DNA from: Pseudomonas helvetica
GTDB lineage: Bacteria; Pseudomonadota; Gammaproteobacteria; Pseudomonadales; Pseudomonadaceae
Assembly (NCBI RefSeq): GCF_039908645.1
Contig: NZ_CP150917.1
Location: forward strand, 5,033,501 to 5,097,500
Direction of reading: 5' to 3'
Length of the DNA: 64,000 bases
Both the position numbers and the translations under genes were made by a program. Position 1 is the first letter of the stretch, and the number at the start of each line of letters is the position of its first letter. The notes beneath the pieces were generated by a model. It was not told the origin of the DNA. It ran no database searches and saw nothing but the letters and a program-made list of their open reading frames with translations. Below are positions 1 through 64,000 of the stretch, piece after piece.

Positions 1-97
1 GAACTTGCGTACGTGGCTGCTCCAGGCCGACCACCGCCAATGAAACAACTGCCAAGGCTCCTGCCAAAAATAGCCCCCTAGCAATTTCTAGTTTCAT
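1..97 (-). CDS. Start of a small membrane or secreted protein, cut by the window edge
   Basis: Only the first 32 codons lie in the window. The ATG at 97 follows the inaA stop by 2 bases, so the two are probably cotranscribed. After a short basic start (MKLEIARG) comes a hydrophobic stretch of about 18 residues that could be a signal peptide or membrane anchor. I cannot name the family from this fragment. Its place at the end of colR-colS-inaA suggests an envelope role, which is inference only. Confidence 0.5.
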   Translation of the reverse strand, partial: MKLEIARGLFLAGALAVVSLAVVGLEQPRTQV

Positions 98-99
98 CG

Positions 100-813
100 C
101 TACAAACCTTTGATAGAGCTGCCAAACGCCTTCTTATAAAAATAGATGAGCTTCGCCCAATCCGCCGAGCCCCACGACGAGTGGCGGCGCAGCTGTTTCA
201 TGTCATGCGAAGCCGCTTGCTGGCGAGTCAGGCGCTGACGGCACTTCTCCAGATCGAGTAACGCCACTTCGGCCCTGGCGGCGTCACCTTCACCGGTCAC
301 GCGCACAAAAACATGCTTGATATACAAGCAGCTATGCTGCCAGCGCCCCTTGTGCATCCGCGCCAGGTTCTCGGCCAGGTCTTGCAGCACCCGCTCATGC
401 AACGCCTCACCATGACGCTCGCGCCCACCGCTGGCATACCAGTCTTCAATCTCGACAAAGCCGTCCAGTGCGGCAGTCACCAACAACGCTCGCCACTGAT
501 GCACCGGATCACGCTGGGCGCCACAGAACACCAGCTCAGGCACTCGAACATTCAGCGAACGGAGGCCGTTCAGCGCATCAAGCTCACGTAACACCGTCGG
601 ACGACCAAACGGGTGCAACCAGCTACGGTAAATATGCCCTGTCTGGCGCTTGGCATAGAGCAGCCGGTCATGGGGGGCACGAATCCGCTGTACGCCACTT
701 TCCCCGCCTCTCCGCACGTTGGGCTCTTCCACCCATTCACCGCGCTGATTCCAGAAATAATTGAAGCGGTCTGCAGGAGCGACTTCCATTTCCGATGCCT
801 GTTCAACTGCCAT
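100..813 (-). CDS. inaA: InaA-type lipopolysaccharide kinase family protein
   Basis: This 237-residue protein resembles the InaA/WaaP (Kdo kinase-like) family, cytoplasmic kinase-fold proteins that modify or act on the LPS core. Visible family features are the N-terminal FNYFWNQRGEWVEEPN block, the VRVPELVFCG segment that leads into the nucleotide-binding lobe, and a late LLDLEKCR segment where the family keeps its metal-binding Asp. I chose the ATG at 813 rather than an upstream in-frame start because AGAGGT lies a few bases before it. It sits 122 bases downstream of colS on the same strand. In P. putida and P. fluorescens a gene of this type neighbours colRS and belongs to the ColR regulon. 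The substrate cannot be read from the sequence. Confidence 0.8.
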   Translation of the reverse strand: MAVEQASEMEVAPADRFNYFWNQRGEWVEEPNVRRGGESGVQRIRAPHDRLLYAKRQTGHIYRSWLHPFGRPTVLRELDALNGLRSLNVRVPELVFCGAQRDPVHQWRALLVTAALDGFVEIEDWYASGGRERHGEALHERVLQDLAENLARMHKGRWQHSCLYIKHVFVRVTGEGDAARAEVALLDLEKCRQRLTRQQAASHDMKQLRRHSSWGSADWAKLIYFYKKAFGSSIKGL

Positions 814-935
814 CCTTCTACCTCTTTCGTAATATATAAACGCGCCGCATGCCATAGAGCGGGATACAGTCCAAATGTTCCTGAACCCGAAAATCCGCCT
901 GCTTGAACTCCGCTTCTACGGTCGCGACCGTGGCA

Positions 936-2216
936 TCAAGCGTCCGGCTTGCCCAGCTCGACATAAAAGCGGCAGCCGTTGGGCTCCATGGTGCTGAGAC
1001 TGACGCTCCAGCCCTGGTTTTCACAAATTCTCTGCACCAGCGACAGGCCCAGCCCAAGCCCGTCCCCACGCTTCTCGCCACCGCGTACAAACGGCTCGAA
1101 CATCGCTTCACGCTTCTCTTCGGGAATACCGACGCCGCTGTCTTCGACCAGAAAACCGCAGGGCAGAATGGTCAAGCGAATAAACCCGCTGTCGGTGTAG
1201 TGCAAGGCATTACGCAACAGGTTGCCCATGACCGCGTGCAGGAATGTCGCGTTATAGCGCGTATCCGTCGGGTTGCCGGGTTCATAAAACAGCGTGAGAC
1301 CCTTGTCTTCGATCGGCTCGCGCCACAGGCCGAGCAAGTCCTCGGCCACCTGCCCCAGGGTCTGTTGCGGCGACATGCTGGCATCTTCGCGCTGGGCGCG
1401 GGCGAGCATCAGGAAGGTCTGGACCAGTTCGCGCATCTCTTCACAGGCACGAGCAATCCTCTCGACCTGGTTGCGACTGCGCTGATCGAGGTCCGGGTTC
1501 TCCAGCAACAGCTCACAGGAGCTGGCCAATACCATCAACGGGGTGCGCAGTTCGTGACTGACGTCGCTGGTGAACAGCCGTTCGCGACTCAGCGCCTGGC
1601 GCAATCGGCCCAGCGTGGCGTCGAAGGCGACGGCCAGTTCACCGACTTCATCAGCGGCATAGTCCGGCGCCAGGGGCGGTGCCAGGCCGAGCAGTTGATC
1701 GCGGTGACGCACCTGGCGCGCCAGCCGGACCACCGGCGCCATGACCTTGCGCGCGAGCACCCAGCCGAGGAACACCGCCAATGCCAGACTTAATACAAAC
1801 CCCACCAGTACCACGGCAAACAGCACTCGCTCGCGCTCTTCGAAATCGCTTTGATCCTGCAGCAGGACGTAACGTCGGCCGTCAACGATCTCGACGAGCG
1901 CGTGGTATGACAGTTGCTCGCGAAATACTTCATGAAAGCCCGCATTCAGATGCCGCAGGTCCCTGGGCAAGTCAAAGTCGCCAGGGCCGCCACTGAAGTA
2001 GAACAACTGATCGGGTTCGGGACGATGACTCCAGTCGGCCATACTGTCCATCAACAGCAACCGCTGTAAATCGCCACCCAGGCCTGCTGAAATCAGCTTT
2101 TCTTCGACCAGATGCACGGTCGCCACGATGCCAATGGCGAATGCCCCCGCCACCAACGCACTCATCAAGGCAAAGGCAATAATGATCCGCTGAGCAAGGC
2201 TCTGCTTAAACTCCAT
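936..2216 (-). CDS. colS: Sensor histidine kinase ColS
   Basis: This is a 426-residue inner-membrane sensor kinase paired with ColR, an envelope and metal-stress system. Two membrane helices (about residues 10-32 and 132-154) bracket a periplasmic domain of about 100 residues. A HAMP linker follows, then HisKA with phospho-acceptor H in DVSHELRTPL (about 221), an N box NLLRNALHY, and G boxes DSGVGI and GDGLGLGLS. ColS of P. putida is known to sense excess Zn or Fe through a periplasmic ExxE motif. An EERE segment lies just before the second helix here, with another Glu pair (EVFRE) about 30 residues earlier. A GTG one codon upstream (2219) is possible; the ATG at 2216 was preferred. The start overlaps the end of colR, so translation is probably coupled. 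Confidence 0.9.
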   Translation of the reverse strand: MEFKQSLAQRIIIAFALMSALVAGAFAIGIVATVHLVEEKLISAGLGGDLQRLLLMDSMADWSHRPEPDQLFYFSGGPGDFDLPRDLRHLNAGFHEVFREQLSYHALVEIVDGRRYVLLQDQSDFEERERVLFAVVLVGFVLSLALAVFLGWVLARKVMAPVVRLARQVRHRDQLLGLAPPLAPDYAADEVGELAVAFDATLGRLRQALSRERLFTSDVSHELRTPLMVLASSCELLLENPDLDQRSRNQVERIARACEEMRELVQTFLMLARAQREDASMSPQQTLGQVAEDLLGLWREPIEDKGLTLFYEPGNPTDTRYNATFLHAVMGNLLRNALHYTDSGFIRLTILPCGFLVEDSGVGIPEEKREAMFEPFVRGGEKRGDGLGLGLSLVQRICENQGWSVSLSTMEPNGCRFYVELGKPDA

Positions 2217-2889
2217 CACGCCCCTCGGCCAGGCGATAGCCGACGCCGTGCACGGTTTGCAGCAAGGGTTTGGCGAACGGCTTGTCGATCACCTGACGCA
2301 ACTGATGGACGTGACTGCGCAGGCTGTCGCTGTCTGGACAGTCGTCACCCCAAAGGGCTTCTTCGAGTATTTCGCGACGCAAGACGTGCGGGCTTTTCTG
2401 CATCAACACCGCCAGCAGCTTGAGGCCTACCGGGTTGAGTTTCAGCAGACGACCTTCGCGGGTCACTTCCAGCGTGTCGAGGTCGTAGCTCAGATCGCCA
2501 ACCTGCAGGGCACGGCGACCGCCACCCTGGGTACGGCGCATGACCGCCTCGATGCGCGCCGCCAGTTCAGACAGGGCAAACGGTTTGACCAGGTAATCAT
2601 CGGCGCCGGACTTGAAGCCCTGCAACCGGTCATCCAGTTGGTCACGGGCGGTCAGCATGATCACCGGGGTATCGCGCCGGGCATCTTCACGCAGGCGTTT
2701 GCACAGGGTGTAACCATCGATACCGGGCAGCATGATGTCGAGCACGATCAGGTCGTAATGCTCGGTGGCCGCCAGGTGCAGACCTGACAAACCGTCCTGC
2801 GCGCAATCCACGGTATAGCCTTTAAGCCCCAGGTAATCAGCCAGATTGGCGAGGATGTCGCGGTTGTCTTCAACCAATAGAATTCGCAT
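2206..2889 (-). CDS. colR: Response regulator ColR
   Basis: This is a 227-residue OmpR/PhoB-type regulator. It has an N-terminal receiver domain with acidic residues in MRILLVEDN and phospho-acceptor Asp51 in VLDIMLPG, followed by a C-terminal winged helix (about residues 125-222) ending in the typical VHGVGYRL segment. It is the partner of ColS, encoded directly downstream with an 11-base overlap. An in-frame GTG lies two codons upstream, but GGAG stands 9 bases before the ATG at 2889 and only 3 before the GTG, so the ATG is favoured. Identification as ColR, rather than another OmpR-family member, rests on length, the paired kinase and the adjacent inaA. Confidence 0.9.
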   Translation of the reverse strand: MRILLVEDNRDILANLADYLGLKGYTVDCAQDGLSGLHLAATEHYDLIVLDIMLPGIDGYTLCKRLREDARRDTPVIMLTARDQLDDRLQGFKSGADDYLVKPFALSELAARIEAVMRRTQGGGRRALQVGDLSYDLDTLEVTREGRLLKLNPVGLKLLAVLMQKSPHVLRREILEEALWGDDCPDSDSLRSHVHQLRQVIDKPFAKPLLQTVHGVGYRLAEGRDGV

Positions 2890-3025
2890 GGGCACTTGCT
2901 CCGTACACAGTTACGGCCGTCTTGGACCGCGCAGCTTAAGGCCAAGAGTGGCTCAGGGATAGATCTGTTGATCCAAACCCTGTCAGGGAAGGTACTGCAG
3001 ACCCCTGCCGATATGTTACAGCCAT

Positions 3026-3063
3026 AAAAAAACCCCGCAGGCTTTACGCCAGCGGGGTTTTTT
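3026..3063 (-). terminator. Rho-independent terminator of groEL
   Basis: AACCCCGC and GCGGGGTT form a stem around a 13-base loop, with A and T runs on both sides. It lies 20 bases past the groEL stop. Confidence 0.9.
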
Positions 3064-3082
3064 CGTACAGGGTAAGGCTGGC

Positions 3083-4738
<1,656 letters not shown>

Positions 4739-4775
4739 TTAAATACTTTTGTAGTAGCGGGAAATTGAGCGCAAA

Positions 4776-5069
4776 TCAGCCTTCGATAACAGCGAGAATC
4801 TCGTTCTCAGCCATTACCAGCAGGTCTTCACCGTCGACTTTCACAGTGTTGCTGCCGGAGTACGGGCCGAACACAACCTTGTCACCCACTTTCACGGCCA
4901 GCGCACGCACTTCACCGTTGTCCAGCACGCGGCCGGTACCTACAGCGAGGACTTCACCGCTGTTGGCTTTTTCGGCAGCCGAACCTGGCAGAACGATACC
5001 GCCAGCGGTTTTCTTTTCTTCTTCGCTGCGACGGATGACGACGCGGTCATGCAGAGGACGAAGCTTCAT
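4776..5069 (-). CDS. groES: Co-chaperonin GroES (Hsp10)
   Basis: The 97-residue protein has the usual length and the start [14 protein letters not shown] of GroES, the heptameric lid of the GroEL chamber. The mobile loop that docks onto GroEL is visible at about residues 16-32 ([14 protein letters not shown]), and the roof and core segments ([12 protein letters not shown]) follow. AGGAGA lies just before the ATG. It is the first gene of groES-groEL and is preceded by a sigma32-like promoter about 140 bases upstream. Confidence 0.99.
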
Positions 5070-5209
5070 TGTCGATCTCTCCTAATTGTGGTTTTCAGCG
5101 GCCGGTGTAATCCCGGCGGGTTAAATTCCGGCGTTGCCGGTTGCGGCTCGTCAAGCGAACCGCGGAAGTCTGTCTGGTGATCTTCACCAGAAACCTTGCG
5201 GTGACCGTT

Positions 5210-5237
5210 ACATAAGGGCGCATAAGCTTATTACAAG
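5210..5237 (-). promoter_or_regulatory. Candidate sigma32 (RpoH) promoter of groESL
   Basis: On the minus strand CTTGTAA is followed after 12 bases by CCCTTATGT. This is close to the heat-shock consensus CTTGAAA-N12..15-CCCCATnT in both elements and spacing. It faces groES, with about 140 bases of leader. Confidence 0.6.
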
Positions 5238-5280
5238 GGCTGGGCAGTGAATTTTTTTACGGCACCGACCACAGAAACGA

Positions 5281-5304
5281 ACACGGCACCCGAAGGTGCC
5301 GTGT
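5281..5304 (-). terminator. Hairpin downstream of fxsA
   Basis: A perfect 10-base stem (ACACGGCACC / GGTGCCGTGT) closes a TTCG loop on the minus strand, 12 bases past the fxsA stop. Only a broken T-rich tract follows, so it may be a weak terminator or a 3'-end stabiliser. Confidence 0.6.
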
Positions 5305-5315
5305 CAATGAAACAG

Positions 5316-5792
5316 TTATTTGGAGTCGCGGTGCTCGAACTCGCCCTCGATCACGTTCGGTTCACGGCCCAACGGTTGACGCGGAGCCGGGCCGCCACGC
5401 GGTTGCAGATCATCGGCAAAGGCACGCTGACGAATTGCCTGCTCCTCGGCGCGCTTGCGCATCGCGTTGGCCAGCAACCGACGGGTGATCGGCAAGATCA
5501 TGATCAGACCGATCACGCTGCTGACGAAACCTGGCAGGATCAACAGACCGCCGCCCAAGGCGAGCATCAGGCCTTCAAGCATGGTCTGCGCTGGCAACTC
5601 GCCGCGGTTCAGGCTTTCACGAGCACGCAATGCGGTAGCCAGGCCGGCGATGCGCAGCACGAACACACCGAACATCGAGCCGAGAATGATCAGCAGCAGC
5701 GCCGGGAAAAACCCGATGGCCGCGCTGACCTTGACGAATACGAACAGCTCCAACACCGGGAACAGCAGAAAGAGCAACAAAAAAGGGCGCAT
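5316..5792 (-). CDS. fxsA: FxsA family membrane protein
   Basis: The 158-residue protein is the same length as E. coli FxsA, a small inner-membrane protein whose overproduction relieves phage T7 exclusion by F plasmids; its normal role is unclear. Hydrophobic segments lie at about residues 3-20, 24-45 and 68-95, with a basic, Arg- and Gln-rich cytoplasmic tail. The MRPFLLLFLLFPVLELFVF start is typical of the family. I chose the ATG at 5792 over one 11 codons upstream because GAGGAA precedes it. It lies directly upstream of groESL on the same strand, the same neighbourhood as in other pseudomonads. Confidence 0.85.
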   Translation of the reverse strand: MRPFLLLFLLFPVLELFVFVKVSAAIGFFPALLLIILGSMFGVFVLRIAGLATALRARESLNRGELPAQTMLEGLMLALGGGLLILPGFVSSVIGLIMILPITRRLLANAMRKRAEEQAIRQRAFADDLQPRGGPAPRQPLGREPNVIEGEFEHRDSK

Positions 5793-5858
5793 CAAATGGT
5801 TCCTCAACGCAAGAATGCCTTGCAAGTAGAACGTAGATGACGTCGCCGTTTCGTGATT

Positions 5859-6590
5859 TCAAGCGTCGGCTGTCGCATTTTTCGGCCATTGCTCGGCGTG
5901 AGCCAATAAAACCAAGGCTTCGCGTACTTGTGTCGGCGTATTACACACTTCCGGGAACGGTAACCAGTACAGCCCCTGGCCAATGCGCAGGTGCATGCCT
6001 TCGGCGTCGATGCCCGCCAACTGAGCGGGTGCGGTTTTCGGCAGGCCGGCCAGCTCGACGTAATGGGCGATGGCCTTGGCGTGGTCGGCGTTCATGTGTT
6101 CGATCATGCTCGCTTCGGCCTTGCCGGCGAATGGGTTGGCCAGGGTCAATTGGTCGACCCAGTGAATCGCACCGAAACCGCCGATGTAGCGATGCCGTAT
6201 CGGTTTGAGTACCCAGAAGTCGAAATCATGCGCCTTGTGATAATTCTGCGAATCCGGGAAATAGCGGTAATAACGCTCGGCGGCGGCATCGATGGCGGCC
6301 TGATCCTGAATTTTTTCCGCTTCGGCCAGGTAGGTCAGGCGACCAACGGCCTGTACGTCTTCAGCCTCCCGCTCACCCACCAGCAATGAACATTTGGGGT
6401 CTTTTTGCAGATTGTGGGTGTGCTGGGCGATCCGGCTGATCAGGATCAGCGGCCGGCCCTGCTCGTCCAGGCAATAAGGAACCACTGAGCCGAACGGGAA
6501 ACCGGGCATTGCCTTGGAGTGCGTCGAGAGCACTCCGCGGTATTCCTTGAGCAACAATTCTCGGGCATGCTTGGCAGCTTCAACGCTCAA
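5859..6590 (-). CDS. HugZ family FMN-binding split-barrel protein (heme utilisation/PNPOx-like)
   Basis: The 243-residue protein combines an N-terminal pyridoxamine-phosphate-oxidase-like split barrel (about residues 5-150, with GVLSTHS, FPFGSVVPY and LISRIAQHTHNL) and a C-terminal DUF2470-type domain (from about 165, with SMIEHMNADHAKAI). That is the architecture of HugZ/HutZ proteins, some of which bind or degrade heme. The best start is the unusual TTG at 6590, because GGGAG sits 7 bases before it. A TTG 18 codons further upstream has no good ribosome site. It is divergent from the SDR gene at 6757. Whether it binds heme or flavin is not visible here. Confidence 0.8.
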   Translation of the reverse strand: MSVEAAKHARELLLKEYRGVLSTHSKAMPGFPFGSVVPYCLDEQGRPLILISRIAQHTHNLQKDPKCSLLVGEREAEDVQAVGRLTYLAEAEKIQDQAAIDAAAERYYRYFPDSQNYHKAHDFDFWVLKPIRHRYIGGFGAIHWVDQLTLANPFAGKAEASMIEHMNADHAKAIAHYVELAGLPKTAPAQLAGIDAEGMHLRIGQGLYWLPFPEVCNTPTQVREALVLLAHAEQWPKNATADA

Positions 6591-6756
6591 TTTATGACTC
6601 CCTATATAGAATCCGTCAAAAAAACGGACAGGCTCCTGGGACAAAGTTCCAGCAACGCCATCGGGGCAGTTCTCATGTGCAGCCAGGCCACATCAGGTGC
6701 AGATCGAGAGGCTCTCTAAAAGGAAACCACTCTGACCTGCCATTTGGGGCATGCGA

Positions 6757-7515
6757 ATGAAACTCACTGACAAAGTAATCATTATCACCGGCGGTTGCCA
6801 GGGTTTAGGCCGTTCGATGGCCGAGTATTTCGCCGCCAAGGGCGCAAAACTGGCACTGGTCGATCTCAACCAGGAAAAGCTAGACCAGGCCGTCGCCGCC
6901 TGCAAAGCCGCCGGTGTCGAAGCTCGCGCTTATCTGTGCAACGTTGCCAATGAAGAACAGGTGACGCACATGGTCGCCCAGGTTGCCGAAGACTTCGGCG
7001 CGATCCATGGCCTGATCAACAACGCCGGGATTCTGCGCGATGGCCTGCTGATCAAGGTCAAGGATGGCGAAATGACCAAAATGAGCCTGGCCCAGTGGCA
7101 GGCCGTGATCGACGTCAACCTGACCGGCGTGTTCCTCTGCACCCGTGAAGTGGCGGCGAAAATGATCGAGCTGAAGACCGGCGGCGCGATCGTCAACATC
7201 TCCTCGATTTCCCGCGCCGGCAACGTCGGCCAGACCAACTACTCCGCCGCCAAGGCCGGGGTTGCTGCGGCCACCGTGACCTGGGCCAAGGAACTCGCGC
7301 GCTATGGCATTCGCGTGGCCGGTATTGCGCCGGGCTTCATCGAAACCGAAATGACCCTGAGCATGAAGCCTGAAGCGCTGGAGAAAATGACCTCCGGGAT
7401 TCCGCTCAAACGCATGGGCAAGCCCGAAGAGATCGCCCATTCGGCGGCGTACATCTTCGAGAACGACTACTACACCGGCCGGATCCTGGAAATGGATGGC
7501 GGTTTGCGGATTTAA
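6757..7515 (+). CDS. Short-chain dehydrogenase/reductase, FabG-like
   Basis: The 252-residue protein is a classical SDR. The NAD(P)-binding [12 protein letters not shown] motif is at about residues 11-22, NNAG follows at about 90, and the catalytic Ser and YxxxK are in NISSISRAG and TNYSAAKAG. The C-terminal half has the FabG-like PGFIETEMT and [14 protein letters not shown] blocks. The acidic VDLNQEK after the second strand suggests NAD(H) preference. The substrate is unknown; 3-ketoacyl or hydroxyacyl compounds are the likely class. I prefer the ATG at 6757 (GGGG 7 bases before) over one two codons earlier. It stands alone between HugZ and a REPIN. Confidence 0.85.
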
Positions 7516-7532
7516 AGTTCAGCACAAAACCC

Positions 7533-7680
7533 TGTGGCGAGGGGGCTTGTCGGAACGCCGCACCGCCCCGTTCGGCTGCGAAGCAGTCGTAAACCGGTTG
7601 ACGCGCTTTTACAGGGAGAGAACGCCGACCAGTATTGGGGTGGCTTCGCCACCCAACGGGGGCAAGCCCCCTCGCCACAA
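7533..7680. repeat. REPIN, GTGGCGAGGG family (variant)
   Basis: TGTGGCGAGGGGGCTTG and its reverse complement CAAGCCCCCTCGCCACA form the outer arms of a palindrome with about 110 bases between, including a second GGTGGC..GCCACC pair. This is the two-REP hairpin form. It fills the gap between the convergent SDR and mrp genes. Confidence 0.85.
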
Positions 7681-7703
7681 AAGCAGGTCCTCCATTTACC
7701 CAA

Positions 7704-8798
7704 TCAATCGTCACTGACGGTGATGTTCGGCATCGCTGGCGTGGCGGCTTCCTGCAAGACAATCCGCGCACCGACATGACGGGCCAGTTCCTGGTAGACC
7801 ATGGCGATCTGGCTGTCCGGCTCGGCAATCACTGTTGGCTTGCCGCCGTCAGCCTGCTCACGGATCAACATCGACAGCGGCAGCGATGCCAGCAGTTCGA
7901 CGCCATATTGGCTGGCCAGCTTCTCGCCGCCGCCTTCACCGAACAGGTGCTCGGCATGACCGCAGTTGGAGCAGATGTGCACAGCCATGTTTTCCACCAC
8001 GCCGAGCACTGGAATGTTGACCTTGCGGAACATCTCCACGCCTTTGCGGGCGTCCAGCAATGCCAGATCCTGCGGCGTGGTGACGATCACCGCCCCCGCC
8101 ACCGGGACTTTTTGCGCCAGGGTCAACTGAATGTCACCGGTACCCGGCGGCATGTCGATCACCAGATAATCCAGATCGCTCCAGGCGGTCTGTGTCACCA
8201 GTTGCAGCAAGGCGCCGGAGACCATCGGGCCACGCCAGACCATCGGCGTGTTGTCGTCGGTCAAAAACGCCATGGACATGACTTCAACGCCATGCGACTC
8301 GATCGGCACGAACCACTTCTGGTCCTTGATCTTCGGTCGGGTGCCTTCCGGGATGCCGAACATGATGCCCTGGCTCGGGCCGTAGATATCGGCATCGAGG
8401 ATCCCGACCTTGGCGCCTTCGCGGGCCAGCGCCAGCGCAAGGTTGGCGGCGGTGGTGGATTTGCCCACGCCGCCCTTGCCGGACGCCACCGCGACCACGT
8501 TCTTGACGTTGGCCAAACCCGGGATCTGCGCCTGCGCCTTGTGCGCGGCAATCACGGTGCTGATGTCGACTTTGGCCGAGGTCACGCCCTCCAGTCCTTC
8601 GATCGCCATTTGCAGCATTTGCGCCCAGCCACTCTTGAACAGGCCGGCGGCGTAGCCCAGTTCCAGCTGAACGCTGACGCGGTCGCCCTGAATGTCGATG
8701 CTGCGCAGGCAACCGGCGCTGACCGGATCCTGGTTCAAGTAAGGGTCGGTGTACTGACGAAGGACGGCTTCCACCGCTGCGCGATTGACGGCGCTCAT
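7704..8798 (-). CDS. apbC: Mrp/ApbC family iron-sulfur cluster carrier ATPase
   Basis: The 364-residue protein has an N-terminal MIP18/DUF59-type domain (residues 1-90, DPYLNQDPVSAGCLRSI) and a C-terminal MinD-like P-loop domain. The deviant Walker A is ASGKGGVGKST, Walker B is YLVIDMPPGTGD, and the metal-binding CSNC pair is in VHICSNCGH. ApbC/Mrp proteins carry and deliver Fe-S clusters in the cytosol in an ATP-dependent way. The ATG at 8798 has GGAG upstream; an earlier in-frame start 18 codons upstream is not supported. It is divergent from metG, as in other pseudomonads, with a REPIN between. Confidence 0.95.
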   Translation of the reverse strand: MSAVNRAAVEAVLRQYTDPYLNQDPVSAGCLRSIDIQGDRVSVQLELGYAAGLFKSGWAQMLQMAIEGLEGVTSAKVDISTVIAAHKAQAQIPGLANVKNVVAVASGKGGVGKSTTAANLALALAREGAKVGILDADIYGPSQGIMFGIPEGTRPKIKDQKWFVPIESHGVEVMSMAFLTDDNTPMVWRGPMVSGALLQLVTQTAWSDLDYLVIDMPPGTGDIQLTLAQKVPVAGAVIVTTPQDLALLDARKGVEMFRKVNIPVLGVVENMAVHICSNCGHAEHLFGEGGGEKLASQYGVELLASLPLSMLIREQADGGKPTVIAEPDSQIAMVYQELARHVGARIVLQEAATPAMPNITVSDD

Positions 8799-8857
8799 GG
8801 GCAACTCCGATAACAAGGCTGGAAAATCAGACGGGTATCCTACGCCGGACACTCATT

Positions 8858-8989
8858 TGTGGCGAGGGAGCTTGCTCCCGCTCGGGTGCGCAGCAGCCGT
8901 AATTTTATTGACGCGGCGATGCTGTCCGCTCGGCGTCGCCTTATATGGGGCGGCTTCGCCACCCAGCGGGAGCAAGCTCCCTCGCCACA
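8858..8989. repeat. REPIN, GTGGCGAGGGAGCTTGCTCC family
   Basis: TGTGGCGAGGGAGCTTGCTC and its exact inverse copy stand at the two ends of a 132-base palindrome-like block between mrp and metG. The inner part contains a second imperfect pair (GCGCAGCAGCC, and GGCGGCTTCGCC as its own small hairpin). Confidence 0.9.
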
Positions 8990-9090
8990 GATATTCGCAG
9001 CGACGCATCGGGAAACAGGCCTGAAGGGTGAAAAATATGCGCCGGCGCTTTATAGTGGCCGACCTCCGTTTCATCAAGTAGCCGAGCCCC

Positions 9091-11142
9091 ATGTCCGAGC
9101 CACGCAAGATCCTCGTCACCAGCGCCCTGCCCTATGCCAATGGTTCAATCCACCTTGGCCATATGCTTGAGTACATCCAGACCGATATGTGGGTGCGCTT
9201 CCAGAAGCATCGCGGCAATCAATGCACGTATGTCTGCGCGGACGACGCCCACGGTTCGGCCATCATGCTGCGCGCAGAAAAAGAAGGCATCACCCCGGAA
9301 CAACTGATCGCCAACGTCCAGGCTGAACACAGCGCCGACTTTGCCGAGTTCCTGGTGGACTTCGACAACTTCCACTCCACTCACGCTGAAGAAAACCGTG
9401 AGCTGTCGAGCCAGATCTACCTGAAGCTGCGTGACGCCGGGCACATCGCCACGCGCTCGATCACCCAGTATTTCGACCCGGAAAAGAAAATGTTCCTGGC
9501 CGACCGCTTCATCAAGGGCACCTGCCCGAAGTGCGGCACTGAAGACCAGTACGGCGACAACTGCGAAAAGTGCGGTGCCACTTACGCGCCGACCGACCTG
9601 AAAGATCCGAAGTCGGCGATCTCGGGCGCCACACCGGTGCTCAAGGATTCCCAACACTTCTTCTTCAAGCTGCCGGACTTCCAGCAGATGCTGCAGGAAT
9701 GGACCCGCAGCGGCACCCTGCAAGACGCAGTCGCGAACAAGATCGCCGAATGGCTGGATGTCGGCCTGCAACAGTGGGATATCTCCCGCGATGCGCCGTA
9801 TTTCGGTTTCGAAATCCCCGACGAGCCAGGCAAGTACTTCTATGTCTGGCTCGACGCGCCAATCGGCTACATGGCGAGCTTCAAGAACCTCTGCGCACGT
9901 CGTCCTGAACTGGACTTCGACGCGTACTGGGCCAAGGACTCCACCGCCGAGCTGTACCACTTCATCGGCAAGGACATCGTCAATTTCCACGCGCTGTTCT
10001 GGCCAGCCATGCTCGAAGGCGCGGGCTACCGCAAGCCGACCGGTATCAACGTACACGGCTACCTGACCGTCAATGGCCAGAAAATGTCCAAGTCCCGCGG
10101 CACCTTCATCAAGGCCCGGACCTACCTGGACCACCTGTCGCCGGAATACCTGCGTTACTACTACGCCTCCAAACTCGGCCGTGGCGTCGACGACCTGGAC
10201 CTGAACCTCGAAGACTTCGTGCAGAAGGTCAACTCCGACCTGGTCGGCAAAGTCGTCAACATCGCCAGCCGCTGCGCCGGCTTCATCCACAAAGGCAACG
10301 CCGGTGTGCTGGTGGCCGGTAATGCCGCGCCAGAACTGACCGACGCGTTCCTGGCCGCCGCGCCGAGCATCGCCGAGGCCTATGAGGCTCGCGACTTCGC
10401 CCGTGCCATGCGCGAAATCATGGGCCTGGCCGACCGCGCCAACGCCTGGATCGCCGACAAGGCGCCATGGTCGCTGAACAAGCAGGAAGGCAAGCAAGAC
10501 GAAGTCCAGGCGATCTGCGCCCTGGGCGTCAACCTGTTCCGCCAACTGGTGATCTTCCTCAAGCCTGTGCTGCCGTTGCTCGCCGCCGACGCCGAGGCGT
10601 TCCTCAACGTCGCACCGCTGACCTGGAACGATCACGCGACCCTGCTCAGCAACCATCAACTGAACGAGTTCAAACCGCTGATGACCCGTATCGACCCAGT
10701 CAAGGTGCAAGCCATGACCGACGCTTCGAAAGAAGACCTGGCCGCCAGCCAGACCGACACCGGCGATGCCGCCCCACAAGGGAATGGCGAACTGGCCAAG
10801 GATCCGCTGTCGCCAGAGATCGAGTTCGATACCTTTGCCGCGGTTGACCTGCGGGTGGCGCTGATCCTCAAGGCCGAAGCCGTGGAAGGCGCGGACAAGC
10901 TGCTGCGCCTGACCCTGGATATCGGTGACGAGCAACGCAACGTGTTCTCCGGCATCAAGAGCGCATATCCAGACCCGGCCAAGCTTGAAGGTCGTCTGAC
11001 GATGATGATCGCCAACCTCAAGCCACGCAAAATGCGTTTCGGGATCTCCGAAGGCATGGTCATGGCGGCAGGCCCTGGCGGCGAAGAAATCTACCTGTTG
11101 AGCCCGGACAGCGGCGCCAAGCCGGGTCAGCGCATCAAGTAA
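9091..11142 (+). CDS. metG: Methionyl-tRNA synthetase
   Basis: The 683-residue cytosolic enzyme charges tRNA-Met. The class I HIGH signature is HLGH at residues 21-24, the KMSKS loop is at residues 331-335, and a zinc knuckle with CPKCG and CEKCG lies at about residues 145-161. The C-terminal part (from about 580, [20 protein letters not shown]) is the tRNA-binding EMAPII-type domain that also dimerises the protein. Length and order match the long bacterial MetG form. The ATG has no strong ribosome site directly before it. A terminator follows, so it appears monocistronic. Confidence 0.99.
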
Positions 11143-11160
11143 GTTGCCTGACTGAACCGA

Positions 11161-11196
11161 TCCCACCGTCGCGTTGACTCGCGGCGGTGGGATTTT
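11161..11196 (+). terminator. Rho-independent terminator of metG
   Basis: TCCCACCGTCGCG pairs with CGCGGCGGTGGGA (one mismatch) and is followed by TTTT, 18 bases past the metG stop. Confidence 0.85.
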
Positions 11197-11262
11197 CATA
11201 TCTGCTTGCCGGATAATGCCTAATCTTTATGCACAGGCCCGTTCGCTCAACCCGGCACGCCC

Positions 11263-11850
11263 ATGACCGACATTCTGCTCACGCTCATCAGCACCGCCCT
11301 GATCAATAACTTCATCGTGCACTGGCCGCTGGGTGTCGATCCGTTGATGCAATCGACGCGTGAGCCTGCCATCGAACGTCGTCAGGTTCATGCCCTGGGC
11401 ATTGCAACCACCTGCCTGATGTTGCTCAGCGGCGTTCTGGGTTACGCGGCCTATTACTGGTTGCTGATACTGCTCGGGCTGACGTCCTTGTACCTGTTTG
11501 TGTTTTTGCCCTTGAGCGTACTGCTGATTACCCCGCTGCTGAATCTGCTGACGCGTGCCCTGCCGCAGTTACCGTTCAACGGCTTGTGGCCGTTATTGCT
11601 GGGCAACGCTGGCGTGCTGGGGCTGAGCCTGTTCGGCATGCAGAGTGACAAAGGCTTTGGCTATCACGTAGCGCTATGTCTTGGCGCCGGGCTGGGTTTC
11701 TGGCTGGTGCTGAGTCTGTTCAGCGACCTGCGCCAGCGCATTCTCAATAACGATGTGCCCCTGCCCTTTCGTGGCCTGCCGATCGACCTGATCAGCGCCG
11801 GACTGATCGCAGTGGCATTTCTCGGCTTCAGCGGACTGATCAAAACATGA
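11263..11850 (+). CDS. rnfA: RnfA-like membrane subunit, divergent (lacks the conserved cysteines)
   Basis: The 195-residue protein is a six-helix membrane protein of the RnfA/NqrE family, first gene of an rnf-like operon. The family's opening is preserved up to [12 protein letters not shown]. In normal RnfA the next residues are LCP, and that Cys shares a [2Fe-2S] cluster with RnfE; here the segment reads VDP. The second family Cys, in an NCAVLG context, is replaced by NAGVLG (residues 115-120). So both cluster ligands expected from RnfA are absent. It overlaps rnfB by 4 bases (ATGA). It probably still folds as a membrane scaffold, but the usual electron path across the membrane would need another arrangement. 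Confidence 0.85.
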
Positions 11851-13061
11851 GTCTGATTCAACGTATCGACGCACTCCTGCCGCAGACCCAATGCGGCAAA
11901 TGCGGCCACCCCGGATGCAAGCCCTACGCTGAAGGCATCGCCAATGGCGAGGCAATCAACAAGTGCCCACCGGGCGGCAACGAGACCATTTCAGCGTTGG
12001 CCGAACTGCTGAAAATCCCGGTGTTGGAACTGGACACCAGCCGTGGCTCGGCACCGGCGCAAATTGCATTTATCCGTGAAGCCGAATGCATCGGCTGCAC
12101 CAAGTGCATTCAGGCCTGCCCGATAGACGCAATTGTCGGCGCAGCAAAACTGATGCACACGGTGCTGATCGACGAATGCACTGGTTGCGATCTGTGCGTA
12201 GCACCCTGCCCGGTGGATTGCATCGAAATGCATCCTTTACCCTCGACCCAGGTGCTGCCGATTATCGGTGGTCTGGCGTTCACGCCCGAAGAACTGCAAG
12301 CACGCAACGCCAAACGCGATCACGCAAGGCAGCGCTTCGAACAGCGCAATGCACGCCTGCGTCGTGAGGAAGAGCAAAAGCACGCTGAACGACTGGCCCG
12401 CGCGCAAAAAGCCGCTCAACACAGCGATGCCAGCAATACCCCGCTGCAGGACGCCATTGCCCGGGTTCAGGCCCAAAAAGCCGCAGCCGCCGATGCCGCG
12501 CTGAAAAAAGCCAAGATCGATGTGGCGATGAGCCGCGCGCAACTGAACAAATCGCTGAAAGCTTTTGGGCATCCTCCGACCTTCGAACAGCAGTCGCAGC
12601 TGATCATTTTGCAGCAGCAATTCGAAGCCGCCGAGCAAGCTCTGACGCAGCTCGAAAGCACAGTCCCGTCAGCACCTGTGCAACCGACGGCGCCGGCCAA
12701 CGATGCCGAACTCAAACGCGCGAAAATCCAGCTGGCGATGCGTCGCGCCGAGCTGAAAAAAGCCCAGGCCAGCGAAGCACCGGCCGAGCAACTGGAAGCG
12801 CTCAGCGCGGCCCTCGCTCAAGCGGAGCAGGCGCTGCACGCTGCCGAGGGAGCCAGCGAAAAACCGGCACCCGACCTGGTACGCGTCGAAAAACGTCCCA
12901 TCGACGCTCAACTGCGGCAACTGAAAACCGAGCTGGCTTATGCCCGCGCCGATGTCAGCAAGCTCGAGCGGGGTCCTGATACACCGGCGGAGCTCCTGGC
13001 CAAGGCCCGCGAACGGCTCTGCGAAGCCGAGCGCCAGGTAAACGCCTATGTCGCCCCTTGA
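11847..13061 (+). CDS. rnfB: RnfB-like ferredoxin without membrane anchor, with three-repeat coiled-coil tail
   Basis: The 404-residue protein has all 12 cysteines for three [4Fe-4S] clusters: C16, C19, C24, C40 (the RnfB-type cluster), then [12 protein letters not shown] (81-91) and [12 protein letters not shown] (111-121). Ordinary RnfB begins with a membrane helix; this one begins straight at [20 protein letters not shown], so it looks soluble. Residues 150-404 form a charged, Ala-rich tail not seen in short RnfB. It contains three copies of a unit of about 68 residues, starting DAALKKAK (216), DAELKRAK (286) and DAQLRQLK (353), each followed by a second helix ending AEQAL or AERQV. From memory this tail resembles the C-terminus of RnfC, whose gene is missing here. 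It overlaps rnfA by 4 bases and rnfD by 14. Confidence 0.85.
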
Positions 13062-14046
13062 ACCGGTCGATGATCGCCTGCAACAGGCGATGAAACGGGT
13101 GTTACTGGCCACCGTGCCGGGCATGCTGGTGTTGTTCTGGTTATCTGGCTGGGGTGTTCTGATCAATCTGCTGCTGGCCTGCGGCAGCGCGTTAGCCGTT
13201 GAAGCGCTGGTGTTGCGCTTGCGCAAGTACCCGCTCAAGCCTGCGCTAAGCGACGGCAGCGCGTTGGTCAGCGCTACCTTGCTGGCACTGGCGTTACCAC
13301 CTTACTGTCCATGGTGGTTGACGGTCAGCGCTGCGGTATTCGCGATGTTTTTCGGCAAGCACCTTTATGGTGGCGTTGGCAAAAACCCGTTCAATCCGGC
13401 CATGCTCGGTTTTGCGCTGGTACTGGTGTGTTTCCCGCGACAGATGACCCACTGGCCGACGTCCCACGGGATGAATCTGCTCGCCGGCCTGCAACAGATT
13501 TTCGGTTTCAATTTCAGCGGTGCCGAGCAGCCCGACGCCTGGGTGACGGCCACGGCGCTGGATAGCCTGCGAATCAACAAAAGCCTGACCATGGACGAAC
13601 TCTTCGCCGGCAACCCGGCGTTTGGCCACATGGGTGGTAAAGGTATCGAATGGGTGAATCTGGCTTTCCTCGCCGGCGGCGCGTTCCTGTTACAGCAGCG
13701 GGTGTTCAGCTGGCATGCGCCGGTCGGCATGCTCGGCAGTCTGTTCGTCATCAGCCTGTTGTGCTGGAACGGCTCAGGTTCGGACTCCCACGGCTCCCCA
13801 CTCTTTCACTTGCTGACGGGTGCGAGCATGCTCGGGGCATTCTTTATCGTGACCGAACCGGTATCGGGAGCGAAAAGTCCAAAAGCCCGCCTGATGTTCG
13901 GCGCGGGCGTCGGCCTGCTGACCTACCTGATTCGAACCTGGGGCGGCTATCCCGACGGGGTGGCCTTTGCGGTGCTGCTGATGAATCTCTGCGTACCGGC
14001 CCTGGAACGCCTCGCTGCTGCACAACCAGAGCCTCGTACACCATGA
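13048..14046 (+). CDS. rnfD: RnfD-like flavin-carrying membrane subunit
   Basis: The 332-residue protein is a polytopic membrane protein of the RnfD/NqrB family. Family landmarks include [22 protein letters not shown], shortened here to its core, then [17 protein letters not shown] and [20 protein letters not shown]. In RnfD an FMN is attached to a Thr or Ser in an SGAT-like motif; the matching site here reads TGAS. No Rnf NADH-binding subunit (RnfC) gene precedes it, although rnfC normally lies between rnfB and rnfD. It starts inside the end of rnfB and overlaps rnfG by 4 bases, indicating a coupled operon. Confidence 0.9.
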
Positions 14047-14648
14047 AGCGGAATTTCAGTGTGCTGATGCTGGTGGTCGTGGCCGGATTGGGCGCAGGCG
14101 CTACATTTTTCCTGCAACACGCCACCGCGCCGCAGATATCGGCTGAACAGCGCTTGATCGAAAGCCGCAAGCTGTTCGACATGCTGCCAGTCGGCAGCTA
14201 CGACAATCAGCCTTTGGACCAGCGACTCGCGTTCAAGGATATCGCGCTGAGCAACAGCACCTTACTGGGCGGTTACCTGGCCACAGCAGGCGGAAAACCC
14301 AGTGCAGTGATATTACGCAGCCAGGTGACGGGTTACGAAAATGCGATCGAACTGCTGATCGTGATCGACATCAACGGCAAGTTGCTGGGAGTCAAAACCC
14401 TCAAGCAATCGGAAACACCAGGGCTGGGCGGGAGAATCGCCGACCAGCCCAATCCCTGGCTTCAGGGCTTTTTCGGCAAGTCGCGCAACGACCCTGGTGA
14501 CAGTGGCTGGGCGCTGAAAAAAGATCAGGGGCAATTCGACCAGTTGATCGGCGCAACCGTCACTTCCAGGGCGGTGATCAGCGCGATCCATGATGCGTTA
14601 CGCTATTTCGACGAGCATCAGCCACAACTGATCGGGAGCGGACAATGA
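14043..14648 (+). CDS. rnfG: RnfG-like flavin-binding subunit
   Basis: The 201-residue protein has one N-terminal membrane helix (about residues 5-24) and an extracytoplasmic FMN-binding domain. ETPGLGGRI and the flavin-attachment segment IGATVTSRAV near the C-terminus are characteristic of RnfG/NqrC. The Thr that would carry FMN is kept, but the usual Ser three residues before it is Ile. Its ATG overlaps the rnfD stop (ATGA), which decides the start against longer upstream readings. It is followed by rnfE with the same ATGA overlap. Confidence 0.9.
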   Translation: MKRNFSVLMLVVVAGLGAGATFFLQHATAPQISAEQRLIESRKLFDMLPVGSYDNQPLDQRLAFKDIALSNSTLLGGYLATAGGKPSAVILRSQVTGYENAIELLIVIDINGKLLGVKTLKQSETPGLGGRIADQPNPWLQGFFGKSRNDPGDSGWALKKDQGQFDQLIGATVTSRAVISAIHDALRYFDEHQPQLIGSGQ

Positions 14649-15235
14649 ACCAGTCCTCGATGCTGCAGAACTCGCTGATATTGACCCCGTTGATCGGCGC
14701 CAGTGACTCCTTGGTAAAAGCCTTGGGTCTGTCGCTGTTATCGCTGCTGGTCATTGGTGTTTACGGCCTGAAGATGAGTGTATTGCGGCCGCGAATCGTC
14801 CCGTCCATGCAGTTGATCACCTGCATTGCACTCGCCGCCACATTGACCAGCCTGGCAACATTGGCATTACAGGCCTGGGCCTTTGAACTGCATCAGCAAC
14901 TGGGAATGTATGCCGGACTGATTGCCCTGCAGTGCATTGTGCTGGAGTACAGCGGCTTTTTTACCCAGGCGAGCATGATCGACCGGACTCGCCTGTCCAG
15001 CCTGTTTTTTGGGCTGATGGTTGTACTGGGCGTGTTGCGAGAAGCCCTTGGCAATGGGTCATTCGCCAGCCATGTGTCCTGGTTGAGCGGAATTATTGAT
15101 TCCAGCGGGCAAGGCTGGCTGTTTGCCGCTGATGGCGGCATACGACTGGCCATCCTCGCCCCCGGCGGATTTATCCTGCTGGGACTGCTCATAGCCGCCA
15201 AACAAGCCTGGCCCGGCGCCTCGACCTCACACTGA
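14645..15235 (+). CDS. rnfE: RnfE-like membrane subunit, divergent
   Basis: The 196-residue protein is a multi-helix membrane protein of the RnfE/NqrD family. In the family the segment LLGLCPLLAVT near residue 25 gives one ligand of the [2Fe-2S] cluster shared with RnfA; here the region reads LIGASDSLVKALG and is shortened. The second family Cys seems kept at C97 (LQCIVLEYSG). The later VLREALGNGSF block agrees with the RnfE consensus LREILGxGxx. It overlaps rnfG by 4 bases and precedes nth by 25 bases. Confidence 0.82.
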   Translation: MNQSSMLQNSLILTPLIGASDSLVKALGLSLLSLLVIGVYGLKMSVLRPRIVPSMQLITCIALAATLTSLATLALQAWAFELHQQLGMYAGLIALQCIVLEYSGFFTQASMIDRTRLSSLFFGLMVVLGVLREALGNGSFASHVSWLSGIIDSSGQGWLFAADGGIRLAILAPGGFILLGLLIAAKQAWPGASTSH

Positions 15236-15260
15236 CCGCCTTCAAGGAACTGCTCTGCCC

Positions 15261-15899
15261 ATGAATGCTGCAAAACGCCTGGAAATTTTCCGTCGGCTTC
15301 ACGAAGACAATCCGGAACCGAAAACCGAACTGGCCTACTCGTCGCCCTTCGAATTGCTGATCGCCGTGATCCTTTCCGCGCAGTCCACGGACGTAGGCGT
15401 CAACAAGGCCACCGCCAAGCTGTTTCCGGTGGCCAATACTCCGGCAGCGATGTATGCGCTGGGTGTAGAAGGATTGTCCGAGTACATCAAGACCATCGGC
15501 CTGTACAACAGCAAGGCAAAAAACGTCATAGAAACCTGCCGAATGCTGGTAGAGCTTCATGGCGGCGAAGTACCGCAAACCCGTGAGGAGCTGGAAGCGC
15601 TGCCCGGGGTCGGTAGAAAGACCGCGAACGTGGTGCTCAATACGGCTTTTCGCCAGCTGACCATGGCCGTCGACACGCACATTTTCCGGGTCAGCAACCG
15701 CACAGGGTTAGCGCCAGGCAAGAATGTCGTCGAGGTGGAAAAAAAACTGATGAAGTTTGTTCCCAAGGAGTATCTGCTCGACTCCCATCACTGGCTGATC
15801 CTCCACGGACGCTACGTTTGCCTGGCTCGCAAGCCCCGTTGTGGCAGCTGCCGTATCGAAGACCTGTGCGAATACAAGCAAAAGACCTCCGACGATTGA
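15261..15899 (+). CDS. nth: Endonuclease III (DNA glycosylase/AP lyase)
   Basis: The 212-residue protein removes oxidised pyrimidines from DNA and nicks the abasic site. The helix-hairpin-helix LPGVGRKTANVV holds catalytic Lys120; catalytic Asp138 is in MAVDTHIFRV. Four cysteines at 187, 194, 197 and 203 (C-x6-C-x2-C-x5-C) hold the [4Fe-4S] cluster. It is the last gene of the rnf-like operon, a linkage found in many gammaproteobacteria. Nothing in the sequence suggests loss of function. Confidence 0.98.
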   Translation: MNAAKRLEIFRRLHEDNPEPKTELAYSSPFELLIAVILSAQSTDVGVNKATAKLFPVANTPAAMYALGVEGLSEYIKTIGLYNSKAKNVIETCRMLVELHGGEVPQTREELEALPGVGRKTANVVLNTAFRQLTMAVDTHIFRVSNRTGLAPGKNVVEVEKKLMKFVPKEYLLDSHHWLILHGRYVCLARKPRCGSCRIEDLCEYKQKTSDD

Positions 15900-16006
15900 G
15901 GTTCTATTAGATTTATTGATTTACCGATTGAAAAAATCTTTTTTACCCGCCGGGAGAATGTCGATATAAGAAGCGCCAATGGCATTCTTAGCCTGGAGTT
16001 AACCTT

Positions 16007-16186
16007 ATGAGCACTGGCAAAGAACAACTGGACACAGAAGACGACTTCATCTCTGTTGAGGCCGATGATGCCGAGCCTGTGGTAGAGGTAGCAAAGACCA
16101 ACCTGAGCAAACGTCGCACCATCGATAATCTCCTGGAGGAGCGCCGCTTGCAAAAGCAACTGGCCGATTACGACTTTGACCTTTAA
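16007..16186 (+). CDS. Small acidic PA3496-type protein
   Basis: This 59-residue open frame starts at an ATG with GGAG about 10 bases upstream and ends just before a terminator. The first half is acidic (EQLDTEDDF...EADDAEPVVEV); the second is basic and helical (LSKRRTIDNLLEERRLQKQL). It lies immediately after nth, the position of PA3496 in P. aeruginosa, a family annotated as putative envelope-integrity proteins. An AT-rich stretch (15905-15945) upstream may hold its promoter. The function is not visible from the sequence. Confidence 0.8.
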   Translation: MSTGKEQLDTEDDFISVEADDAEPVVEVAKTNLSKRRTIDNLLEERRLQKQLADYDFDL

Positions 16187-16192
16187 CACCTG

Positions 16193-16217
16193 AAAGCCTC
16201 CCGAAATGGAGGCTTTT
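16193..16217 (+). terminator. Rho-independent terminator after the PA3496-type gene
   Basis: AAAGCCTCC pairs with GGAGGCTTT around a 6-base loop and ends in TTTT, directly after the stop codon. Confidence 0.9.
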
Positions 16218-16375
16218 CAGCACTCCCTCAACCGCTGGGCAATGCTCTCTGATTCATCAATGAGTCCGGCGCGGCGGAGACATCAGGGCAAGCCATCCGG
16301 CGACTCAAAATCCGATCAGACTCCGCTTACCTTCAGACGCTTTCCATGCACAAAGCACTACTCGCCCGGAGAGAT

Positions 16376-17002
16376 TCAAACCAGACCATTACGCTGCGCA
16401 AGCTCGATAAGGTCTACCAGCGAGCGGGCATTGAGCTTCAATAGCAGACGCGTTTTGTAAGTACTCACGGTTTTGTTGCTGAGGAACATTCCATCGGCAA
16501 TTTCCTTGTTGGTCTTTCCTCGGGCCAACTGTTGTAAAACCATCATCTCCCTTCCTGACAGACGATCCACCATGTCGGCTTCACTCGCGTTCCCCAAACT
16601 TGAGCGAACCGAGTGCAACGCCTGATTCGGAAAGTAGCTATATCCTGACAATACAGCCTTGATTGCACTGAGCAACTCGGTGAGGTCCTGCTGTTTGCAG
16701 ACATACCCGGCTGCCCCTGCCTGCATGCAACGCATTGAAAAGTGACCGGGGGCCTGCGACGTCAAGACCAGCACTTTCAAAGGCATGGTGGTCGAGGTCA
16801 AGCGTGCAATAACTTCCAGGCCATCCAGTTTCGGAATACCGATATCCAGTATCACGATATCCGGCATCTGTTCACGGGCAAGTTGCAAGGCATCGACACC
16901 ATTGTCCGTTTCGGCAATGACTTCATAGCCATGACGTTCCATTAGCATACGTACAGCAAGACGAATGACGGGGTGATCATCCACGATCAGCACTTTATTC
17001 AT
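16376..17002 (-). CDS. NarL/FixJ-type response regulator (RocA1/BvgA-like)
   Basis: The 208-residue protein has a receiver domain (MNKVLIVDDHPVIRLAV, acceptor Asp53 in VILDIGIP) and a C-terminal LuxR-type helix-turn-helix (about residues 145-205, LSGREMMVLQQLARGKTNKE). The opening resembles the BvgA/EvgA/RocA1 class. No sensor kinase gene is adjacent, so it is an orphan in this window. The ATG at 17002 begins the receiver core; upstream in-frame codons have no domain. It is divergent from the unknown AT-rich gene at 17484, with about 480 bases of AT-rich DNA between them. Confidence 0.85.
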   Translation of the reverse strand: MNKVLIVDDHPVIRLAVRMLMERHGYEVIAETDNGVDALQLAREQMPDIVILDIGIPKLDGLEVIARLTSTTMPLKVLVLTSQAPGHFSMRCMQAGAAGYVCKQQDLTELLSAIKAVLSGYSYFPNQALHSVRSSLGNASEADMVDRLSGREMMVLQQLARGKTNKEIADGMFLSNKTVSTYKTRLLLKLNARSLVDLIELAQRNGLV

Positions 17003-17483
17003 GGGCAAGTCCAATTTCGCTGTTCGAATTTTTAGAGCCCGCACAATAGCGTAGTCGTTTCGACCTTGGGATGCTGCCCACCCCAACCACCTACACCGAG
17101 AGACAATCCCTACAAACAACAGGGATTCCCCCTACAGGATTTCATAAAAAACAATGTCGCTTAAAGTTTATTCGAGGCGCCCACCTCTCTGGTCACCGGT
17201 ATTTTTTCTGTGGACATCTAAGAAACCAGCTGACAATACACACTCTATCCCGGCCATTAATTAAACATACGTCTATTATCAAAAAACAACCCGCTTTCAC
17301 CCGCTTACATGAATCACGTTAAAACAAGGCTATTGATCCGTTAAAAATAGTGATAAAACTGCAAAGCAGACCGATCCATAAACCCTTTACAAAAACTAAT
17401 AAATCAATACCGAACCACCACGACCACTTAACATTTTCACCCACAAGGAATCACTATAGATCACTATTTAACGAGTAATAAAA
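17003..17483. other. AT-rich intergenic region of about 480 bases
   Basis: The stretch is clearly richer in A and T than the surrounding chromosome and holds no convincing gene. It must contain the promoters of the two divergent genes. I see no repeat or tRNA in it. Confidence 0.6.
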
Positions 17484-18176
17484 ATGACAAAAATTCAAAA
17501 AAAAATATCCAACCCGATGACCATAATTGCGATATTTGCGACGCTCTCCGAAACTTCGGCAGCCGTATCGTTGCCCTTTCTCGACAACGAGGAGCGCCAG
17601 ACGTACATCTGGTTTCTGATCAGCTTCCCCTTTTACCTGCTCTTTTTATTTTTTATCACACTCAACTTTAACTACAAATCACTGTATGCACCTTCTGATT
17701 TTCAAAAGAGCAAACAGTTTGTAAAAGTCATCGACGATGCTGCTCGACCAGAAAAAAACAGAAACACCGCTCTTAACGACCCCGCTGAAGAGGAGAATCA
17801 ACCCAATTCAATCAAAGGACATAAACCCGACTATCTGCTTCCGAGCACGCCCGCTCCACCCGCCTATATAACCTTCATCACGAACCTTACAACCCAACAG
17901 CCAGTGTCTTTACCGGCGTCGATACATGGCATGCAGATCATTGATGCACGATGGATTCGCAAAAAGAAAGATGTCGGCAGTTTGATGAACGCGCTCTATT
18001 CAAGGAAACATCATGACCGTGAAGTGATCGTCTTCCTGACAAGCGGTGAGTCGGAACATTTGATTAACGAAAGAGCACTCAAAAAATCAGGTGCAAGATC
18101 CCTGAAGCCCAAAGAGTCTTTTTACATGAGTTATAACTTGAGTACTTTGGCAGTGACCGTCGTCAGCCAGCACTGA
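17484..18176 (+). CDS. Unknown membrane-anchored protein in an AT-rich islet
   Basis: I do not recognise this 230-residue protein. Two hydrophobic segments stand at about residues 11-30 and 44-64; the second is very aromatic (FLISFPFYLLFLFFITLNF) and is followed by NYKSLYAPSDF. A polar, low-complexity linker follows (about 80-130, rich in Asn, Glu and Pro), then a soluble C-terminal part with alternating strands and helices (ITFITNL, REVIVFLTSG, ERALKKSGA). Codon use (many AAA, ATT, TTT) and low GC differ from its neighbours, suggesting recent transfer or relaxed selection. The ATG at 17484 lacks a strong ribosome site. It stands alone between an orphan regulator and argG. Confidence 0.65.
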   Translation: MTKIQKKISNPMTIIAIFATLSETSAAVSLPFLDNEERQTYIWFLISFPFYLLFLFFITLNFNYKSLYAPSDFQKSKQFVKVIDDAARPEKNRNTALNDPAEEENQPNSIKGHKPDYLLPSTPAPPAYITFITNLTTQQPVSLPASIHGMQIIDARWIRKKKDVGSLMNALYSRKHHDREVIVFLTSGESEHLINERALKKSGARSLKPKESFYMSYNLSTLAVTVVSQH

Positions 18177-18212
18177 CACAGACACAGACACAGACAGAAC
18201 AGAAGGGGGGGG
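18174..18212. repeat. GACACA hexamer repeat and an eight-G tract
   Basis: Starting at the stop codon of the unknown gene there are three copies of GACACA and a fourth imperfect one, then GAACAGAA and eight G in a row. Such tracts can slip during replication. They lie after the stop, so they would alter the 3' end and not the protein. Confidence 0.8.
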
Positions 18213-18293
18213 TACAGACAATCCAGGAAGTTAACAACCAGGACCTGGTGACGCAGATTCAGGAGACAAACCACACACGAATGCTTCGATCAC

Positions 18294-18324
18294 ATTGTGG
18301 CCCCGTTACAAACGGGGCCACAAT
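18294..18324 (-). terminator. Long perfect hairpin downstream of argG
   Basis: A 14-base perfect stem (ATTGTGGCCCCGTT / AACGGGGCCACAAT) with a 3-base loop lies 20 bases past the argG stop. No long T run follows on the minus strand, so its terminator role is likely but not certain. Confidence 0.7.
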
Positions 18325-18344
18325 CGTTGATCACGCCAACAACA

Positions 18345-19562
18345 TCAGAACAGCTTGCGGCCTTTGTTTGCGGCAATGCGCATACGCAGAGCGTTCAGCT
18401 TGATGAAGCCGGCTGCATCAGCCTGGTTGTAAGCGCCGCCATCTTCTTCGAAGGTAGCAATGTTGGCGTCGAACAACGATTCGTCAGACTTGCGACCGGT
18501 AACGATCACGTTGCCTTTGTACAGCTTCAGGCGAACCACACCGTTCACATGCGCCTGGGAAGCATCGATCATCTGTTGCAGCATCAGACGCTCAGGGCTC
18601 CACCAGTAACCGGTGTAGATCAGGCTGGCATATTTAGGCATCAGCTCGTCTTTGAGGTGAGCCACTTCACGGTCCAGAGTGATCGACTCGATCGCCCGGT
18701 GAGCACGCAGCATGATGGTGCCGCCTGGGGTTTCGTAGCAACCACGGGACTTCATGCCGACGTAACGGTTCTCGACGATGTCCAGACGGCCGATGCCGTG
18801 CTCGCCACCGATACGGTTCAGGGTCGCCAGCACGGTAGCCGGAGTCATTTCGACGCCGTCCAGTGCAACGATGTCGCCGTTGCGGTAAGTCAGTTCCAGG
18901 TACTGCGGCTTGTCAGGAGCGTTCTCCGGGGAGACGGTCCAGCGCCACATATCTTCTTCGTGCTCGGTCCAGGTATCTTCCAGCACGCCGCCTTCATAGG
19001 AGATGTGCAGCAGGTTGGCGTCCATCGAGTACGGGGATTTTTTCTTGCCGTGACGTTCGATCGGGATCGCGTGCTTCGCCGCATAATCCATCAGCTTCTC
19101 GCGGGACAGCAGGTCCCACTCGCGCCAAGGGGCGATCACTTTCACGCCAGGCTTGAGTGCATAGGCACCCAGTTCAAAACGAACCTGGTCGTTGCCCTTG
19201 CCGGTCGCGCCATGGGAAATGGCGTCAGCGCCGGTTTCGTTGGCGATTTCGATCAGGCGTTTGGCGATCAACGGACGAGCGATGGAAGTACCCAGCAGGT
19301 ACTCGCCTTCGTAAACGGTGTTGGCACGGAACATCGGGAAAACGAAATCACGCACGAATTCTTCGCGCAGATCGTCGATGTAGATTTCTTTTACGCCCAT
19401 GGCTTGTGCCTTGGCGCGGGCCGGCTCGACCTCTTCACCCTGACCCAGGTCAGCGGTAAAGGTCACCACTTCACAGTTATAAGTATCCTGCAGCCACTTG
19501 AGGATCACCGAAGTGTCCAGGCCGCCGGAATACGCCAGAACGACCTTGTTTACGTCCGCCAT
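18345..19562 (-). CDS. argG: Argininosuccinate synthase
   Basis: The 405-residue cytosolic enzyme joins citrulline and aspartate with ATP, the penultimate step of arginine synthesis. The N-terminal PP-loop [12 protein letters not shown] (about residues 10-21) binds ATP. Further conserved blocks are [15 protein letters not shown] and [12 protein letters not shown], both complete. It is transcribed alone, and two 21-base ArgR-type half-site units lie 60-96 bases upstream of the ATG. It is adjacent to motY, as in P. aeruginosa. Confidence 0.98.
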
Positions 19563-19621
19563 GCCATCACTCCACGGGGTTCTACGGAAAGCCGAGAAGT
19601 CTACCGCTGCGAGCGGATAAA

Positions 19622-19658
19622 TTACAGAGGCGCGACAGCTTATGATGACGAAGCGACA
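19622..19658 (-). promoter_or_regulatory. ArgR operator upstream of argG
   Basis: On the minus strand TGTCGC occurs twice, exactly 21 bases apart. The unit nearer argG continues N8-AA and the other N8-CA. This matches the Pseudomonas ArgR consensus of direct TGTCGC-N8-AA-N5 repeats of 21 bases, with one mismatch. Confidence 0.75.
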
Positions 19659-19691
19659 GATTATGTCGAGCGGGCGACGATTTCAGCCGGT

Positions 19692-20600
19692 TCAGGAGGT
19701 CGTCGCGGCACTGCTTGCCGAGCTGACTTGCGGAGCCGGTTTATCGGTGGGTGCAACGCGCTCAAGATGAACGTTGACCCGGCGATTCCTGGCCCGATTG
19801 GCGGTGTTGGTGTTAGGGGCCAACGGATAGCGTTCGCCGTGAAAACGCATCGTGATCTGTGATTCCTGAATGCCATTGGCCTTGAAGAAGTCCATCACCG
19901 CCAACGCCCTGCGCCGAGACAGATCACGGTTGGTCAGGCGATTGCCGCTGTTATCGGAATGGCCGTCGAGTTCGATGTGATTGACCGTCGGGTCGGCCTT
20001 CATGAAGTTCAGCATAACCTGCAGCTTGGCCTTGGCCTGCGCGTCCAGATCGATACCACCGCCCGGAAAACCAACCTCAGCCTGCTTAACCTGCTCGTAA
20101 TTCATCGGCAGCAACTTGGCGACACACGCCTGATAATCGGCGTAGGCCTTGCTGAAGCTGACCGGTAACAAACGGACTTCCGACACACCGCCATCGCGCG
20201 AATAATGGCGAATCAGCGGACTGCGACCGTCCATCAAACCGCCGATAAGGCGTCCGGCCTGGAGTTGCGAGCTGTTGAACAGCACATCACCGCTGCCAAC
20301 CTTGACCGCCCCCAGATTGATATCGCCGCGCCCCGGCTGCCAAGGAGCAGCGGCGGCCAGCAACGTCGCCGAGCCGCCGCTGATCATCGGGTTGTAGGCC
20401 TTCAGACGAAAGGTGGCCTGCTCGCCTGCGCGCCGCACGAACTCGCCCGAACCGAAATCGGTAATCGGCTGGCTCAGGCGACATTCGAACTTGTCGCCTT
20501 CGACCGTCCACTCGATGCTCTCCAGACGCGTCTGGAAAGTGAGCGCCATCGCAGGAAGGCTGGCAAACACGCTGAGCAAGGCTAAATAACGCTGGCGCAC
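19692..20600 (-). CDS. motY: Flagellar stator-associated OmpA-family protein MotY
   Basis: The 302-residue protein has a signal peptide (MRQRYLALLSVFASLPAMA), an N-terminal MotY domain (about 20-165) and a C-terminal OmpA/MotB-like peptidoglycan-binding domain (about 170-280) with HIELDGHSDNSGN and LSRRRALAVMDFFKANG. In pseudomonads MotY anchors the MotAB/CD stators at the flagellar T-ring. The start is probably the GTG at 20600, with GGAG 6 bases before it; a GTG four codons earlier overlaps that site. The argG-motY-pyrC order supports the name. It is divergent from pyrC. Confidence 0.88.
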   Translation of the reverse strand: MRQRYLALLSVFASLPAMALTFQTRLESIEWTVEGDKFECRLSQPITDFGSGEFVRRAGEQATFRLKAYNPMISGGSATLLAAAAPWQPGRGDINLGAVKVGSGDVLFNSSQLQAGRLIGGLMDGRSPLIRHYSRDGGVSEVRLLPVSFSKAYADYQACVAKLLPMNYEQVKQAEVGFPGGGIDLDAQAKAKLQVMLNFMKADPTVNHIELDGHSDNSGNRLTNRDLSRRRALAVMDFFKANGIQESQITMRFHGERYPLAPNTNTANRARNRRVNVHLERVAPTDKPAPQVSSASSAATTS

Positions 20601-20756
20601 GGGAGGCTCCACTGGCTTCTACAACAAAAAGACCGATACATATAATTACGGCATACCTTTGTCATATCGGAAGCTTGCTGCAAAACTTGATAGCGAGTGC
20701 CTGGATGAGTCTTTTCCGGTAGCATTCCCTTGAGTTTGACCCGCCTGGAATCCCCA

Positions 20757-21803
20757 ATGTCCGACCGCCTGACCCTGCTGCGTCCCGACGACTGGCATAT
20801 TCATCTTCGCGATGGTGCTGTGTTGCCCAATACTGTCGCGGATGTCGCGCGCACCTTTGGTCGCGCGATCATCATGCCTAACCTGGTACCACCGGTGCGT
20901 AACGCCGCTGAAGCCGACGCCTATCGCCAGCGCATTCTCGCTGCGCGCCCGGCCGGCAGCCGTTTCGAACCGCTGATGGTGCTCTACCTGACCGACCGGA
21001 CTACACCCGATGAAATTCGCGAGGCCAAGGCCAGCGGTTTCGTTCACGCCGCCAAGCTGTATCCGGCTGGCGCGACCACCAACTCGGACTCCGGTGTTAC
21101 CAGCATCGACAAGATCTTCCCCGCGATCGAGGCCATGGCCGAGGTCGGGATGCCCTTGTTGATTCACGGTGAAATCACCCGCGGCGACGTCGATGTCTTC
21201 GACCGCGAAAAAATCTTCATCGACGAGCACATGCGTCGGGTCGTGGAGCGTTTCCCAACGCTCAAAGTGGTGTTCGAACACATCACCACCAGCGATGCCG
21301 TGCAGTTCGTCAACGAGGCTTCGGCCAACGTTGGCGCGACCATCACCGCTCACCACCTGCTGTATAACCGCAACCACATGCTGGTGGGCGGGATTCGTCC
21401 GCACTTCTATTGCTTGCCGATTCTCAAGCGCAATACGCATCAGGTCGCCCTGCTTGACGCCGCTACCAGCGGCAGCGAGAAGTTCTTCCTGGGCACGGAC
21501 TCGGCTCCGCATGCCCAACACGCCAAAGAAGCCGCGTGTGGCTGTGCCGGTTGCTACACCGCTTATGCCGCGATCGAGATGTACGCCGAAGCCTTTGAAC
21601 AGCGCAATGCGCTGGACAAGCTCGAAGCCTTCGCCAGCCTCAACGGCCCGCGCTTCTACGGCCTGCCGGCGAACACCGACCGCATTACCCTGGTCCGCGA
21701 AGAATGGACCGCCCCAACCAGCCTGCCGTTCGGCGAGCTGACTGTCATCCCGCTGCGCGCCGGTGAAAAACTGCGCTGGCGCCTGCTGGAGGAACACGCG
21801 TGA
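20757..21803 (+). CDS. pyrC: Dihydroorotase (homodimeric class II)
   Basis: The 348-residue cytosolic enzyme cyclises carbamoyl-aspartate to dihydroorotate in pyrimidine synthesis. The zinc-binding HxH is in [10 protein letters not shown] near the start; the carboxylated Lys is in [14 protein letters not shown], a further ligand block is [12 protein letters not shown], and the catalytic Asp is in LGTDSAPH. The length equals that of E. coli PyrC. I chose the ATG at 20757, nine codons inside a longer reading that starts at a TTG. Its stop overlaps the GTG start of rnt by 4 bases. Confidence 0.97.
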
Positions 21804-22474
21804 GTGAAGACCATTTCGACGACGAACAGGAAAGTTCAGGCGGAGGTGGTTCACGTCACCCGATGGCAGCCAGGTTCCGTGGATACTTGCCCGTTGTCGT
21901 CGACGTTGAAACCGGTGGTTTCAACTGTGCCACTGACGCCTTGCTGGAAATTGCCGCCACGACCATCAGCATGGACGAAAAAGGTTTTGTGTACCCCGAT
22001 CACACCTATTTCTTCCGTGTAGAACCGTTCGAAGGCGCCAACATCGAAGCCGCGGCGCTGGAGTTCACCGGGATCAAGCTCGATCACCCACTGCGCATGG
22101 CCGTGAGTGAAGAAGCGGCACTGACCGACATCTTCCGTGGCATACGCAAAGCGCTGAAAGCCAACGGCTGCAAACGGGCGATCCTGGTCGGCCATAACAG
22201 CAGCTTTGACCTGGGCTTCCTCAATGCCGCCGTTGCGCGCCTGGACATGAAGCGCAATCCGTTTCACCCGTTCTCCAGCTTCGACACCGCGACACTGGCC
22301 GGTCTGGCGTATGGTCAAACGGTCCTGGCCAAGGCGTGCCAGGCTGCCGATATCGACTTCGACGGTCGCGAGGCCCACTCGGCTCGCTACGACACCGAGA
22401 AGACTGCCGAGCTGTTCTGCGGCATCGTCAATCGCTGGAAACAAATGGGCGGCTGGGAAGATTTCAACGACTGA
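21800..22474 (+). CDS. rnt: Ribonuclease T
   Basis: The 224-residue 3'-5' exoribonuclease trims the CCA end of tRNAs and matures stable RNAs. The DEDD residues are visible: Asp35 and Glu37 in VVDVETGG, Asp in [11 protein letters not shown], and the final His and Asp in [11 protein letters not shown]. It starts at a GTG that overlaps the pyrC stop (GTGA), with GGAGGAA upstream. It ends before a strong two-way terminator. The pyrC-rnt pairing is conserved in pseudomonads. Confidence 0.97.
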
Positions 22475-22501
22475 TTCAGTCGCAGGATTTATCCCGCCCA
22501 T

Positions 22502-22532
22502 AAAAAAACCGGCCTCAGCGGCCGGTTTTTTT
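22502..22532. terminator. Bidirectional terminator between rnt and the peroxiredoxin gene
   Basis: A7-CCGGCC and GGCCGG-T7 frame a short loop. The A and T runs serve both convergent genes. Confidence 0.92.
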
Positions 22533-22548
22533 ATGCCTGACGCGTGGC

Positions 22549-23151
22549 TTACAGCTTGCCAGCGTTCTCGGTCAGGTAAGCCGCAACGCCTTCTGGCGAA
22601 GCAGTCATGCCCTTGTCGCCTTTTTTCCAGTTGGCCGGGCAAACTTCGCCGTGCTCTTCGTGGAATTGCAGGGCGTCGACCAGGCGAATCAGCTCTTCCA
22701 TGTTACGGCCCAGTGGCAGGTCGTTGACGATCTGCGAGCGAACAACACCTTTGTCGTCGATCAGGAATGCGCCACGGAAAGCCACGCCGCCTTCGGACTC
22801 AACGTCGTAGGCCTTGGCGATGTCGTGCTTCATGTCAGCAGCCATGATGTACTGAACCTGACCGATGCCGCCGGCATTGATCGGGGTGTTGCGCCAGGCG
22901 TTGTGAGTGAAGTGCGAGTCGATCGAAACAGCGATCACTTCAACGTTGCGAGCCTTGAAGTCAGCCATGCGGTGGTCCAGAGCGATCAGCTCGGACGGGC
23001 AGACGAAGGTGAAGTCCAGTGGGTAGAAGAACACCAGGCCGTATTTGCCTTTGATGGCCGAGGACAGAGTGAAGCTGTCAACGATTTCGCCATTGCCGAG
23101 TACGGCCGGTACGGTGAAGTCAGGGGCTTGTTTGCCTACGAGTACGCTCAT
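22549..23151 (-). CDS. Typical 2-Cys peroxiredoxin (AhpC/Prx1 family)
   Basis: The 200-residue cytosolic peroxidase reduces H2O2 and organic peroxides. The peroxidatic Cys51 is in DFTFVCPSE and the resolving Cys is in GEVCPANW near the C-terminus. The conserved Arg is in EGVAFRGAFLID. The ATG at 23151 with AGGAGA upstream gives the family's normal length; an upstream extension of 24 codons is unsupported. It sits between rnt and bfd, where P. aeruginosa has PA3529. The electron donor (AhpF, Trx or other) is not in the window. Confidence 0.95.
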   Translation of the reverse strand: MSVLVGKQAPDFTVPAVLGNGEIVDSFTLSSAIKGKYGLVFFYPLDFTFVCPSELIALDHRMADFKARNVEVIAVSIDSHFTHNAWRNTPINAGGIGQVQYIMAADMKHDIAKAYDVESEGGVAFRGAFLIDDKGVVRSQIVNDLPLGRNMEELIRLVDALQFHEEHGEVCPANWKKGDKGMTASPEGVAAYLTENAGKL

Positions 23152-23466
23152 TGGATATCTCCTGGTGTGGTGGCGTGAAGAACGGCATCGAACCAGTCTG
23201 TCGCCAATAAACGACAGGTTCATGACTCGAGTGCCCTTCGCAAAGACCGCACATCATACACCGCGTTTTTCGCCTGTCCTTAGCGCTTTTTACAACGACA
23301 TCAAAAACCTCGGCGCAGGCTTGATGACACTGTCCCGGGCGCATTATGCCGTTCGTCAGGCTGTCGCTGTTCTGGCGCAAAGCGTGCCGAAACCACTTTG
23401 ACAATCATTCTCGTTAACATTAAGATCCATCGCAACCGAGCCATAACCCACGACGGTTCTCAATTT
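23152..23466. other. Divergent control region between the peroxiredoxin and bfd genes
   Basis: The 315 bases hold the promoters of both genes and a Fur-type box at 23400-23418. No other gene or repeat is visible. Confidence 0.6.
23400..23418 (+). promoter_or_regulatory. Fur box upstream of bfd
   Basis: The 19 bases GACAATCATTCTCGTTAAC match the Fur consensus GATAATGATAATCATTATC at about 13 positions when read on the minus strand. It lies 49 bases before the bfd ATG, as expected for iron repression of bfd. Confidence 0.7.
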
Positions 23467-23685
23467 ATGTATGTCTGCCTTTGCACTGGTGTCACCGACG
23501 GAAAAATCCGCGATGCGATCTATGAAGGTTGCTGCAGCTACCGCGAGGTACGCCAAGCTACCGGCGTTGCCGGCCAATGTGGAAAATGCGCCTGCCTTGC
23601 CAAACAAGTGGTGCGCGAAACCCTGGCCGAGTTGCAATTAAGCCAGGCGGCGATCCCCTACCCTGTAGAATTTTCGGCAGCGTAA
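23467..23685 (+). CDS. bfd: Bacterioferritin-associated ferredoxin
   Basis: The 72-residue protein carries one [2Fe-2S] cluster held by C4 and C6 (MYVCLCTG) and C38 and C41 (GQCGKC). It delivers electrons to bacterioferritin BfrB so stored iron can be released. The ATG at 23467 gives the standard Bfd length; an upstream in-frame start would add 23 residues of unrelated sequence. It lies upstream of bfrB but is separated from it by a terminator, so the two can be expressed oppositely with iron supply. Confidence 0.97.
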   Translation: MYVCLCTGVTDGKIRDAIYEGCCSYREVRQATGVAGQCGKCACLAKQVVRETLAELQLSQAAIPYPVEFSAA

Positions 23686-23702
23686 ATAGAACATTTGAAA
23701 GA

Positions 23703-23727
23703 ACCGGACTTAGCGTCCGGTTTTTTT
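23703..23727 (+). terminator. Rho-independent terminator of bfd
   Basis: ACCGGAC pairs with GTCCGGT around a 5-base loop and runs into seven T. Confidence 0.9.
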
Positions 23728-23884
23728 ATGCCTGTAATTCAATCGCTTAGCGCTAGGATGCGGAACACAAACATTCTTATTCCGATTAATTTTCATATAG
23801 TATTCAATAACTTAGGTTTGACACTAACAACTGCCCGGCTCAAACTTCGCCGCTTAATAGGGTAATTAAAGGGCAGGACCCCAC

Positions 23885-24358
23885 ATGAAAGGCGACATCA
23901 CGGTTATCCAGCACCTCAACAAGATTCTTGGCAATGAGCTGGTCGCAATCAATCAGTATTTCCTGCATGCGCGCATGTATGAAGATTGGGGCCTGAACAA
24001 GCTCGGCAAGCACGAGTACCACGAATCCATCGACGAGATGAAACACGCGGACAAGCTGATCAAGCGCATCCTGTTCCTCGAAGGCCTGCCAAACGTCCAG
24101 GACCTGGGCAAGCTGCACATCGGCGAGCACACCAAGGAAATGCTTGAGTGCGACCTGAGCATCGAGCGTACCGGCCATGCCGACCTCAAAGTGGCTATCG
24201 CTCATTGCGAAACCGTCGGGGACTTCGGCAGCCGTGAACTGCTCGAAGATATTCTCGAATCCGAAGAAGAACATATCGACTGGCTGGAAACTCAACTGAG
24301 CCTGATCGATAAAGTCGGTCTTGAGAACTATCTGCAATCGCAGATGGGCGACGAATAA
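23885..24358 (+). CDS. bfrB: Bacterioferritin BfrB
   Basis: The 157-residue subunit builds a 24-mer iron store. Met52 (heme ligand between subunits) is present, with ferroxidase residues Glu18, Glu51 and His54, and later Glu and His in [12 protein letters not shown]. The combination of heme Met and full ferroxidase site fits BfrB. Unlike bfd it has no obvious Fur box directly upstream. A strong terminator follows. Confidence 0.97.
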
Positions 24359-24385
24359 CTTCTACAGCGCTAATCTCGACTCAAT

Positions 24386-24422
24386 AAAAAGCCCCGCCCT
24401 CTTACGAGAGGCGGGGCTTTTT
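24386..24422 (+). terminator. Terminator after bfrB, also usable by grxD
   Basis: A5-GCCCCGCC pairs with GGCGGGGC-T5 around a short loop. The A run lets it act in both directions for the convergent grxD gene. Confidence 0.9.
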
Positions 24423-24464
24423 ATTACCAGCAGGAGCGGCCGGACGGCCGCTTCTGCCTATAAA

Positions 24465-24806
24465 TCAGGCTTCGGTCTTGCCAGCAGCAGCTTTGGCCGC
24501 AGCGTCTTTGATCAGGGCCTGCAACGAACCGTCAGCGGCCATTTCAGTCATGATGTCGCTACCACCGACCAGCTCACCAGCAACCCACAATTGCGGGAAG
24601 GTTGGCCAGTTGGCGTACTTTGGCAGGTTGGCACGGATTTCCGGGTTCTGCAGGATGTCCACGTAAGCGAACTTCTCACCACAGCCCATGACGGCCTGAG
24701 CGGCTTTCGCGGAGAAGCCACACTGTGGGGCATTCGGCGAGCCTTTCATGTAAAGCAGAATGGTGTTGTTAGCAATCTGCTCTTTAATAGTTTCGATGAT
24801 ATCCAT
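24465..24806 (-). CDS. grxD: Monothiol glutaredoxin GrxD (CGFS type)
   Basis: The 113-residue protein has the single-Cys CGFS motif in SPNAPQCGFSAKA, the cis-Pro segment WPTFPQLWV and GGSDI for glutathione. Such proteins bind a glutathione-bridged [2Fe-2S] cluster and deliver it to targets. An Ala-Lys-rich tail ends the protein. It lies next to bfd and bfrB, in an iron-handling neighbourhood also found in P. aeruginosa. Confidence 0.96.
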   Translation of the reverse strand: MDIIETIKEQIANNTILLYMKGSPNAPQCGFSAKAAQAVMGCGEKFAYVDILQNPEIRANLPKYANWPTFPQLWVAGELVGGSDIMTEMAADGSLQALIKDAAAKAAAGKTEA

Positions 24807-24901
24807 GAAGCACCTCGGCTGAACTTTCCGACTCAGTTGTCGGCACGGTGACGCATTGTAACGGAAAGCCGAGCGCCATGCTCGGTCTCCCCGACAGACA
24901 C

Positions 24902-27010
24902 TTACGCTGCCGCGACGGTCACCGGTACACCATTAAGCGCCGCGTTTCCTGACAACTCATCGAGCTGGCGCTCATCGGTCAGGTCATTGGCGCTGGAGCC
25001 TGGTTGGCCCATGGCAATGGTCATCTGCACGCCCGGCCGGGCATGGCCCCAACCGTGCGGCAGGCTGACCACGCCTTTCATCATCTCGACACTGCTCAGC
25101 ACTTCGACTTCGATCACCCCGACCCGTGAACTGACCCGCACCCGTTGCCCATCGCTGAGCCCGCGACTGGAAAGATCGTCCGGGTGCATCAGCAACTGAT
25201 GACGCGGTTTACCTTTCACCAGACGGTGGTAGTTATGCATCCACGAGTTATTGCTGCGCACATGGCGGCGGCCGATCATCAATAGCTCATCGGCAACCGG
25301 TGCCTGCAATGCGGAAAATCGTGCAAGATCAGCCAGGATCGCCGGTGGCGCCGCCTGCACGCGCTGGTTGGCGGTTTTCAGACGTGGCGCCAGGTTTGCC
25401 TGAAGAGCGCCCAGATCGACCCCGTGAGGATGATCGAACAAGGTCGCCACCGACAGTTTGTGCGGCGACGCATCACCATAGCGCCCGGCTCGCAAACCGA
25501 GGTCGATCATCTTCGCCGGGGGCATCGTCGGCTTCAGCTCTTTGCCGGTTTTCGCCGCAAAGGCCTGGGCCAGGCCGACGAAAATCTCCCAATCGTGCAG
25601 CGCACCGTCGGGCTTGGGCAGGATTGCCCGGTTGAAACGGCTGACGTTGCGCACCGCGAACATATTGAACGTGGTGTCGTAGTGATCGTTTTCCAGCGCC
25701 GAGGTCGACGGCAGAATCAAGTCGGCATAACGCGTGGTCTCGTTGATATACAGGTCGATGCTGAGCATGAATTCCAGCCCGTCCAGCGCCTGCTCCAGTT
25801 GTCGACCATTGGGTGTAGACAACACCGGGTTACCGGCCACGGTAATCAACGCCCGCACCTGCCCTTCACCTTCAGTGAGCATCTCTTCGGCCAGAGCCGA
25901 CACCGGCAACTCACCGGCGTATTCCGGACGGCCAGACACGCGGCTTTGCCAGCGATTGAAATGCCCGCCCGAGGTCGACGCCACCAGGTCAACCGCAGGC
26001 TCGGTGCACAGCGCGCCGCCGACCCGATCCAGGTTGCCGGTAACCAGATTTAGCAGTTGCACCAGCCAATGACACAAGGTGCCGAACGCCTGGGTCGAAA
26101 CGCCCATACGGCCATAACACACGGCAGTTTTCGCGCTGGCGAAGTCTCGCGCCAACTGACGAATCTGCTCGGCCGGCACGGCGCACAGCGGGCTCATGGC
26201 CTCGGCACTAAAGGATGCGACGGCCTGACGAACCTCCTCCAGCCCGTCTACCGGCAAATGACTGTCGCGGCTCAAGCCTTCGGCGAACACGGTATTGAGC
26301 AACCCGAATAACAGCGCCGCATCACCGCCTGGACGGACAAATATATGTTGATCGGCAATCGCTGCCGTTTCGCTGCGACGCGGATCGACCACCACCACTT
26401 TGCCGCCCCGGGCCCGAATCGCCTTCAAGCGCTTTTCGACATCCGGCACGGTCATGATGCTGCCGTTGGAGGCCAGCGGATTGCCGCCCAGGATCAGCAT
26501 GAAATCGGTGTGATCGATGTCAGGAATCGGCAACAGCAAACCATGGCCGTACATCAAATGGCTGGTGAGATGCTGAGGTAACTGATCGACCGAGGTTGCA
26601 GAGAAACGGTTGCGGGTTTTCAGCAAGCCAAGGAAGTAATTGCTGTGGGTCATCAACCCATAGTTGTGCACGCTGGGATTGCCCTGATAAACCGCGACGG
26701 CGTTCTGGCCATGGCGCTCCTGAATCGCCGACAGGCGTTCGGCCACCAGTGCAAATGCCTCGTCCCAGGCGATCGCTTGCCACTCGCTGCCGACCCGCAG
26801 CATCGGCTGTCGCAGGCGGTCGGGATCGTTCTGGATATCTTGCAGCGCCACGGCCTTGGGGCAGATATGACCGCGACTGAAGCTGTCCTGCGGATCACCC
26901 TTGATCGAGGTGATTTGCACGCCAGCGTCTTCGGTTGCAGTGGTTTCGATGGTCAAGCCGCAAATGGCTTCACACAGGTGGCAGGCACGGTGATGAAGAG
27001 TCTTGGTCAT
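24902..27010 (-). CDS. Molybdopterin-dependent oxidoreductase (DMSO reductase superfamily), substrate unknown
   Basis: The protein has 702 residues. The N-terminal [4Fe-4S] ligands are CHLCEAICGL and a later Cys in RGHICPKA. The molybdopterin domains follow (ILGGNPLASNG; VAGNPVLSTPNGRQ; HGWGHARPGVQM at the C-terminal barrel). By eye, the Asp of SATSVDQLP lies where formate dehydrogenases have SeCys or Cys as the Mo ligand, so the metal may be Asp-bound. No twin-arginine signal is present at the chosen ATG, so it is probably cytoplasmic. No electron-transfer subunit gene is next to it. P. aeruginosa has an oxidoreductase gene in this neighbourhood. Confidence 0.8.
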   Translation of the reverse strand: MTKTLHHRACHLCEAICGLTIETTATEDAGVQITSIKGDPQDSFSRGHICPKAVALQDIQNDPDRLRQPMLRVGSEWQAIAWDEAFALVAERLSAIQERHGQNAVAVYQGNPSVHNYGLMTHSNYFLGLLKTRNRFSATSVDQLPQHLTSHLMYGHGLLLPIPDIDHTDFMLILGGNPLASNGSIMTVPDVEKRLKAIRARGGKVVVVDPRRSETAAIADQHIFVRPGGDAALLFGLLNTVFAEGLSRDSHLPVDGLEEVRQAVASFSAEAMSPLCAVPAEQIRQLARDFASAKTAVCYGRMGVSTQAFGTLCHWLVQLLNLVTGNLDRVGGALCTEPAVDLVASTSGGHFNRWQSRVSGRPEYAGELPVSALAEEMLTEGEGQVRALITVAGNPVLSTPNGRQLEQALDGLEFMLSIDLYINETTRYADLILPSTSALENDHYDTTFNMFAVRNVSRFNRAILPKPDGALHDWEIFVGLAQAFAAKTGKELKPTMPPAKMIDLGLRAGRYGDASPHKLSVATLFDHPHGVDLGALQANLAPRLKTANQRVQAAPPAILADLARFSALQAPVADELLMIGRRHVRSNNSWMHNYHRLVKGKPRHQLLMHPDDLSSRGLSDGQRVRVSSRVGVIEVEVLSSVEMMKGVVSLPHGWGHARPGVQMTIAMGQPGSSANDLTDERQLDELSGNAALNGVPVTVAAA

Positions 27011-27134
27011 GGCCATTCTCTGTTTTATTCGAGACAACCGGCATCCGGTTGCGGGAACAAAACTATGGGCTGTGACCGAGCGCTGCGCCAGCGACGTTCG
27101 TCTTGTGAATCGAGGCCCATCAGGCCCGCCGATA

Positions 27135-27425
27135 TTAGCCTTGGGGAAGCCTGGAGGGCGCTTGAAGCTGGATTTCTTGGATGGTTTCGATCTGTTCCTG
27201 GGCAATGTGCACGCCCGTGAGTTCGCCAATCAGGCGCCAGTGCTCGTCGAGCCCGGCGCTGACGGTGGCCATGCGGTCGATCATCCGTCGACCTGCAGCC
27301 TTGGTCACCTCATCCTCGCTGCGCATCAACTCAAAGGACATTGAGGTCATGGAAGCGGTCAGGTGAGTCAGGGTGCGTGCCGTGAGGCCCAGCAGCTCTA
27401 ACAATTGCTGTTCTTTCGATTCCAT
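27135..27425 (-). CDS. Small helical protein of unknown function (PA3536-like position)
   Basis: The 96-residue protein is predicted almost all helical, with heptad-like leucines (EQQLLELLGLTARTLTHL) and many Thr, Met and Ser. I do not know its function. The ATG at 27425 was chosen because GAGGA precedes it and a good promoter lies upstream; the reading frame extends 32 further codons upstream without support. It lies 124 bases upstream of the molybdopterin oxidoreductase on the same strand, and divergent from argF. Confidence 0.6.
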   Translation of the reverse strand: MESKEQQLLELLGLTARTLTHLTASMTSMSFELMRSEDEVTKAAGRRMIDRMATVSAGLDEHWRLIGELTGVHIAQEQIETIQEIQLQAPSRLPQG

Positions 27426-27456
27426 TCCATAGGCTTCCTCTGTCACTCGTGACTTA

Positions 27457-27484
27457 GTTATAACCCAGCACTTTGCATTAGCAA
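27457..27484 (-). promoter_or_regulatory. Candidate sigma70 promoter of the 96-residue protein gene
   Basis: On the minus strand TTGCTA and TATAAC are spaced by 16 bases, about 32 bases upstream of the ATG. Confidence 0.5.
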
Positions 27485-27693
27485 ATGTTTCAAGCGGAGG
27501 CAGGCTGGATCCTGCCTGCAACTACCCTGTCCGACAGGTCAGAAACCGACCGAGACCGTACTTTGCCCGCCCCGCTTGATTGCCAAGGCGCGCGAGGGCA
27601 GTGTACAAAGGGGTTGCTACTGTCAGGAAACAGGCTTCAAAAGCGCTACTGCGGTTATCCCGCAGGCTCTCTTAAATCCCCTAAAAACCGTAG

Positions 27694-27735
27694 CCCTATT
27701 GGTAAGACGCGACATTTAATTATAAGATCGCGCCT
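27694..27735 (-). promoter_or_regulatory. ArgR operator upstream of argF
   Basis: Read on the minus strand, two 21-base units stand in tandem: AGGCGC-N8-AA-N5 and TGTCGC-N8-AA-N5. The second is a perfect match to the Pseudomonas ArgR unit and the first matches four of six bases in its hexamer. The site covers the candidate argF promoter, which fits repression by arginine. Confidence 0.7.
27699..27726 (+). promoter_or_regulatory. Candidate argF promoter
   Basis: TTGGTA and TATAAG are spaced by 16 bases, about 110 bases before the argF start and inside the ArgR site. Confidence 0.5.
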
Positions 27736-27837
27736 TCCCCTATTTCGTCGCCTCGTGCGGCTTACGCCGCAGGTCTCGCCCGTTTTTCAGTTAAACAAGG
27801 CTTTGAGTATCTGCGGTCTGTTGCAAAAAGGTAGTCA

Positions 27838-28761
27838 ATGATGAGCGCAAGGCACTTTCTCTCCCTGATGGATTGCACGCCCGAAGAGCTGGTCAGCGTG
27901 ATCCGTCGAGGCATTGAGCTCAAAGACCTGCGTAACCGCGGCGTACTGTTCGAGCCGTTGAAAAATCGCGTACTCGGGATGATCTTCGAGAAATCCTCGA
28001 CGCGCACCCGGCTGTCGTTTGAAGCCGGCATGATCCAGCTGGGCGGCCAGGCGATTTTCCTGTCACCCCGTGACACCCAACTGGGTCGCGGCGAACCGAT
28101 CGGCGACTGCGCCATCGTCATGTCGCGCATGCTCGACGCGGTGATGATCCGTACCTTCGCCCACAGCACCCTGACCGAATTCGCCGCCAACTCGCGCGTG
28201 CCCGTCATCAACGGCCTGTCCGATGACCTGCACCCGTGCCAGTTGCTGGCCGACATGCAGACCTTTCTTGAGCATCGCGGCTCGATCCAGGGCAAGACCG
28301 TGGCCTGGATCGGCGACGGCAACAACATGTGCAACAGCTATATAGAAGCCGCCATCCAGTTCGACTTCCAGTTGCGCATCGCCTGCCCTGAAGGCTATGA
28401 GCCAAACCCTGAGTTCGTGGCCAAGGCCGGTGATCGGGTGACTATCGTCCGCGATCCTCGGGAAGCGGTACGCGGCGCTCATCTGGTCAGCACCGACGTC
28501 TGGACCTCCATGGGCCAGGAAGAGGAAACCGCCAAGCGCCTCAAGCTGTTCGCACCGTTCCAGGTTAATCGTGCCCTGCTCGATCTGGCCGCCGCGGATG
28601 TATTGTTCATGCACTGCCTGCCCGCGCACCGAGGTGAAGAAATCAGCCTCGATCTGCTCGACGACCCGCGTTCGGTTGCCTGGGATCAGGCCGAGAACCG
28701 TCTGCATGCGCAAAAAGCCCTGCTCGAGTTTCTCGTTCCGCCTTCATATCACCACGCATGA
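27838..28761 (+). CDS. argF: Ornithine carbamoyltransferase (anabolic)
   Basis: The 306-307-residue cytosolic enzyme makes citrulline from ornithine and carbamoyl phosphate. The carbamoyl-phosphate loop [21 protein letters not shown], and the ornithine-binding [10 protein letters not shown] block are intact. Two consecutive ATG codons (27838, 27841) can start it. The upstream ArgR-type operator supports the anabolic role. Its end overlaps the following ABC ATPase gene by 4 bases. Confidence 0.97.
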
Positions 28762-29867
28762 GTCATTCATTACTGCTGAACCTGCGTAATCTGGCCTGCG
28801 GCTATCAAGACCAGCGGGTCGTCCAGAACCTCAACCTGCACCTCAATGCCGGTGACATCGGTTGCCTGCTCGGCTCGTCCGGCTGCGGCAAGACCACCAC
28901 TCTGCGGGCGATTGCAGGCTTTGAACCGATTCACGAAGGGGAAATCCAGCTGGCCGGTGAAACCATCTCCAGCGCCGGTTTCACCCTCGCGCCGGAAAAA
29001 CGCCGAATCGGCATGGTGTTCCAGGACTATGCGCTGTTCCCGCACCTGAGCGTGGCCGAGAACATCGCCTTTGGCATTCGCAAGCATCCACAGAAGGATC
29101 GGGTCACCGAAGAGATGCTTGAACTGGTCAACCTGAAGCACCTCGGCAAGCGCTTCCCGCACGAACTTTCCGGCGGCCAGCAACAGCGCGTGGCACTGGC
29201 CCGGGCGTTGGCACCGGAGCCGCAACTGCTGTTGCTCGACGAACCGTTCTCCAACCTCGATGGCGAATTACGCCGCAAGCTCAGCCATGAAGTCCGGGAC
29301 ATCCTCAAGGCTCGCGGCACCAGTGCGATTCTGGTGACTCACGACCAGGAAGAAGCCTTTGCCGTCAGCGATCAGGTTGGCGTGTTCAAGGAGGGTCGAC
29401 TGGAGCAGTGGGACACGCCTTACAACCTCTACCACGAACCGCAAACACCGTTTGTGGCGAGCTTTATCGGTCAGGGTTATTTCATTCGCGGTCAGTTGCA
29501 GACCCCGGAATCGGTGCAGACCGAACTGGGTGTGCTGCGCGGTAATCGCGCGTACACCTGGCCTGCCGGTGGCGCCGTGGATGTGTTGCTGCGCCCCGAC
29601 GATATCGTTTACGCGCCCGACAGCCCACTGAAGGCACGGATCGTTGGCAAGACCTTTCTGGGTGCGTCGACGTTGTATCGCTTGCAGCTACCGACCGGCA
29701 GCCAACTGGAATCGATCTTTCCGAGCCATGCCGACCATCTGGTCGGCGCCGATGTCGGCATTCGCGTGGCCGCCGAACACCTGGTGCTGTTCCAGGCCTC
29801 AGGCAGCACGGCAGCGCACATTCCGGCGGTAGAGTCCGGGGTTCGTCGGTACAGCGCTGCGCATTGA
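28758..29867 (+). CDS. ABC transporter ATP-binding protein, FbpC/PotA-like, without partner permease
   Basis: The 369-residue protein has Walker [10 protein letters not shown] (39-47), Q-loop FQDYALFPH, signature LSGGQQQR, Walker B LLLLDEP and switch His in LVTHDQEEA, then a C-terminal TOBE-like regulatory domain (about 240-350). This is the CUT1/Fbp class that energises ferric-ion, polyamine or organic-ion importers. No permease or binding-protein gene is adjacent, so its partner must be elsewhere. ATGA overlap with argF implies coupled translation. Cargo cannot be inferred. Confidence 0.88.
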
Positions 29868-29896
29868 ACAATACGGACTAATGTGGAAGCGGCTTT

Positions 29897-29983
29897 TGTG
29901 GGAGCCGGGCTTGCCCGCGATGCAGGCGACTCGGTTTAGTGCCGAAACGAGTTGATGCCATCGCAGGCAAGCCAGCTCCCACA
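29897..29983. repeat. REPIN, GTGGGAGC-GGCTTGCC family
   Basis: TGTGGGAGCCGGGCTTGCC and an imperfect inverse copy (GGCAAGCCAGCTCCCACA) enclose GCGATG/CATCGC inner arms. It lies between the convergent ABC ATPase and phzF-like genes. Confidence 0.85.
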
Positions 29984-30017
29984 AAAGCCGGCCCGCACTC
30001 ACACACTGATTGATGAG

Positions 30018-30800
30018 TTAACCCATCATCAACGTCCCGCTGGCCACCAGCGTCGCGTTACCCCCGATCTTCACCCGATCCCCTTCCAGGCGGCAAAACA
30101 ACGCCCCGCCCCGCGCCGAACACTGATACGCCGTCAGGCTCGATTTATCCAAACGCTGCGCCCAGTACGGAATCAGACTGCAATGAGTCGAGCCGGTGAC
30201 CGGGTCTTCGTTGATACCGATGGCCGGTGCGAAGTACCGCGAGACGAAATCATGCCGCGAACCCGGCGCAGTCACGATCGCGCCGGGCCAAGGCAGCTTC
30301 GCCAGCGCGGCCATGTCCGGCTGGCAATCGAGCACCGCCTGCTCCGACTCCAGCACCACGAACAATTCGTTGGAACCCAGCACATCAATTGCCTGCACGC
30401 CCAGCGCCCGCTGCACCTCGAGGGTCACGCCGACTTCGCGCAGTTCAATCGCCGGAAAGTCCAGCCACAGCCGCTCGCCTTCCCGACGCACACTCAAGGG
30501 GCCGGACTTACTGATGAAGTCCAGGCGCTCGACCGGTTCTTTATAGACCTCGAACAACACATAAGCACTGGCCAGCGTCGCATGGCCGCACAACGGTACT
30601 TCGGTGGTCGGCGTGAACCAGCGGATACGCCAGCCTTGCGCCTCACGCACCACAAACGCAGTTTCGGCAAGGTTGTGTTCAGCGGCTATTTTTTGCATCA
30701 GCTCATCAGCGAGCCAGGCGTCGAGCCGATAGACCATTGCCGGATTGCCACTGAACGGTTGGTCACTGAACGCGTCGACCTGATGAAACGCTAGCTGCAT
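30018..30800 (-). CDS. PhzF family isomerase/epimerase-like protein
   Basis: The 260-residue protein has the PhzF fold marks: the catalytic Glu in HNLAETAFV, FTPTTEVPLCGHATLASA, and in the second half EDPVTGSTHCSLIPYWA. PhzF of phenazine synthesis and DapF-like enzymes share this fold, but most genomic copies, like this one outside any phenazine operon, have unknown substrates. The ATG at 30800 has AAGGAGAA before it. A MITE-like element begins only 20 bases upstream of the start, so its promoter may lie in or beyond that element. Confidence 0.85.
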   Translation of the reverse strand: MQLAFHQVDAFSDQPFSGNPAMVYRLDAWLADELMQKIAAEHNLAETAFVVREAQGWRIRWFTPTTEVPLCGHATLASAYVLFEVYKEPVERLDFISKSGPLSVRREGERLWLDFPAIELREVGVTLEVQRALGVQAIDVLGSNELFVVLESEQAVLDCQPDMAALAKLPWPGAIVTAPGSRHDFVSRYFAPAIGINEDPVTGSTHCSLIPYWAQRLDKSSLTAYQCSARGGALFCRLEGDRVKIGGNATLVASGTLMMG

Positions 30801-30820
30801 GAGTGTTCTCCTTCTTGTTA

Positions 30821-30961
30821 GGGCCTGTACGAAAACTCGCCGAACGGCGATCAGGCAAGGCAAAAACAGGCGAGGAAGCGGAGTTTAGGCCCCTAAATGA
30901 GCATTCCGAGCCTGTTTTTAACGCAGCCTGGTCGACGTGCAGGCAGTTTTCGTACAGGGCC
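30821..30961. mobile_element. MITE-like palindromic element
   Basis: The ends share CCTGTACGAAAACT in inverted orientation (30824-30837 and 30945-30958). Inside, AAAAACAGGC (30862) and GCCTGTTTTT (30910) form a second inverted pair around a TTTAGG-CC-CCTAAA core. No coding frame is present. It fits a non-autonomous transposon remnant of about 140 bases; the parent transposase is not in the window. Confidence 0.7.
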
Positions 30962-31041
30962 TAGGCGAAGGCGAGCATGCAACGGCCATTACCCGGCTAC
31001 CAGAGACAGAACCTGCCGATTTTCACCATACAGCGCGGTGG

Positions 31042-31512
31042 TCAGGCCCGGCCGATATCGGCGAATTTGGCTTGGGTGTGCTCGGCCAGCACCGTCGCTG
31101 CCAACTCGACCTCAAGGCCACGCCGGCCAGCGCTGACGTAAATACTCGCGAAAGGCTGCGCACTGTTATCGATGAACGTGCGCAAACGCTTCTTCTGCCC
31201 TAACGGGCTGATGCCCCCCAGCAAGTAACCGGTGGCCCGTTGCGCGGCGGCGGGATCAGCCATTTCGACTTTCTTCACCCCGGCGGCATGCGCCAGCGCT
31301 TTCAAGTCCAGACTTCCGACGACCGGTACGACGGCCACCAGCAACTCCCCCTTCTCACTCGCGGCCAACAGCGTTTTGAACACTTGCGCCGGATCCAGCC
31401 CGAGCTTTTCCGCTGCCTCCAGACCGTAGGACGCAGCCTTCGGATCATGTTCATAACTGTGCACGCGATGTTCGGCACGAACTTTTTTCAACAGATCCAA
31501 TGCGGGGGTCAT
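31042..31512 (-). CDS. ybaK: Cys-tRNA(Pro) deacylase YbaK
   Basis: The 156-residue protein is a YbaK/EbsC-type trans-editing enzyme that removes cysteine wrongly attached to tRNA-Pro. The key Lys46 is in AQVFKTLLA, and the [17 protein letters not shown] segment is typical. The ATG at 31512 starts the fold ([10 protein letters not shown]). It is separated from phzF by the MITE-like element. Confidence 0.92.
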
Positions 31513-31711
31513 GGCAGCTCCAAGCCTGGCGATAGCAGAAAAATACTGCGCTGGATTCTAGGCCATCACCGAGCAAAAGGCTCTATTACCGGCCCCTACC
31601 CGCTCAGGAATAAGCAAACGCAGGACAAAATCCAGCCATCTCCCGAGCCCATCCAAATGATCATTCAGCTGACCAATAGTTTAAATATGACCGATGGTTC
31701 ACTTTCGACCT

Positions 31712-31738
31712 TTGACATCAGCATTTCTTGTCTATATT
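31712..31738 (+). promoter_or_regulatory. Candidate glpF promoter
   Basis: TTGACA and TATATT are spaced by 15 bases, 144 bases before the ATG. The hexamers are strong; the spacing is short. Confidence 0.5.
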
Positions 31739-31856
31739 TTTTCGAATCTGAATAATGCATAAACGTTTCTGCGTAGTACCCGGCAGTAGGCCGAGACCAG
31801 GATGGGGATCCTGCCTCGGTGAAAATCGCGCCCTGACCATTTCGAGAAGAGCGCCC

Positions 31857-31871
31857 AACAACAACAAAAAC
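31857..31871 (+). promoter_or_regulatory. Hfq/Crc-type CA motif at the glpF ribosome site
   Basis: AACAACAACAAAAAC contains two AANAANAA units, the known Hfq/Crc target in Pseudomonas, and ends one base before the GAGG ribosome site. This predicts catabolite repression of GlpF translation. Confidence 0.6.
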
Positions 31872-31881
31872 GAGGTTTTCA

Positions 31882-32733
31882 ATGACAACTGCATCGCAAC
31901 AACCATCGCTCTCGAGCCAATGCATGGCCGAGTTCCTGGGTACTGCCTTATTGATTTTTTTTGGTACTGGCTGTGTTGCCGCGCTCAAAGTCGCGGGTGC
32001 CAGCTTTGGACTTTGGGAAATCAGCATCATCTGGGGGATCGGCGTCAGCATGGCGATCTACCTGACCGCAGGTGTTTCCGGCGCTCACCTGAACCCGGCC
32101 GTCAGCATCGCGCTGTGCATATTCGCTGATTTCGAGAAGCGTAAACTGCCGCTCTACATCTTCTCCCAGGTCGCTGGTGCCTTCTGCGCAGCGTTGTTGG
32201 TTTACACGCTTTACAGCAACCTGTTCTTCGATTTCGAACAAACTCACCAGATGGTTCGTGGCACACAAGCCAGCCTCGAACTGGCCTCGGTGTTCTCCAC
32301 GTTCCCGAACCCTGCCCTGTCGACAACCCAGGCGTTTCTGGTGGAGGTGATCATCACCGCGATCCTGATGGGCGTGATCATGTCCCTGACCGACGACAAC
32401 AATGGCCTGCCTAAAGGCCCGTTGGCGCCACTGTTGATCGGCTTGCTGATCGCCGTTATTGGTAGCTCGATGGGCCCGCTGACCGGTTTTGCGATGAACC
32501 CCGCGCGAGACTTCGGTCCTAAGCTGATGACTTTCTTCGCTGGCTGGGGTGAAATTTCCTTCACTGGCGGCCGTGATATTCCGTACTTCCTGATTCCGAT
32601 TTTTGCACCGATCCTGGGTGCCTGCCTCGGCGCTGCGGCCTATCGCGGGCTGATTGCCCGCCATCTACCGATCGCCATACCTGCTACAAAGGATGCAGAA
32701 CCCGCCATTGACGGCAAAGCACGAATCTCCTGA
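31882..32733 (+). CDS. glpF: Glycerol facilitator (aquaglyceroporin)
   Basis: The 283-residue inner-membrane channel lets glycerol diffuse in. The two half-helix motifs are GAHLNPAVS and the Asp-bearing FAMNPARDFGP, the latter marking the glycerol-conducting class. Six hydrophobic helices are visible. GAGG lies 6 bases before the ATG. It starts the glpF-glpK-glpR cluster and lies 77 bases before glpK. Confidence 0.97.
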   Translation: MTTASQQPSLSSQCMAEFLGTALLIFFGTGCVAALKVAGASFGLWEISIIWGIGVSMAIYLTAGVSGAHLNPAVSIALCIFADFEKRKLPLYIFSQVAGAFCAALLVYTLYSNLFFDFEQTHQMVRGTQASLELASVFSTFPNPALSTTQAFLVEVIITAILMGVIMSLTDDNNGLPKGPLAPLLIGLLIAVIGSSMGPLTGFAMNPARDFGPKLMTFFAGWGEISFTGGRDIPYFLIPIFAPILGACLGAAAYRGLIARHLPIAIPATKDAEPAIDGKARIS

Positions 32734-32765
32734 AAACGGCGGCGCGCGATCCTGCCCACCATTGA

Positions 32766-34316
<1,551 letters not shown>

Positions 34317-34411
34317 GCCAAGTAGCGGATTCGTATCGGTATGTAACTGGTAGGGAGGTGATTCGTACGGCATCATGGGCAAATTTTGCACGGCAGCCCA
34401 AAGGAAGCCCT

Positions 34412-35167
34412 ATGAATCTGCCTCCCCGTCAGCAGCAAATCCTCGAACTGGTTCGCGAACGCGGCTACGTCAGCATCGAGGAAATGGCTCAGCTATTTGT
34501 TGTTACACCACAGACCATCCGCCGCGACATCAATCAATTGGCGGAAGTGAATTTGCTGCGTCGCTATCATGGCGGCGCCGCTTACGATTCAAGTGTCGAA
34601 AACACCGCCTACGCCATGCGCGCCGATCAGATGCGCGATGAGAAACAGCGCATCGCCGAAGCTATCGCCGCACAAATCCCCGATCACGCCTCGCTGTTCA
34701 TCAATATCGGTACCACCACCGAATCCATTGCCCGGGCGCTGCTCAATCACAACTATCTCAAGGTGATCACCAATAACCTGCACGTCGCCTCGATCCTCAG
34801 CGCCAAGGATGACTTCGAAGTCCTGCTGGCCGGTGGCAACGTGCGCCGTGATGGCGGCGTAGTCGGTCAGGCCTGCGTCGACTTCATCAACCAGTTCAAG
34901 GTCGACTTTGCGCTGGTCGGCATCAGTGGTATCGATGAAGACGGCAGCCTGCTCGACTTTGACTACCAGGAAGTACGGGTCTCCCAGGCGATCATCGCCA
35001 ACGCCCGGCAAGTCCTGCTGGCAGCAGACTCCAGCAAGTTCGGCCGCAACGCCATGGTCCGCCTGGGACCGATCAGCCTGATCGACTGCCTGGTGACCGA
35101 CCACGCGCCGGTTCCGGCATTGGCGCAACTGCTGAGCCAGCACAAGATTCGGCTGGAAGTCGTTTAA
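34412..35167 (+). CDS. glpR: Glycerol-3-phosphate regulon repressor GlpR (DeoR family)
   Basis: The 251-residue repressor has an N-terminal winged helix (about residues 3-55, with [13 protein letters not shown]) and a C-terminal sugar-phosphate sensor domain ([27 protein letters not shown]). It binds glp operators and is released by glycerol 3-phosphate. AAGGAAG precedes the ATG at 34412, so an in-frame GTG 18 codons upstream is less likely. Operator-like sites stand upstream of glpD. Confidence 0.95.
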
Positions 35168-35187
35168 ACCGCGGAACGCGGTTAAAC
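35162..35187 (+). terminator. Hairpin at the end of glpR
   Basis: GTTTAAACCGCG and CGCGG-TTAAAC form a stem (one bulged base) that includes the stop codon. There is no T run after it, so it may stabilise the transcript end rather than terminate. Confidence 0.5.
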
Positions 35188-35190
35188 GAC

Positions 35191-35258
35191 TGTAGGAGCA
35201 CGGCTTGCCAGCGATGGCCTACTCAAGAACGCCATCGCCGGTAAGCCGTGCCCCTACA
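35191..35258. repeat. Short REPIN, GTAGGAGC-GGCTTGCC family
   Basis: TGTAGGAGCACGGCTTGCC pairs with an inverse copy (GGTAAGCCGTGCCCCTACA) around GCGATGG / CCATCGC-like inner arms. It lies between glpR and glpD. Confidence 0.8.
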
Positions 35259-35293
35259 ATATCTGCGACCCACTCCCCATCGCATCTGCTTTC

Positions 35294-35313
35294 AATGTTC
35301 GAAAATTTTCCTT
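35294..35313 (+). promoter_or_regulatory. Weak GlpR-type operator upstream of glpD
   Basis: AATGTTCGAAAA gives a perfect left half of the enterobacterial GlpR operator pattern; the right half is poor (15 of 20 positions overall). Confidence 0.4.
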
Positions 35314-35377
35314 TCCCCTCTCTTCGATCAGAATTTTCAATCGAAGCCGACTGGTTGCGCCTGGATTTATGCGCTAC

Positions 35378-35397
35378 TATTTTCGCAAATGAACATT
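35378..35397 (+). promoter_or_regulatory. GlpR operator 1 at glpD
   Basis: TATTTTCGCAAATGAACATT fits the GlpR pattern WATKYTCGWWAWCGAMCATW at 18 of 20 positions. Confidence 0.7.
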
Positions 35398-35417
35398 AAT
35401 GTTCGAATTCAAATATA
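35398..35417 (+). promoter_or_regulatory. GlpR operator 2 at glpD
   Basis: AATGTTCGAATTCAAATATA directly abuts operator 1 and fits the same pattern at 17 of 20 positions. The junction forms a GAACATTAATGTTC palindrome. It ends 22 bases before the glpD ATG. Confidence 0.7.
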
Positions 35418-35439
35418 GAAAGTACCCCGAGGCCAGCCG

Positions 35440-36978
35440 ATGCCCACTTCAACCTTACCTATGCCCCCTCTTGCCGAGGTCTACGATATCGCCGTCATTG
35501 GTGGTGGGATAAACGGTGTGGGGATTGCAGCGGATGCCGCCGGTCGCGGTCTTTCGGTGTTCCTTTGCGAAAAGGACGATCTGGCCAGTCATACCTCGTC
35601 CGCCAGCAGCAAGCTGATCCACGGCGGCCTGCGCTACCTCGAGCACTACGAATTCCGCCTCGTGCGTGAGGCCTTGGCCGAGCGTGAAGTGCTGTTGGCC
35701 AAGGCCCCGCACATCGTCAAGCCAATGCGCTTCGTGTTGCCACACCGTCCGCACCTGCGCCCGGCGTGGATGATCCGTGCAGGCCTGTTCCTTTATGACC
35801 ATCTTGGCAAGCGGGAAAAACTCGCCGGCTCCAAAAGCCTGAAGTTCGGGGCCGACAGTGCGCTGAAAAGCGAAATCACCAAAGGCTTCGAATACTCCGA
35901 TTGCTGGGTCGACGACGCCCGTCTGGTGGTGCTCAATGCCATGGCTGCCCGCGAAAAAGGCGCCCACGTTCACACCCAGACCCGCTGTGTCAGCGCCCGT
36001 CGCAGCAAAGGCCTGTGGGAGTTGAACCTGGAACGCACCGATGGCCGCCTGTTCTCGATCCGCGCCAAGGCGCTGGTGAATGCTGCCGGTCCATGGGTCG
36101 CCAAGTTCATTCGTGATGACCTGAAGATGGAATCGCCTTACGGCATCCGCCTGATTCAGGGCAGCCACCTGATCGTGCCGAAGCTGTACGAAGGCGAACA
36201 CGCGCATATCTTGCAGAACGAAGACCAACGCATCGTGTTCACCATTCCATACCTCAATCAATTCACCCTGATTGGTACCACGGACCGTGAGTACACCGGC
36301 GATCCAGCGAAAGTCGCCATCACCGAAGGCGAGACCGATTACCTGCTGAAAGTGGTCAACGCGCACTTCAAGAAACAAATCAGCCGCAGCGACATCCTGC
36401 ACACCTATTCCGGCGTTCGTCCGCTGTGCAACGACGAATCCGACAATCCTTCGGCCGTGACCCGCGATTACACCCTGGCGCTGTCTGGCAGCGCAGAAGA
36501 AGCGCCGCTGCTGTCGGTGTTCGGTGGCAAACTGACCACCTACCGCAAACTGGCCGAGTCGGCCATGGCGCAGCTGGCACCGTACTTCAAGGGCATGAAG
36601 CCGAGCTGGACCGCGCAAGCGACCCTGCCGGGCGGCGAAGACATGACCACGCCACAGGCCTTGAGCGCGTTGATTCGCGACAAGTTCGACTGGTTGCCGA
36701 CGGAAATCGCCCGACGCTGGGCCACCACCTATGGCAGCCGTACCTGGCGCCTGCTTGAAGGTGTACAGAGCCTGAAGGACATGGGCGAACACCTCGGTGG
36801 CGGTCTCTACACCCGCGAAGTCGATTACCTGTGCAGCGAAGAATGGGCCACCAGCGCTCACGACATTCTCTGGCGTCGCAGCAAACTGGGTTTGTTCACC
36901 ACCCAGGCAGAGCAAGAGAACGTCCAGCTGTACCTGAACAAGCTCGAGCAGAACCGCAGCAAGATCGAAGCGGCCTGA
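35440..36978 (+). CDS. glpD: Aerobic glycerol-3-phosphate dehydrogenase
   Basis: The 512-residue FAD enzyme sits on the inner face of the cytoplasmic membrane and oxidises glycerol 3-phosphate to dihydroxyacetone phosphate, feeding quinones. The FAD-binding AVIGGGINGVGIAADAAGRG is near the N-terminus, shown by its GGGxxG core, followed by SSASSKLIHGGLRYLE and, later, FTLIGTTDREYTGD. The last 120 residues form the helical cap. Tandem GlpR-type sites precede it and a strong terminator follows. Confidence 0.98.
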   Translation: MPTSTLPMPPLAEVYDIAVIGGGINGVGIAADAAGRGLSVFLCEKDDLASHTSSASSKLIHGGLRYLEHYEFRLVREALAEREVLLAKAPHIVKPMRFVLPHRPHLRPAWMIRAGLFLYDHLGKREKLAGSKSLKFGADSALKSEITKGFEYSDCWVDDARLVVLNAMAAREKGAHVHTQTRCVSARRSKGLWELNLERTDGRLFSIRAKALVNAAGPWVAKFIRDDLKMESPYGIRLIQGSHLIVPKLYEGEHAHILQNEDQRIVFTIPYLNQFTLIGTTDREYTGDPAKVAITEGETDYLLKVVNAHFKKQISRSDILHTYSGVRPLCNDESDNPSAVTRDYTLALSGSAEEAPLLSVFGGKLTTYRKLAESAMAQLAPYFKGMKPSWTAQATLPGGEDMTTPQALSALIRDKFDWLPTEIARRWATTYGSRTWRLLEGVQSLKDMGEHLGGGLYTREVDYLCSEEWATSAHDILWRRSKLGLFTTQAEQENVQLYLNKLEQNRSKIEAA

Positions 36979-36997
36979 TCGGTAATCCGGCTCAACC

Positions 36998-37031
36998 AAA
37001 GCCCCTGAATCTCACGATTCAGGGGCTTTGG
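36998..37031. terminator. Bidirectional terminator after glpD
   Basis: AAAGCCCCTGAATC pairs with GATTCAGGGGCTTT around TCAC. It serves glpD and the convergent QEGLA gene. Confidence 0.85.
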
Positions 37032-37053
37032 TTTAGAAGATCTTTCGACGCCA

Positions 37054-38331
37054 TTACAAAATGTTCGAGTAATCCGCTTCGATCCGGTCCAGGCTCAGAT
37101 GGTTGAGGAAGTTGGAGAAACACATCCAGGCCGACAAGGCGTTCATGTCACGGAACTGGTCCGGCAGGTACTTGGGTGGTTCCACCAGGCCCTCATCCAC
37201 CAACTGACGCAGGGTGCGCATGTCTTCCAGGGTGGTCTTGCCGCAAAACAGCAAAGGGATCTGCTCAAGCTTGCCTTTACGCACGGCCAACTGAATGTAG
37301 TTGTAAACCATGATAAAGCCCTTGAGGTAGGACAAGTCCTTGGTGAATGGCAGACCAGTGGGTATCGAACCGCGGAAAACCCGACTGGCATTGCTATAGC
37401 TTTCAGCCATCTCGAAGCCTTGAGCGCGGAAGAACTCGAAGATCTGCAAGAAGTCCGCGCCCTCCTCGGCCATGTGAATCGCCCGGGTACGGTTGGTCAG
37501 TTTGCGCAAGCGACTCGGATAGGACGCAAAGGTGATGATTTCCATCAGGATCGCCAACCCCTCCTGGGTCACGGTCGACGACGGTGGACCTTTGGAAAGG
37601 AAAGTGCAGATCGGCTGATTCAGACCGTTAAGCGTGGTGCCGACATGCACCAGCCCTTCATGGACTTCCAGGGCGCGCACGTCACGTTCGTTGAACATCG
37701 CGTCAGCGCGGATCTTGATGTAGTCGGCACCAGCCGCCGCATCCGCGACAATACCGTCGGACTCGAACACCCGAATGGTTTCCTCGGCTTCGCCAAAGAC
37801 CTTGTTCAAACGGGTTTGCAGCAAGTGCACGGCTTCCTTGGCGGTGAGGATCTTCGGTTCGTCCTTGAGGTCGCCCCGGCCATCGATGTTGTTCAGGTAG
37901 TCGGACATCATCAGGCCAAGGTCGGCCAGGGTCGGGTCACCGGCGTGGAACGCATCGGACGCCGCGCCGTAAAGCTCCTGGGAGATCAACCCGAAATCTT
38001 CGGTGCCACGTGCTTCGAGCATCCGCACCACCATGCGGTATTCCTTGCACATGCGACGCATGATCTGCCCGACCGGGTTGAACTGGCCGAGCTGACGGGT
38101 GATGTCGCGCTCGATGTTCTGGAATTCCAGCTTCACTTTGCTGGAGTCAAAGGACAGTGGCCGGTTGAGGTAGTAGTCGCGATCCACCGCCGGCATTTCC
38201 TTGCCTTTGGCCTTGAGGAAACCCTTGCGGATGTTGTCGTCCCACTTGACCGCATCGAGTACCCGAATCGGCGTCTGCGCCAGCACTATGCGATCGGACA
38301 ACGTGCGTATCGTCTGCTGGTATTCGTCCAC
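37054..38331 (-). CDS. QEGLA-motif protein (DUF1704, MATCAP-like putative metallopeptidase)
   Basis: The 425-residue protein belongs to the family annotated as flavohemoglobin expression-modulating QEGLA motif proteins. The name motif is at residues 256-260 (VTQEGLAIL). A metal-binding HEGLVH (HExxxH) stands at 224-229. The family is related to eukaryotic KIAA0895/MATCAP tyrosine carboxypeptidases that trim tubulin, but a bacterial substrate is not known. The start is a GTG with CAGGAG upstream. It lies 42 bases downstream of a TetR gene on the same strand, suggesting they form one unit. Confidence 0.88.
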   Translation of the reverse strand: MDEYQQTIRTLSDRIVLAQTPIRVLDAVKWDDNIRKGFLKAKGKEMPAVDRDYYLNRPLSFDSSKVKLEFQNIERDITRQLGQFNPVGQIMRRMCKEYRMVVRMLEARGTEDFGLISQELYGAASDAFHAGDPTLADLGLMMSDYLNNIDGRGDLKDEPKILTAKEAVHLLQTRLNKVFGEAEETIRVFESDGIVADAAAGADYIKIRADAMFNERDVRALEVHEGLVHVGTTLNGLNQPICTFLSKGPPSSTVTQEGLAILMEIITFASYPSRLRKLTNRTRAIHMAEEGADFLQIFEFFRAQGFEMAESYSNASRVFRGSIPTGLPFTKDLSYLKGFIMVYNYIQLAVRKGKLEQIPLLFCGKTTLEDMRTLRQLVDEGLVEPPKYLPDQFRDMNALSAWMCFSNFLNHLSLDRIEADYSNIL

Positions 38332-38373
38332 CCGGTGCTCCTGTTGATAACCGTTGCGTATCGCGTGTTTTGA

Positions 38374-39090
38374 TCAGGCCGACGCCAGCACCAGGTGCAT
38401 ATATCGCGTCAGAATGCCGAGCATCTCTTGTTCGGCCTCGGGCTCTGCGTCGTTGAGCAGGCCCTGATATTCCATCCGGCCGATAATCGCCGTCAACACT
38501 TTGGCATCCTGCTGCGGCTCTCGCGAACCCAATACCTGGAAAAGCTGGCAAGTGCCCTGCAAGAGAATTTGCTGATGCGAGCGCACCAGCAGCGCCAGGC
38601 GCGGGTTGAGCAACGCTTCCTGGCGGAAGGCCTGCTCGGCCATCAGGTGCTCGCGGCGGTTGATCAATTGCCGGTGAACATAGTCCGCCATCAGCCGTGC
38701 GATGTCGTCAGCCAACTGTGAGCGGCACTCGGGGCTGCCGTCGCCGCTGATGACCATCTCGCGCAACAAGCCTTCGTTATTGGCCCACAACCTGGCCATG
38801 TAGGCGGCGCTACGTTCGACGTATTGAGCGAAGGTATCGGTGAGCAGGTCATCGATATCCTTGAAATAGTAAGTGGTCGCCGACAGCGGCACACCCGCTT
38901 CGGCGGCCACGGCGCGGTGACGTACCGCACGAACACCGTCGCGTACGACGATGCGCATCGCTGCATCGAGAATTTCCTGTCGACGCTGCTCGCTTCCCTG
39001 TCGGCTGGCTTTGCGTCCCTGATACTGAACGCTTTCAGCAACCGCAGTGGCGATGCCAGCTGCTCCTTCTTGAGCCAATGCACGATTCAC
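38374..39090 (-). CDS. TetR family transcriptional regulator
   Basis: The 238-residue protein has an N-terminal helix-turn-helix (about residues 33-80, RRQEILDAAMRIV, HRAVAAEAGVPLSATTYYF) and a longer helical ligand domain. An unusual N-terminal extension of about 30 residues precedes the DNA-binding domain. The start is probably the GTG at 39090, with AGAGGA upstream. It sits between lysS and the QEGLA gene, a conserved Pseudomonas neighbourhood. Its ligand and operator are unknown. Confidence 0.9.
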   Translation of the reverse strand: MNRALAQEGAAGIATAVAESVQYQGRKASRQGSEQRRQEILDAAMRIVVRDGVRAVRHRAVAAEAGVPLSATTYYFKDIDDLLTDTFAQYVERSAAYMARLWANNEGLLREMVISGDGSPECRSQLADDIARLMADYVHRQLINRREHLMAEQAFRQEALLNPRLALLVRSHQQILLQGTCQLFQVLGSREPQQDAKVLTAIIGRMEYQGLLNDAEPEAEQEMLGILTRYMHLVLASA

Positions 39091-39152
39091 GACAGATATT
39101 CCTCTCTAACGTCAAAAGTAACCAATTGATACGTTTGTACCAGACAGGCAAT

Positions 39153-39181
39153 AAAAAGCCGCCTGTTATAGGCGGCTTTTT
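39153..39181 (-). terminator. Terminator of lysS
   Basis: A5-GCCGCC pairs with GGCGGC-T5. It starts 12 bases past the lysS stop. Confidence 0.9.
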
Positions 39182-39192
39182 AATTGAAACAT

Positions 39193-40695
39193 TTACGCTT
39201 GCGGCCGCATGTGCGGGAACAGGATCACATCGCGAATCGACGGTGAATTGGTCAGCAGCATCACCAGTCGGTCAATACCGATACCTTCACCGGCAGTCGG
39301 CGGCATGCCGTACTCCAGCGCGCGTACGAAGTCAGCATCGTAGTGCATGGCTTCGTCGTCACCGGCGTCCTTGTCGGCCACCTGAGCCATGAAGCGCTCG
39401 GCCTGGTCTTCCGCGTCGTTCAACTCGGAGTAGGCGTTGGCGATTTCGCGGCCACCGATGAACAGTTCGAAACGGTCGGTGACGTTCGGGTTCTCGTCGT
39501 TGCGGCGTGCCAGCGGCGACACTTCGAACGGGTACTGGGTGATGAAGTGCGGCTGCTCCAGCTTGTGCTCGACCAGCTCTTCGAAAATCATTACCTGCAG
39601 CTTGCCCAGACCTTCGAAGCCCAACACTTTGGCGCCGGCCTTCTTGGCGATGGCGCGGGCCTTGTCGATGTCAGTCAGGTCGTCAGCGGTCAGCTCGGGG
39701 TTGTACTTGAGGATCGAGTCGAACACCGAGAGACGCACGAACGGCTCACCGAAGTGGAACACCTTGTCGCCGTACGGCACGTCGGTGCTGCCCAGAACCA
39801 GCTGCGCCAGTTCGCGGAACAGTTCTTCGGTCAGGTCCATGTTGTCTTCGTAGTCGGCGTGGGCCTGGTAGAACTCCAACATGGTGAATTCAGGATTGTG
39901 ACGAGTCGAAACACCTTCGTTACGGAAGTTGCGGTTGATCTCGAACACTTTCTCGAAACCACCTACCACCAGACGCTTGAGGTACAGCTCCGGCGCGATA
40001 CGCAAGAACATCTGCATATCCAGCGCATTGTGGTGAGTCTCGAACGGCTTGGCCGCCGCACCGCCAGGGATGGTTTGCAGCATCGGCGTTTCGACTTCCA
40101 GGAAGTCGCGCTTCATCAGGAAGCTGCGAATGTGCGCAATCACTTGCGAACGCACGCGGAAGGTCTGGCGCACGTCTTCGTTGACGATCAGGTCAACGTA
40201 ACGCTGGCGATAGCGCTGCTCGGTGTCGGACAGGCCGTGGTGCTTGTCCGGCAACGGGCGCAGGGATTTGGTCAGCAGACGTACGTTGGTCATTTCAACG
40301 TACAGGTCGCCTTTGCCCGAACGGGCCAGGGTGCCTTCGGCGGCGATGATGTCGCCCAGGTCCCAGGTTTTAACGGCGGCCAGGGTTTCTTCGGACAGGG
40401 TTTTACGGTTGACGTAAACCTGAATGCGCCCGGACATGTCCTGGATCACCATGAACGAGCCACGGTTGAGCATGAGACGACCGGCAACCTTGACCGGGAT
40501 CGCAGCCTCTGCCAGCTCTTCCTTGGTTTTGTCCGCGTACTGCTTCTGCAAGTCTTCGCAGTAGGCGTCGCGGCGGAAGTCATTCGGGAAGGCCTGGCCC
40601 TTGGCGCGCTCGGCAGCAAGCTTTTCCTTGCGCAGGGCGATCAGGGAGTTTTCTTCCTGTTGCAGGGCTTGCGGATCGAGTTCTAGGTCGCTCAT
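39193..40695 (-). CDS. lysS: Lysyl-tRNA synthetase (class II)
   Basis: The 500-residue cytosolic enzyme charges tRNA-Lys. An N-terminal OB-fold anticodon domain (about 60-175, [17 protein letters not shown]) precedes the class II core: motif 1 around [10 protein letters not shown], motif 2 [18 protein letters not shown] and motif 3 [12 protein letters not shown]. Length and motifs are complete. It lies downstream of prfB on the same strand, as in E. coli and other gammaproteobacteria. Confidence 0.99.
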
Positions 40696-40726
40696 GTCTT
40701 TAAATTTTCCATCACAGGTTCGTTGC

Positions 40727-40745
40727 CCCCAGCCTTCGGCTGGGG
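40727..40745 (-). terminator. Small hairpin between prfB and lysS
   Basis: CCCCAGC and GCTGGGG form a 7-base stem with a CTTCG loop. There is no T run, so the two genes may be partly cotranscribed. Confidence 0.45.
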
Positions 40746-40770
40746 TTCGCGGGCAAGCCTCGCTCCTACA
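40746..40770. repeat. Single REP half-element
   Basis: TCGCGGGCAAGCCTCGCTCC followed by TACAG resembles one arm of the GTAGGAGC-GGCTTGCC family, without a partner. Confidence 0.6.
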
Positions 40771-40805
40771 GGGTCGTTGAATCAGTGACCACTGCAGTGC
40801 ATTCG

Positions 40806-41901
40806 TTACAAGCCTTGCTTCAGGCTCGCCACCAGGTATTCGTCGATGTCGCCGTCGAGCACCTTGTCGCAGTCGCTGCGTTCGACGTTAGTACGCAAAT
40901 CCTTGATTCGCGACTGGTCGAGCACATACGAGCGAATCTGGTGACCCCAGCCGATGTCCGACTTGGTGTCTTCCAGGGCTTGGGAAGCAGCGTTGCGTTT
41001 CTGCACTTCCTGCTCGTACAAGCGCGCCCGCAACATTTTCATCGCGGTGTCTTTGTTGGCGTGCTGGGAACGTTCGTTCTGGCAGCTGACCACGGTGTTG
41101 GTCGGTACGTGGGTGATACGTACGGCCGAGTCGGTGGTGTTTACGTGCTGACCACCGGCGCCCGAGGAGCGGTAGGTGTCGATGCGCAGGTCCGACGGGT
41201 TGATGTCGATTTCGATGTTGTCATCGATTTCCGGCGACACGAACACGGCCGAGAACGAGGTATGGCGACGGTTACCGGAGTCGTACGGGCTCTTGCGCAC
41301 CAGACGGTGCACGCCGATCTCGGTCCGCAGCCAGCCAAAGGCGTATTCACCCTTGATGTGCACGGTTGCGCCCTTGATCCCGGCGACTTCACCGGCGGAG
41401 AGCTCCATGATGGTCGCGTCGAAACCGCGTTTGTCCGCCCAGCGCAGGTACATGCGCAGCAGGATGTTGGCCCAGTCCTGGGCCTCGGTACCGCCGGAGC
41501 CGGCCTGGATATCCAGGTAGGCGTTGTTGGCGTCCATCTCACCGCTGAACATGCGACGGAATTCGAGTTTTTCCAGGGCCTCGCGCAGACGCTCGACTTC
41601 GGCAGCGACGTCATCGACGGCAGCCTGGTCTTCTTCCTCTGCGGACATCAGCAGCAGGTCTTTGGCGTCGGCAAGGCCGCTGTGCATCTGGTCGAGGGTT
41701 TCGACGATCTGCGCCAGCAGGGACCGCTCGCGGCCCAGTTCCTGAGCGTACGACGGGTTGTTCCAGACATTCGGATCTTCAAGCTCGCGATTGACTTCGG
41801 TCAGACGCTCATGCTTTTGATCGTAGTCAAAGATACCCCCGAATAGTTTCGGAGCGCTCGGACAGGTCCTTGATACTGTTAAGGATCGGGTTGATTTCCA
41901 T
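40806..41901 (-). CDS. prfB: Peptide chain release factor 2 with programmed +1 frameshift
   Basis: The 364-residue factor terminates translation at UGA and UAA. The first 24 codons ([13 protein letters not shown]...RGYL) end at an in-frame TGA; reading resumes in the +1 frame (DYDQKHERL) and continues to 40806. The peptidyl-hydrolysis GGQ motif is in [10 protein letters not shown]. The stop-codon recognition tripeptide, SPF in E. coli, reads SPY here (KSPYDSG). The frameshift arrangement is the usual autoregulatory device: low RF2 raises frameshifting. lysS follows downstream. Confidence 0.97.
41826..41841 (-). other. prfB programmed frameshift site
   Basis: On the minus strand CGGGGGTATCTTTGAC matches the classic RF2 slip site: an SD-like GGGGG, then TAT, then CTT-TGA-C. 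Slippage of the CTT codon by one base gives GAC (Asp). Confidence 0.95.
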
Positions 41902-42007
41902 GGCGGGCAGCACTCGTTGGCGAACTTTTGAAAGCCGGCGAGTATAACGTAATCACGCTGTCACGGCAGCCCGCCTGGCGGCTTTAACGGCGAATGAACG
42001 TGCGGGT

Positions 42008-43009
42008 TCATTCGATGCCGACCTGATTGCGTCCATTGTTCTTCGCCAGGTACAACCCCTTGTCCGCCGCCGAGATCAATTGACGGTAATCACTGCCCGG
42101 CTGCGGGGTGATGGTCGAGAGGCCGATGCTGATGGTCAGGCTCGCACCTTCGGCCGGTACAACATGCGGGATGTTCATTCCGGCCACGGTCTGCCGGAGT
42201 TTTTCCGCGACCAGGCGTGCCCCGCCCGGCGAGGTATTGGGCAATACCAGGACGAACTCTTCACCGCCATAACGCGCCGGCAGATCGGAAGGCCGGCTGC
42301 TGGCATCGCGGATCGCCGTGGCGACTTTGCGCAGGGCTTCGTCGCCTTCCAGATGGCCGAAGCTGTCGTTGTACAACTTGAAATAGTCGACATCGATCAT
42401 CAACAGCGACAGTTGCGCCTGGTCACGCATGGCCCGACGCCATTCCAACTCAAGGTATTCGTCGAAATGGCGACGGTTAGACAGCCCGGTCAGGCCATCG
42501 GAGTTCATCAGGCGTTGCAGCACCAGGTTGGTGTCGAGCAACTGTTGTTGACTGACCCGCAGCGCCCGATAGGCCGCATCGCGCTGGATCAGGGTCATGT
42601 AGGAGCGCGAGTGATAACGAATGCGCGCGACCAGTTCGATGTTGTCCGGCAGCTTGACCAGGTAATCGTTGGCCCCTGCAGCAAACGCCGCGCTCTTGAT
42701 CAGCGGGTCTTCCTTGGTCGACAGCACAATGATCGGAATGTCCTTGGTCGCCGGGTGGTTGCGGTATTCGCGCACCAGCGACAGGCCGTCCAGACCGGGC
42801 ATGACCAGGTCCTGCAGGATCACCGTCGGCTTGATGCGAATCGCCTGGGCGATGGCCTGGTGCGGATCGGCGCAGAAATGGAAGTCGATGTTCTCCTCGT
42901 TCGCCAGCCCGCGGCGCACGGCTTCGCCGATCATCGCCTGGTCGTCGACCAGCAGCACCATCGCGGCGTTCTCATCGGTTTTAAAGGCGTCGAGCTGTAA
43001 ATCATCCAT
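42008..43009 (-). CDS. wspR: Diguanylate cyclase response regulator WspR
   Basis: The 333-residue cytosolic protein joins a receiver domain (acceptor Asp67 in [10 protein letters not shown]) by a coiled stalk to a GGDEF domain. The active site reads GGEEF (248-252) and the inhibitory c-di-GMP site RxxD is present at 239-242 (RPSD). It makes c-di-GMP when phosphorylated by WspE, promoting matrix production and wrinkly-spreader colonies. It lies 42 bases after wspF on the same strand. Confidence 0.97.
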
Positions 43010-43051
43010 GTGCGGGCACCTGAATAAGGCAAGTACAGCTGCAATGATGAG

Positions 43052-44062
43052 TCATTTTGCAAAGATCTCCAGCAATCGTGGCGCTATCTTGTCCAACGGG
43101 TGAATTTCTACAGCGGCGTCGATGGCGGCGGCCGCTTTCGGCATGCCATATACCGCACTGCTGCGCTGATCCTGAGCAATGGTCAAGTAGCCTTGCTGGC
43201 GCATCGATTTAAGTCCCTGGGCGCCATCGCGCCCCATGCCGGTCAGCAGCACACCGACTGCATCTCCGTTCCAATAAGTGGCCACGCTTTCAAAAAAAAC
43301 GTCGATCGAGGGTCGATAGATCTCGTTGACCGGCTCGGCGGTGTAGGCCAGCGTACCGTTCTTCAATAAACGAATGTGGTGATTGGTGCCCGCCAGCAAC
43401 ACCGTCCCGCTTTGCGGCGGCTCGCCTTCCTGAGCCAGGCGCACGTCCAGACCGCTGGCGCTGCCGAGCCATTCAGCCATGCCGGCCGCGAACACCTGGT
43501 CAACGTGCTGGACCAGCACGATGGCCGGCGCAAAATCGCGCGGCAGGGCCTTGAGCAAGACTTCCAGCGCCGCCGGCCCGCCAGCAGAAGAACCGATGGC
43601 CACCAGGCTCTGGCGTTGCCCGAGAACACGAGGAAGGGCCGGCGCCGATTGCACACGGTTACCGCGCTCGCCGATCAGCCAGCCGATATTCATGATCTTG
43701 CGCAGCAGCGGCGCTGCGGCTTCTTTCGGATCGCCCGCGCCGAGGGCCGGGGTATCGACCACATCCAGCGCGCCGTGGCCCATGGCCTCGAACACCCGAT
43801 GGACATTCTGCTGTCGGTCCACCGTGACGATAACAATAGCGCACGGGGTCTCGGCCATGATCCGGCGTGTTGCTTCGACGCCATCCATGACCGGCATGAT
43901 CAGGTCCATCAGGATCAGGTCCGGGGTGAACTCGGCGCAACGTTGCACCGCCTCGGCGCCATTACGGGCGACCCAGACCACCTCGTGCGCCGGCTCGAAG
44001 GCCAAGGCTCGACGCAGGGCCTCCACGGCCATGGGCATATCGTTGACGATAGCGATCTTCAT
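43052..44062 (-). CDS. wspF: CheB-type methylesterase WspF
   Basis: The 336-residue protein has a receiver domain (acceptor Asp53 in ILMDLIMPVMDG) and a C-terminal methylesterase with catalytic Ser in AIGSSAGGP (about 158), His186 in VQHVDQ and Asp279 in GMGRDGAQ. It demethylates WspA and so damps the pathway; loss-of-function mutations here are a classic cause of wrinkly-spreader types in P. fluorescens. This copy is intact. It overlaps wspE by 4 bases. Confidence 0.97.
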   Translation of the reverse strand: MKIAIVNDMPMAVEALRRALAFEPAHEVVWVARNGAEAVQRCAEFTPDLILMDLIMPVMDGVEATRRIMAETPCAIVIVTVDRQQNVHRVFEAMGHGALDVVDTPALGAGDPKEAAAPLLRKIMNIGWLIGERGNRVQSAPALPRVLGQRQSLVAIGSSAGGPAALEVLLKALPRDFAPAIVLVQHVDQVFAAGMAEWLGSASGLDVRLAQEGEPPQSGTVLLAGTNHHIRLLKNGTLAYTAEPVNEIYRPSIDVFFESVATYWNGDAVGVLLTGMGRDGAQGLKSMRQQGYLTIAQDQRSSAVYGMPKAAAAIDAAVEIHPLDKIAPRLLEIFAK

Positions 44063-46353
44063 GCTCGCGCTCCTCCTATGAGCTCAACCACTGCATCGAG
44101 CAGTGCATCGTCATGAAAGCTGGCCTTGGCTAGATAGTAGTCGGCTCCAGCGTCCAGCCCACGACGACGGTCTTCTTCACGATCCTTGTAGGACACCACC
44201 ATCACCGGCAGCGATTGCAGCCGATTGTCACGGCGCAACAATGAAACCAGCTCGATCCCATCCATGCGCGGCATATCAATATCGGTAATCAGCAGGTCGA
44301 ATTCCTCGGCACGCAGTGCGTTCCAGCCGTCCATGCCGTCAACCGCTACGGCCACGTCATAACCCCGATTGAGCAGCAGCTTGCGTTGCAACTCACGAAC
44401 CGTCAGTGAGTCATCGACCACCAGAATACGTTTACGCGCGACGATGGCGGCCTGTTGGCTGTGCCGGGCGATCCGTTCCAGGCGACCGGTATTGAGCAGT
44501 TTGTCCACCGAGCGGAGCAGGTCTTCGACGTCGACGATCAACACCACCGACCCGTCATCGAGCAAGGCCCCGGCAGAAATGTCCTGAACCTTGCCCAGCC
44601 GCTCATCCAGCGGCAGCACCACCAACGTGCGCTCGCCGATAAAACGCTCGACGGCCACACCGTACACCGTGTCGCGGTCACGGATGACCACGACTTTAAG
44701 GGTCGCCGGGCTGTTCTGACTCGCCGGGCGATTGAGCAGCTGGCTGGCCGCGACGAGGCCAACGTGTCGACCTTCGTGCCAGAAGTGCTGACGACCTTCC
44801 ACCTGGACGATGTCGTCCGCTGCCAAATCGCACATGCGCTCGATGTGCGCCAGTGGAAAGGCATACGCCTCCTCGCCCACTTCCACCACCAGACTGCGCA
44901 CCACCGACAACGTCAACGGCACCTCAAGCTGGAAACGACTGCCCTCGCCGGCCTTCTGTTCCAGCACCACAGCGCCGCGTAACTGGCGGACCATGTGCTG
45001 AACCGCATCCAGGCCTACGCCACGCCCGGACACCTCGGTAACTTTGTCGCGCAGGCTGAAGCCCGGCAGGAAGAGGAACGTCAGCAGCTCTTCTTCGCTC
45101 AACTGCGCCGCGGTCTCGGCCGGCGACAATTGACGTTCGACGATACTGGCGCGCACTTGTTCCAGGTCCACGCCATGGCCATCGTCGCTCAATTCCAGCA
45201 ACAGCAGCCCGGCCTGGTTGGACGCGCGCAAGCGAATCAGCCCTTCGGCAGGCTTGCCGGCCAGCAGGCGTTGCTCGGGTGTTTCGATGCCGTGGTCTAC
45301 CGCATTGCGCAACAAATGGGTCAGCGGCGCTTCGAGCTTCTCCAACACATCGCGGTCGACCTGGGTCTTTTCACCCTCGATTTCCAGCCGCACCTGCTTG
45401 CCCAGACTACGTCCCAGATCGCGAACCATTCGCGCCTGCCCGGTCAGCACATCGGCAAACGGCCGCATGCGACAGGCCAGCGCCGTGTCATACAGCACCT
45501 GAGCGCGCTGACTCGCCTGCCAGGCAAACTCATCAAGCTCAGCGGTTTTCTCAGCCAGCAACTGCTGCGATTCGGCCAACAGCCGCCGCGCATCGCCGAG
45601 CGCCTCCAGGGCTTCAAGGCCCAGGTCATGCCCCTTGAGGTGCACGTTGAGGTTTTCCAGGGCGCGCAGACTGTTGCTCTGCGTGCGTTTGAGACGCTGC
45701 ATTGTTGCCAGGTAAGGCTTGAGACGCAGGGTTTCCACCAGCGACTTGCTCGACAGATCGAGCAGACTGTTCAAGCGCTCGGCGGTCACCCGCAACACCC
45801 GCTCGCCACCTTCGGTGACGCGCTTGGCTTTACGCGACGCCTCGACCGAAGCCGCCAGCGACGACTCGAGTTCCGACACCAGGTCCGGCGGCTCGACGTG
45901 CGGTGCCGGTGGCTCGGACGGCAATGAGGGCTGTGCCACGGCAGGTGCTGCAACCGCCGCCAATGGATCGAGCAAACGCCCCATCAGCGCCACGTAGGCT
46001 TCGATATCGCCCGGCCCCACGTTGGCACTGCCTGGCGTGGCGATGCGCATCAGCAAGTCCGTGCCTTGCAGCAGCGCATCAATGTGTTCGGGGCGCAGAA
46101 AAAGTCGACCCTCCTGCGCGCTGACCAGGCAATCTTCCATCACATGAGAAACGCTGACTCCGGCATCCACACCGACGATCCGCGCCGCGCCCTTGAGCGA
46201 ATGCGCGGCGCGCATGCAGGCTTCCAGCTGATCGGCCTGGGTCGGGTCACGTTCCAGCGCCAGCAACCCGGCGCTGAGCACCTGGGTCTGGGCCTCGGCT
46301 TCAAGACTGAAGAGTTCCAGCAATGACGCGTCGCGCATTTGATCGGGGGTCAT
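44059..46353 (-). CDS. wspE: Hybrid CheA-type histidine kinase WspE
   Basis: The 764-residue kinase has an Hpt domain (His51 in AAHSLKGAARIVG), a dimerisation and ATPase region (LRNAVDHGIETPEQR; GRGVGLDAVQHMV), a CheW-like regulatory domain (about 510-620) and a C-terminal receiver (about 640-755, RILVVDDSLTVRE, acceptor Asp in LLITDIDMP). It passes phosphate to WspR and WspF. It overlaps wspD and wspF by 4 bases each. Confidence 0.97.
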   Translation of the reverse strand: MTPDQMRDASLLELFSLEAEAQTQVLSAGLLALERDPTQADQLEACMRAAHSLKGAARIVGVDAGVSVSHVMEDCLVSAQEGRLFLRPEHIDALLQGTDLLMRIATPGSANVGPGDIEAYVALMGRLLDPLAAVAAPAVAQPSLPSEPPAPHVEPPDLVSELESSLAASVEASRKAKRVTEGGERVLRVTAERLNSLLDLSSKSLVETLRLKPYLATMQRLKRTQSNSLRALENLNVHLKGHDLGLEALEALGDARRLLAESQQLLAEKTAELDEFAWQASQRAQVLYDTALACRMRPFADVLTGQARMVRDLGRSLGKQVRLEIEGEKTQVDRDVLEKLEAPLTHLLRNAVDHGIETPEQRLLAGKPAEGLIRLRASNQAGLLLLELSDDGHGVDLEQVRASIVERQLSPAETAAQLSEEELLTFLFLPGFSLRDKVTEVSGRGVGLDAVQHMVRQLRGAVVLEQKAGEGSRFQLEVPLTLSVVRSLVVEVGEEAYAFPLAHIERMCDLAADDIVQVEGRQHFWHEGRHVGLVAASQLLNRPASQNSPATLKVVVIRDRDTVYGVAVERFIGERTLVVLPLDERLGKVQDISAGALLDDGSVVLIVDVEDLLRSVDKLLNTGRLERIARHSQQAAIVARKRILVVDDSLTVRELQRKLLLNRGYDVAVAVDGMDGWNALRAEEFDLLITDIDMPRMDGIELVSLLRRDNRLQSLPVMVVSYKDREEDRRRGLDAGADYYLAKASFHDDALLDAVVELIGGARA

Positions 46354-47033
46354 GTCAGGCTCCGGGTCACGGCGGACAGCACCTGTTCTTCATCCAGCCA
46401 GCGCAGGCTGCGACCTCTGAATTGCAGGACGCCACGGGTGTACTTGGCACTGGCCTGCTCACCTGAGCGGGACGCGGCATCGAGAATCCGCTCATCAATG
46501 GCATGAATCCCGTCCACCTCATCCACCGGCACCACCACCGGGCCGCCGTGAGCAGCAATGATCAACATGCGCGGCATGATCCGCACGCCAGAGGCAACAC
46601 CGGTGGTCGCTTCCAGCCCGAGCAATTCCACCAGCGACAGGCACGCCACCAGCGCGCCACGCACATTCGCCACCCCCAGCAGCGCCCGCGAACGCTGATG
46701 CGGCAGCGAATGAATCGCCTGCATCGGTGCCACTTCCACCAGGCTGCGGGTGGCCAGGGCGAGCCATTCTTCGCCGAGGCGGAACATCAACAGCGAGCGC
46801 GTGACCACGTCCGTTTCAACGGCAGTGGACACTTGCGCGCGGTCGTCCTGCTGCAAGGCATAGCGATCCAGCAAACGTGTCGCCGCCGCGGAATACACCG
46901 CGCAATTGCGACAGTGAATATGCTCGATCAGCAGCGGGCAGGACTTGTCGCCGTGGATACCGATACGGTTCCAGCAGTCGTCGATAGCCTGGGCATCTGC
47001 ATGGGTCACGTTCAGCGAAACAGTACCGGTCAT
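46350..47033 (-). CDS. wspD: CheW-type coupling protein WspD
   Basis: The 227-residue protein has an N-terminal stretch of about 75 residues, with CPLLIEHIHCRNCAVY holding clustered Cys and His that might bind a metal, and then a CheW domain (LMFRLGEEWLALATRSLVEV; VANVRGALVACLSL). It couples the receptor WspA to the kinase WspE. ATGA-type overlaps link it to wspC and wspE. Confidence 0.95.
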   Translation of the reverse strand: MTGTVSLNVTHADAQAIDDCWNRIGIHGDKSCPLLIEHIHCRNCAVYSAAATRLLDRYALQQDDRAQVSTAVETDVVTRSLLMFRLGEEWLALATRSLVEVAPMQAIHSLPHQRSRALLGVANVRGALVACLSLVELLGLEATTGVASGVRIMPRMLIIAAHGGPVVVPVDEVDGIHAIDERILDAASRSGEQASAKYTRGVLQFRGRSLRWLDEEQVLSAVTRSLT

Positions 47034-48307
47034 CGTTTACGCTCACTGTCAGCGGTGCGCTCATTACGAGCAGCGCGTTGCTGCAATCGACGGGCACCGG
47101 ACGCATCCCCCTGGGACGCCAGTAACACCGACAGGTGCATCAGTGCTTCGGGATGCTGCGGTTGCAAATACAGTGCCTTGCGATAAAAACCCTGGGCTTC
47201 CAGCACGTTGCCGGCGACATCACTGAGCAGCCCCAGCCAGTAAAACACCTGCGCCACCGGCTCATGGTGGCGCAGGTATTCCTCACAGGCGGCCTGAGCT
47301 TCGAGGCTTTTACCTTCGTTGGCCAGGGCTGCAATGCTTGCCAGCAGCGTTGCCGCATCGGTATTCGGCGCTTTCTCAAGGCTCGCACGCGGCGCCGGTG
47401 CAACAACGGCAAACGGTCGGCTGCGCACTGGCGGTAGTGAAACGCTGCGCAGCGGCAAACTCACCGGCAACGGCGGTGCACTAAACACGGAGGGCGGCGC
47501 AGGTTCAGGCTCGCTGTGACGGCTGAAAGCGAAGGATTGTGGGATACCGATCGAACGCATCCCCAGATGCCCCAGCAAACTGCCTTCGGCCGGGCCGATA
47601 AACAGCACGCCCTCTACATGAGTCAGGCGCTTGAGCACCTGGAGAACCTGTTGCTGGGTAGGCTGATCGAAATAGATCAGCAGGTTGCGACAAAACACAA
47701 AGTCATAGGCTGGCTCATTGGCCAGCAAGGTCGGGTCCAGCAGGTTGCCCACCTGCAAACGCACCTGTTCGCGCACCCGCTCGCTGACGCGATAGCCGTC
47801 GTCTTCGGTGCTGAAGTAGCGCTCGCGGAAATCGGTTTGCTGCCCACGAAAGGAGTTCTTGCCGTACAGCGCATGCTTGGCCCGTTCGACCGACAGCGGG
47901 CTGACGTCCACCCCGTCGACCTTGAACTGGTGCGGCGCAAGCCCGCCATCGAATAGCGCCATGGCAATCGAATACGGTTCTTCGCCAGTCGAGCACGGCA
48001 GGCTGAGAATCCGCAGCGCGCGCATACCCTTGATCTCCGCCAGGCGCTTGAGCGCCAGCCTGGCCAGCGTGGCAAAGGATTCCGGGTAACGGAAAAACCA
48101 GGTTTCCGGGACGATCACGCCTTCGATCAGCGCCTGTTGTTCGTCTGCCGAGACTTGCAGCCGCAACCAGTACTCATCAGCCGTTTTCACCTGCTGCGCA
48201 GTCATGCGCTGGCGCACGGCCCGCTCGATGATCGCTGGGCCGACGGAGTTCACGTCCAGACCGATACGTTCTTTGAGGAAGTCGAAAAAGCGCTGATCAC
48301 TGCTCAT
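47030..48307 (-). CDS. wspC: CheR-type methyltransferase with TPR tail, WspC
   Basis: The 425-residue protein methylates glutamates of WspA with SAM. The CheR domain (about 1-270) shows LSLPCSTGEEPYSIAM for SAM binding and DFVFCRNLLIYFD. A Pro-rich linker (about 275-320) leads to tetratricopeptide repeats (about 330-415, VFYWLGLLSDVAGNVLEAQG). This layout is typical of WspC. It overlaps wspB and wspD by 4 bases each. Confidence 0.96.
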   Translation of the reverse strand: MSSDQRFFDFLKERIGLDVNSVGPAIIERAVRQRMTAQQVKTADEYWLRLQVSADEQQALIEGVIVPETWFFRYPESFATLARLALKRLAEIKGMRALRILSLPCSTGEEPYSIAMALFDGGLAPHQFKVDGVDVSPLSVERAKHALYGKNSFRGQQTDFRERYFSTEDDGYRVSERVREQVRLQVGNLLDPTLLANEPAYDFVFCRNLLIYFDQPTQQQVLQVLKRLTHVEGVLFIGPAEGSLLGHLGMRSIGIPQSFAFSRHSEPEPAPPSVFSAPPLPVSLPLRSVSLPPVRSRPFAVVAPAPRASLEKAPNTDAATLLASIAALANEGKSLEAQAACEEYLRHHEPVAQVFYWLGLLSDVAGNVLEAQGFYRKALYLQPQHPEALMHLSVLLASQGDASGARRLQQRAARNERTADSERKR

Positions 48308-48840
48308 GGGCGCTCCTCAAGCATCGCCAGGTCCAGCGGCGGCGACGGGAACAGCAGCGCTCGTACCTGGGCATCCAGCAAGTCTGCGACACGCACCCAT
48401 TGCAGCAGGCCTTGCGCGTCTTCACGCACCGGCCCCAAATACGGCGCCTGACGGTTATCCAGGCCATAGGGCTGGAAGTCCGCCGGGTTGCAACGCAGGG
48501 TGTCGGTGGCCTGCTCAAGAATCAGCCCGAGCAATTGCCCGGGCGTGGCGTCATCCGGCTGATAATGCACCAGCACCAATCGGGTGCTGGTGCGCGCCTG
48601 GGCCGGCTGACCGAACGCCAGCTCGCCGACATCGATTACCGGCACCACCGCGCCGCGATAGGCAAACACCCCCGCGACCCATGAAGGCGTCCCGGCAATC
48701 GGTTTGAGCGGCAGGCGCGGCAGCACTTCGGCCACTTCAATGGCTTGCAATGCATAACGCTCGTCACCGATACGAAACACCAGAAACAATGACTGCCTGG
48801 GCGCCATGCCTGCGCCGCGTTTCGCCACGAGTTCGCTCAT
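48304..48840 (-). CDS. wspB: CheW-type coupling protein WspB
   Basis: The 178-residue protein is a single CheW domain (FLVFRIGDERYALQAIEVAEVLP; AGVFAYRGAVVPVIDVGEL). It links WspA to WspE alongside WspD. It begins one base into the wspA stop and overlaps wspC by 4 bases. Confidence 0.95.
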   Translation of the reverse strand: MSELVAKRGAGMAPRQSLFLVFRIGDERYALQAIEVAEVLPRLPLKPIAGTPSWVAGVFAYRGAVVPVIDVGELAFGQPAQARTSTRLVLVHYQPDDATPGQLLGLILEQATDTLRCNPADFQPYGLDNRQAPYLGPVREDAQGLLQWVRVADLLDAQVRALLFPSPPLDLAMLEERP

Positions 48841-50462
48841 CAGACTTTAAATCGCGAGACGCCGCTGCGTAGCCCAACGGCCACCTGGCTCAGCTCGTCG
48901 ATGGCGGAACTGGCCTGACGCAAGGACTCGACCGTCTGGCTGCTGGCATCGCCCAACTGCACCAGCGCATGGTTGATCTGTTCGGCGCCCGTGGCCTGGG
49001 CCTGCATGCCCTCGTTAACCATCAACACCCGCGGCGCCAGCGCCTGAACCTGGTGGATGATCTGCGACAGCTGCTCACCGACCTGCTGCACTTCGGACAT
49101 GCCACGGCGGACTTCTTCAGAGAATTTGTCCATGCCCATGACGCCGGCCGACACCGCCGACTGGATCTCGCGAACCATCTGCTCGATGTCGTAGGTGGCG
49201 ACGGCGGTCTGGTCTGCCAGACGTCGAACTTCGGTGGCGACCACGGCAAAACCGCGACCGTATTCACCGGCCTTTTCCGCTTCGATGGCGGCGTTCAGCG
49301 ACAGCAGGTTGGTCTGGTCCGCGACCTTGACGATGGTCACCACCACCTGATTGATGTTGCCGGCCTTCTCGTTGAGGATCGCCAGTTTGGCATTGACCAG
49401 GTCAGCCGCGCCCATCACCGAGTGCATGGTCTCCTCCATCCGCGCCAGCCCCTGCTGACCGGAACCGGCCAGCACCGAGGCCTGATCGGCGGCGGTGGAG
49501 ACTTCGGTCATGGTCCGCACCAGGTCCCGCGAGGTGGCGGCGATTTCACGCGAGGTGGCGCCGATTTCGGTGGTAGTGGCCGCCGTTTCAGTGGCGGTCG
49601 CCTGCTGCTGTTTGGAGGTGGCGGCGATTTCGGTCACCGAGGTGGTGACCTGTACCGAGGAACGCTGCGCCTGGGACACCAGCGAGGTCAGCTCCGTCAT
49701 CATGTCGTTGAAGCCGGTTTCCACCGCGCCGAATTCGTCTTTGCGATCGAGGTTCAAACGGCTGCTGAGATCGCCGGTGCGCATGATGTCGAGGATCTGC
49801 ACGATGCGATTCATCGGCGCCATGATCGCGCGCATCAACAGCAGGCCACAGAGGCCGGCGGCGATGACCGCCACCAGCAAAGACACGCCCATGCTGGCTT
49901 TTGCCGCAGTAACTGCTTGGCGGATGGCCTCGGTAGCGTTAGCGGATTGATCACGATTGCTATCAATCACAGCATTCAACTGCTTGCGGCCATCGACCCA
50001 CGCGGGCGTCAACTCCTGCTCCAGCGCTAGACGAGCCTGTTCGTATTGTTTTTGCTGATACAGCCCGACGACTTTAGCCAACGCTTGGTTGTACGTTTGA
50101 TAACGAGCCTCGAACGCTTCGAACCCGGCCCGATCCTCGGTGGTGAAGATCGTTTTCCGATAGTTGCCCATCTCGTCTTTCAGGTGCGCCTCGGCGCCCT
50201 TGTACAGCTCCAGGTCAGCGGCACTCATGTCGCGATGTTCCGAGAGACCAACGATCCGTTGGGTCAAGACGTAAGTGTCGACCCAGGCGCCACGAATCAT
50301 CGAGCTGTAATACAGCCCTGGAACGGCATCCGACTGGACCGTTTCCTCGCTGGATTCAATCTTCAGCAGACTCGAGAACGAGACCATGACCATCAGCAGC
50401 ATGATGGCGATAATTACCGCAAAGCTCGCCAAAATGCGTTGGCGCAACGTCCAGTTCTTCAC
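48840..50462 (-). CDS. wspA: Methyl-accepting surface sensor WspA
   Basis: The 540-residue receptor has two membrane helices (about 10-33 and 188-212), a periplasmic four-helix-type domain, a HAMP segment and a long coiled-coil signalling domain with the hairpin tip near [20 protein letters not shown]. Methylatable Glu/Gln stretches are visible ([20 protein letters not shown]). It senses surface contact or envelope stress and starts the Wsp pathway. Unlike chemotaxis receptors it forms lateral clusters. It is the first gene of the operon; TATACT at 50495-50500 may be its -10 element. Confidence 0.97.
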
Positions 50463-50555
50463 AGTCAGTCCTCGGGGCCGTTCAAATGGAGGGGAGTATA
50501 GCCGAGGGCACGCTGCGTTTTATAAGCGGTGCATCGCAAGTAGCAACGAAACACC

Positions 50556-50688
50556 TGTGGCGAGGGAGCTTGCTCCCGCTGGAGCGCGTAGCGCTCCCAA
50601 TACTGGCGATGACAATTTTTCAGATGGATCTCATTCGCCGGTTTTGGGGCTGCTACGCAGCCCAGCGGGAGCAAGCTCCCTCGCCACA
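50556..50688. repeat. REPIN, GTGGCGAGGGAGCTTGCTCC family
   Basis: Perfect inverse arms (TGTGGCGAGGGAGCTTGCTC) bracket inner GCGCGTAGCGC and GGGCTGCTACGCAGCCC hairpins. It lies between wspA and the DUF6124 gene, within 100 bases upstream of wspA. Confidence 0.9.
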
Positions 50689-50699
50689 CCGTGGTGCTG

Positions 50700-51068
50700 C
50701 TAAGTCTCTGGCTGATCGAAGTTATCCAGCGCCCGATTCACCGCCAACTCGGCCAGGGAAATCATCTGCTGAATTGCCAGCGCGGTATTGCGTTTGGGGC
50801 CTTCGAGTTCGAACGCCAGATCGCTGGCCATGACATTCGCCGAGGCGAGGGTTTCGCAGGCGTGGGCCAGCAGGGTTTCGCTGTCGACGTCGGGGGCAAT
50901 GACGAAAATGCAGCCGGGGCGTCGGTCGGCCAACAACTGCTTGGTCTCGGGCAATACCAGGTAATGGTCGAGCGCACGGTGCGCGGCGGCGTGGAGTTCT
51001 TTTGAATCGAGGGAGGCGTAGGGAGAAACCGGATCGGTTTCGGGTGGATTGGGCGTGGCTTTGAACAT
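50700..51068 (-). CDS. DUF6124 family protein
   Basis: The 122-residue protein resembles a Pseudomonas-restricted family (DUF6124) of unknown function. It starts MFKATPNPPETDPVSPYAS and has a conserved core (AAHRALDHYL; ETLLAHACETLASANVMASD; RNTALAIQQMISLAELAVNRAL) that is mostly helical. The ATG at 51068 matches the family's usual beginning; ten further codons upstream are unsupported. It stands alone after wspA. Confidence 0.8.
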   Translation of the reverse strand: MFKATPNPPETDPVSPYASLDSKELHAAAHRALDHYLVLPETKQLLADRRPGCIFVIAPDVDSETLLAHACETLASANVMASDLAFELEGPKRNTALAIQQMISLAELAVNRALDNFDQPET

Positions 51069-51427
51069 TGGCTTAGCTCTCTTTGAGTGAGGCTGCAACC
51101 TGTTCGCGACTAAACGAATGGGTGGCGGCTATACGCAGGTTAGTCGACCGACGAGCTAAGAAATCGGCGCGCCCGAGGGCGCCCTGCGCACAGCCACCAT
51201 CAAGTGCAGGGATGGGATACCTGACTGATCAGCACTGATGCGACTTAGCTACGGCAGGCGACTAAACCCGATCACTGATGGGCAGTGACACGGGAACAAT
51301 AGAGGCGACGACCAAGACGCACAAGCCGGCGGATTCTGGCGCAGGTGTAGGCAGCGACGCAAGGCAACGTAGCCTCCGACCGAGGCTTTGGGGAAAGAAT
51401 AAACAGATCAAAAATTGCGTACTGATT

Positions 51428-51468
51428 TGTGGCGAACGGAGCGTGCCCTCCGTTGGGCTGCGTAACGG
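51428..51468. repeat. Degenerate single REP element
   Basis: TGTGGCGAACGGAGCGTGCC followed by CTCCGTTGGGCTGCG keeps the skeleton of the GTGGCGAGGGAGC family with several changes. There is no partner. Confidence 0.55.
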
Positions 51469-51632
51469 TCAAAAAAGATCTTTTCACTTCAAAACCACAT
51501 CATGCCGCACGGCGGACGACCAGAGGCTTACCGAGAGGGAGGCCTTTTTTGTGCAAAAAATCACCTGATGAAACGTATCAGCTAGCAACAAAAAACCCAT
51601 AAATTCAAAAAAATGGAATTTTTCCTTGATCT

Positions 51633-51660
51633 TGAAAATCCACTGACTTACAGTTAAATC
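51633..51660 (+). promoter_or_regulatory. Candidate levansucrase promoter
   Basis: TTGAAA and TTAAAT are spaced by 16 bases, directly upstream of the LexA-type box. Confidence 0.45.
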
Positions 51661-51662
51661 AC

Positions 51663-51678
51663 TGTATGGATATACAGT
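51663..51678 (+). promoter_or_regulatory. LexA-type (SOS) box upstream of the levansucrase gene
   Basis: CTGTATGGATATACAG has the exact CTG-N10-CAG frame and the TAT..ATA interior of the gammaproteobacterial SOS box. It begins three bases past the candidate -10 element, a classic position for repression. A related phage repressor could also own such a site. Confidence 0.65.
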
Positions 51679-51725
51679 CACTAACGAAGATTCATTTAAA
51701 TATATTCATGGATGAGGTACTCCCT

Positions 51726-53006
51726 ATGAAAAGCAACACTGAAAAACTTGGTCAGCTTCCCCACCAGCCCAGCTTGTGGACCCGCGCCGACGCGCTAAAA
51801 GTTCACGCGGATGATCCGACCACTACCCAGCCTCTGGTCAGTGCGGATTTCCCGGTATTGAGCAACGAGGTGTTCATCTGGGACACCATGCCGCTGCGCG
51901 ATATCGACGGTAACGTGGCTTCTGTCGACGGCTGGTCGGTCATTTTCACCTTGACGGCAGATCGTCACCCGAATGATCCGGAGTACATCGACGAGAACGG
52001 TAATTACGACATCATCCGAGACTGGAACGATCGTCATGGTCGGGCAAAGATGTACTACTGGTTTTCCCGCACCGGTAAAGACTGGCAGTTTGGTGGTCGC
52101 GTGATGGCGCAAGGTGTGTCTCCAACCGCCCGTGAATGGGCTGGCTCCCCGATTCTGTTGAACGACCAGGGCGATGTGGATTTGTATTACACCGCCGTCA
52201 CGCCGGGCGCCACGATCGTCAAGGTGCGTGGCCGCGTGGTGACGACTGAACATGGCGTCAGCCTGGTAGGCTTCAAAAAGGTTACGTCGCTGTTCGAGGC
52301 TGACGGCGAGATGTATCAGACCGAAGCGCAGAATCCGTACTGGGGCTTCCGTGATCCATGGCCGTTCCGCGATCCGAAAGACGGCAAGTTGTACATGCTG
52401 TTTGAGGGCAACGTGGCCGGTGAGCGTGGTTCGCACAAGGTCGGCGAAGCTGAAATCGGCGACGTACCGCCGGGCTATGAAGATGTCGGTAACTCGCGCT
52501 TCCAAACGGCCTGTGTCGGTATCGCCGTAGCAAATGACGAAGATGGCGACGACTGGGAAATGTTGCCGCCACTGCTGACTGCAGTAGGCGTCAATGACCA
52601 GACCGAACGTCCACACTTCCTGTTTCAGGACGGTAAATACTATTTGTTCACCATCAGCCATAAATTCACTTATGCCGACGGTGTGACCGGTCCGGACGGG
52701 GTGTACGGTTTCGTCGCGGATTCGCTCTTCGGCCCTTACGTGCCACTGAACGGTTCCGGTCTGGTGCTGGGCAACCCCTCTTCCCAGCCATTTCAAACCT
52801 ATTCACATTACGTGATGCCTAACGGCCTGGTGACTTCGTTCATCGACACCGTACCCACAAAGGAAAGCGACACCGGAATGCAGTACCGGGTCGGCGGCAC
52901 TGAAGCGCCGACAGTGGGCATCAAGGTGAAAGGGCAGCAGACTTTCGTGGTGGCCGAATATGACTATGGTTACATTCCCCCGATGATTGATGTAACGCTG
53001 AAATAG
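51726..53006 (+). CDS. Levansucrase (GH68)
   Basis: The 426-residue enzyme splits sucrose and polymerises fructose to levan. It closely resembles LscB/LscC of P. syringae. Catalytic residues are the nucleophile Asp53 in FIWDTMPL, the transition-state Asp in GFRDPWPF and the acid/base Glu in NDQTERPHF. No signal peptide is visible, as in other Pseudomonas levansucrases, which leave the cell by a signal-peptide-independent route. GAGG stands 8 bases before the ATG at 51726; upstream in-frame ATGs at 51666 and 51708 are possible. The promoter region carries a LexA-type box. In P. syringae the lscB/lscC upstream region is prophage-derived. Confidence 0.95.
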
Positions 53007-53150
53007 TATTGAAGTTACACAGGGCCTTCAGGCACCGAGTTTGAATTCGATAACAAACACGTTGTGGATATGATCGAGATATCCGCGCCTGACTCATTGC
53101 GACTTGATCGGGAGCCGCATTGAACAATGCGTAACATCGACCCTTCGGAA

Positions 53151-53172
53151 CTGGCTGCATGGATGCAGCCAG
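53151..53172 (+). terminator. Hairpin downstream of the levansucrase gene
   Basis: CTGGCTGCAT and ATGCAGCCAG form a perfect 10-base stem around GG. No T run follows; its terminator role is uncertain. Confidence 0.5.
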
Positions 53173-53190
53173 TAACGGGGCTCTCCCCTC

Positions 53191-53218
53191 CCCCTATCCC
53201 CTATCCCCTATCCCCTAT
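53191..53218. repeat. Four tandem CCCCTAT heptamers
   Basis: Four exact copies of CCCCTAT stand in a row, followed by CCCC. A seven-base unit is not a multiple of three and could vary in copy number by slippage. It lies about 85 bases before the LysR gene. Confidence 0.9.
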
Positions 53219-53303
53219 CCCCAACCAAGCCCCTGCCTGGGCATCGATTAAAAAGATATACACTCTGGCAAATCTATAAAAACCGCCCACCGGGTAATTC
53301 CCC

Positions 53304-54218
53304 ATGATGACCTTGCGTCAGATCCGTCACTTCATCGCCGTGGCCGAGACCGGCTCGATCTCGTCTGCCGCACAAGCGGTGTACATTTCCCAGTCCACCT
53401 TGACCCTGGCGATCCAGCAGCTTGAGCAAGAAATTGGCGTCAGCCTGTTCAATCGCCACGCCAAGGGCATGACCCTCACCCACCAGGGCCATCAGTTCCT
53501 GCGTCAGGCGCACTTGATCCTGGCCACGGTCGACAACGCCAAACGCAGCCTTCAGCAAAGTACCGATCAGGTCGCCGGCCAGTTGACCATCGGCGTAACC
53601 AGCCTGGTCGCTGGTTACTACCTCGCCGATTTGCTCACCCGTTTTCAACGCGCCTACCCCAACGTCGACATTCGCGTAACGGAAGACGAGCGGCCCTACA
53701 TCGAGCATTTGCTGGTCAGCGGCGAAATCGATGTCGGGGTGCTGATCCTCTCCAACCTTGAGGATCGCCATGCGCTGCAAACCGAGGTACTCACGCATTC
53801 GCCGCACCGCCTGTGGCTGCCGGCCCAGCACCCGTTGCTGGAGCACGACAGCATCAACCTCGCCGATGTCGCCCGTGAGCCGTTGATTCAATTGAACGTC
53901 GATGAAATGGACCGCAACGCCCAGCGCATGTGGTCGGCAGCCTCTTTGCAACCGCGCATCACCTTGCGCACGGCCTCCACCGAGGCCGTTCGAAGCCTGG
54001 TGGCGGCCGGCCTTGGCGTGTCGATTCAACCCGACATGACCTACCGCCCCTGGTCGCTGGAAGGCGACATCATCGAAGCGCGAGCGATCGCCGACCTCAG
54101 CCAGACCCTCGACGTCGGCCTGGCCTGGCGTCGTGGCACCGCCCGCCCGGCGTTGGTCGATCCGTTCCTGACCGTCGCCCGCGAGCAGCCTCACGGCGGG
54201 CGCAAGCCATCTATTTAA
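53304..54218 (+). CDS. LysR-type transcriptional regulator
   Basis: The 304-residue protein has the N-terminal winged helix ([37 protein letters not shown]) and a C-terminal effector domain (from about 90, [20 protein letters not shown]). Its place directly before an aldehyde dehydrogenase and a polyamine-type transporter suggests it controls that locus. It is codirectional, not divergent, with them, which is less usual for LysR genes. The effector is unknown. Confidence 0.92.
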
Positions 54219-54321
54219 TCGAACGCTGCATTCAGTATTTAGTATTTGTCGCCCACAAGCCCGACCACTAGTCTCTGTGCATCTAAATAAGACGGTCGGG
54301 CCTCCAGTCACAGGGAGCACC

Positions 54322-55812
54322 ATGGCCACACAAGAAAAGAGAACCCGAAAAATGGCTGGCGCACAAACCCCGTTGTTCACGGCATTGCTGATCGATGGTG
54401 AATTAATCGCAGGCCAGGGCTTTGTCGAGCCGATCCTCAACCCGGCCACCGGTGAAGTGCTGACGCACATCGCCGAAGCCAGCACCGAACAAGTCGAAGC
54501 CGCCATCCTCGCCGCCCACCGCGCCTTCGCCGGTTGGTCGCGCACCACCCCGCAACAGCGCTCGAACATCCTGCTGGACATCGCCAACGCGGTGGAAAAA
54601 CACGCCGACCTCCTCGCCCGTCTCGAATCGCTGAACTGCGGCAAGCCATTGCACCTGGCCCGTCAGGACGATTTGAGCGCGACGGTCGACGTGTTTCGCT
54701 TCTTTGCCGGCGCCGTGCGCTGCCAGACCGGACAGCTCAGCGGTGAATATTTGCCGGGTTACACCAGCATGGTGCGCCGCGATCCGATAGGTGTCGTAGC
54801 GTCCATCGCGCCGTGGAACTACCCGATCATGATGGCCGCGTGGAAAATCGCCCCGGCCCTGGCCGCCGGCAACACGCTGGTGTTCAAGCCGTCCGAACAC
54901 ACGCCGCTGTCGATCCTCGCCCTCGCACCGGCGCTGGCCGAGATTCTCCCGCGCGGGGTGATCAACATTATTTGCGGCGGCGGTGAAGGTGTCGGTAGCC
55001 ATTTGGTCAGCCACCCGAAAGTGCGCATGGTCTCGCTGACCGGCGACATCGTCACCGGACAGAAAATCCTCCAGGCCGCCGCCAAAACCCTGAAACGTAC
55101 ACACCTCGAACTCGGTGGCAAAGCCCCGGTGATCGTCTGCAACGACGCGGATATTCAAGCGGTGATCGAAGGCGTGCGCACTTATGGCTACTACAACGCC
55201 GGGCAAGACTGCACCGCCGCCTGCCGGATTTATGCACAGGCCGGGATTCACGACAAATTGGTGGCCGAACTCGGCGCTGCGGTCAGCAGCCTGCGCTTCG
55301 CCGGTAAACGTGACGCCGACAACGAGCTCGGCCCGCTGATCAGCACTCGCCAGCGCGACCGTGTGGCCAGTTTTGTCGAACGCGCCCTCGGCCAGCCGCA
55401 CATCGAGCGGGTGACCGGCGCGGCGGTGCATTCCGGCGCCGGTTTCTACTACCAGCCGACTCTGCTGGCCGGCTGCAAACAGAGTGATGAAATCGTCCAG
55501 CGCGAAGTGTTCGGGCCGGTGGCCACCGTGACCCGCTTCGATGAATTGGAACAGGCAGTGGACTGGGCCAACGACTCGGAATATGGCCTGGCGTCATCGG
55601 TCTGGACCCAGAACCTGGACAAGGCGATGCAGGTGGCAGCGCGGTTGCAGTACGGCTGCACCTGGATCAACAGCCATTTCATGCTGGTCAGCGAAATGCC
55701 CCACGGCGGCTTGAAGCGCTCGGGTTACGGCAAAGACTTATCCAGCGACTCGCTCCAGGACTACAGCGTGGTGCGGCACATCATGGCGCGTCACGGCAGC
55801 GATCTGAAATAA
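54322..55812 (+). CDS. Aminobutyraldehyde-type dehydrogenase (first copy)
   Basis: The 496-residue NAD(P)-dependent enzyme belongs to the PatD/aminobutyraldehyde dehydrogenase class, which makes 4-aminobutyrate from the putrescine-derived aldehyde. Catalytic Cys is in [14 protein letters not shown], the general base Glu is in [12 protein letters not shown] and the cofactor block is [16 protein letters not shown]. It has about 20 extra N-terminal residues compared with the second copy at 60284. AGGGAG lies before the ATG at 54322. It starts the putative polyamine locus after lysR. Confidence 0.9.
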
Positions 55813-55899
55813 CCGCACTACGCTAACAACGAGCCGAAAAGGCCAGCTCTGCCACGTTCAAACACTGCCCCGACGATAATTAAAGAAGAGGGAAACCCC

Positions 55900-57051
55900 A
55901 TGTTCGTGCACAAGACCGCACTGTTCAGTGCAATCACCCCCTTACTGCTGGCCAGTGCCAGTATTCAGGCCGCCGAACCGCTGAAAGCCGTTGGCGCGGG
56001 CGAAGGCCAACTGGATATCGTCGCCTGGCCGGGCTACATCGAACGTGGCGAGAGCGATAAGGCCTACGATTGGGTCAGCGGTTTCGAGAAGGAAACCGGT
56101 TGCAAGGTCAGCGTCAAAACCGCCGCCACCTCTGATGAAATGGTCAGCCTGATGGCCAAGGGCGGTTACGACCTGGTGACCGCGTCCGGCGATGCTTCGT
56201 TGCGCTTGATCGGCGGCAAACGTGTGCAACCGATCAATACGGCATTGATCCCGAACTGGAAAAACATCGACCCGCGCCTCAAGGACGGGCCTTGGTACGT
56301 GGTCAACCAACAGGTTTACGGCACGCCTTATCAATAGGGCCCGAACGTGCTGATGTACAACACCAACGTGTTCAAGACCGCGCCTACAAGCTGGAGCGTG
56401 GTGTTCGATCCGCAAAACCTGCCGGACGGCAAGGCCAACAAGGGTCGGGTGCAAGCTTATGACGGCCCGATCTACATCGCCGACGCCGCGCTGTACCTGA
56501 AATCGACCAAGCCGGAACTGGGTATCAAGAACCCTTACGAACTGACCGAAACCCAGTACAAGGCTGTGCTCGACCTGCTGCGCGCCCAGCAACCGCTGGT
56601 GCACCGCTACTGGCATGACGCGACCGTGCAGATGAGCGACTTCAAGAACGAAGGCGTCGCGGCCTCCAGCACCTGGGGTTACATGGTCAACGGCCTGCAA
56701 GCCGATAAGCAGCCCGTAGCCTCGACCATTCCGAAAGAAGGCGTTACCGGGTGGGCCGATACCACCATGTTGCACGCCGATGCCAAGCACCCGAACTGCG
56801 CCTACAAGTGGATGGACTGGTCGCTGCAACCCAAAGTCCAGGGTGACGTAGCCGCGTGGTTCGGCTCGCTACCAGCCGTGCCGGCGGCTTGCACGGGAAG
56901 CGAATTGCTGGGCGCCGAAGGCTGCAAAACCAACGGTTTCGACCAGTTCGACAAGATCGCCTTCTGGAAAACCCCACAGGCTGAAGGTGGCAAGTTCGTA
57001 CCGTATAGCCGCTGGACCCAGGACTACATCGCGATCATGGGCGGTAGATAA
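55900..57051 (+). pseudogene. Polyamine-type ABC binding protein interrupted by an in-frame amber codon
   Basis: The 384-codon frame encodes a PotD/PotF-like periplasmic binding protein: signal peptide (MFVHKTALFSAITPLLLASASIQA cut to its core SAITPLLLASA), then GQLDIVAWPGYIERG and YDLVTASGDASLRL. At 56335 the frame reads TPYQ-TAG-GPNVLMYN. Relatives have Trp there (TPYQWGP), so a single TGG to TAG change explains the stop. The frame before and after is the same and the rest (to YIAIMGGR) is well preserved. It could be a recent pseudogene, a sequencing error or a readthrough site. It is the only binding-protein gene for the adjacent transporter. Confidence 0.85.
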
Positions 57052-57064
57052 CACACCGATCCCC

Positions 57065-57196
57065 TGTGGCGAGGGAGCTTGCTCCCGCTCGGCTGCGCAG
57101 CAGTCGTAAAACCTGCGACTGCGATCTGTCAGTTAGAACGCGTTGGCGAAATTGCGACCGCTTCGCGCTCGAGCGGGAGCAAGCTCCCTCGCCACA
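57065..57196. repeat. REPIN, GTGGCGAGGGAGCTTGCTCC family, inside the transporter operon
   Basis: Perfect inverse outer arms (TGTGGCGAGGGAGCTTGCTC) stand 10 bases after the binding-protein stop and end 93 bases before the ATPase start. It could stabilise the upstream mRNA. Confidence 0.9.
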
Positions 57197-57288
57197 AAAG
57201 CTCACTAGCACATCGATCACGACTCAGCTTTTTCAGAAGTCCAGGCAGGGCCGCTGCGACGGCTTTGGCCTTTTTGGAGCACCGCACC

Positions 57289-58326
57289 ATGACGCTTGCA
57301 GTCCAGTTCACCAACGTCTCCCGTCAGTTCGGCGAAGTGAAAGCCGTCGACCGGGTTTCCATCGAAATCCAGGACGGCGAGTTCTTTTCCATGCTCGGCC
57401 CTTCCGGCTCGGGCAAAACCACCTGCTTGCGGCTGATCGCCGGTTTCGAACAACCAAGCGCCGGCTCGATCCGCATTCACGGCGCTGAAGCTGCCGGTTT
57501 GCCGCCCTATCAACGTGACGTGAACACCGTGTTTCAGGATTACGCGCTGTTCCCGCATATGAACGTTCGCGACAACGTTGCTTACGGTTTGAAAGTCAAA
57601 GGCGTCGGCAAGGCCGAGCGTCTCAAGCGCGCCGAAGAAGCCCTCGACATGGTCGCCCTCGGCGGTTACGGCGAGCGTAAACCGGTGCAACTTTCCGGAG
57701 GCCAGCGCCAGCGCGTGGCCCTGGCCCGAGCGCTGGTCAATCGCCCGCGAGTGCTGCTGCTCGATGAACCGTTGGGCGCACTCGATCTGAAACTGCGCGA
57801 ACAAATGCAGGGGGAATTGAAGAAGCTCCAGCGCCAACTCGGCATCACCTTCATCTTCGTCACCCACGACCAGACCGAAGCGCTGTCGATGTCCGACCGC
57901 GTGGCAGTGTTCAACAAGGGCCGCATCGAGCAGGTCGACACACCGCGCAACCTGTACATGAAACCAAACACCACCTTCGTCGCTGAATTCGTCGGCACCT
58001 CCAACGTGATTCGCGGCGAGCTGGCCCGACAGTTGAGCGGCCATCCGCAGCCGTTCTCGATCCGTCCGGAACACGTGCGTTTTGCCGAAGGCCCAAAGGC
58101 CAGCCATGAGATCGAAGTCAGCGGCCTGCTGCACGACATCCAGTACCAGGGCAGCGCCACGCGTTACGAGATGAAGCTTGAAAACGGTCAGACCCTGAGC
58201 ATCAGCCACGCCAACAACCAGTGGCTGGACGTCAGTGTCCAACATCAAACCGGGCAACGCATCAGTGCTCGCTGGGCCCGCGAGGCCATGGTCCCGTTGC
58301 ACGACGCCGTTGCGAGCGGGGTCTGA
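57289..58326 (+). CDS. ABC transporter ATP-binding protein, polyamine type (PotA/PotG-like)
   Basis: The 345-residue ATPase has Walker A GPSGSGKTT (about 36-44), Q-loop FQDYALFPH, signature LSGGQRQR, Walker B LLLLDEP and LGALDLKLREQMQ, followed by a C-terminal TOBE domain (about 250-340). It energises import with the two permeases downstream. TTGGAG stands 8 bases before the ATG at 57289, and upstream codons run through a REPIN, so the start is firm. It precedes the first permease by one base. Confidence 0.95.
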   Translation: MTLAVQFTNVSRQFGEVKAVDRVSIEIQDGEFFSMLGPSGSGKTTCLRLIAGFEQPSAGSIRIHGAEAAGLPPYQRDVNTVFQDYALFPHMNVRDNVAYGLKVKGVGKAERLKRAEEALDMVALGGYGERKPVQLSGGQRQRVALARALVNRPRVLLLDEPLGALDLKLREQMQGELKKLQRQLGITFIFVTHDQTEALSMSDRVAVFNKGRIEQVDTPRNLYMKPNTTFVAEFVGTSNVIRGELARQLSGHPQPFSIRPEHVRFAEGPKASHEIEVSGLLHDIQYQGSATRYEMKLENGQTLSISHANNQWLDVSVQHQTGQRISARWAREAMVPLHDAVASGV

Positions 58327-58327
58327 A

Positions 58328-59275
58328 ATGAACAGTGCGACCTTGACCCAAACCCCGGTCGGCAGCTCGCCGCTGCACAGGTTTTCCAACCTGCTGTATC
58401 GCCGGCCCAACCTGTACCTCGCAATGCTGCTGGTGCCGCCGCTGATCTGGTTCGGCGCGATCTATCTGGGCTCGCTGCTGACGCTGCTGTGGCAGGGTTT
58501 CTACACCTTCGACGACTTCACCATGACGGTCACGCCCGAGCTGACCCTGGCGAACTTCGCAGCGCTGTTCAACCCCTCGAACTTCGACATCATCCTGCGC
58601 ACCCTGAGCATGGCGATCGTGGTCTCGATTGCCAGCGCCATCGTCGCGTTTCCGATTGCCTACTACATGGCGCGTTACACCATCGGCAACACCAAAGCAT
58701 TTTTCTACATCGCGGTGATGATGCCGATGTGGGCCAGTTACATCGTCAAGGCGTACGCCTGGACCCTGCTGCTGGCCAAGGGTGGCGTGGCGCAGTGGTT
58801 CGTTCAGCACCTGGGGCTGGAGCCGGTGTTGCAGTTCGTGCTGGGGATTCCCGGCGTGGGCGGCAGCACCCTGTCGACCTCCCATCTGGGCCGGTTCATG
58901 GTGTTCGTCTACATCTGGCTGCCGTTCATGATCCTGCCGATCCAGGCGTCGCTGGAACGCCTGCCGCCATCGCTGCTGCAAGCCTCCGCCGACCTAGGCG
59001 CCAAGCCGCACCAGACCTTCATGCAGGTGATTCTGCCACTGTCGATTCCGGGTATCGCGGCTGGTTCGATCTTCACCTTTTCGCTGACCCTCGGTGACTT
59101 CATCGTGCCGCAGCTGATCGGACCGCCGGGCTACTTCGTCGGCAGCATGGTCTACGCCCAGCAAGGCGCCATCGGCAACATGCCAATGGCCGCGGCCTTC
59201 ACCTTGGTGCCGATCGTACTGATCGCCATCTACCTGTCCATCGTCAAACGTCTGGGGGCCTTCGATGCGCTCTGA
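58328..59275 (+). CDS. ABC transporter permease 1, polyamine type (PotB/PotH-like)
   Basis: The 315-residue inner-membrane protein has six helices and the EAA-like cytoplasmic loop ([20 protein letters not shown]) that contacts the ATPase. An N-terminal cytosolic stretch of about 35 residues precedes the first helix ([19 protein letters not shown]). It overlaps the second permease by 11 bases. Confidence 0.94.
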
Positions 59276-60107
59276 TGCCAAAAAACGTGAGCCCGGGATT
59301 CGGGGAGAGCAAGCCTCTCTCGGCCTGCGCATTGCTGCCTGGGGCGGGTTGGTGTTCCTGCACATCCCGATCCTGATCATCTTCCTGTACGCCTTCAACA
59401 CTGAAGACGCGGCATTCAGCTTTCCGCCCCAGGGCTTCACCCTGAAGTGGTTCAGCGTGGCGTTCGCGCGGCCCGATGTGCTGGACGCGATCAAGCTTTC
59501 GGCGCAAATCGCTGCGATTGCGACGTTGATTGCGATGGTCCTCGGCACCCTCGCGTCGGCGGCGTTGTACCGCCGGGAGTTCTTCGGCAAGCAGGGCATC
59601 TCGCTGATGCTGATCCTGCCGATTGCGTTGCCGGGGATCATCACCGGTATTGCGCTGCTGGCGACGTTCAAGACGCTGGGCATCGAGCCGGGGATGTTCA
59701 CCATCATCGTCGGCCACGCAACCTTCTGCGTGGTGATCGTCTACAACAACGTCATCGCCCGCCTGCGCCGTACCTCGTACAGCTTGATCGAAGCGTCGAT
59801 GGATCTCGGCGCCGACGGTTGGCAGACCTTCCGCTACATCGTCCTGCCGAACCTTGGCTCGGCATTACTGGCTGGTGGCATGTTGGCGTTCGCGCTGTCG
59901 TTCGACGAAATCATCGTTACCACGTTCACCGCTGGCCACGAACGCACCTTGCCGTTGTGGCTGCTCAACCAGCTCAGCCGCCCACGCGACGTACCGGTGA
60001 CCAACGTGGTGGCGATGCTGGTGATGCTCGTGACCATGCTGCCGATCCTTGGCGCCTATTACCTGACTCGCGGCGGCGAAAGCGTCGCGGGCAGCGGCGG
60101 TAAATAA
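59265..60107 (+). CDS. ABC transporter permease 2, polyamine type (PotC/PotI-like)
   Basis: The 280-residue permease pairs with permease 1. It has six helices and the EAA-like loop [20 protein letters not shown]. The start overlaps the end of permease 1, so the two are translationally coupled. It ends before a REPIN. Confidence 0.94.
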
Positions 60108-60143
60108 CTGACAACGACTACTCACTGTGGAACCTGGTTTTTT

Positions 60144-60233
60144 TGTGGGAGCGAGCCTGCTCGCGATGACTGACTGACATTCAACAGAGATGTCGACTGT
60201 AAGACCGCTATCGCGAGCAGGCTCGCTCCCACA
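60144..60233. repeat. REPIN, GTGGGAGCGAGCCTGCTCGC family
   Basis: TGTGGGAGCGAGCCTGCTCG and its inverse copy frame about 50 bases. It lies between permease 2 and the second aldehyde dehydrogenase. Confidence 0.88.
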
Positions 60234-60283
60234 AGGACCGGTTCCAGCAAGAAAACAAGAACTGCTTCGATGAGGACATCGCT

Positions 60284-61708
60284 ATGCAAACCAAACTCTT
60301 GATCAACGGCCAGCTTGTCACCGGCGAAGGCCCCGCCCAAGCGGTATTCAACCCGGCGCTGGGTCGGGTACTGGTAGAAATCAACGAAGCCAGCGAAGCC
60401 CAGGTCGATGCCGCGGTGCGGGCTGCCGATGCCGCCTTCGAAGGCTGGTCGCAGACTCCACCAAAAGACCGCTCGCTGCTGTTGCTCAAACTCGCCGACG
60501 TCATCCAGGCCCACGGCGAGGAACTGGCCAAGCTGGAATCGGACAACTGCGGCAAGCCCTACAGCGCCGCGTTGAACGACGAGATCCCGGCGATTGCCGA
60601 TGTATTCCGTTTCTTCGCCGGCGCCAGTCGCTGCATGAGCGGTTCGGCCGGTGGTGAATACCTGCCGGGCCACACCTCGATGATCCGCCGCGACCCGGTC
60701 GGCGTGATCGCCTCCATCGCACCGTGGAACTATCCGCTGATGATGGTCGCCTGGAAAATCGCCCCGGCGCTGGCAGCCGGTAATACCGTGGTGCTCAAGC
60801 CGTCGGAGCAAACCCCGCTGACTGCGCTGCGTCTGGCAGAACTAGCGTCGGAGGTTTTCCCGGCGGGCGTACTCAACCTGGTCTTCGGTCGTGGGCCTAC
60901 AGTCGGTAGCCCGTTGGTCACCCACCCGAAAGTTCGCATGGTCTCGCTGACCGGCTCCATCGCCACCGGTTCGAACATCATTTCCAGCACCGCCGACAGC
61001 GTCAAACGCATGCACATGGAACTGGGCGGTAAAGCCCCGGTGATCATCTTCGACGACGCCGACATCGACGCCGCCGTTGAAGGTATTCGCACCTTTGGTT
61101 TCTACAATGCGGGCCAGGATTGCACCGCCGCTTGCCGCATCTACGCCCAGGCCGGCATCTACGAAAAATTCGTCGAGAAGCTTGGCGCAGCCGTCAGCAG
61201 CATCAAGTACGGCCTGCAGGATGACCCGTCCACCGAGTTGGGCCCGCTGATTACCGCCCAACATCGAGACCGTGTAGCCGGTTTCGTCGAGCGCGCCATC
61301 GCGCAACCGCACATCCGCCTGATCACTGGCGGCAAAGCAGTGGAAGGCAACGGTTTCTTCTTCGAACCAACGGTGTTGGCCGACGCCCGGCAGGACGACG
61401 AGATCGTCCGCCGCGAGGTGTTCGGGCCGGTGGTGTCGGTGACCTCATTCGCCGATGAAGCACAAGTGCTGGCGTGGGCCAACGATTCGGACTACGGCCT
61501 GGCGTCGTCGGTCTGGACGTCCGATGTCGGCCGCGCTCACCGCCTCGCCGCCCGTTTGCAGTACGGCTGCACCTGGGTGAATACGCACTTCATGCTGGTC
61601 AGCGAAATGCCCCACGGCGGTCAGAAACTGTCCGGCTATGGCAAGGACATGTCCATGTACGGACTGGAGGACTACACCACCGTGCGACATGTGATGTTCA
61701 AGCACTAA
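60284..61708 (+). CDS. Gamma-aminobutyraldehyde dehydrogenase (PatD-like, second copy)
   Basis: The 474-residue enzyme has the E. coli PatD length and signature [14 protein letters not shown] (catalytic Cys) with base Glu in [12 protein letters not shown]. It oxidises 4-aminobutyraldehyde to GABA. It is clearly a paralogue of the dehydrogenase at 54322, differing in the N-terminus and several loops. An AACAAGAA motif (60254-60261), the AANAANAA pattern bound by Hfq/Crc, lies about 22 bases before the ATG. Confidence 0.92.
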
Positions 61709-61717
61709 CGCAGACCT

Positions 61718-61849
61718 TGTAGCAGCTGCCGAAGGCTGCGTTCGAGCGCGCAGCGGTCGCAAAAAGGTCCACAGTGATCTTCCTGAACGATCGGGGTGTT
61801 CAACATACGACCGCTTCGCGGCCGAACGCAGCCTTCGGCAGCTGCTACA
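61718..61849. repeat. REP pair, GTAGCAGCTGCCGAAGGCTGCG family
   Basis: TTGTAGCAGCTGCCGAAGG and its inverse GCCTTCGGCAGCTGCTACA mark the ends. GAGCGCGCAGCGGTCGC and GCGGCCGAACGC form inner parts. It lies between the second dehydrogenase and the permease gene. Confidence 0.85.
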
Positions 61850-61968
61850 GAAAAACGCTTCACGGTAATTCAGACCACAACAATAACCACCGATCCGGGT
61901 TGAGCCGTCATGGCCCAGCCACGGTATCGGACATCCGAAATCTGCCGATTTTCCGGAGCATCAACGCC

Positions 61969-63456
61969 ATGACTGCACTACCTGAACTCCCTGCAATAAC
62001 CGCCGACAGCGATGCCGAGCAGTTACGCAAGCTGGGCTACACCTCGAACTTCAATCGCAGCATGAGCCTATGGGAAAACTTCGCCCTGGGCTTCACCTAC
62101 CTCTCCCCTGTCGTAGGGGTTTATACCCTGTTCGGCTTGTGCCTCGCCGCCGGTGGCCCGCCGATGTTCTGGGCGTATTTGCTGGTCGGTTGCGGCCAAC
62201 TGCTGGTCTGCCTGATTTTCGGTGAAGTAGTGTCGCAGTTCCCGATTTCCGGTGGCGTCTACCCGTGGGCTCGCCGTTTGGTCGGCAAACGCTGGGCGTG
62301 GATGGTCGGCTGGATCTACTCCATTGCCCTGTGCGTCACCATCGCGGCCGTTGCGGTCGGTGCCGGTCCTTACCTGGCGGCGATGATGGGCTTTGAACCG
62401 AGCAACAACACCAACATCGTCATCGCCCTGGTGCTGACGCTGTTCGCCACCCTGGTGAACCTCAGCGGCACCAAAGTGCTGGCGCGCATCGCCATGTTCG
62501 GCTTTCTCTGCGAGCTGGTCGGTGCGGTGGTCGTCGGCGTGTACCTGTTGGTCTTCGAACGCCATCAGCCACTCAGCGTGCTGTTCAACACCTTTGATAT
62601 CCGTGTCGACGGTTCCTACCTGCCGGCGTTCCTGACCGCCTCCCTGGCCGGGATGTTTCTGTACTACGGCTTCGAGGCCTGCGGTGACGTGGCCGAAGAA
62701 ACCCCGAACCCGAGCAAGCAGATTCCGGTGGCGATGCGCATGACCATCTACATCGGCGGCATCGCGGCGATGTTCGCCTGCCTGGCGCTGATTCTTGCGG
62801 TGCCGGACATGCAAGCGGTGATCAACGGCACCGACAAGGACCCGGTAACCACCATCCTCAATAACGCCTTCGGTCCGGTCGGTTCGAAAGTGGTGATGGG
62901 CGTGGTGATGATTTCCTTCATCTCCTGCGTCATCAGCCTGCAAGCCGCGGCCAGTCGTCTGCTGTATTCCTACGCTCGTGACGAAATGGTCATTGGCAGT
63001 GCACTGCTGAAAAAGATTTCACCGACGACTCAGGTTCCGGTTGCCGCACTGTTCGTGTCTGGCGTCCTGCCAGCGCTGATCATCGCCCTCGGTTTTGTCC
63101 TGCAAGACGCCGTCGCCACCATCGTCAGCTTTGCGGCCATCGGCATCTATCTGGCGTTCCAGATGATCGTGCTCGCCGCCCTCTACGCCCGCGCTCGCGG
63201 CTGGAAACCCAGCGGCAAATTCACCCTGGGCGCCTGGGGCCTGCCGGTGAACATCGGCGCGCTGGTCTATGGCGTGGGCGCCATCATCAACATGGCCTGG
63301 CCACGTACCCCGGATGCCGCGTGGTACATCAACTACGCCATGGTCTTGAGCACTGCCATCGTGATTGGCCTGGGGCTGCTCTATATGTGGCTCGGTAAAC
63401 CGTATGACCACGGCACCGCCCCTGCGGGTGATGCCTGGAAAGTCAGTCGGTATTGA
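61969..63456 (+). CDS. APC superfamily amino acid/GABA permease
   Basis: The 495-residue transporter has about 12 membrane helices. After a polar N-terminus comes the APC signature region FALGFTYLSPVVGVYTLF and ISGGVYPWARRL; a later YGFEACGDVAEETPNPSKQIP block is also typical. The position after GABA-forming dehydrogenases suggests uptake of GABA or a related amine-acid, which is inference. GGAG lies 10 bases before the ATG at 61969; upstream codons of a longer reading run through the REP pair. AACAATAA at 61879-61886 is a possible Crc site if the leader is long. Confidence 0.9.
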   Translation: MTALPELPAITADSDAEQLRKLGYTSNFNRSMSLWENFALGFTYLSPVVGVYTLFGLCLAAGGPPMFWAYLLVGCGQLLVCLIFGEVVSQFPISGGVYPWARRLVGKRWAWMVGWIYSIALCVTIAAVAVGAGPYLAAMMGFEPSNNTNIVIALVLTLFATLVNLSGTKVLARIAMFGFLCELVGAVVVGVYLLVFERHQPLSVLFNTFDIRVDGSYLPAFLTASLAGMFLYYGFEACGDVAEETPNPSKQIPVAMRMTIYIGGIAAMFACLALILAVPDMQAVINGTDKDPVTTILNNAFGPVGSKVVMGVVMISFISCVISLQAAASRLLYSYARDEMVIGSALLKKISPTTQVPVAALFVSGVLPALIIALGFVLQDAVATIVSFAAIGIYLAFQMIVLAALYARARGWKPSGKFTLGAWGLPVNIGALVYGVGAIINMAWPRTPDAAWYINYAMVLSTAIVIGLGLLYMWLGKPYDHGTAPAGDAWKVSRY

Positions 63457-63583
63457 CTGACAACTACTAGAGGGAGCAAGCATTCGGCAACACATCGCTC
63501 ACTCTCTCCAGCACCTGCCCCGCTAAGATTTCCTGACACCGAGCGCACAACGGTGATTGACTGAAATCTTGGCAGGGCCTAGG

Positions 63584-63611
63584 GTGTTTACGTCGTTTAC
63601 AATGTATACAC
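63584..63611 (+). promoter_or_regulatory. Operator-like inverted repeat of the toxin-antitoxin pair
   Basis: GTGTTTAC and GTATACAC are inverse copies (7 of 8) separated by 12 bases and include a -10-like TACAAT. Such palindromes are usual targets of ribbon-helix-helix antitoxins. Confidence 0.5.
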
Positions 63612-63629
63612 CTTCACAGGAGAGCCGCG

Positions 63630-63887
63630 ATGGCCTCGCCCGTTTTGTCCTTTCGAGTCGAAGAGAATCTTGCCCAGCAACTGGATCAGCTTGCAGCAGC
63701 GACCGATCGTGACCGTCAGTACCACCTCAAGCGCGCACTGGTGCGTTATGTAGAAGCCGAATCCTGGCACCTGCAAGCAATCAGCGAAGGTATTGCCGAT
63801 GCCGATGCTGGAAAACTGACCGATCTGGACGCCGTGAAGGCTAAGTGGGCAAATCGTGCCGAGAGTCGCACTGACCGAGAAAGCTGA
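63630..63887 (+). CDS. Ribbon-helix-helix antitoxin (ParD/RelB-like)
   Basis: The 85-residue protein starts with a beta-strand (VLSFRVEENLAQQLDQLAA) and two helices typical of a MetJ/CopG fold that binds DNA as a dimer, followed by a helical C-terminal part likely to wrap the toxin (ISEGIADADAGKLTDLDAVK). AGGAGA precedes the ATG. The toxin frame overlaps its end by 32 bases. A palindrome upstream may be its own operator. Confidence 0.85.
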   Translation: MASPVLSFRVEENLAQQLDQLAAATDRDRQYHLKRALVRYVEAESWHLQAISEGIADADAGKLTDLDAVKAKWANRAESRTDRES

Positions 63888-64000
63888 GAGTGACCTGGAC
63901 GCCATTCATGAACACTATTGCGGGCTGATTGGCACATCCGCTGCCAACGATGTGGTGACAAGCATCCTCAACACCTTTGGCCAACTTGAACTGTTCCCCG
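63856..64000 (+). CDS. RelE/ParE family toxin, cut by the window edge
   Basis: The 48 codons present, from a GTG at 63856, read PRVALTEKAESDLDAIHEHY and on to NTFGQLELFP. The early LTEKAESDLDAIHEHY helix is typical of ParE/RelE toxins. An upstream in-frame TGA at 63835 limits the start. The C-terminal part with the active-site or gyrase-binding residues lies outside the window. Confidence 0.75.
   Translation, partial: MPRVALTEKAESDLDAIHEHYCGLIGTSAANDVVTSILNTFGQLELFP

Follow-up and report, generated by a model that had tools for sequence, protein, structure and literature searches.

A remodelled Rnf operon in Pseudomonas without the NADH module and most of the membrane iron site, in which RnfB is joined to an RnfC tail

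The described systems closest to this locus are the Rnf/Rsx complexes, Na+-NQR, partial NQR/RNF-like systems and RnfB proteins encoded on their own. Rnf and NQR are well-studied redox pumps, and passages of two papers (PMC9588780, PMC12174285) describe the iron site in their membrane part as strictly conserved. In the relevant sections of the latter, a review, RnfG is placed primarily at RnfD, NqrA is treated as an RnfC relative without cofactors, an elongated RnfC helix of Azotobacter is described as interacting with RnfB and RnfH, and the role of the RnfC tail is called not yet understood. For partial NQR/RNF-like clusters, part of another study proposes a single electron path that leads to an FMN domain outside the cytosol (Meheust et al. 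2021, PMC8238504). On Rnf in Pseudomonas, Rnf without RnfC, RnfB-RnfC fusions and solo RnfB, open-licence PMC text yielded nothing on point, as judged by titles, the starts of abstracts and term counts.

We analysed a 64,000-nucleotide stretch of the Pseudomonas helvetica genome (NZ_CP150917.1, positions 5,033,501 to 5,097,500), designated the window, in which the genes run metG-rnfA-rnfB-rnfD-rnfG-rnfE-nth (Table 1). An earlier note on this DNA had described the order rnfA-B-D-G-E-nth with tight overlaps, and the coordinates bear this out: rnfA and rnfB overlap in an ATGA at 11847, rnfB and rnfD by 14 nt, rnfD and rnfG at 14043-14046, and rnfG and rnfE at 14645-14648. In the 80 top-ranking loci out of 568, each close to the window, a mechanical reading finds the order and the tight overlaps held in 78, and nth is present, like metG, in all 80. 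The family and class genome samples used below are even draws, smaller than the full set of genomes. Against the NCBIfam rnf models, RnfB, RnfD and RnfG score above the cut-offs and RnfA and RnfE below them. Operons of the window's type are referred to as reduced, and those with a complete gene set as full.

Table 1. Features of the reduced rnf locus and its neighbours, in window coordinates.
Feature	Position	Strand	Evidence
metG, conserved upstream neighbour	9091..11142	+	present in 80/80 loci (best 80 of 568)
rnfA, reduced type, 195 aa	11263..11850	+	PF02508; TIGR01943 99.9 bits, below cut-off 229.3
RnfA Asp26 (GVDP), first cluster-cysteine position	11338..11340	+	Cys 28/28 full; Asp 107/113 reduced
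RnfA Ala116 (NAGVLG), second cluster-cysteine position	11608..11610	+	Cys 28/28 full, 0/113 reduced
rnfB N-terminal part, anchorless ferredoxin core, 12 cluster cysteines	11847..12239	+	
rnfB C-terminal part, RnfC-derived repeat tail	12279..13061	+	RnfC homology; tail dN/dS 0.14
rnfD, 332 aa, flavin motif kept	13048..14046	+	TIGR01946 364 bits, cut-off 207
RnfD Ser260 of TGAS, predicted FMN attachment residue	13825..13827	+	exact motif in 113/119
rnfG	14043..14648	+	TIGR01947 144 bits, cut-off 102; start set by ATGA overlap
RnfG Thr172 of GAT, predicted FMN attachment residue	14556..14558	+	motif in 118/119
rnfE, strongly diverged, 196 aa	14645..15235	+	TIGR01948 87.2 bits, below cut-off 213.4
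RnfE Thr14 (LILTP), first cluster-cysteine position	14684..14686	+	Cys 28/28 full, 0/113 reduced
RnfE Cys97, one retained cluster cysteine	14933..14935	+	kept in 112/113 reduced
nth (endonuclease III), conserved downstream neighbour	15261..15899	+	TIGR01083 286.5 bits, cut-off 211.7

The earlier note had called rnfC absent and the NADH entry point missing, and had proposed a search of the rest of the genome. In this single-contig genome, family profiles find no RnfC above the family cut-off, which rules out a copy elsewhere; the best TIGR01945 match reaches 56.6 bits against a cut-off of 246 and is, in our reading, a NuoF-like region. The sole RnfC_N match (27.8 bits with its neighbours, above the family cut-off of 25.6) we judge from its ORF to be the biotinyl domain of a carboxylase. 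The part of RnfC that carries NADH, FMN and two [4Fe-4S] clusters is thus gone from the genome and the NADH entry point with it, however, the C-terminal tail of RnfC survives, fused to RnfB, where it makes up residues ~145-404. This tail is 59% identical over 166 residues to the RnfC of another Pseudomonas (L168; E 6e-41), and composition-adjusted statistics, together with shuffled tails that matched RnfC in 0 of 200 cases, rule out an artefact of composition. An rnfC-family match is present somewhere in 6 of 33 reduced genomes drawn from the family sample, and RnfC might still be supplied in those six.

RnfB begins ~15 residues ahead of its first cluster and has no membrane helix, its maximum 19-residue hydropathy being 1.46 as against 2.41-3.18 in 28 canonical RnfB. 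An upstream start that would supply an anchor is rejected, since in L076 and L080 the frame is open for only 20 residues before the first cluster. Each of the 12 cluster-cysteine columns, enough for three clusters, holds Cys in 110-111 of 111 reduced rows, so that the earlier description of an anchorless RnfB with all its cluster cysteines stands. By its sequence features, then, RnfB is an anchorless 12-cysteine ferredoxin joined to an RnfC tail.

Cysteines at the membrane cluster were tabulated for 113 reduced and 28 full operons, with the register checked against the chains of solved RnfA and RnfE. Neither RnfA cysteine is left in any reduced operon; here Asp26 and Ala116 occupy their columns, as anticipated from the VDP and NAGVLG motifs, and RnfE keeps only Cys97, so that one of the four cysteines remains and three of the four [2Fe-2S] ligands are missing, as in each of the 113 relatives. 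One detail had been misplaced: the alignment puts the lost first cysteine of RnfE at Thr14 (LILTP) and not at LIGASDS. Apart from Cys97, no cysteine column in the 113 rows of RnfA and RnfE is near-invariant, the best others being RnfA Cys50 (Cys in 74/113) and RnfE column 88 (89/113). Rescue by cysteines at shifted positions, named earlier as a possible objection, is therefore ruled out. RnfE varies in length from 169 to 221 aa as trimmed across the reduced rows. The covalent-flavin motifs expected to remain, TGAS in RnfD and GAT in RnfG, are present here and across the rows (Table 1), and the genome holds two ApbE flavin-transferase genes.

Of the reduced loci, trees of MetG, RnfD and the RnfB core took in those from L124 on with a long enough gene, L014, and 10, 6 or 4 of the other 79. 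In the MetG tree, reduced and full lineages are intermixed, which taken alone suggests several independent origins within Pseudomonadaceae; this reading is rejected, as 46 reduced RnfD form one clade in that family (SH-aLRT 99). Together, the two trees suggest that the reduced operon probably had a single old origin followed by spread between lineages. G124 (L201) falls outside the RnfD clade. When 48 rows were constrained to a single clade (the 46 with L201 and L228, the latter included in error, as it has an RnfC), the constraint was not rejected (p-AU 0.78), and G124 may or may not be a separate event. The RnfB-core tree, in which 17 of the 23 solo loci are left after a motif filter, has poor resolution (125 columns, 5 starred branches) and lends weak support at most.

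We are highly confident of this architecture and history, a rebuilt Rnf with an RnfB-RnfC-tail fusion. Judged from its motifs, the complex cannot run the canonical Rnf circuit, and the loss of the catalytic part of RnfC and of three of four membrane ligands in 113 relatives, with Asp in 107 of them, supports the earlier suspicion of a different machine, no longer an NADH-linked Rnf. With the path from RnfB to RnfA/RnfE cut, only the RnfD-RnfG path would still cross the membrane. We tentatively favor a derived Rnf rebuilt to work with neither NADH nor the iron-sulfur wire, comprising a non-pumping RnfD-RnfG flavin half-circuit and a soluble ferredoxin; our caution stems from the half-circuit mechanism, of which we are less sure. 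The RnfD-RnfG path would link a cytoplasmic-side partner at RnfD to periplasmic FMN on RnfG without NAD reduction, and the candidate partner would be the soluble fusion or a quinone, as in the related NqrB. RnfA and RnfE would be a scaffold, or the conserved Asp would mark a new role for them outside redox chemistry. As relatives that lost the other genes still have the fusion, it may also act by itself as a soluble ferredoxin. A more specific version, which we regard as doubtful, has the fusion dock at RnfD via its tail and pass electrons through the RnfD flavins to the periplasmic RnfG FMN, with RnfA and RnfE non-redox and their mid-membrane Asp an ion or proton site. Such a machine, if real, would be a descendant of Rnf that exports or imports electrons without NADH, and it may have arisen by way of an intermediate with RnfB fused to RnfC clusters. 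Such an intermediate occurs in two other families (G318, G352), where an anchored RnfB is fused to the RnfC two-cluster domain and the membrane cysteines are kept.

If the membrane genes have been slowly decaying since the NADH module was lost, the operon would be a functionless relic. Only 31 of 128 columns invariant in full Rnf are kept in RnfA (24%) and 19 of 114 in RnfE (17%), the latter divergence also counting against the half-circuit, and dN relative to nth is about 6 for A and 12.5 for E, whereas full operons give 1.0 and 2.0. Some relatives have lost A-D-G-E or the whole set, and a broken rnfG (L067) and an rnfD match across a stop (G102) likewise speak against the half-circuit. However, over at least 80% of their length the frames of A, D and E are open in all 113 reduced operons and that of G in 112, the flavin motifs are kept, 22 RnfA positions have become fixed for a different residue, shared by at least 85% of 119 rows, and the one clade is found in several MetG lineages. 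Over 60 reduced pairs, dN/dS is 0.12 for D, 0.20 for G, 0.21 for A, 0.28 for E and 0.10 for B, no higher than in full operons, with the proviso that NG86 is crude at these dS values and that reduced and full pairs differ in divergence. Since dN relative to nth is raised for every reduced subunit, including D and G, but dN/dS is not, which subunits look relaxed depends on the yardstick. Of the columns invariant in full Rnf, 115/162 are retained in D, 75/101 in the B core and 38/77 in G, ahead of A and E, which is the order one would predict for a complex that still has its D-G path but has lost the A/E wire. We consider a relic improbable; the single RnfD clade, low dN/dS, intact frames and re-fixed RnfA positions support a maintained machine as opposed to debris, and, being kept by selection, the complex probably has a job other than that of the known Rnf. 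It is very improbable that this job still includes electron transfer by RnfA/RnfE to a new cytoplasmic partner through a replacement center, for example a mononuclear metal on RnfA Asp26 and RnfE Cys97: these two are widely kept (107 and 112 of 113), but they are the only candidate ligands, the other two cluster positions being mostly Ala, Gly or Thr, and RnfE retains few invariants.

A further reading, which we think rather unlikely, though less so than a relic, treats the locus as two independent modules sharing an operon, the fusion being a free ferredoxin for a cytoplasmic client, perhaps an Fe-S protein given that Nth is a frequent neighbor, and A-D-G-E an unrelated unit, for example for quinone-to-periplasmic-flavin transfer. 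The earlier note suggested that electrons may come from a soluble partner; RnfB, for its part, need not feed the membrane core at all, since 9 of 10 own-genus genomes with no rnfD retain the fusion although A, D, G and E are missing, and G005 and G013 likewise have the fusion alone. In G200 and G242, A-D-G-E persist with only a short remnant of the operon's own rnfB. The halves are thus separable and their coupling is not obligatory, which weighs against the half-circuit, as do the six genomes with an rnfC-family match. Of 281 class genomes, 79 (among them the own genome) have RnfB without RnfC (E up to 1e-60), and 67 of the 79 have no rnfD-family match; these counts depend on the threshold, a diverged RnfC lies next to rnfB in at least one of the 79 genomes (G522), and 4 of 78 RnfB matches span only the second half of the model. 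Among 23 solo rnfB loci read (26 of 78 were fetched), nth lies downstream on the same strand within 1.3 kb in 16, and 12 of the tails resemble the post-cluster tail of RnfC in a profile search (E <0.01). Against two modules stand the conserved order and overlaps and the apparent spread of the reduced type between lineages, and the metG-rnfB-nth adjacency may be inherited from an ancestral metG-rnf-nth order.

Many Pseudomonas carry this remodelled Rnf: rnfD occurs without rnfC in 26 of 55 sampled genomes of the genus, and the presence of rnf genes there should therefore not be read as a ferredoxin:NAD pump. A stable lineage without the membrane iron site and the NADH module, its flavin path kept, would make it possible to study each of the two transmembrane electron paths separately. 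That RnfB has been joined to remnants of RnfC more than once hints that the tail of RnfC has a function.

Solo RnfB/RsxB of other proteobacteria, of which we take the NCBIfam entries PRK06991 and PRK08764 to be models, are likewise mostly anchorless and often lie beside nth. The window's RnfB passes the rnf cut-off but scores only 250.3 of the required 281 bits against PRK06991. The PRK06991 type has no other Rnf genes, whereas A, D, G and E are present here, and the tail is much longer, with a strong match to Pseudomonas RnfC. Na+-NQR shares the A/E, D and G core but, in the relevant section of PMC12174285, retains the membrane cluster that the window has lost; the genome has no second PF02508 pair and hence no separate NQR. 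The partial NQR/RNF-like systems, as part of PMC8238504 describes them, resemble the window in doing without one of two transmembrane paths while keeping that from RnfD/NqrB to extracytosolic FMN, but they fuse RnfD/NqrB to the NAD-binding NqrF domain (PF00175), whereas RnfD here is PF03116 only and A and E remain. Compared with canonical RnfABCDGE/RsxABCDGE of E. coli and of complete Pseudomonadaceae operons, the window has no RnfC with NADH, FMN and [4Fe-4S] sites, no four-cysteine membrane site, and a soluble RnfB-RnfC-tail fusion in place of an anchored RnfB. It shares with them the gene order before nth (after metG in Pseudomonadaceae), homologous A, B, D, G and E, the RnfB cysteines and the flavin motifs of RnfD and RnfG.

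The Rnf-like operon of the window runs from metG to nth without an rnfC gene.

Genes in and around the operon (window positions)
Feature	Position	Strand	Basis
Mrp/ApbC-like protein (presumed)	7704-8852	-	
metG	9091-11142	+	
rnfA	11263-11850	+	Pfam/NCBIfam; 99.9 bits, below the NCBIfam rnf cut-off of 229.3
rnfB	11847-13061	+	Pfam/NCBIfam; above the NCBIfam rnf cut-off; 404 aa
rnfD	13048-14046	+	Pfam/NCBIfam; above the NCBIfam rnf cut-off
rnfG	14043-14648	+	Pfam/NCBIfam; above the NCBIfam rnf cut-off
rnfE	14645-15235	+	Pfam/NCBIfam; 87.2 bits, below the NCBIfam rnf cut-off of 213.4
nth (endonuclease III)	15261-15899	+	Pfam/NCBIfam

The source genome is one contig of 6.44 Mb, and an RnfC profile run against it reached no more than 56.6 bits where the cut-off is 246, a match that we read as a NuoF-like region. 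The genome's sole RnfC_N match was rejected as rnfC, as it sits in a carboxylase biotinyl domain by open-frame reading. Matches to PF02508 are confined to the two genes of the window, so the genome has no additional Rnf or Nqr core; it does carry two ApbE genes. P. fluorescens FW300-N2E3 is a close relative, though not identical (RnfD 100%, RnfA 98% identity). Divergent from and upstream of metG is a gene that we take to encode a Mrp/ApbC-like P-loop protein. Mrp/ApbC-like proteins are Fe-S cluster carriers.

The earlier note had called RnfC absent. This stands for the NADH, FMN and cluster region, which is gone genome-wide, but the C-terminal tail of RnfC survives, fused to RnfB. The ferredoxin core of RnfB stops near residue 131 and the remainder is homologous to the RnfC tail: over 166 aa it is 59% identical to RnfC from locus L168 (E 6e-41, with the database size assumed to be 1e8 letters), and 200 shuffled tails produced no hit at all up to E 10. 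Matching tails come from Pseudomonadaceae with a complete operon, and the RnfB tail starts close to where RnfC exits its two-cluster domain. The RnfC region with NADH, FMN and clusters was thus lost and the tail joined to RnfB. The tail is under purifying selection too (dN/dS 0.14; core 0.07; 150 pairs). As the earlier note proposed, RnfB has no membrane helix (maximum 19-residue hydropathy 1.46, versus 2.41-3.18 in 28 canonical RnfB; at most 1.5 across the 110 reduced cores measured) and keeps its 12 cluster cysteines, each column being conserved in 110-111 of 111 rows.

This reduced type is widespread. In a family sample of 248 genomes, 215 have rnfD (E up to 1e-20) and 176 have rnfC (E up to 1e-30); for the 55 genomes of the window's own genus these numbers are 45 and 19, with rnfD without rnfC in 26 (counted from both tables). 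We compared the best 80 of 568 loci from named genomes, 60 loci picked from the family sample and E. coli, and found rnfC missing from the operon in 113 and present in 28. Every one of the best 80 named loci has metG, A, B, D, G, E and nth, and a mechanical reading gives that order in 78. Counting against a simple picture, 6 of the 33 reduced genomes in the family sample have an rnfC-family match outside the stretch read, at E 1e-112 to 1e-115 (L144, G135; L146, G011; L148, G141; L149, G136; L151, G094; L156, G062).

The proposed loss of three of the four membrane-cluster ligands is borne out across the 113 reduced operons. All four cysteines occur in 28 of 28 full operons. In reduced RnfA the first is never found (Asp 107, Glu 3, Asn 1, Ala 1, Gly 1), nor is the second (Ala 96, Gly 15, Ser 1, Val 1); RnfE has likewise lost its first (Ala 68, Thr 32, others 13) and retains its second in 112. 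Reduced RnfA and RnfE profiles, each of which also included five full-type rows, align in the same register with chains of solved Rnf structures. PMC9588780 describes these four cysteines as the metal site of the C. tetanomorphum complex. The flavin-site residues of RnfD and RnfG do remain, as claimed earlier: the motif, as we wrote the pattern, is retained in 113 of 119 RnfD, and that of RnfG in 118 of 119, with the three exceptions displayed retaining GAT or GAS.

Are these genes decaying? A single open frame spans at least 80% of the query for A, D and E in all 113 reduced operons, and for G in 112; B falls short in 12, where two lack B and most others have a shorter tail. In L067 only 59% of the rnfG length is open, and one TGA lies inside the rnfD match at G102:C23:24865-25830. 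Median dN/dS (60 pairs each) is 0.21 (A), 0.10 (B), 0.12 (D), 0.20 (G), 0.28 (E) and 0.03 (nth) in reduced operons, and 0.21, 0.22, 0.33, 0.33, 0.30 and 0.10 in full ones, with C at 0.33. Median dN relative to nth is about 6.0 (A), 4.8 (B), 4.3 (D), 8.6 (G) and 12.5 (E) in the reduced type, and 1.0, 1.4, 2.1, 2.7 and 2.0 in the full. Reduced dN/dS is thus not above full, while all subunits evolve faster than the neighboring nth, E most, and no reduced subunit looks neutral. The reduced type keeps, at 90%, the following shares of the columns that are at least 95% identical in 27 full operons: 115/162 (D), 75/101 (B), 38/77 (G), 31/128 (A) and 19/114 (E). In RnfA, 22 such columns have settled on a different residue, shared by at least 85% of 119 rows, including cysteine to aspartate in 112; this exceeds decay, with shared ancestry accounting for part.

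The history of the reduced type bears on the same question. In an RnfD tree of 78 rows, 46 reduced Pseudomonadaceae form a single clade (SH-aLRT 99), separate from 27 full operons. RnfD of genome G124 (L201) falls outside it, and a clade enlarged to include G124 was not rejected (p-AU 0.78). This locus has lost the RnfA cysteines and the second RnfE cysteine, keeps the first, and has an anchorless RnfB carrying a long RnfC tail. In a MetG tree of 91 rows reduced and full lineages are intermixed, and well-supported branches force at least six changes of the reduced label. A single origin followed by transfer and an old polymorphism sorted differently fit equally well. We infer transfer between lineages, which argues against a useless relic. 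Genomes of other families, G318 (L206) and G352 (L229, L205), have an RnfB that is still anchored and continues into the two-cluster domain and tail of RnfC, with no NADH/FMN part; all four cysteines of their RnfA and RnfE are present. In these genomes the clusters have outlasted the NADH module, and the Pseudomonas type may have been reached through such a stage. In G352, A-B and D-G-E are on separate contigs, so the operon is not seen whole, and no rnf gene was found in the 2 kb after B. In L230 (G330), RnfA has both cysteines, the anchored RnfB ends directly after its clusters, and an rnfD-family match is on another contig.

The survival of each half without the other is the strongest argument against their obligatory coupling. 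The fusion stands alone between metG and nth in 9 of 10 own-genus genomes without rnfD (the tenth, G167, has nothing there) and also in G005 and G013 of other genera. Conversely, L154 (G200) and L155 (G242) keep A, D, G and E, and of the operon's rnfB only about 31 codons are left, flanked by rnfA and rnfD genes that look intact. Of 281 genomes sampled across the class, 244 carry rnfB, 167 carry rnfC (E up to 1e-60) and 79 have rnfB but no rnfC, the window's own genome included; 67 of these 79 have no rnfD-family match (E up to 1e-15). In L228 (G522) a diverged RnfC, missed by the 1e-60 threshold, adjoins rnfB. Leaving out the window's own genome, the RnfB match starts past model position 24 in 66 of 78, which probably lack the anchor (four are only half-length matches). 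We read 26 of the 78 loci: 23 have RnfB without other rnf genes, and 16 of these are followed by nth in the same orientation, no more than 1.3 kb away. At L214 (G524), nth beside a solo rnfB is broken into two adjacent open frames. At E under 0.01, a profile of the RnfC post-cluster tail, from 18 of 20 fetched RnfC and some earlier ones, picked up 13 of the 26 tails, including 12 from solo loci; of 520 shuffles it matched none (lowest E 0.61).

Searches of an open-licence library turned up no description of a Pseudomonas Rnf lacking RnfC, of a cysteine-less RnfA/RnfE pair or of an RnfB-RnfC fusion. PMC12174285 gives the canonical route as RnfB, the A/E cluster, RnfG, RnfD, RnfC and NAD. Compared with that complex, the reduced type is without the wire in the RnfB-A/E path and without the enzyme for the last step. 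Conduction would be left only to RnfD and RnfG, whose partner could be the soluble fusion or a quinone; the fusion may additionally have a free role. Since only RnfD and RnfG could still conduct, and a single RnfD-RnfG kind of path has been proposed for partial NQR/RNF-like clusters (PMC8238504), we favor, from sequence, a non-pumping flavin half-circuit. The subunits are already known; it is their combination that appears to be new.
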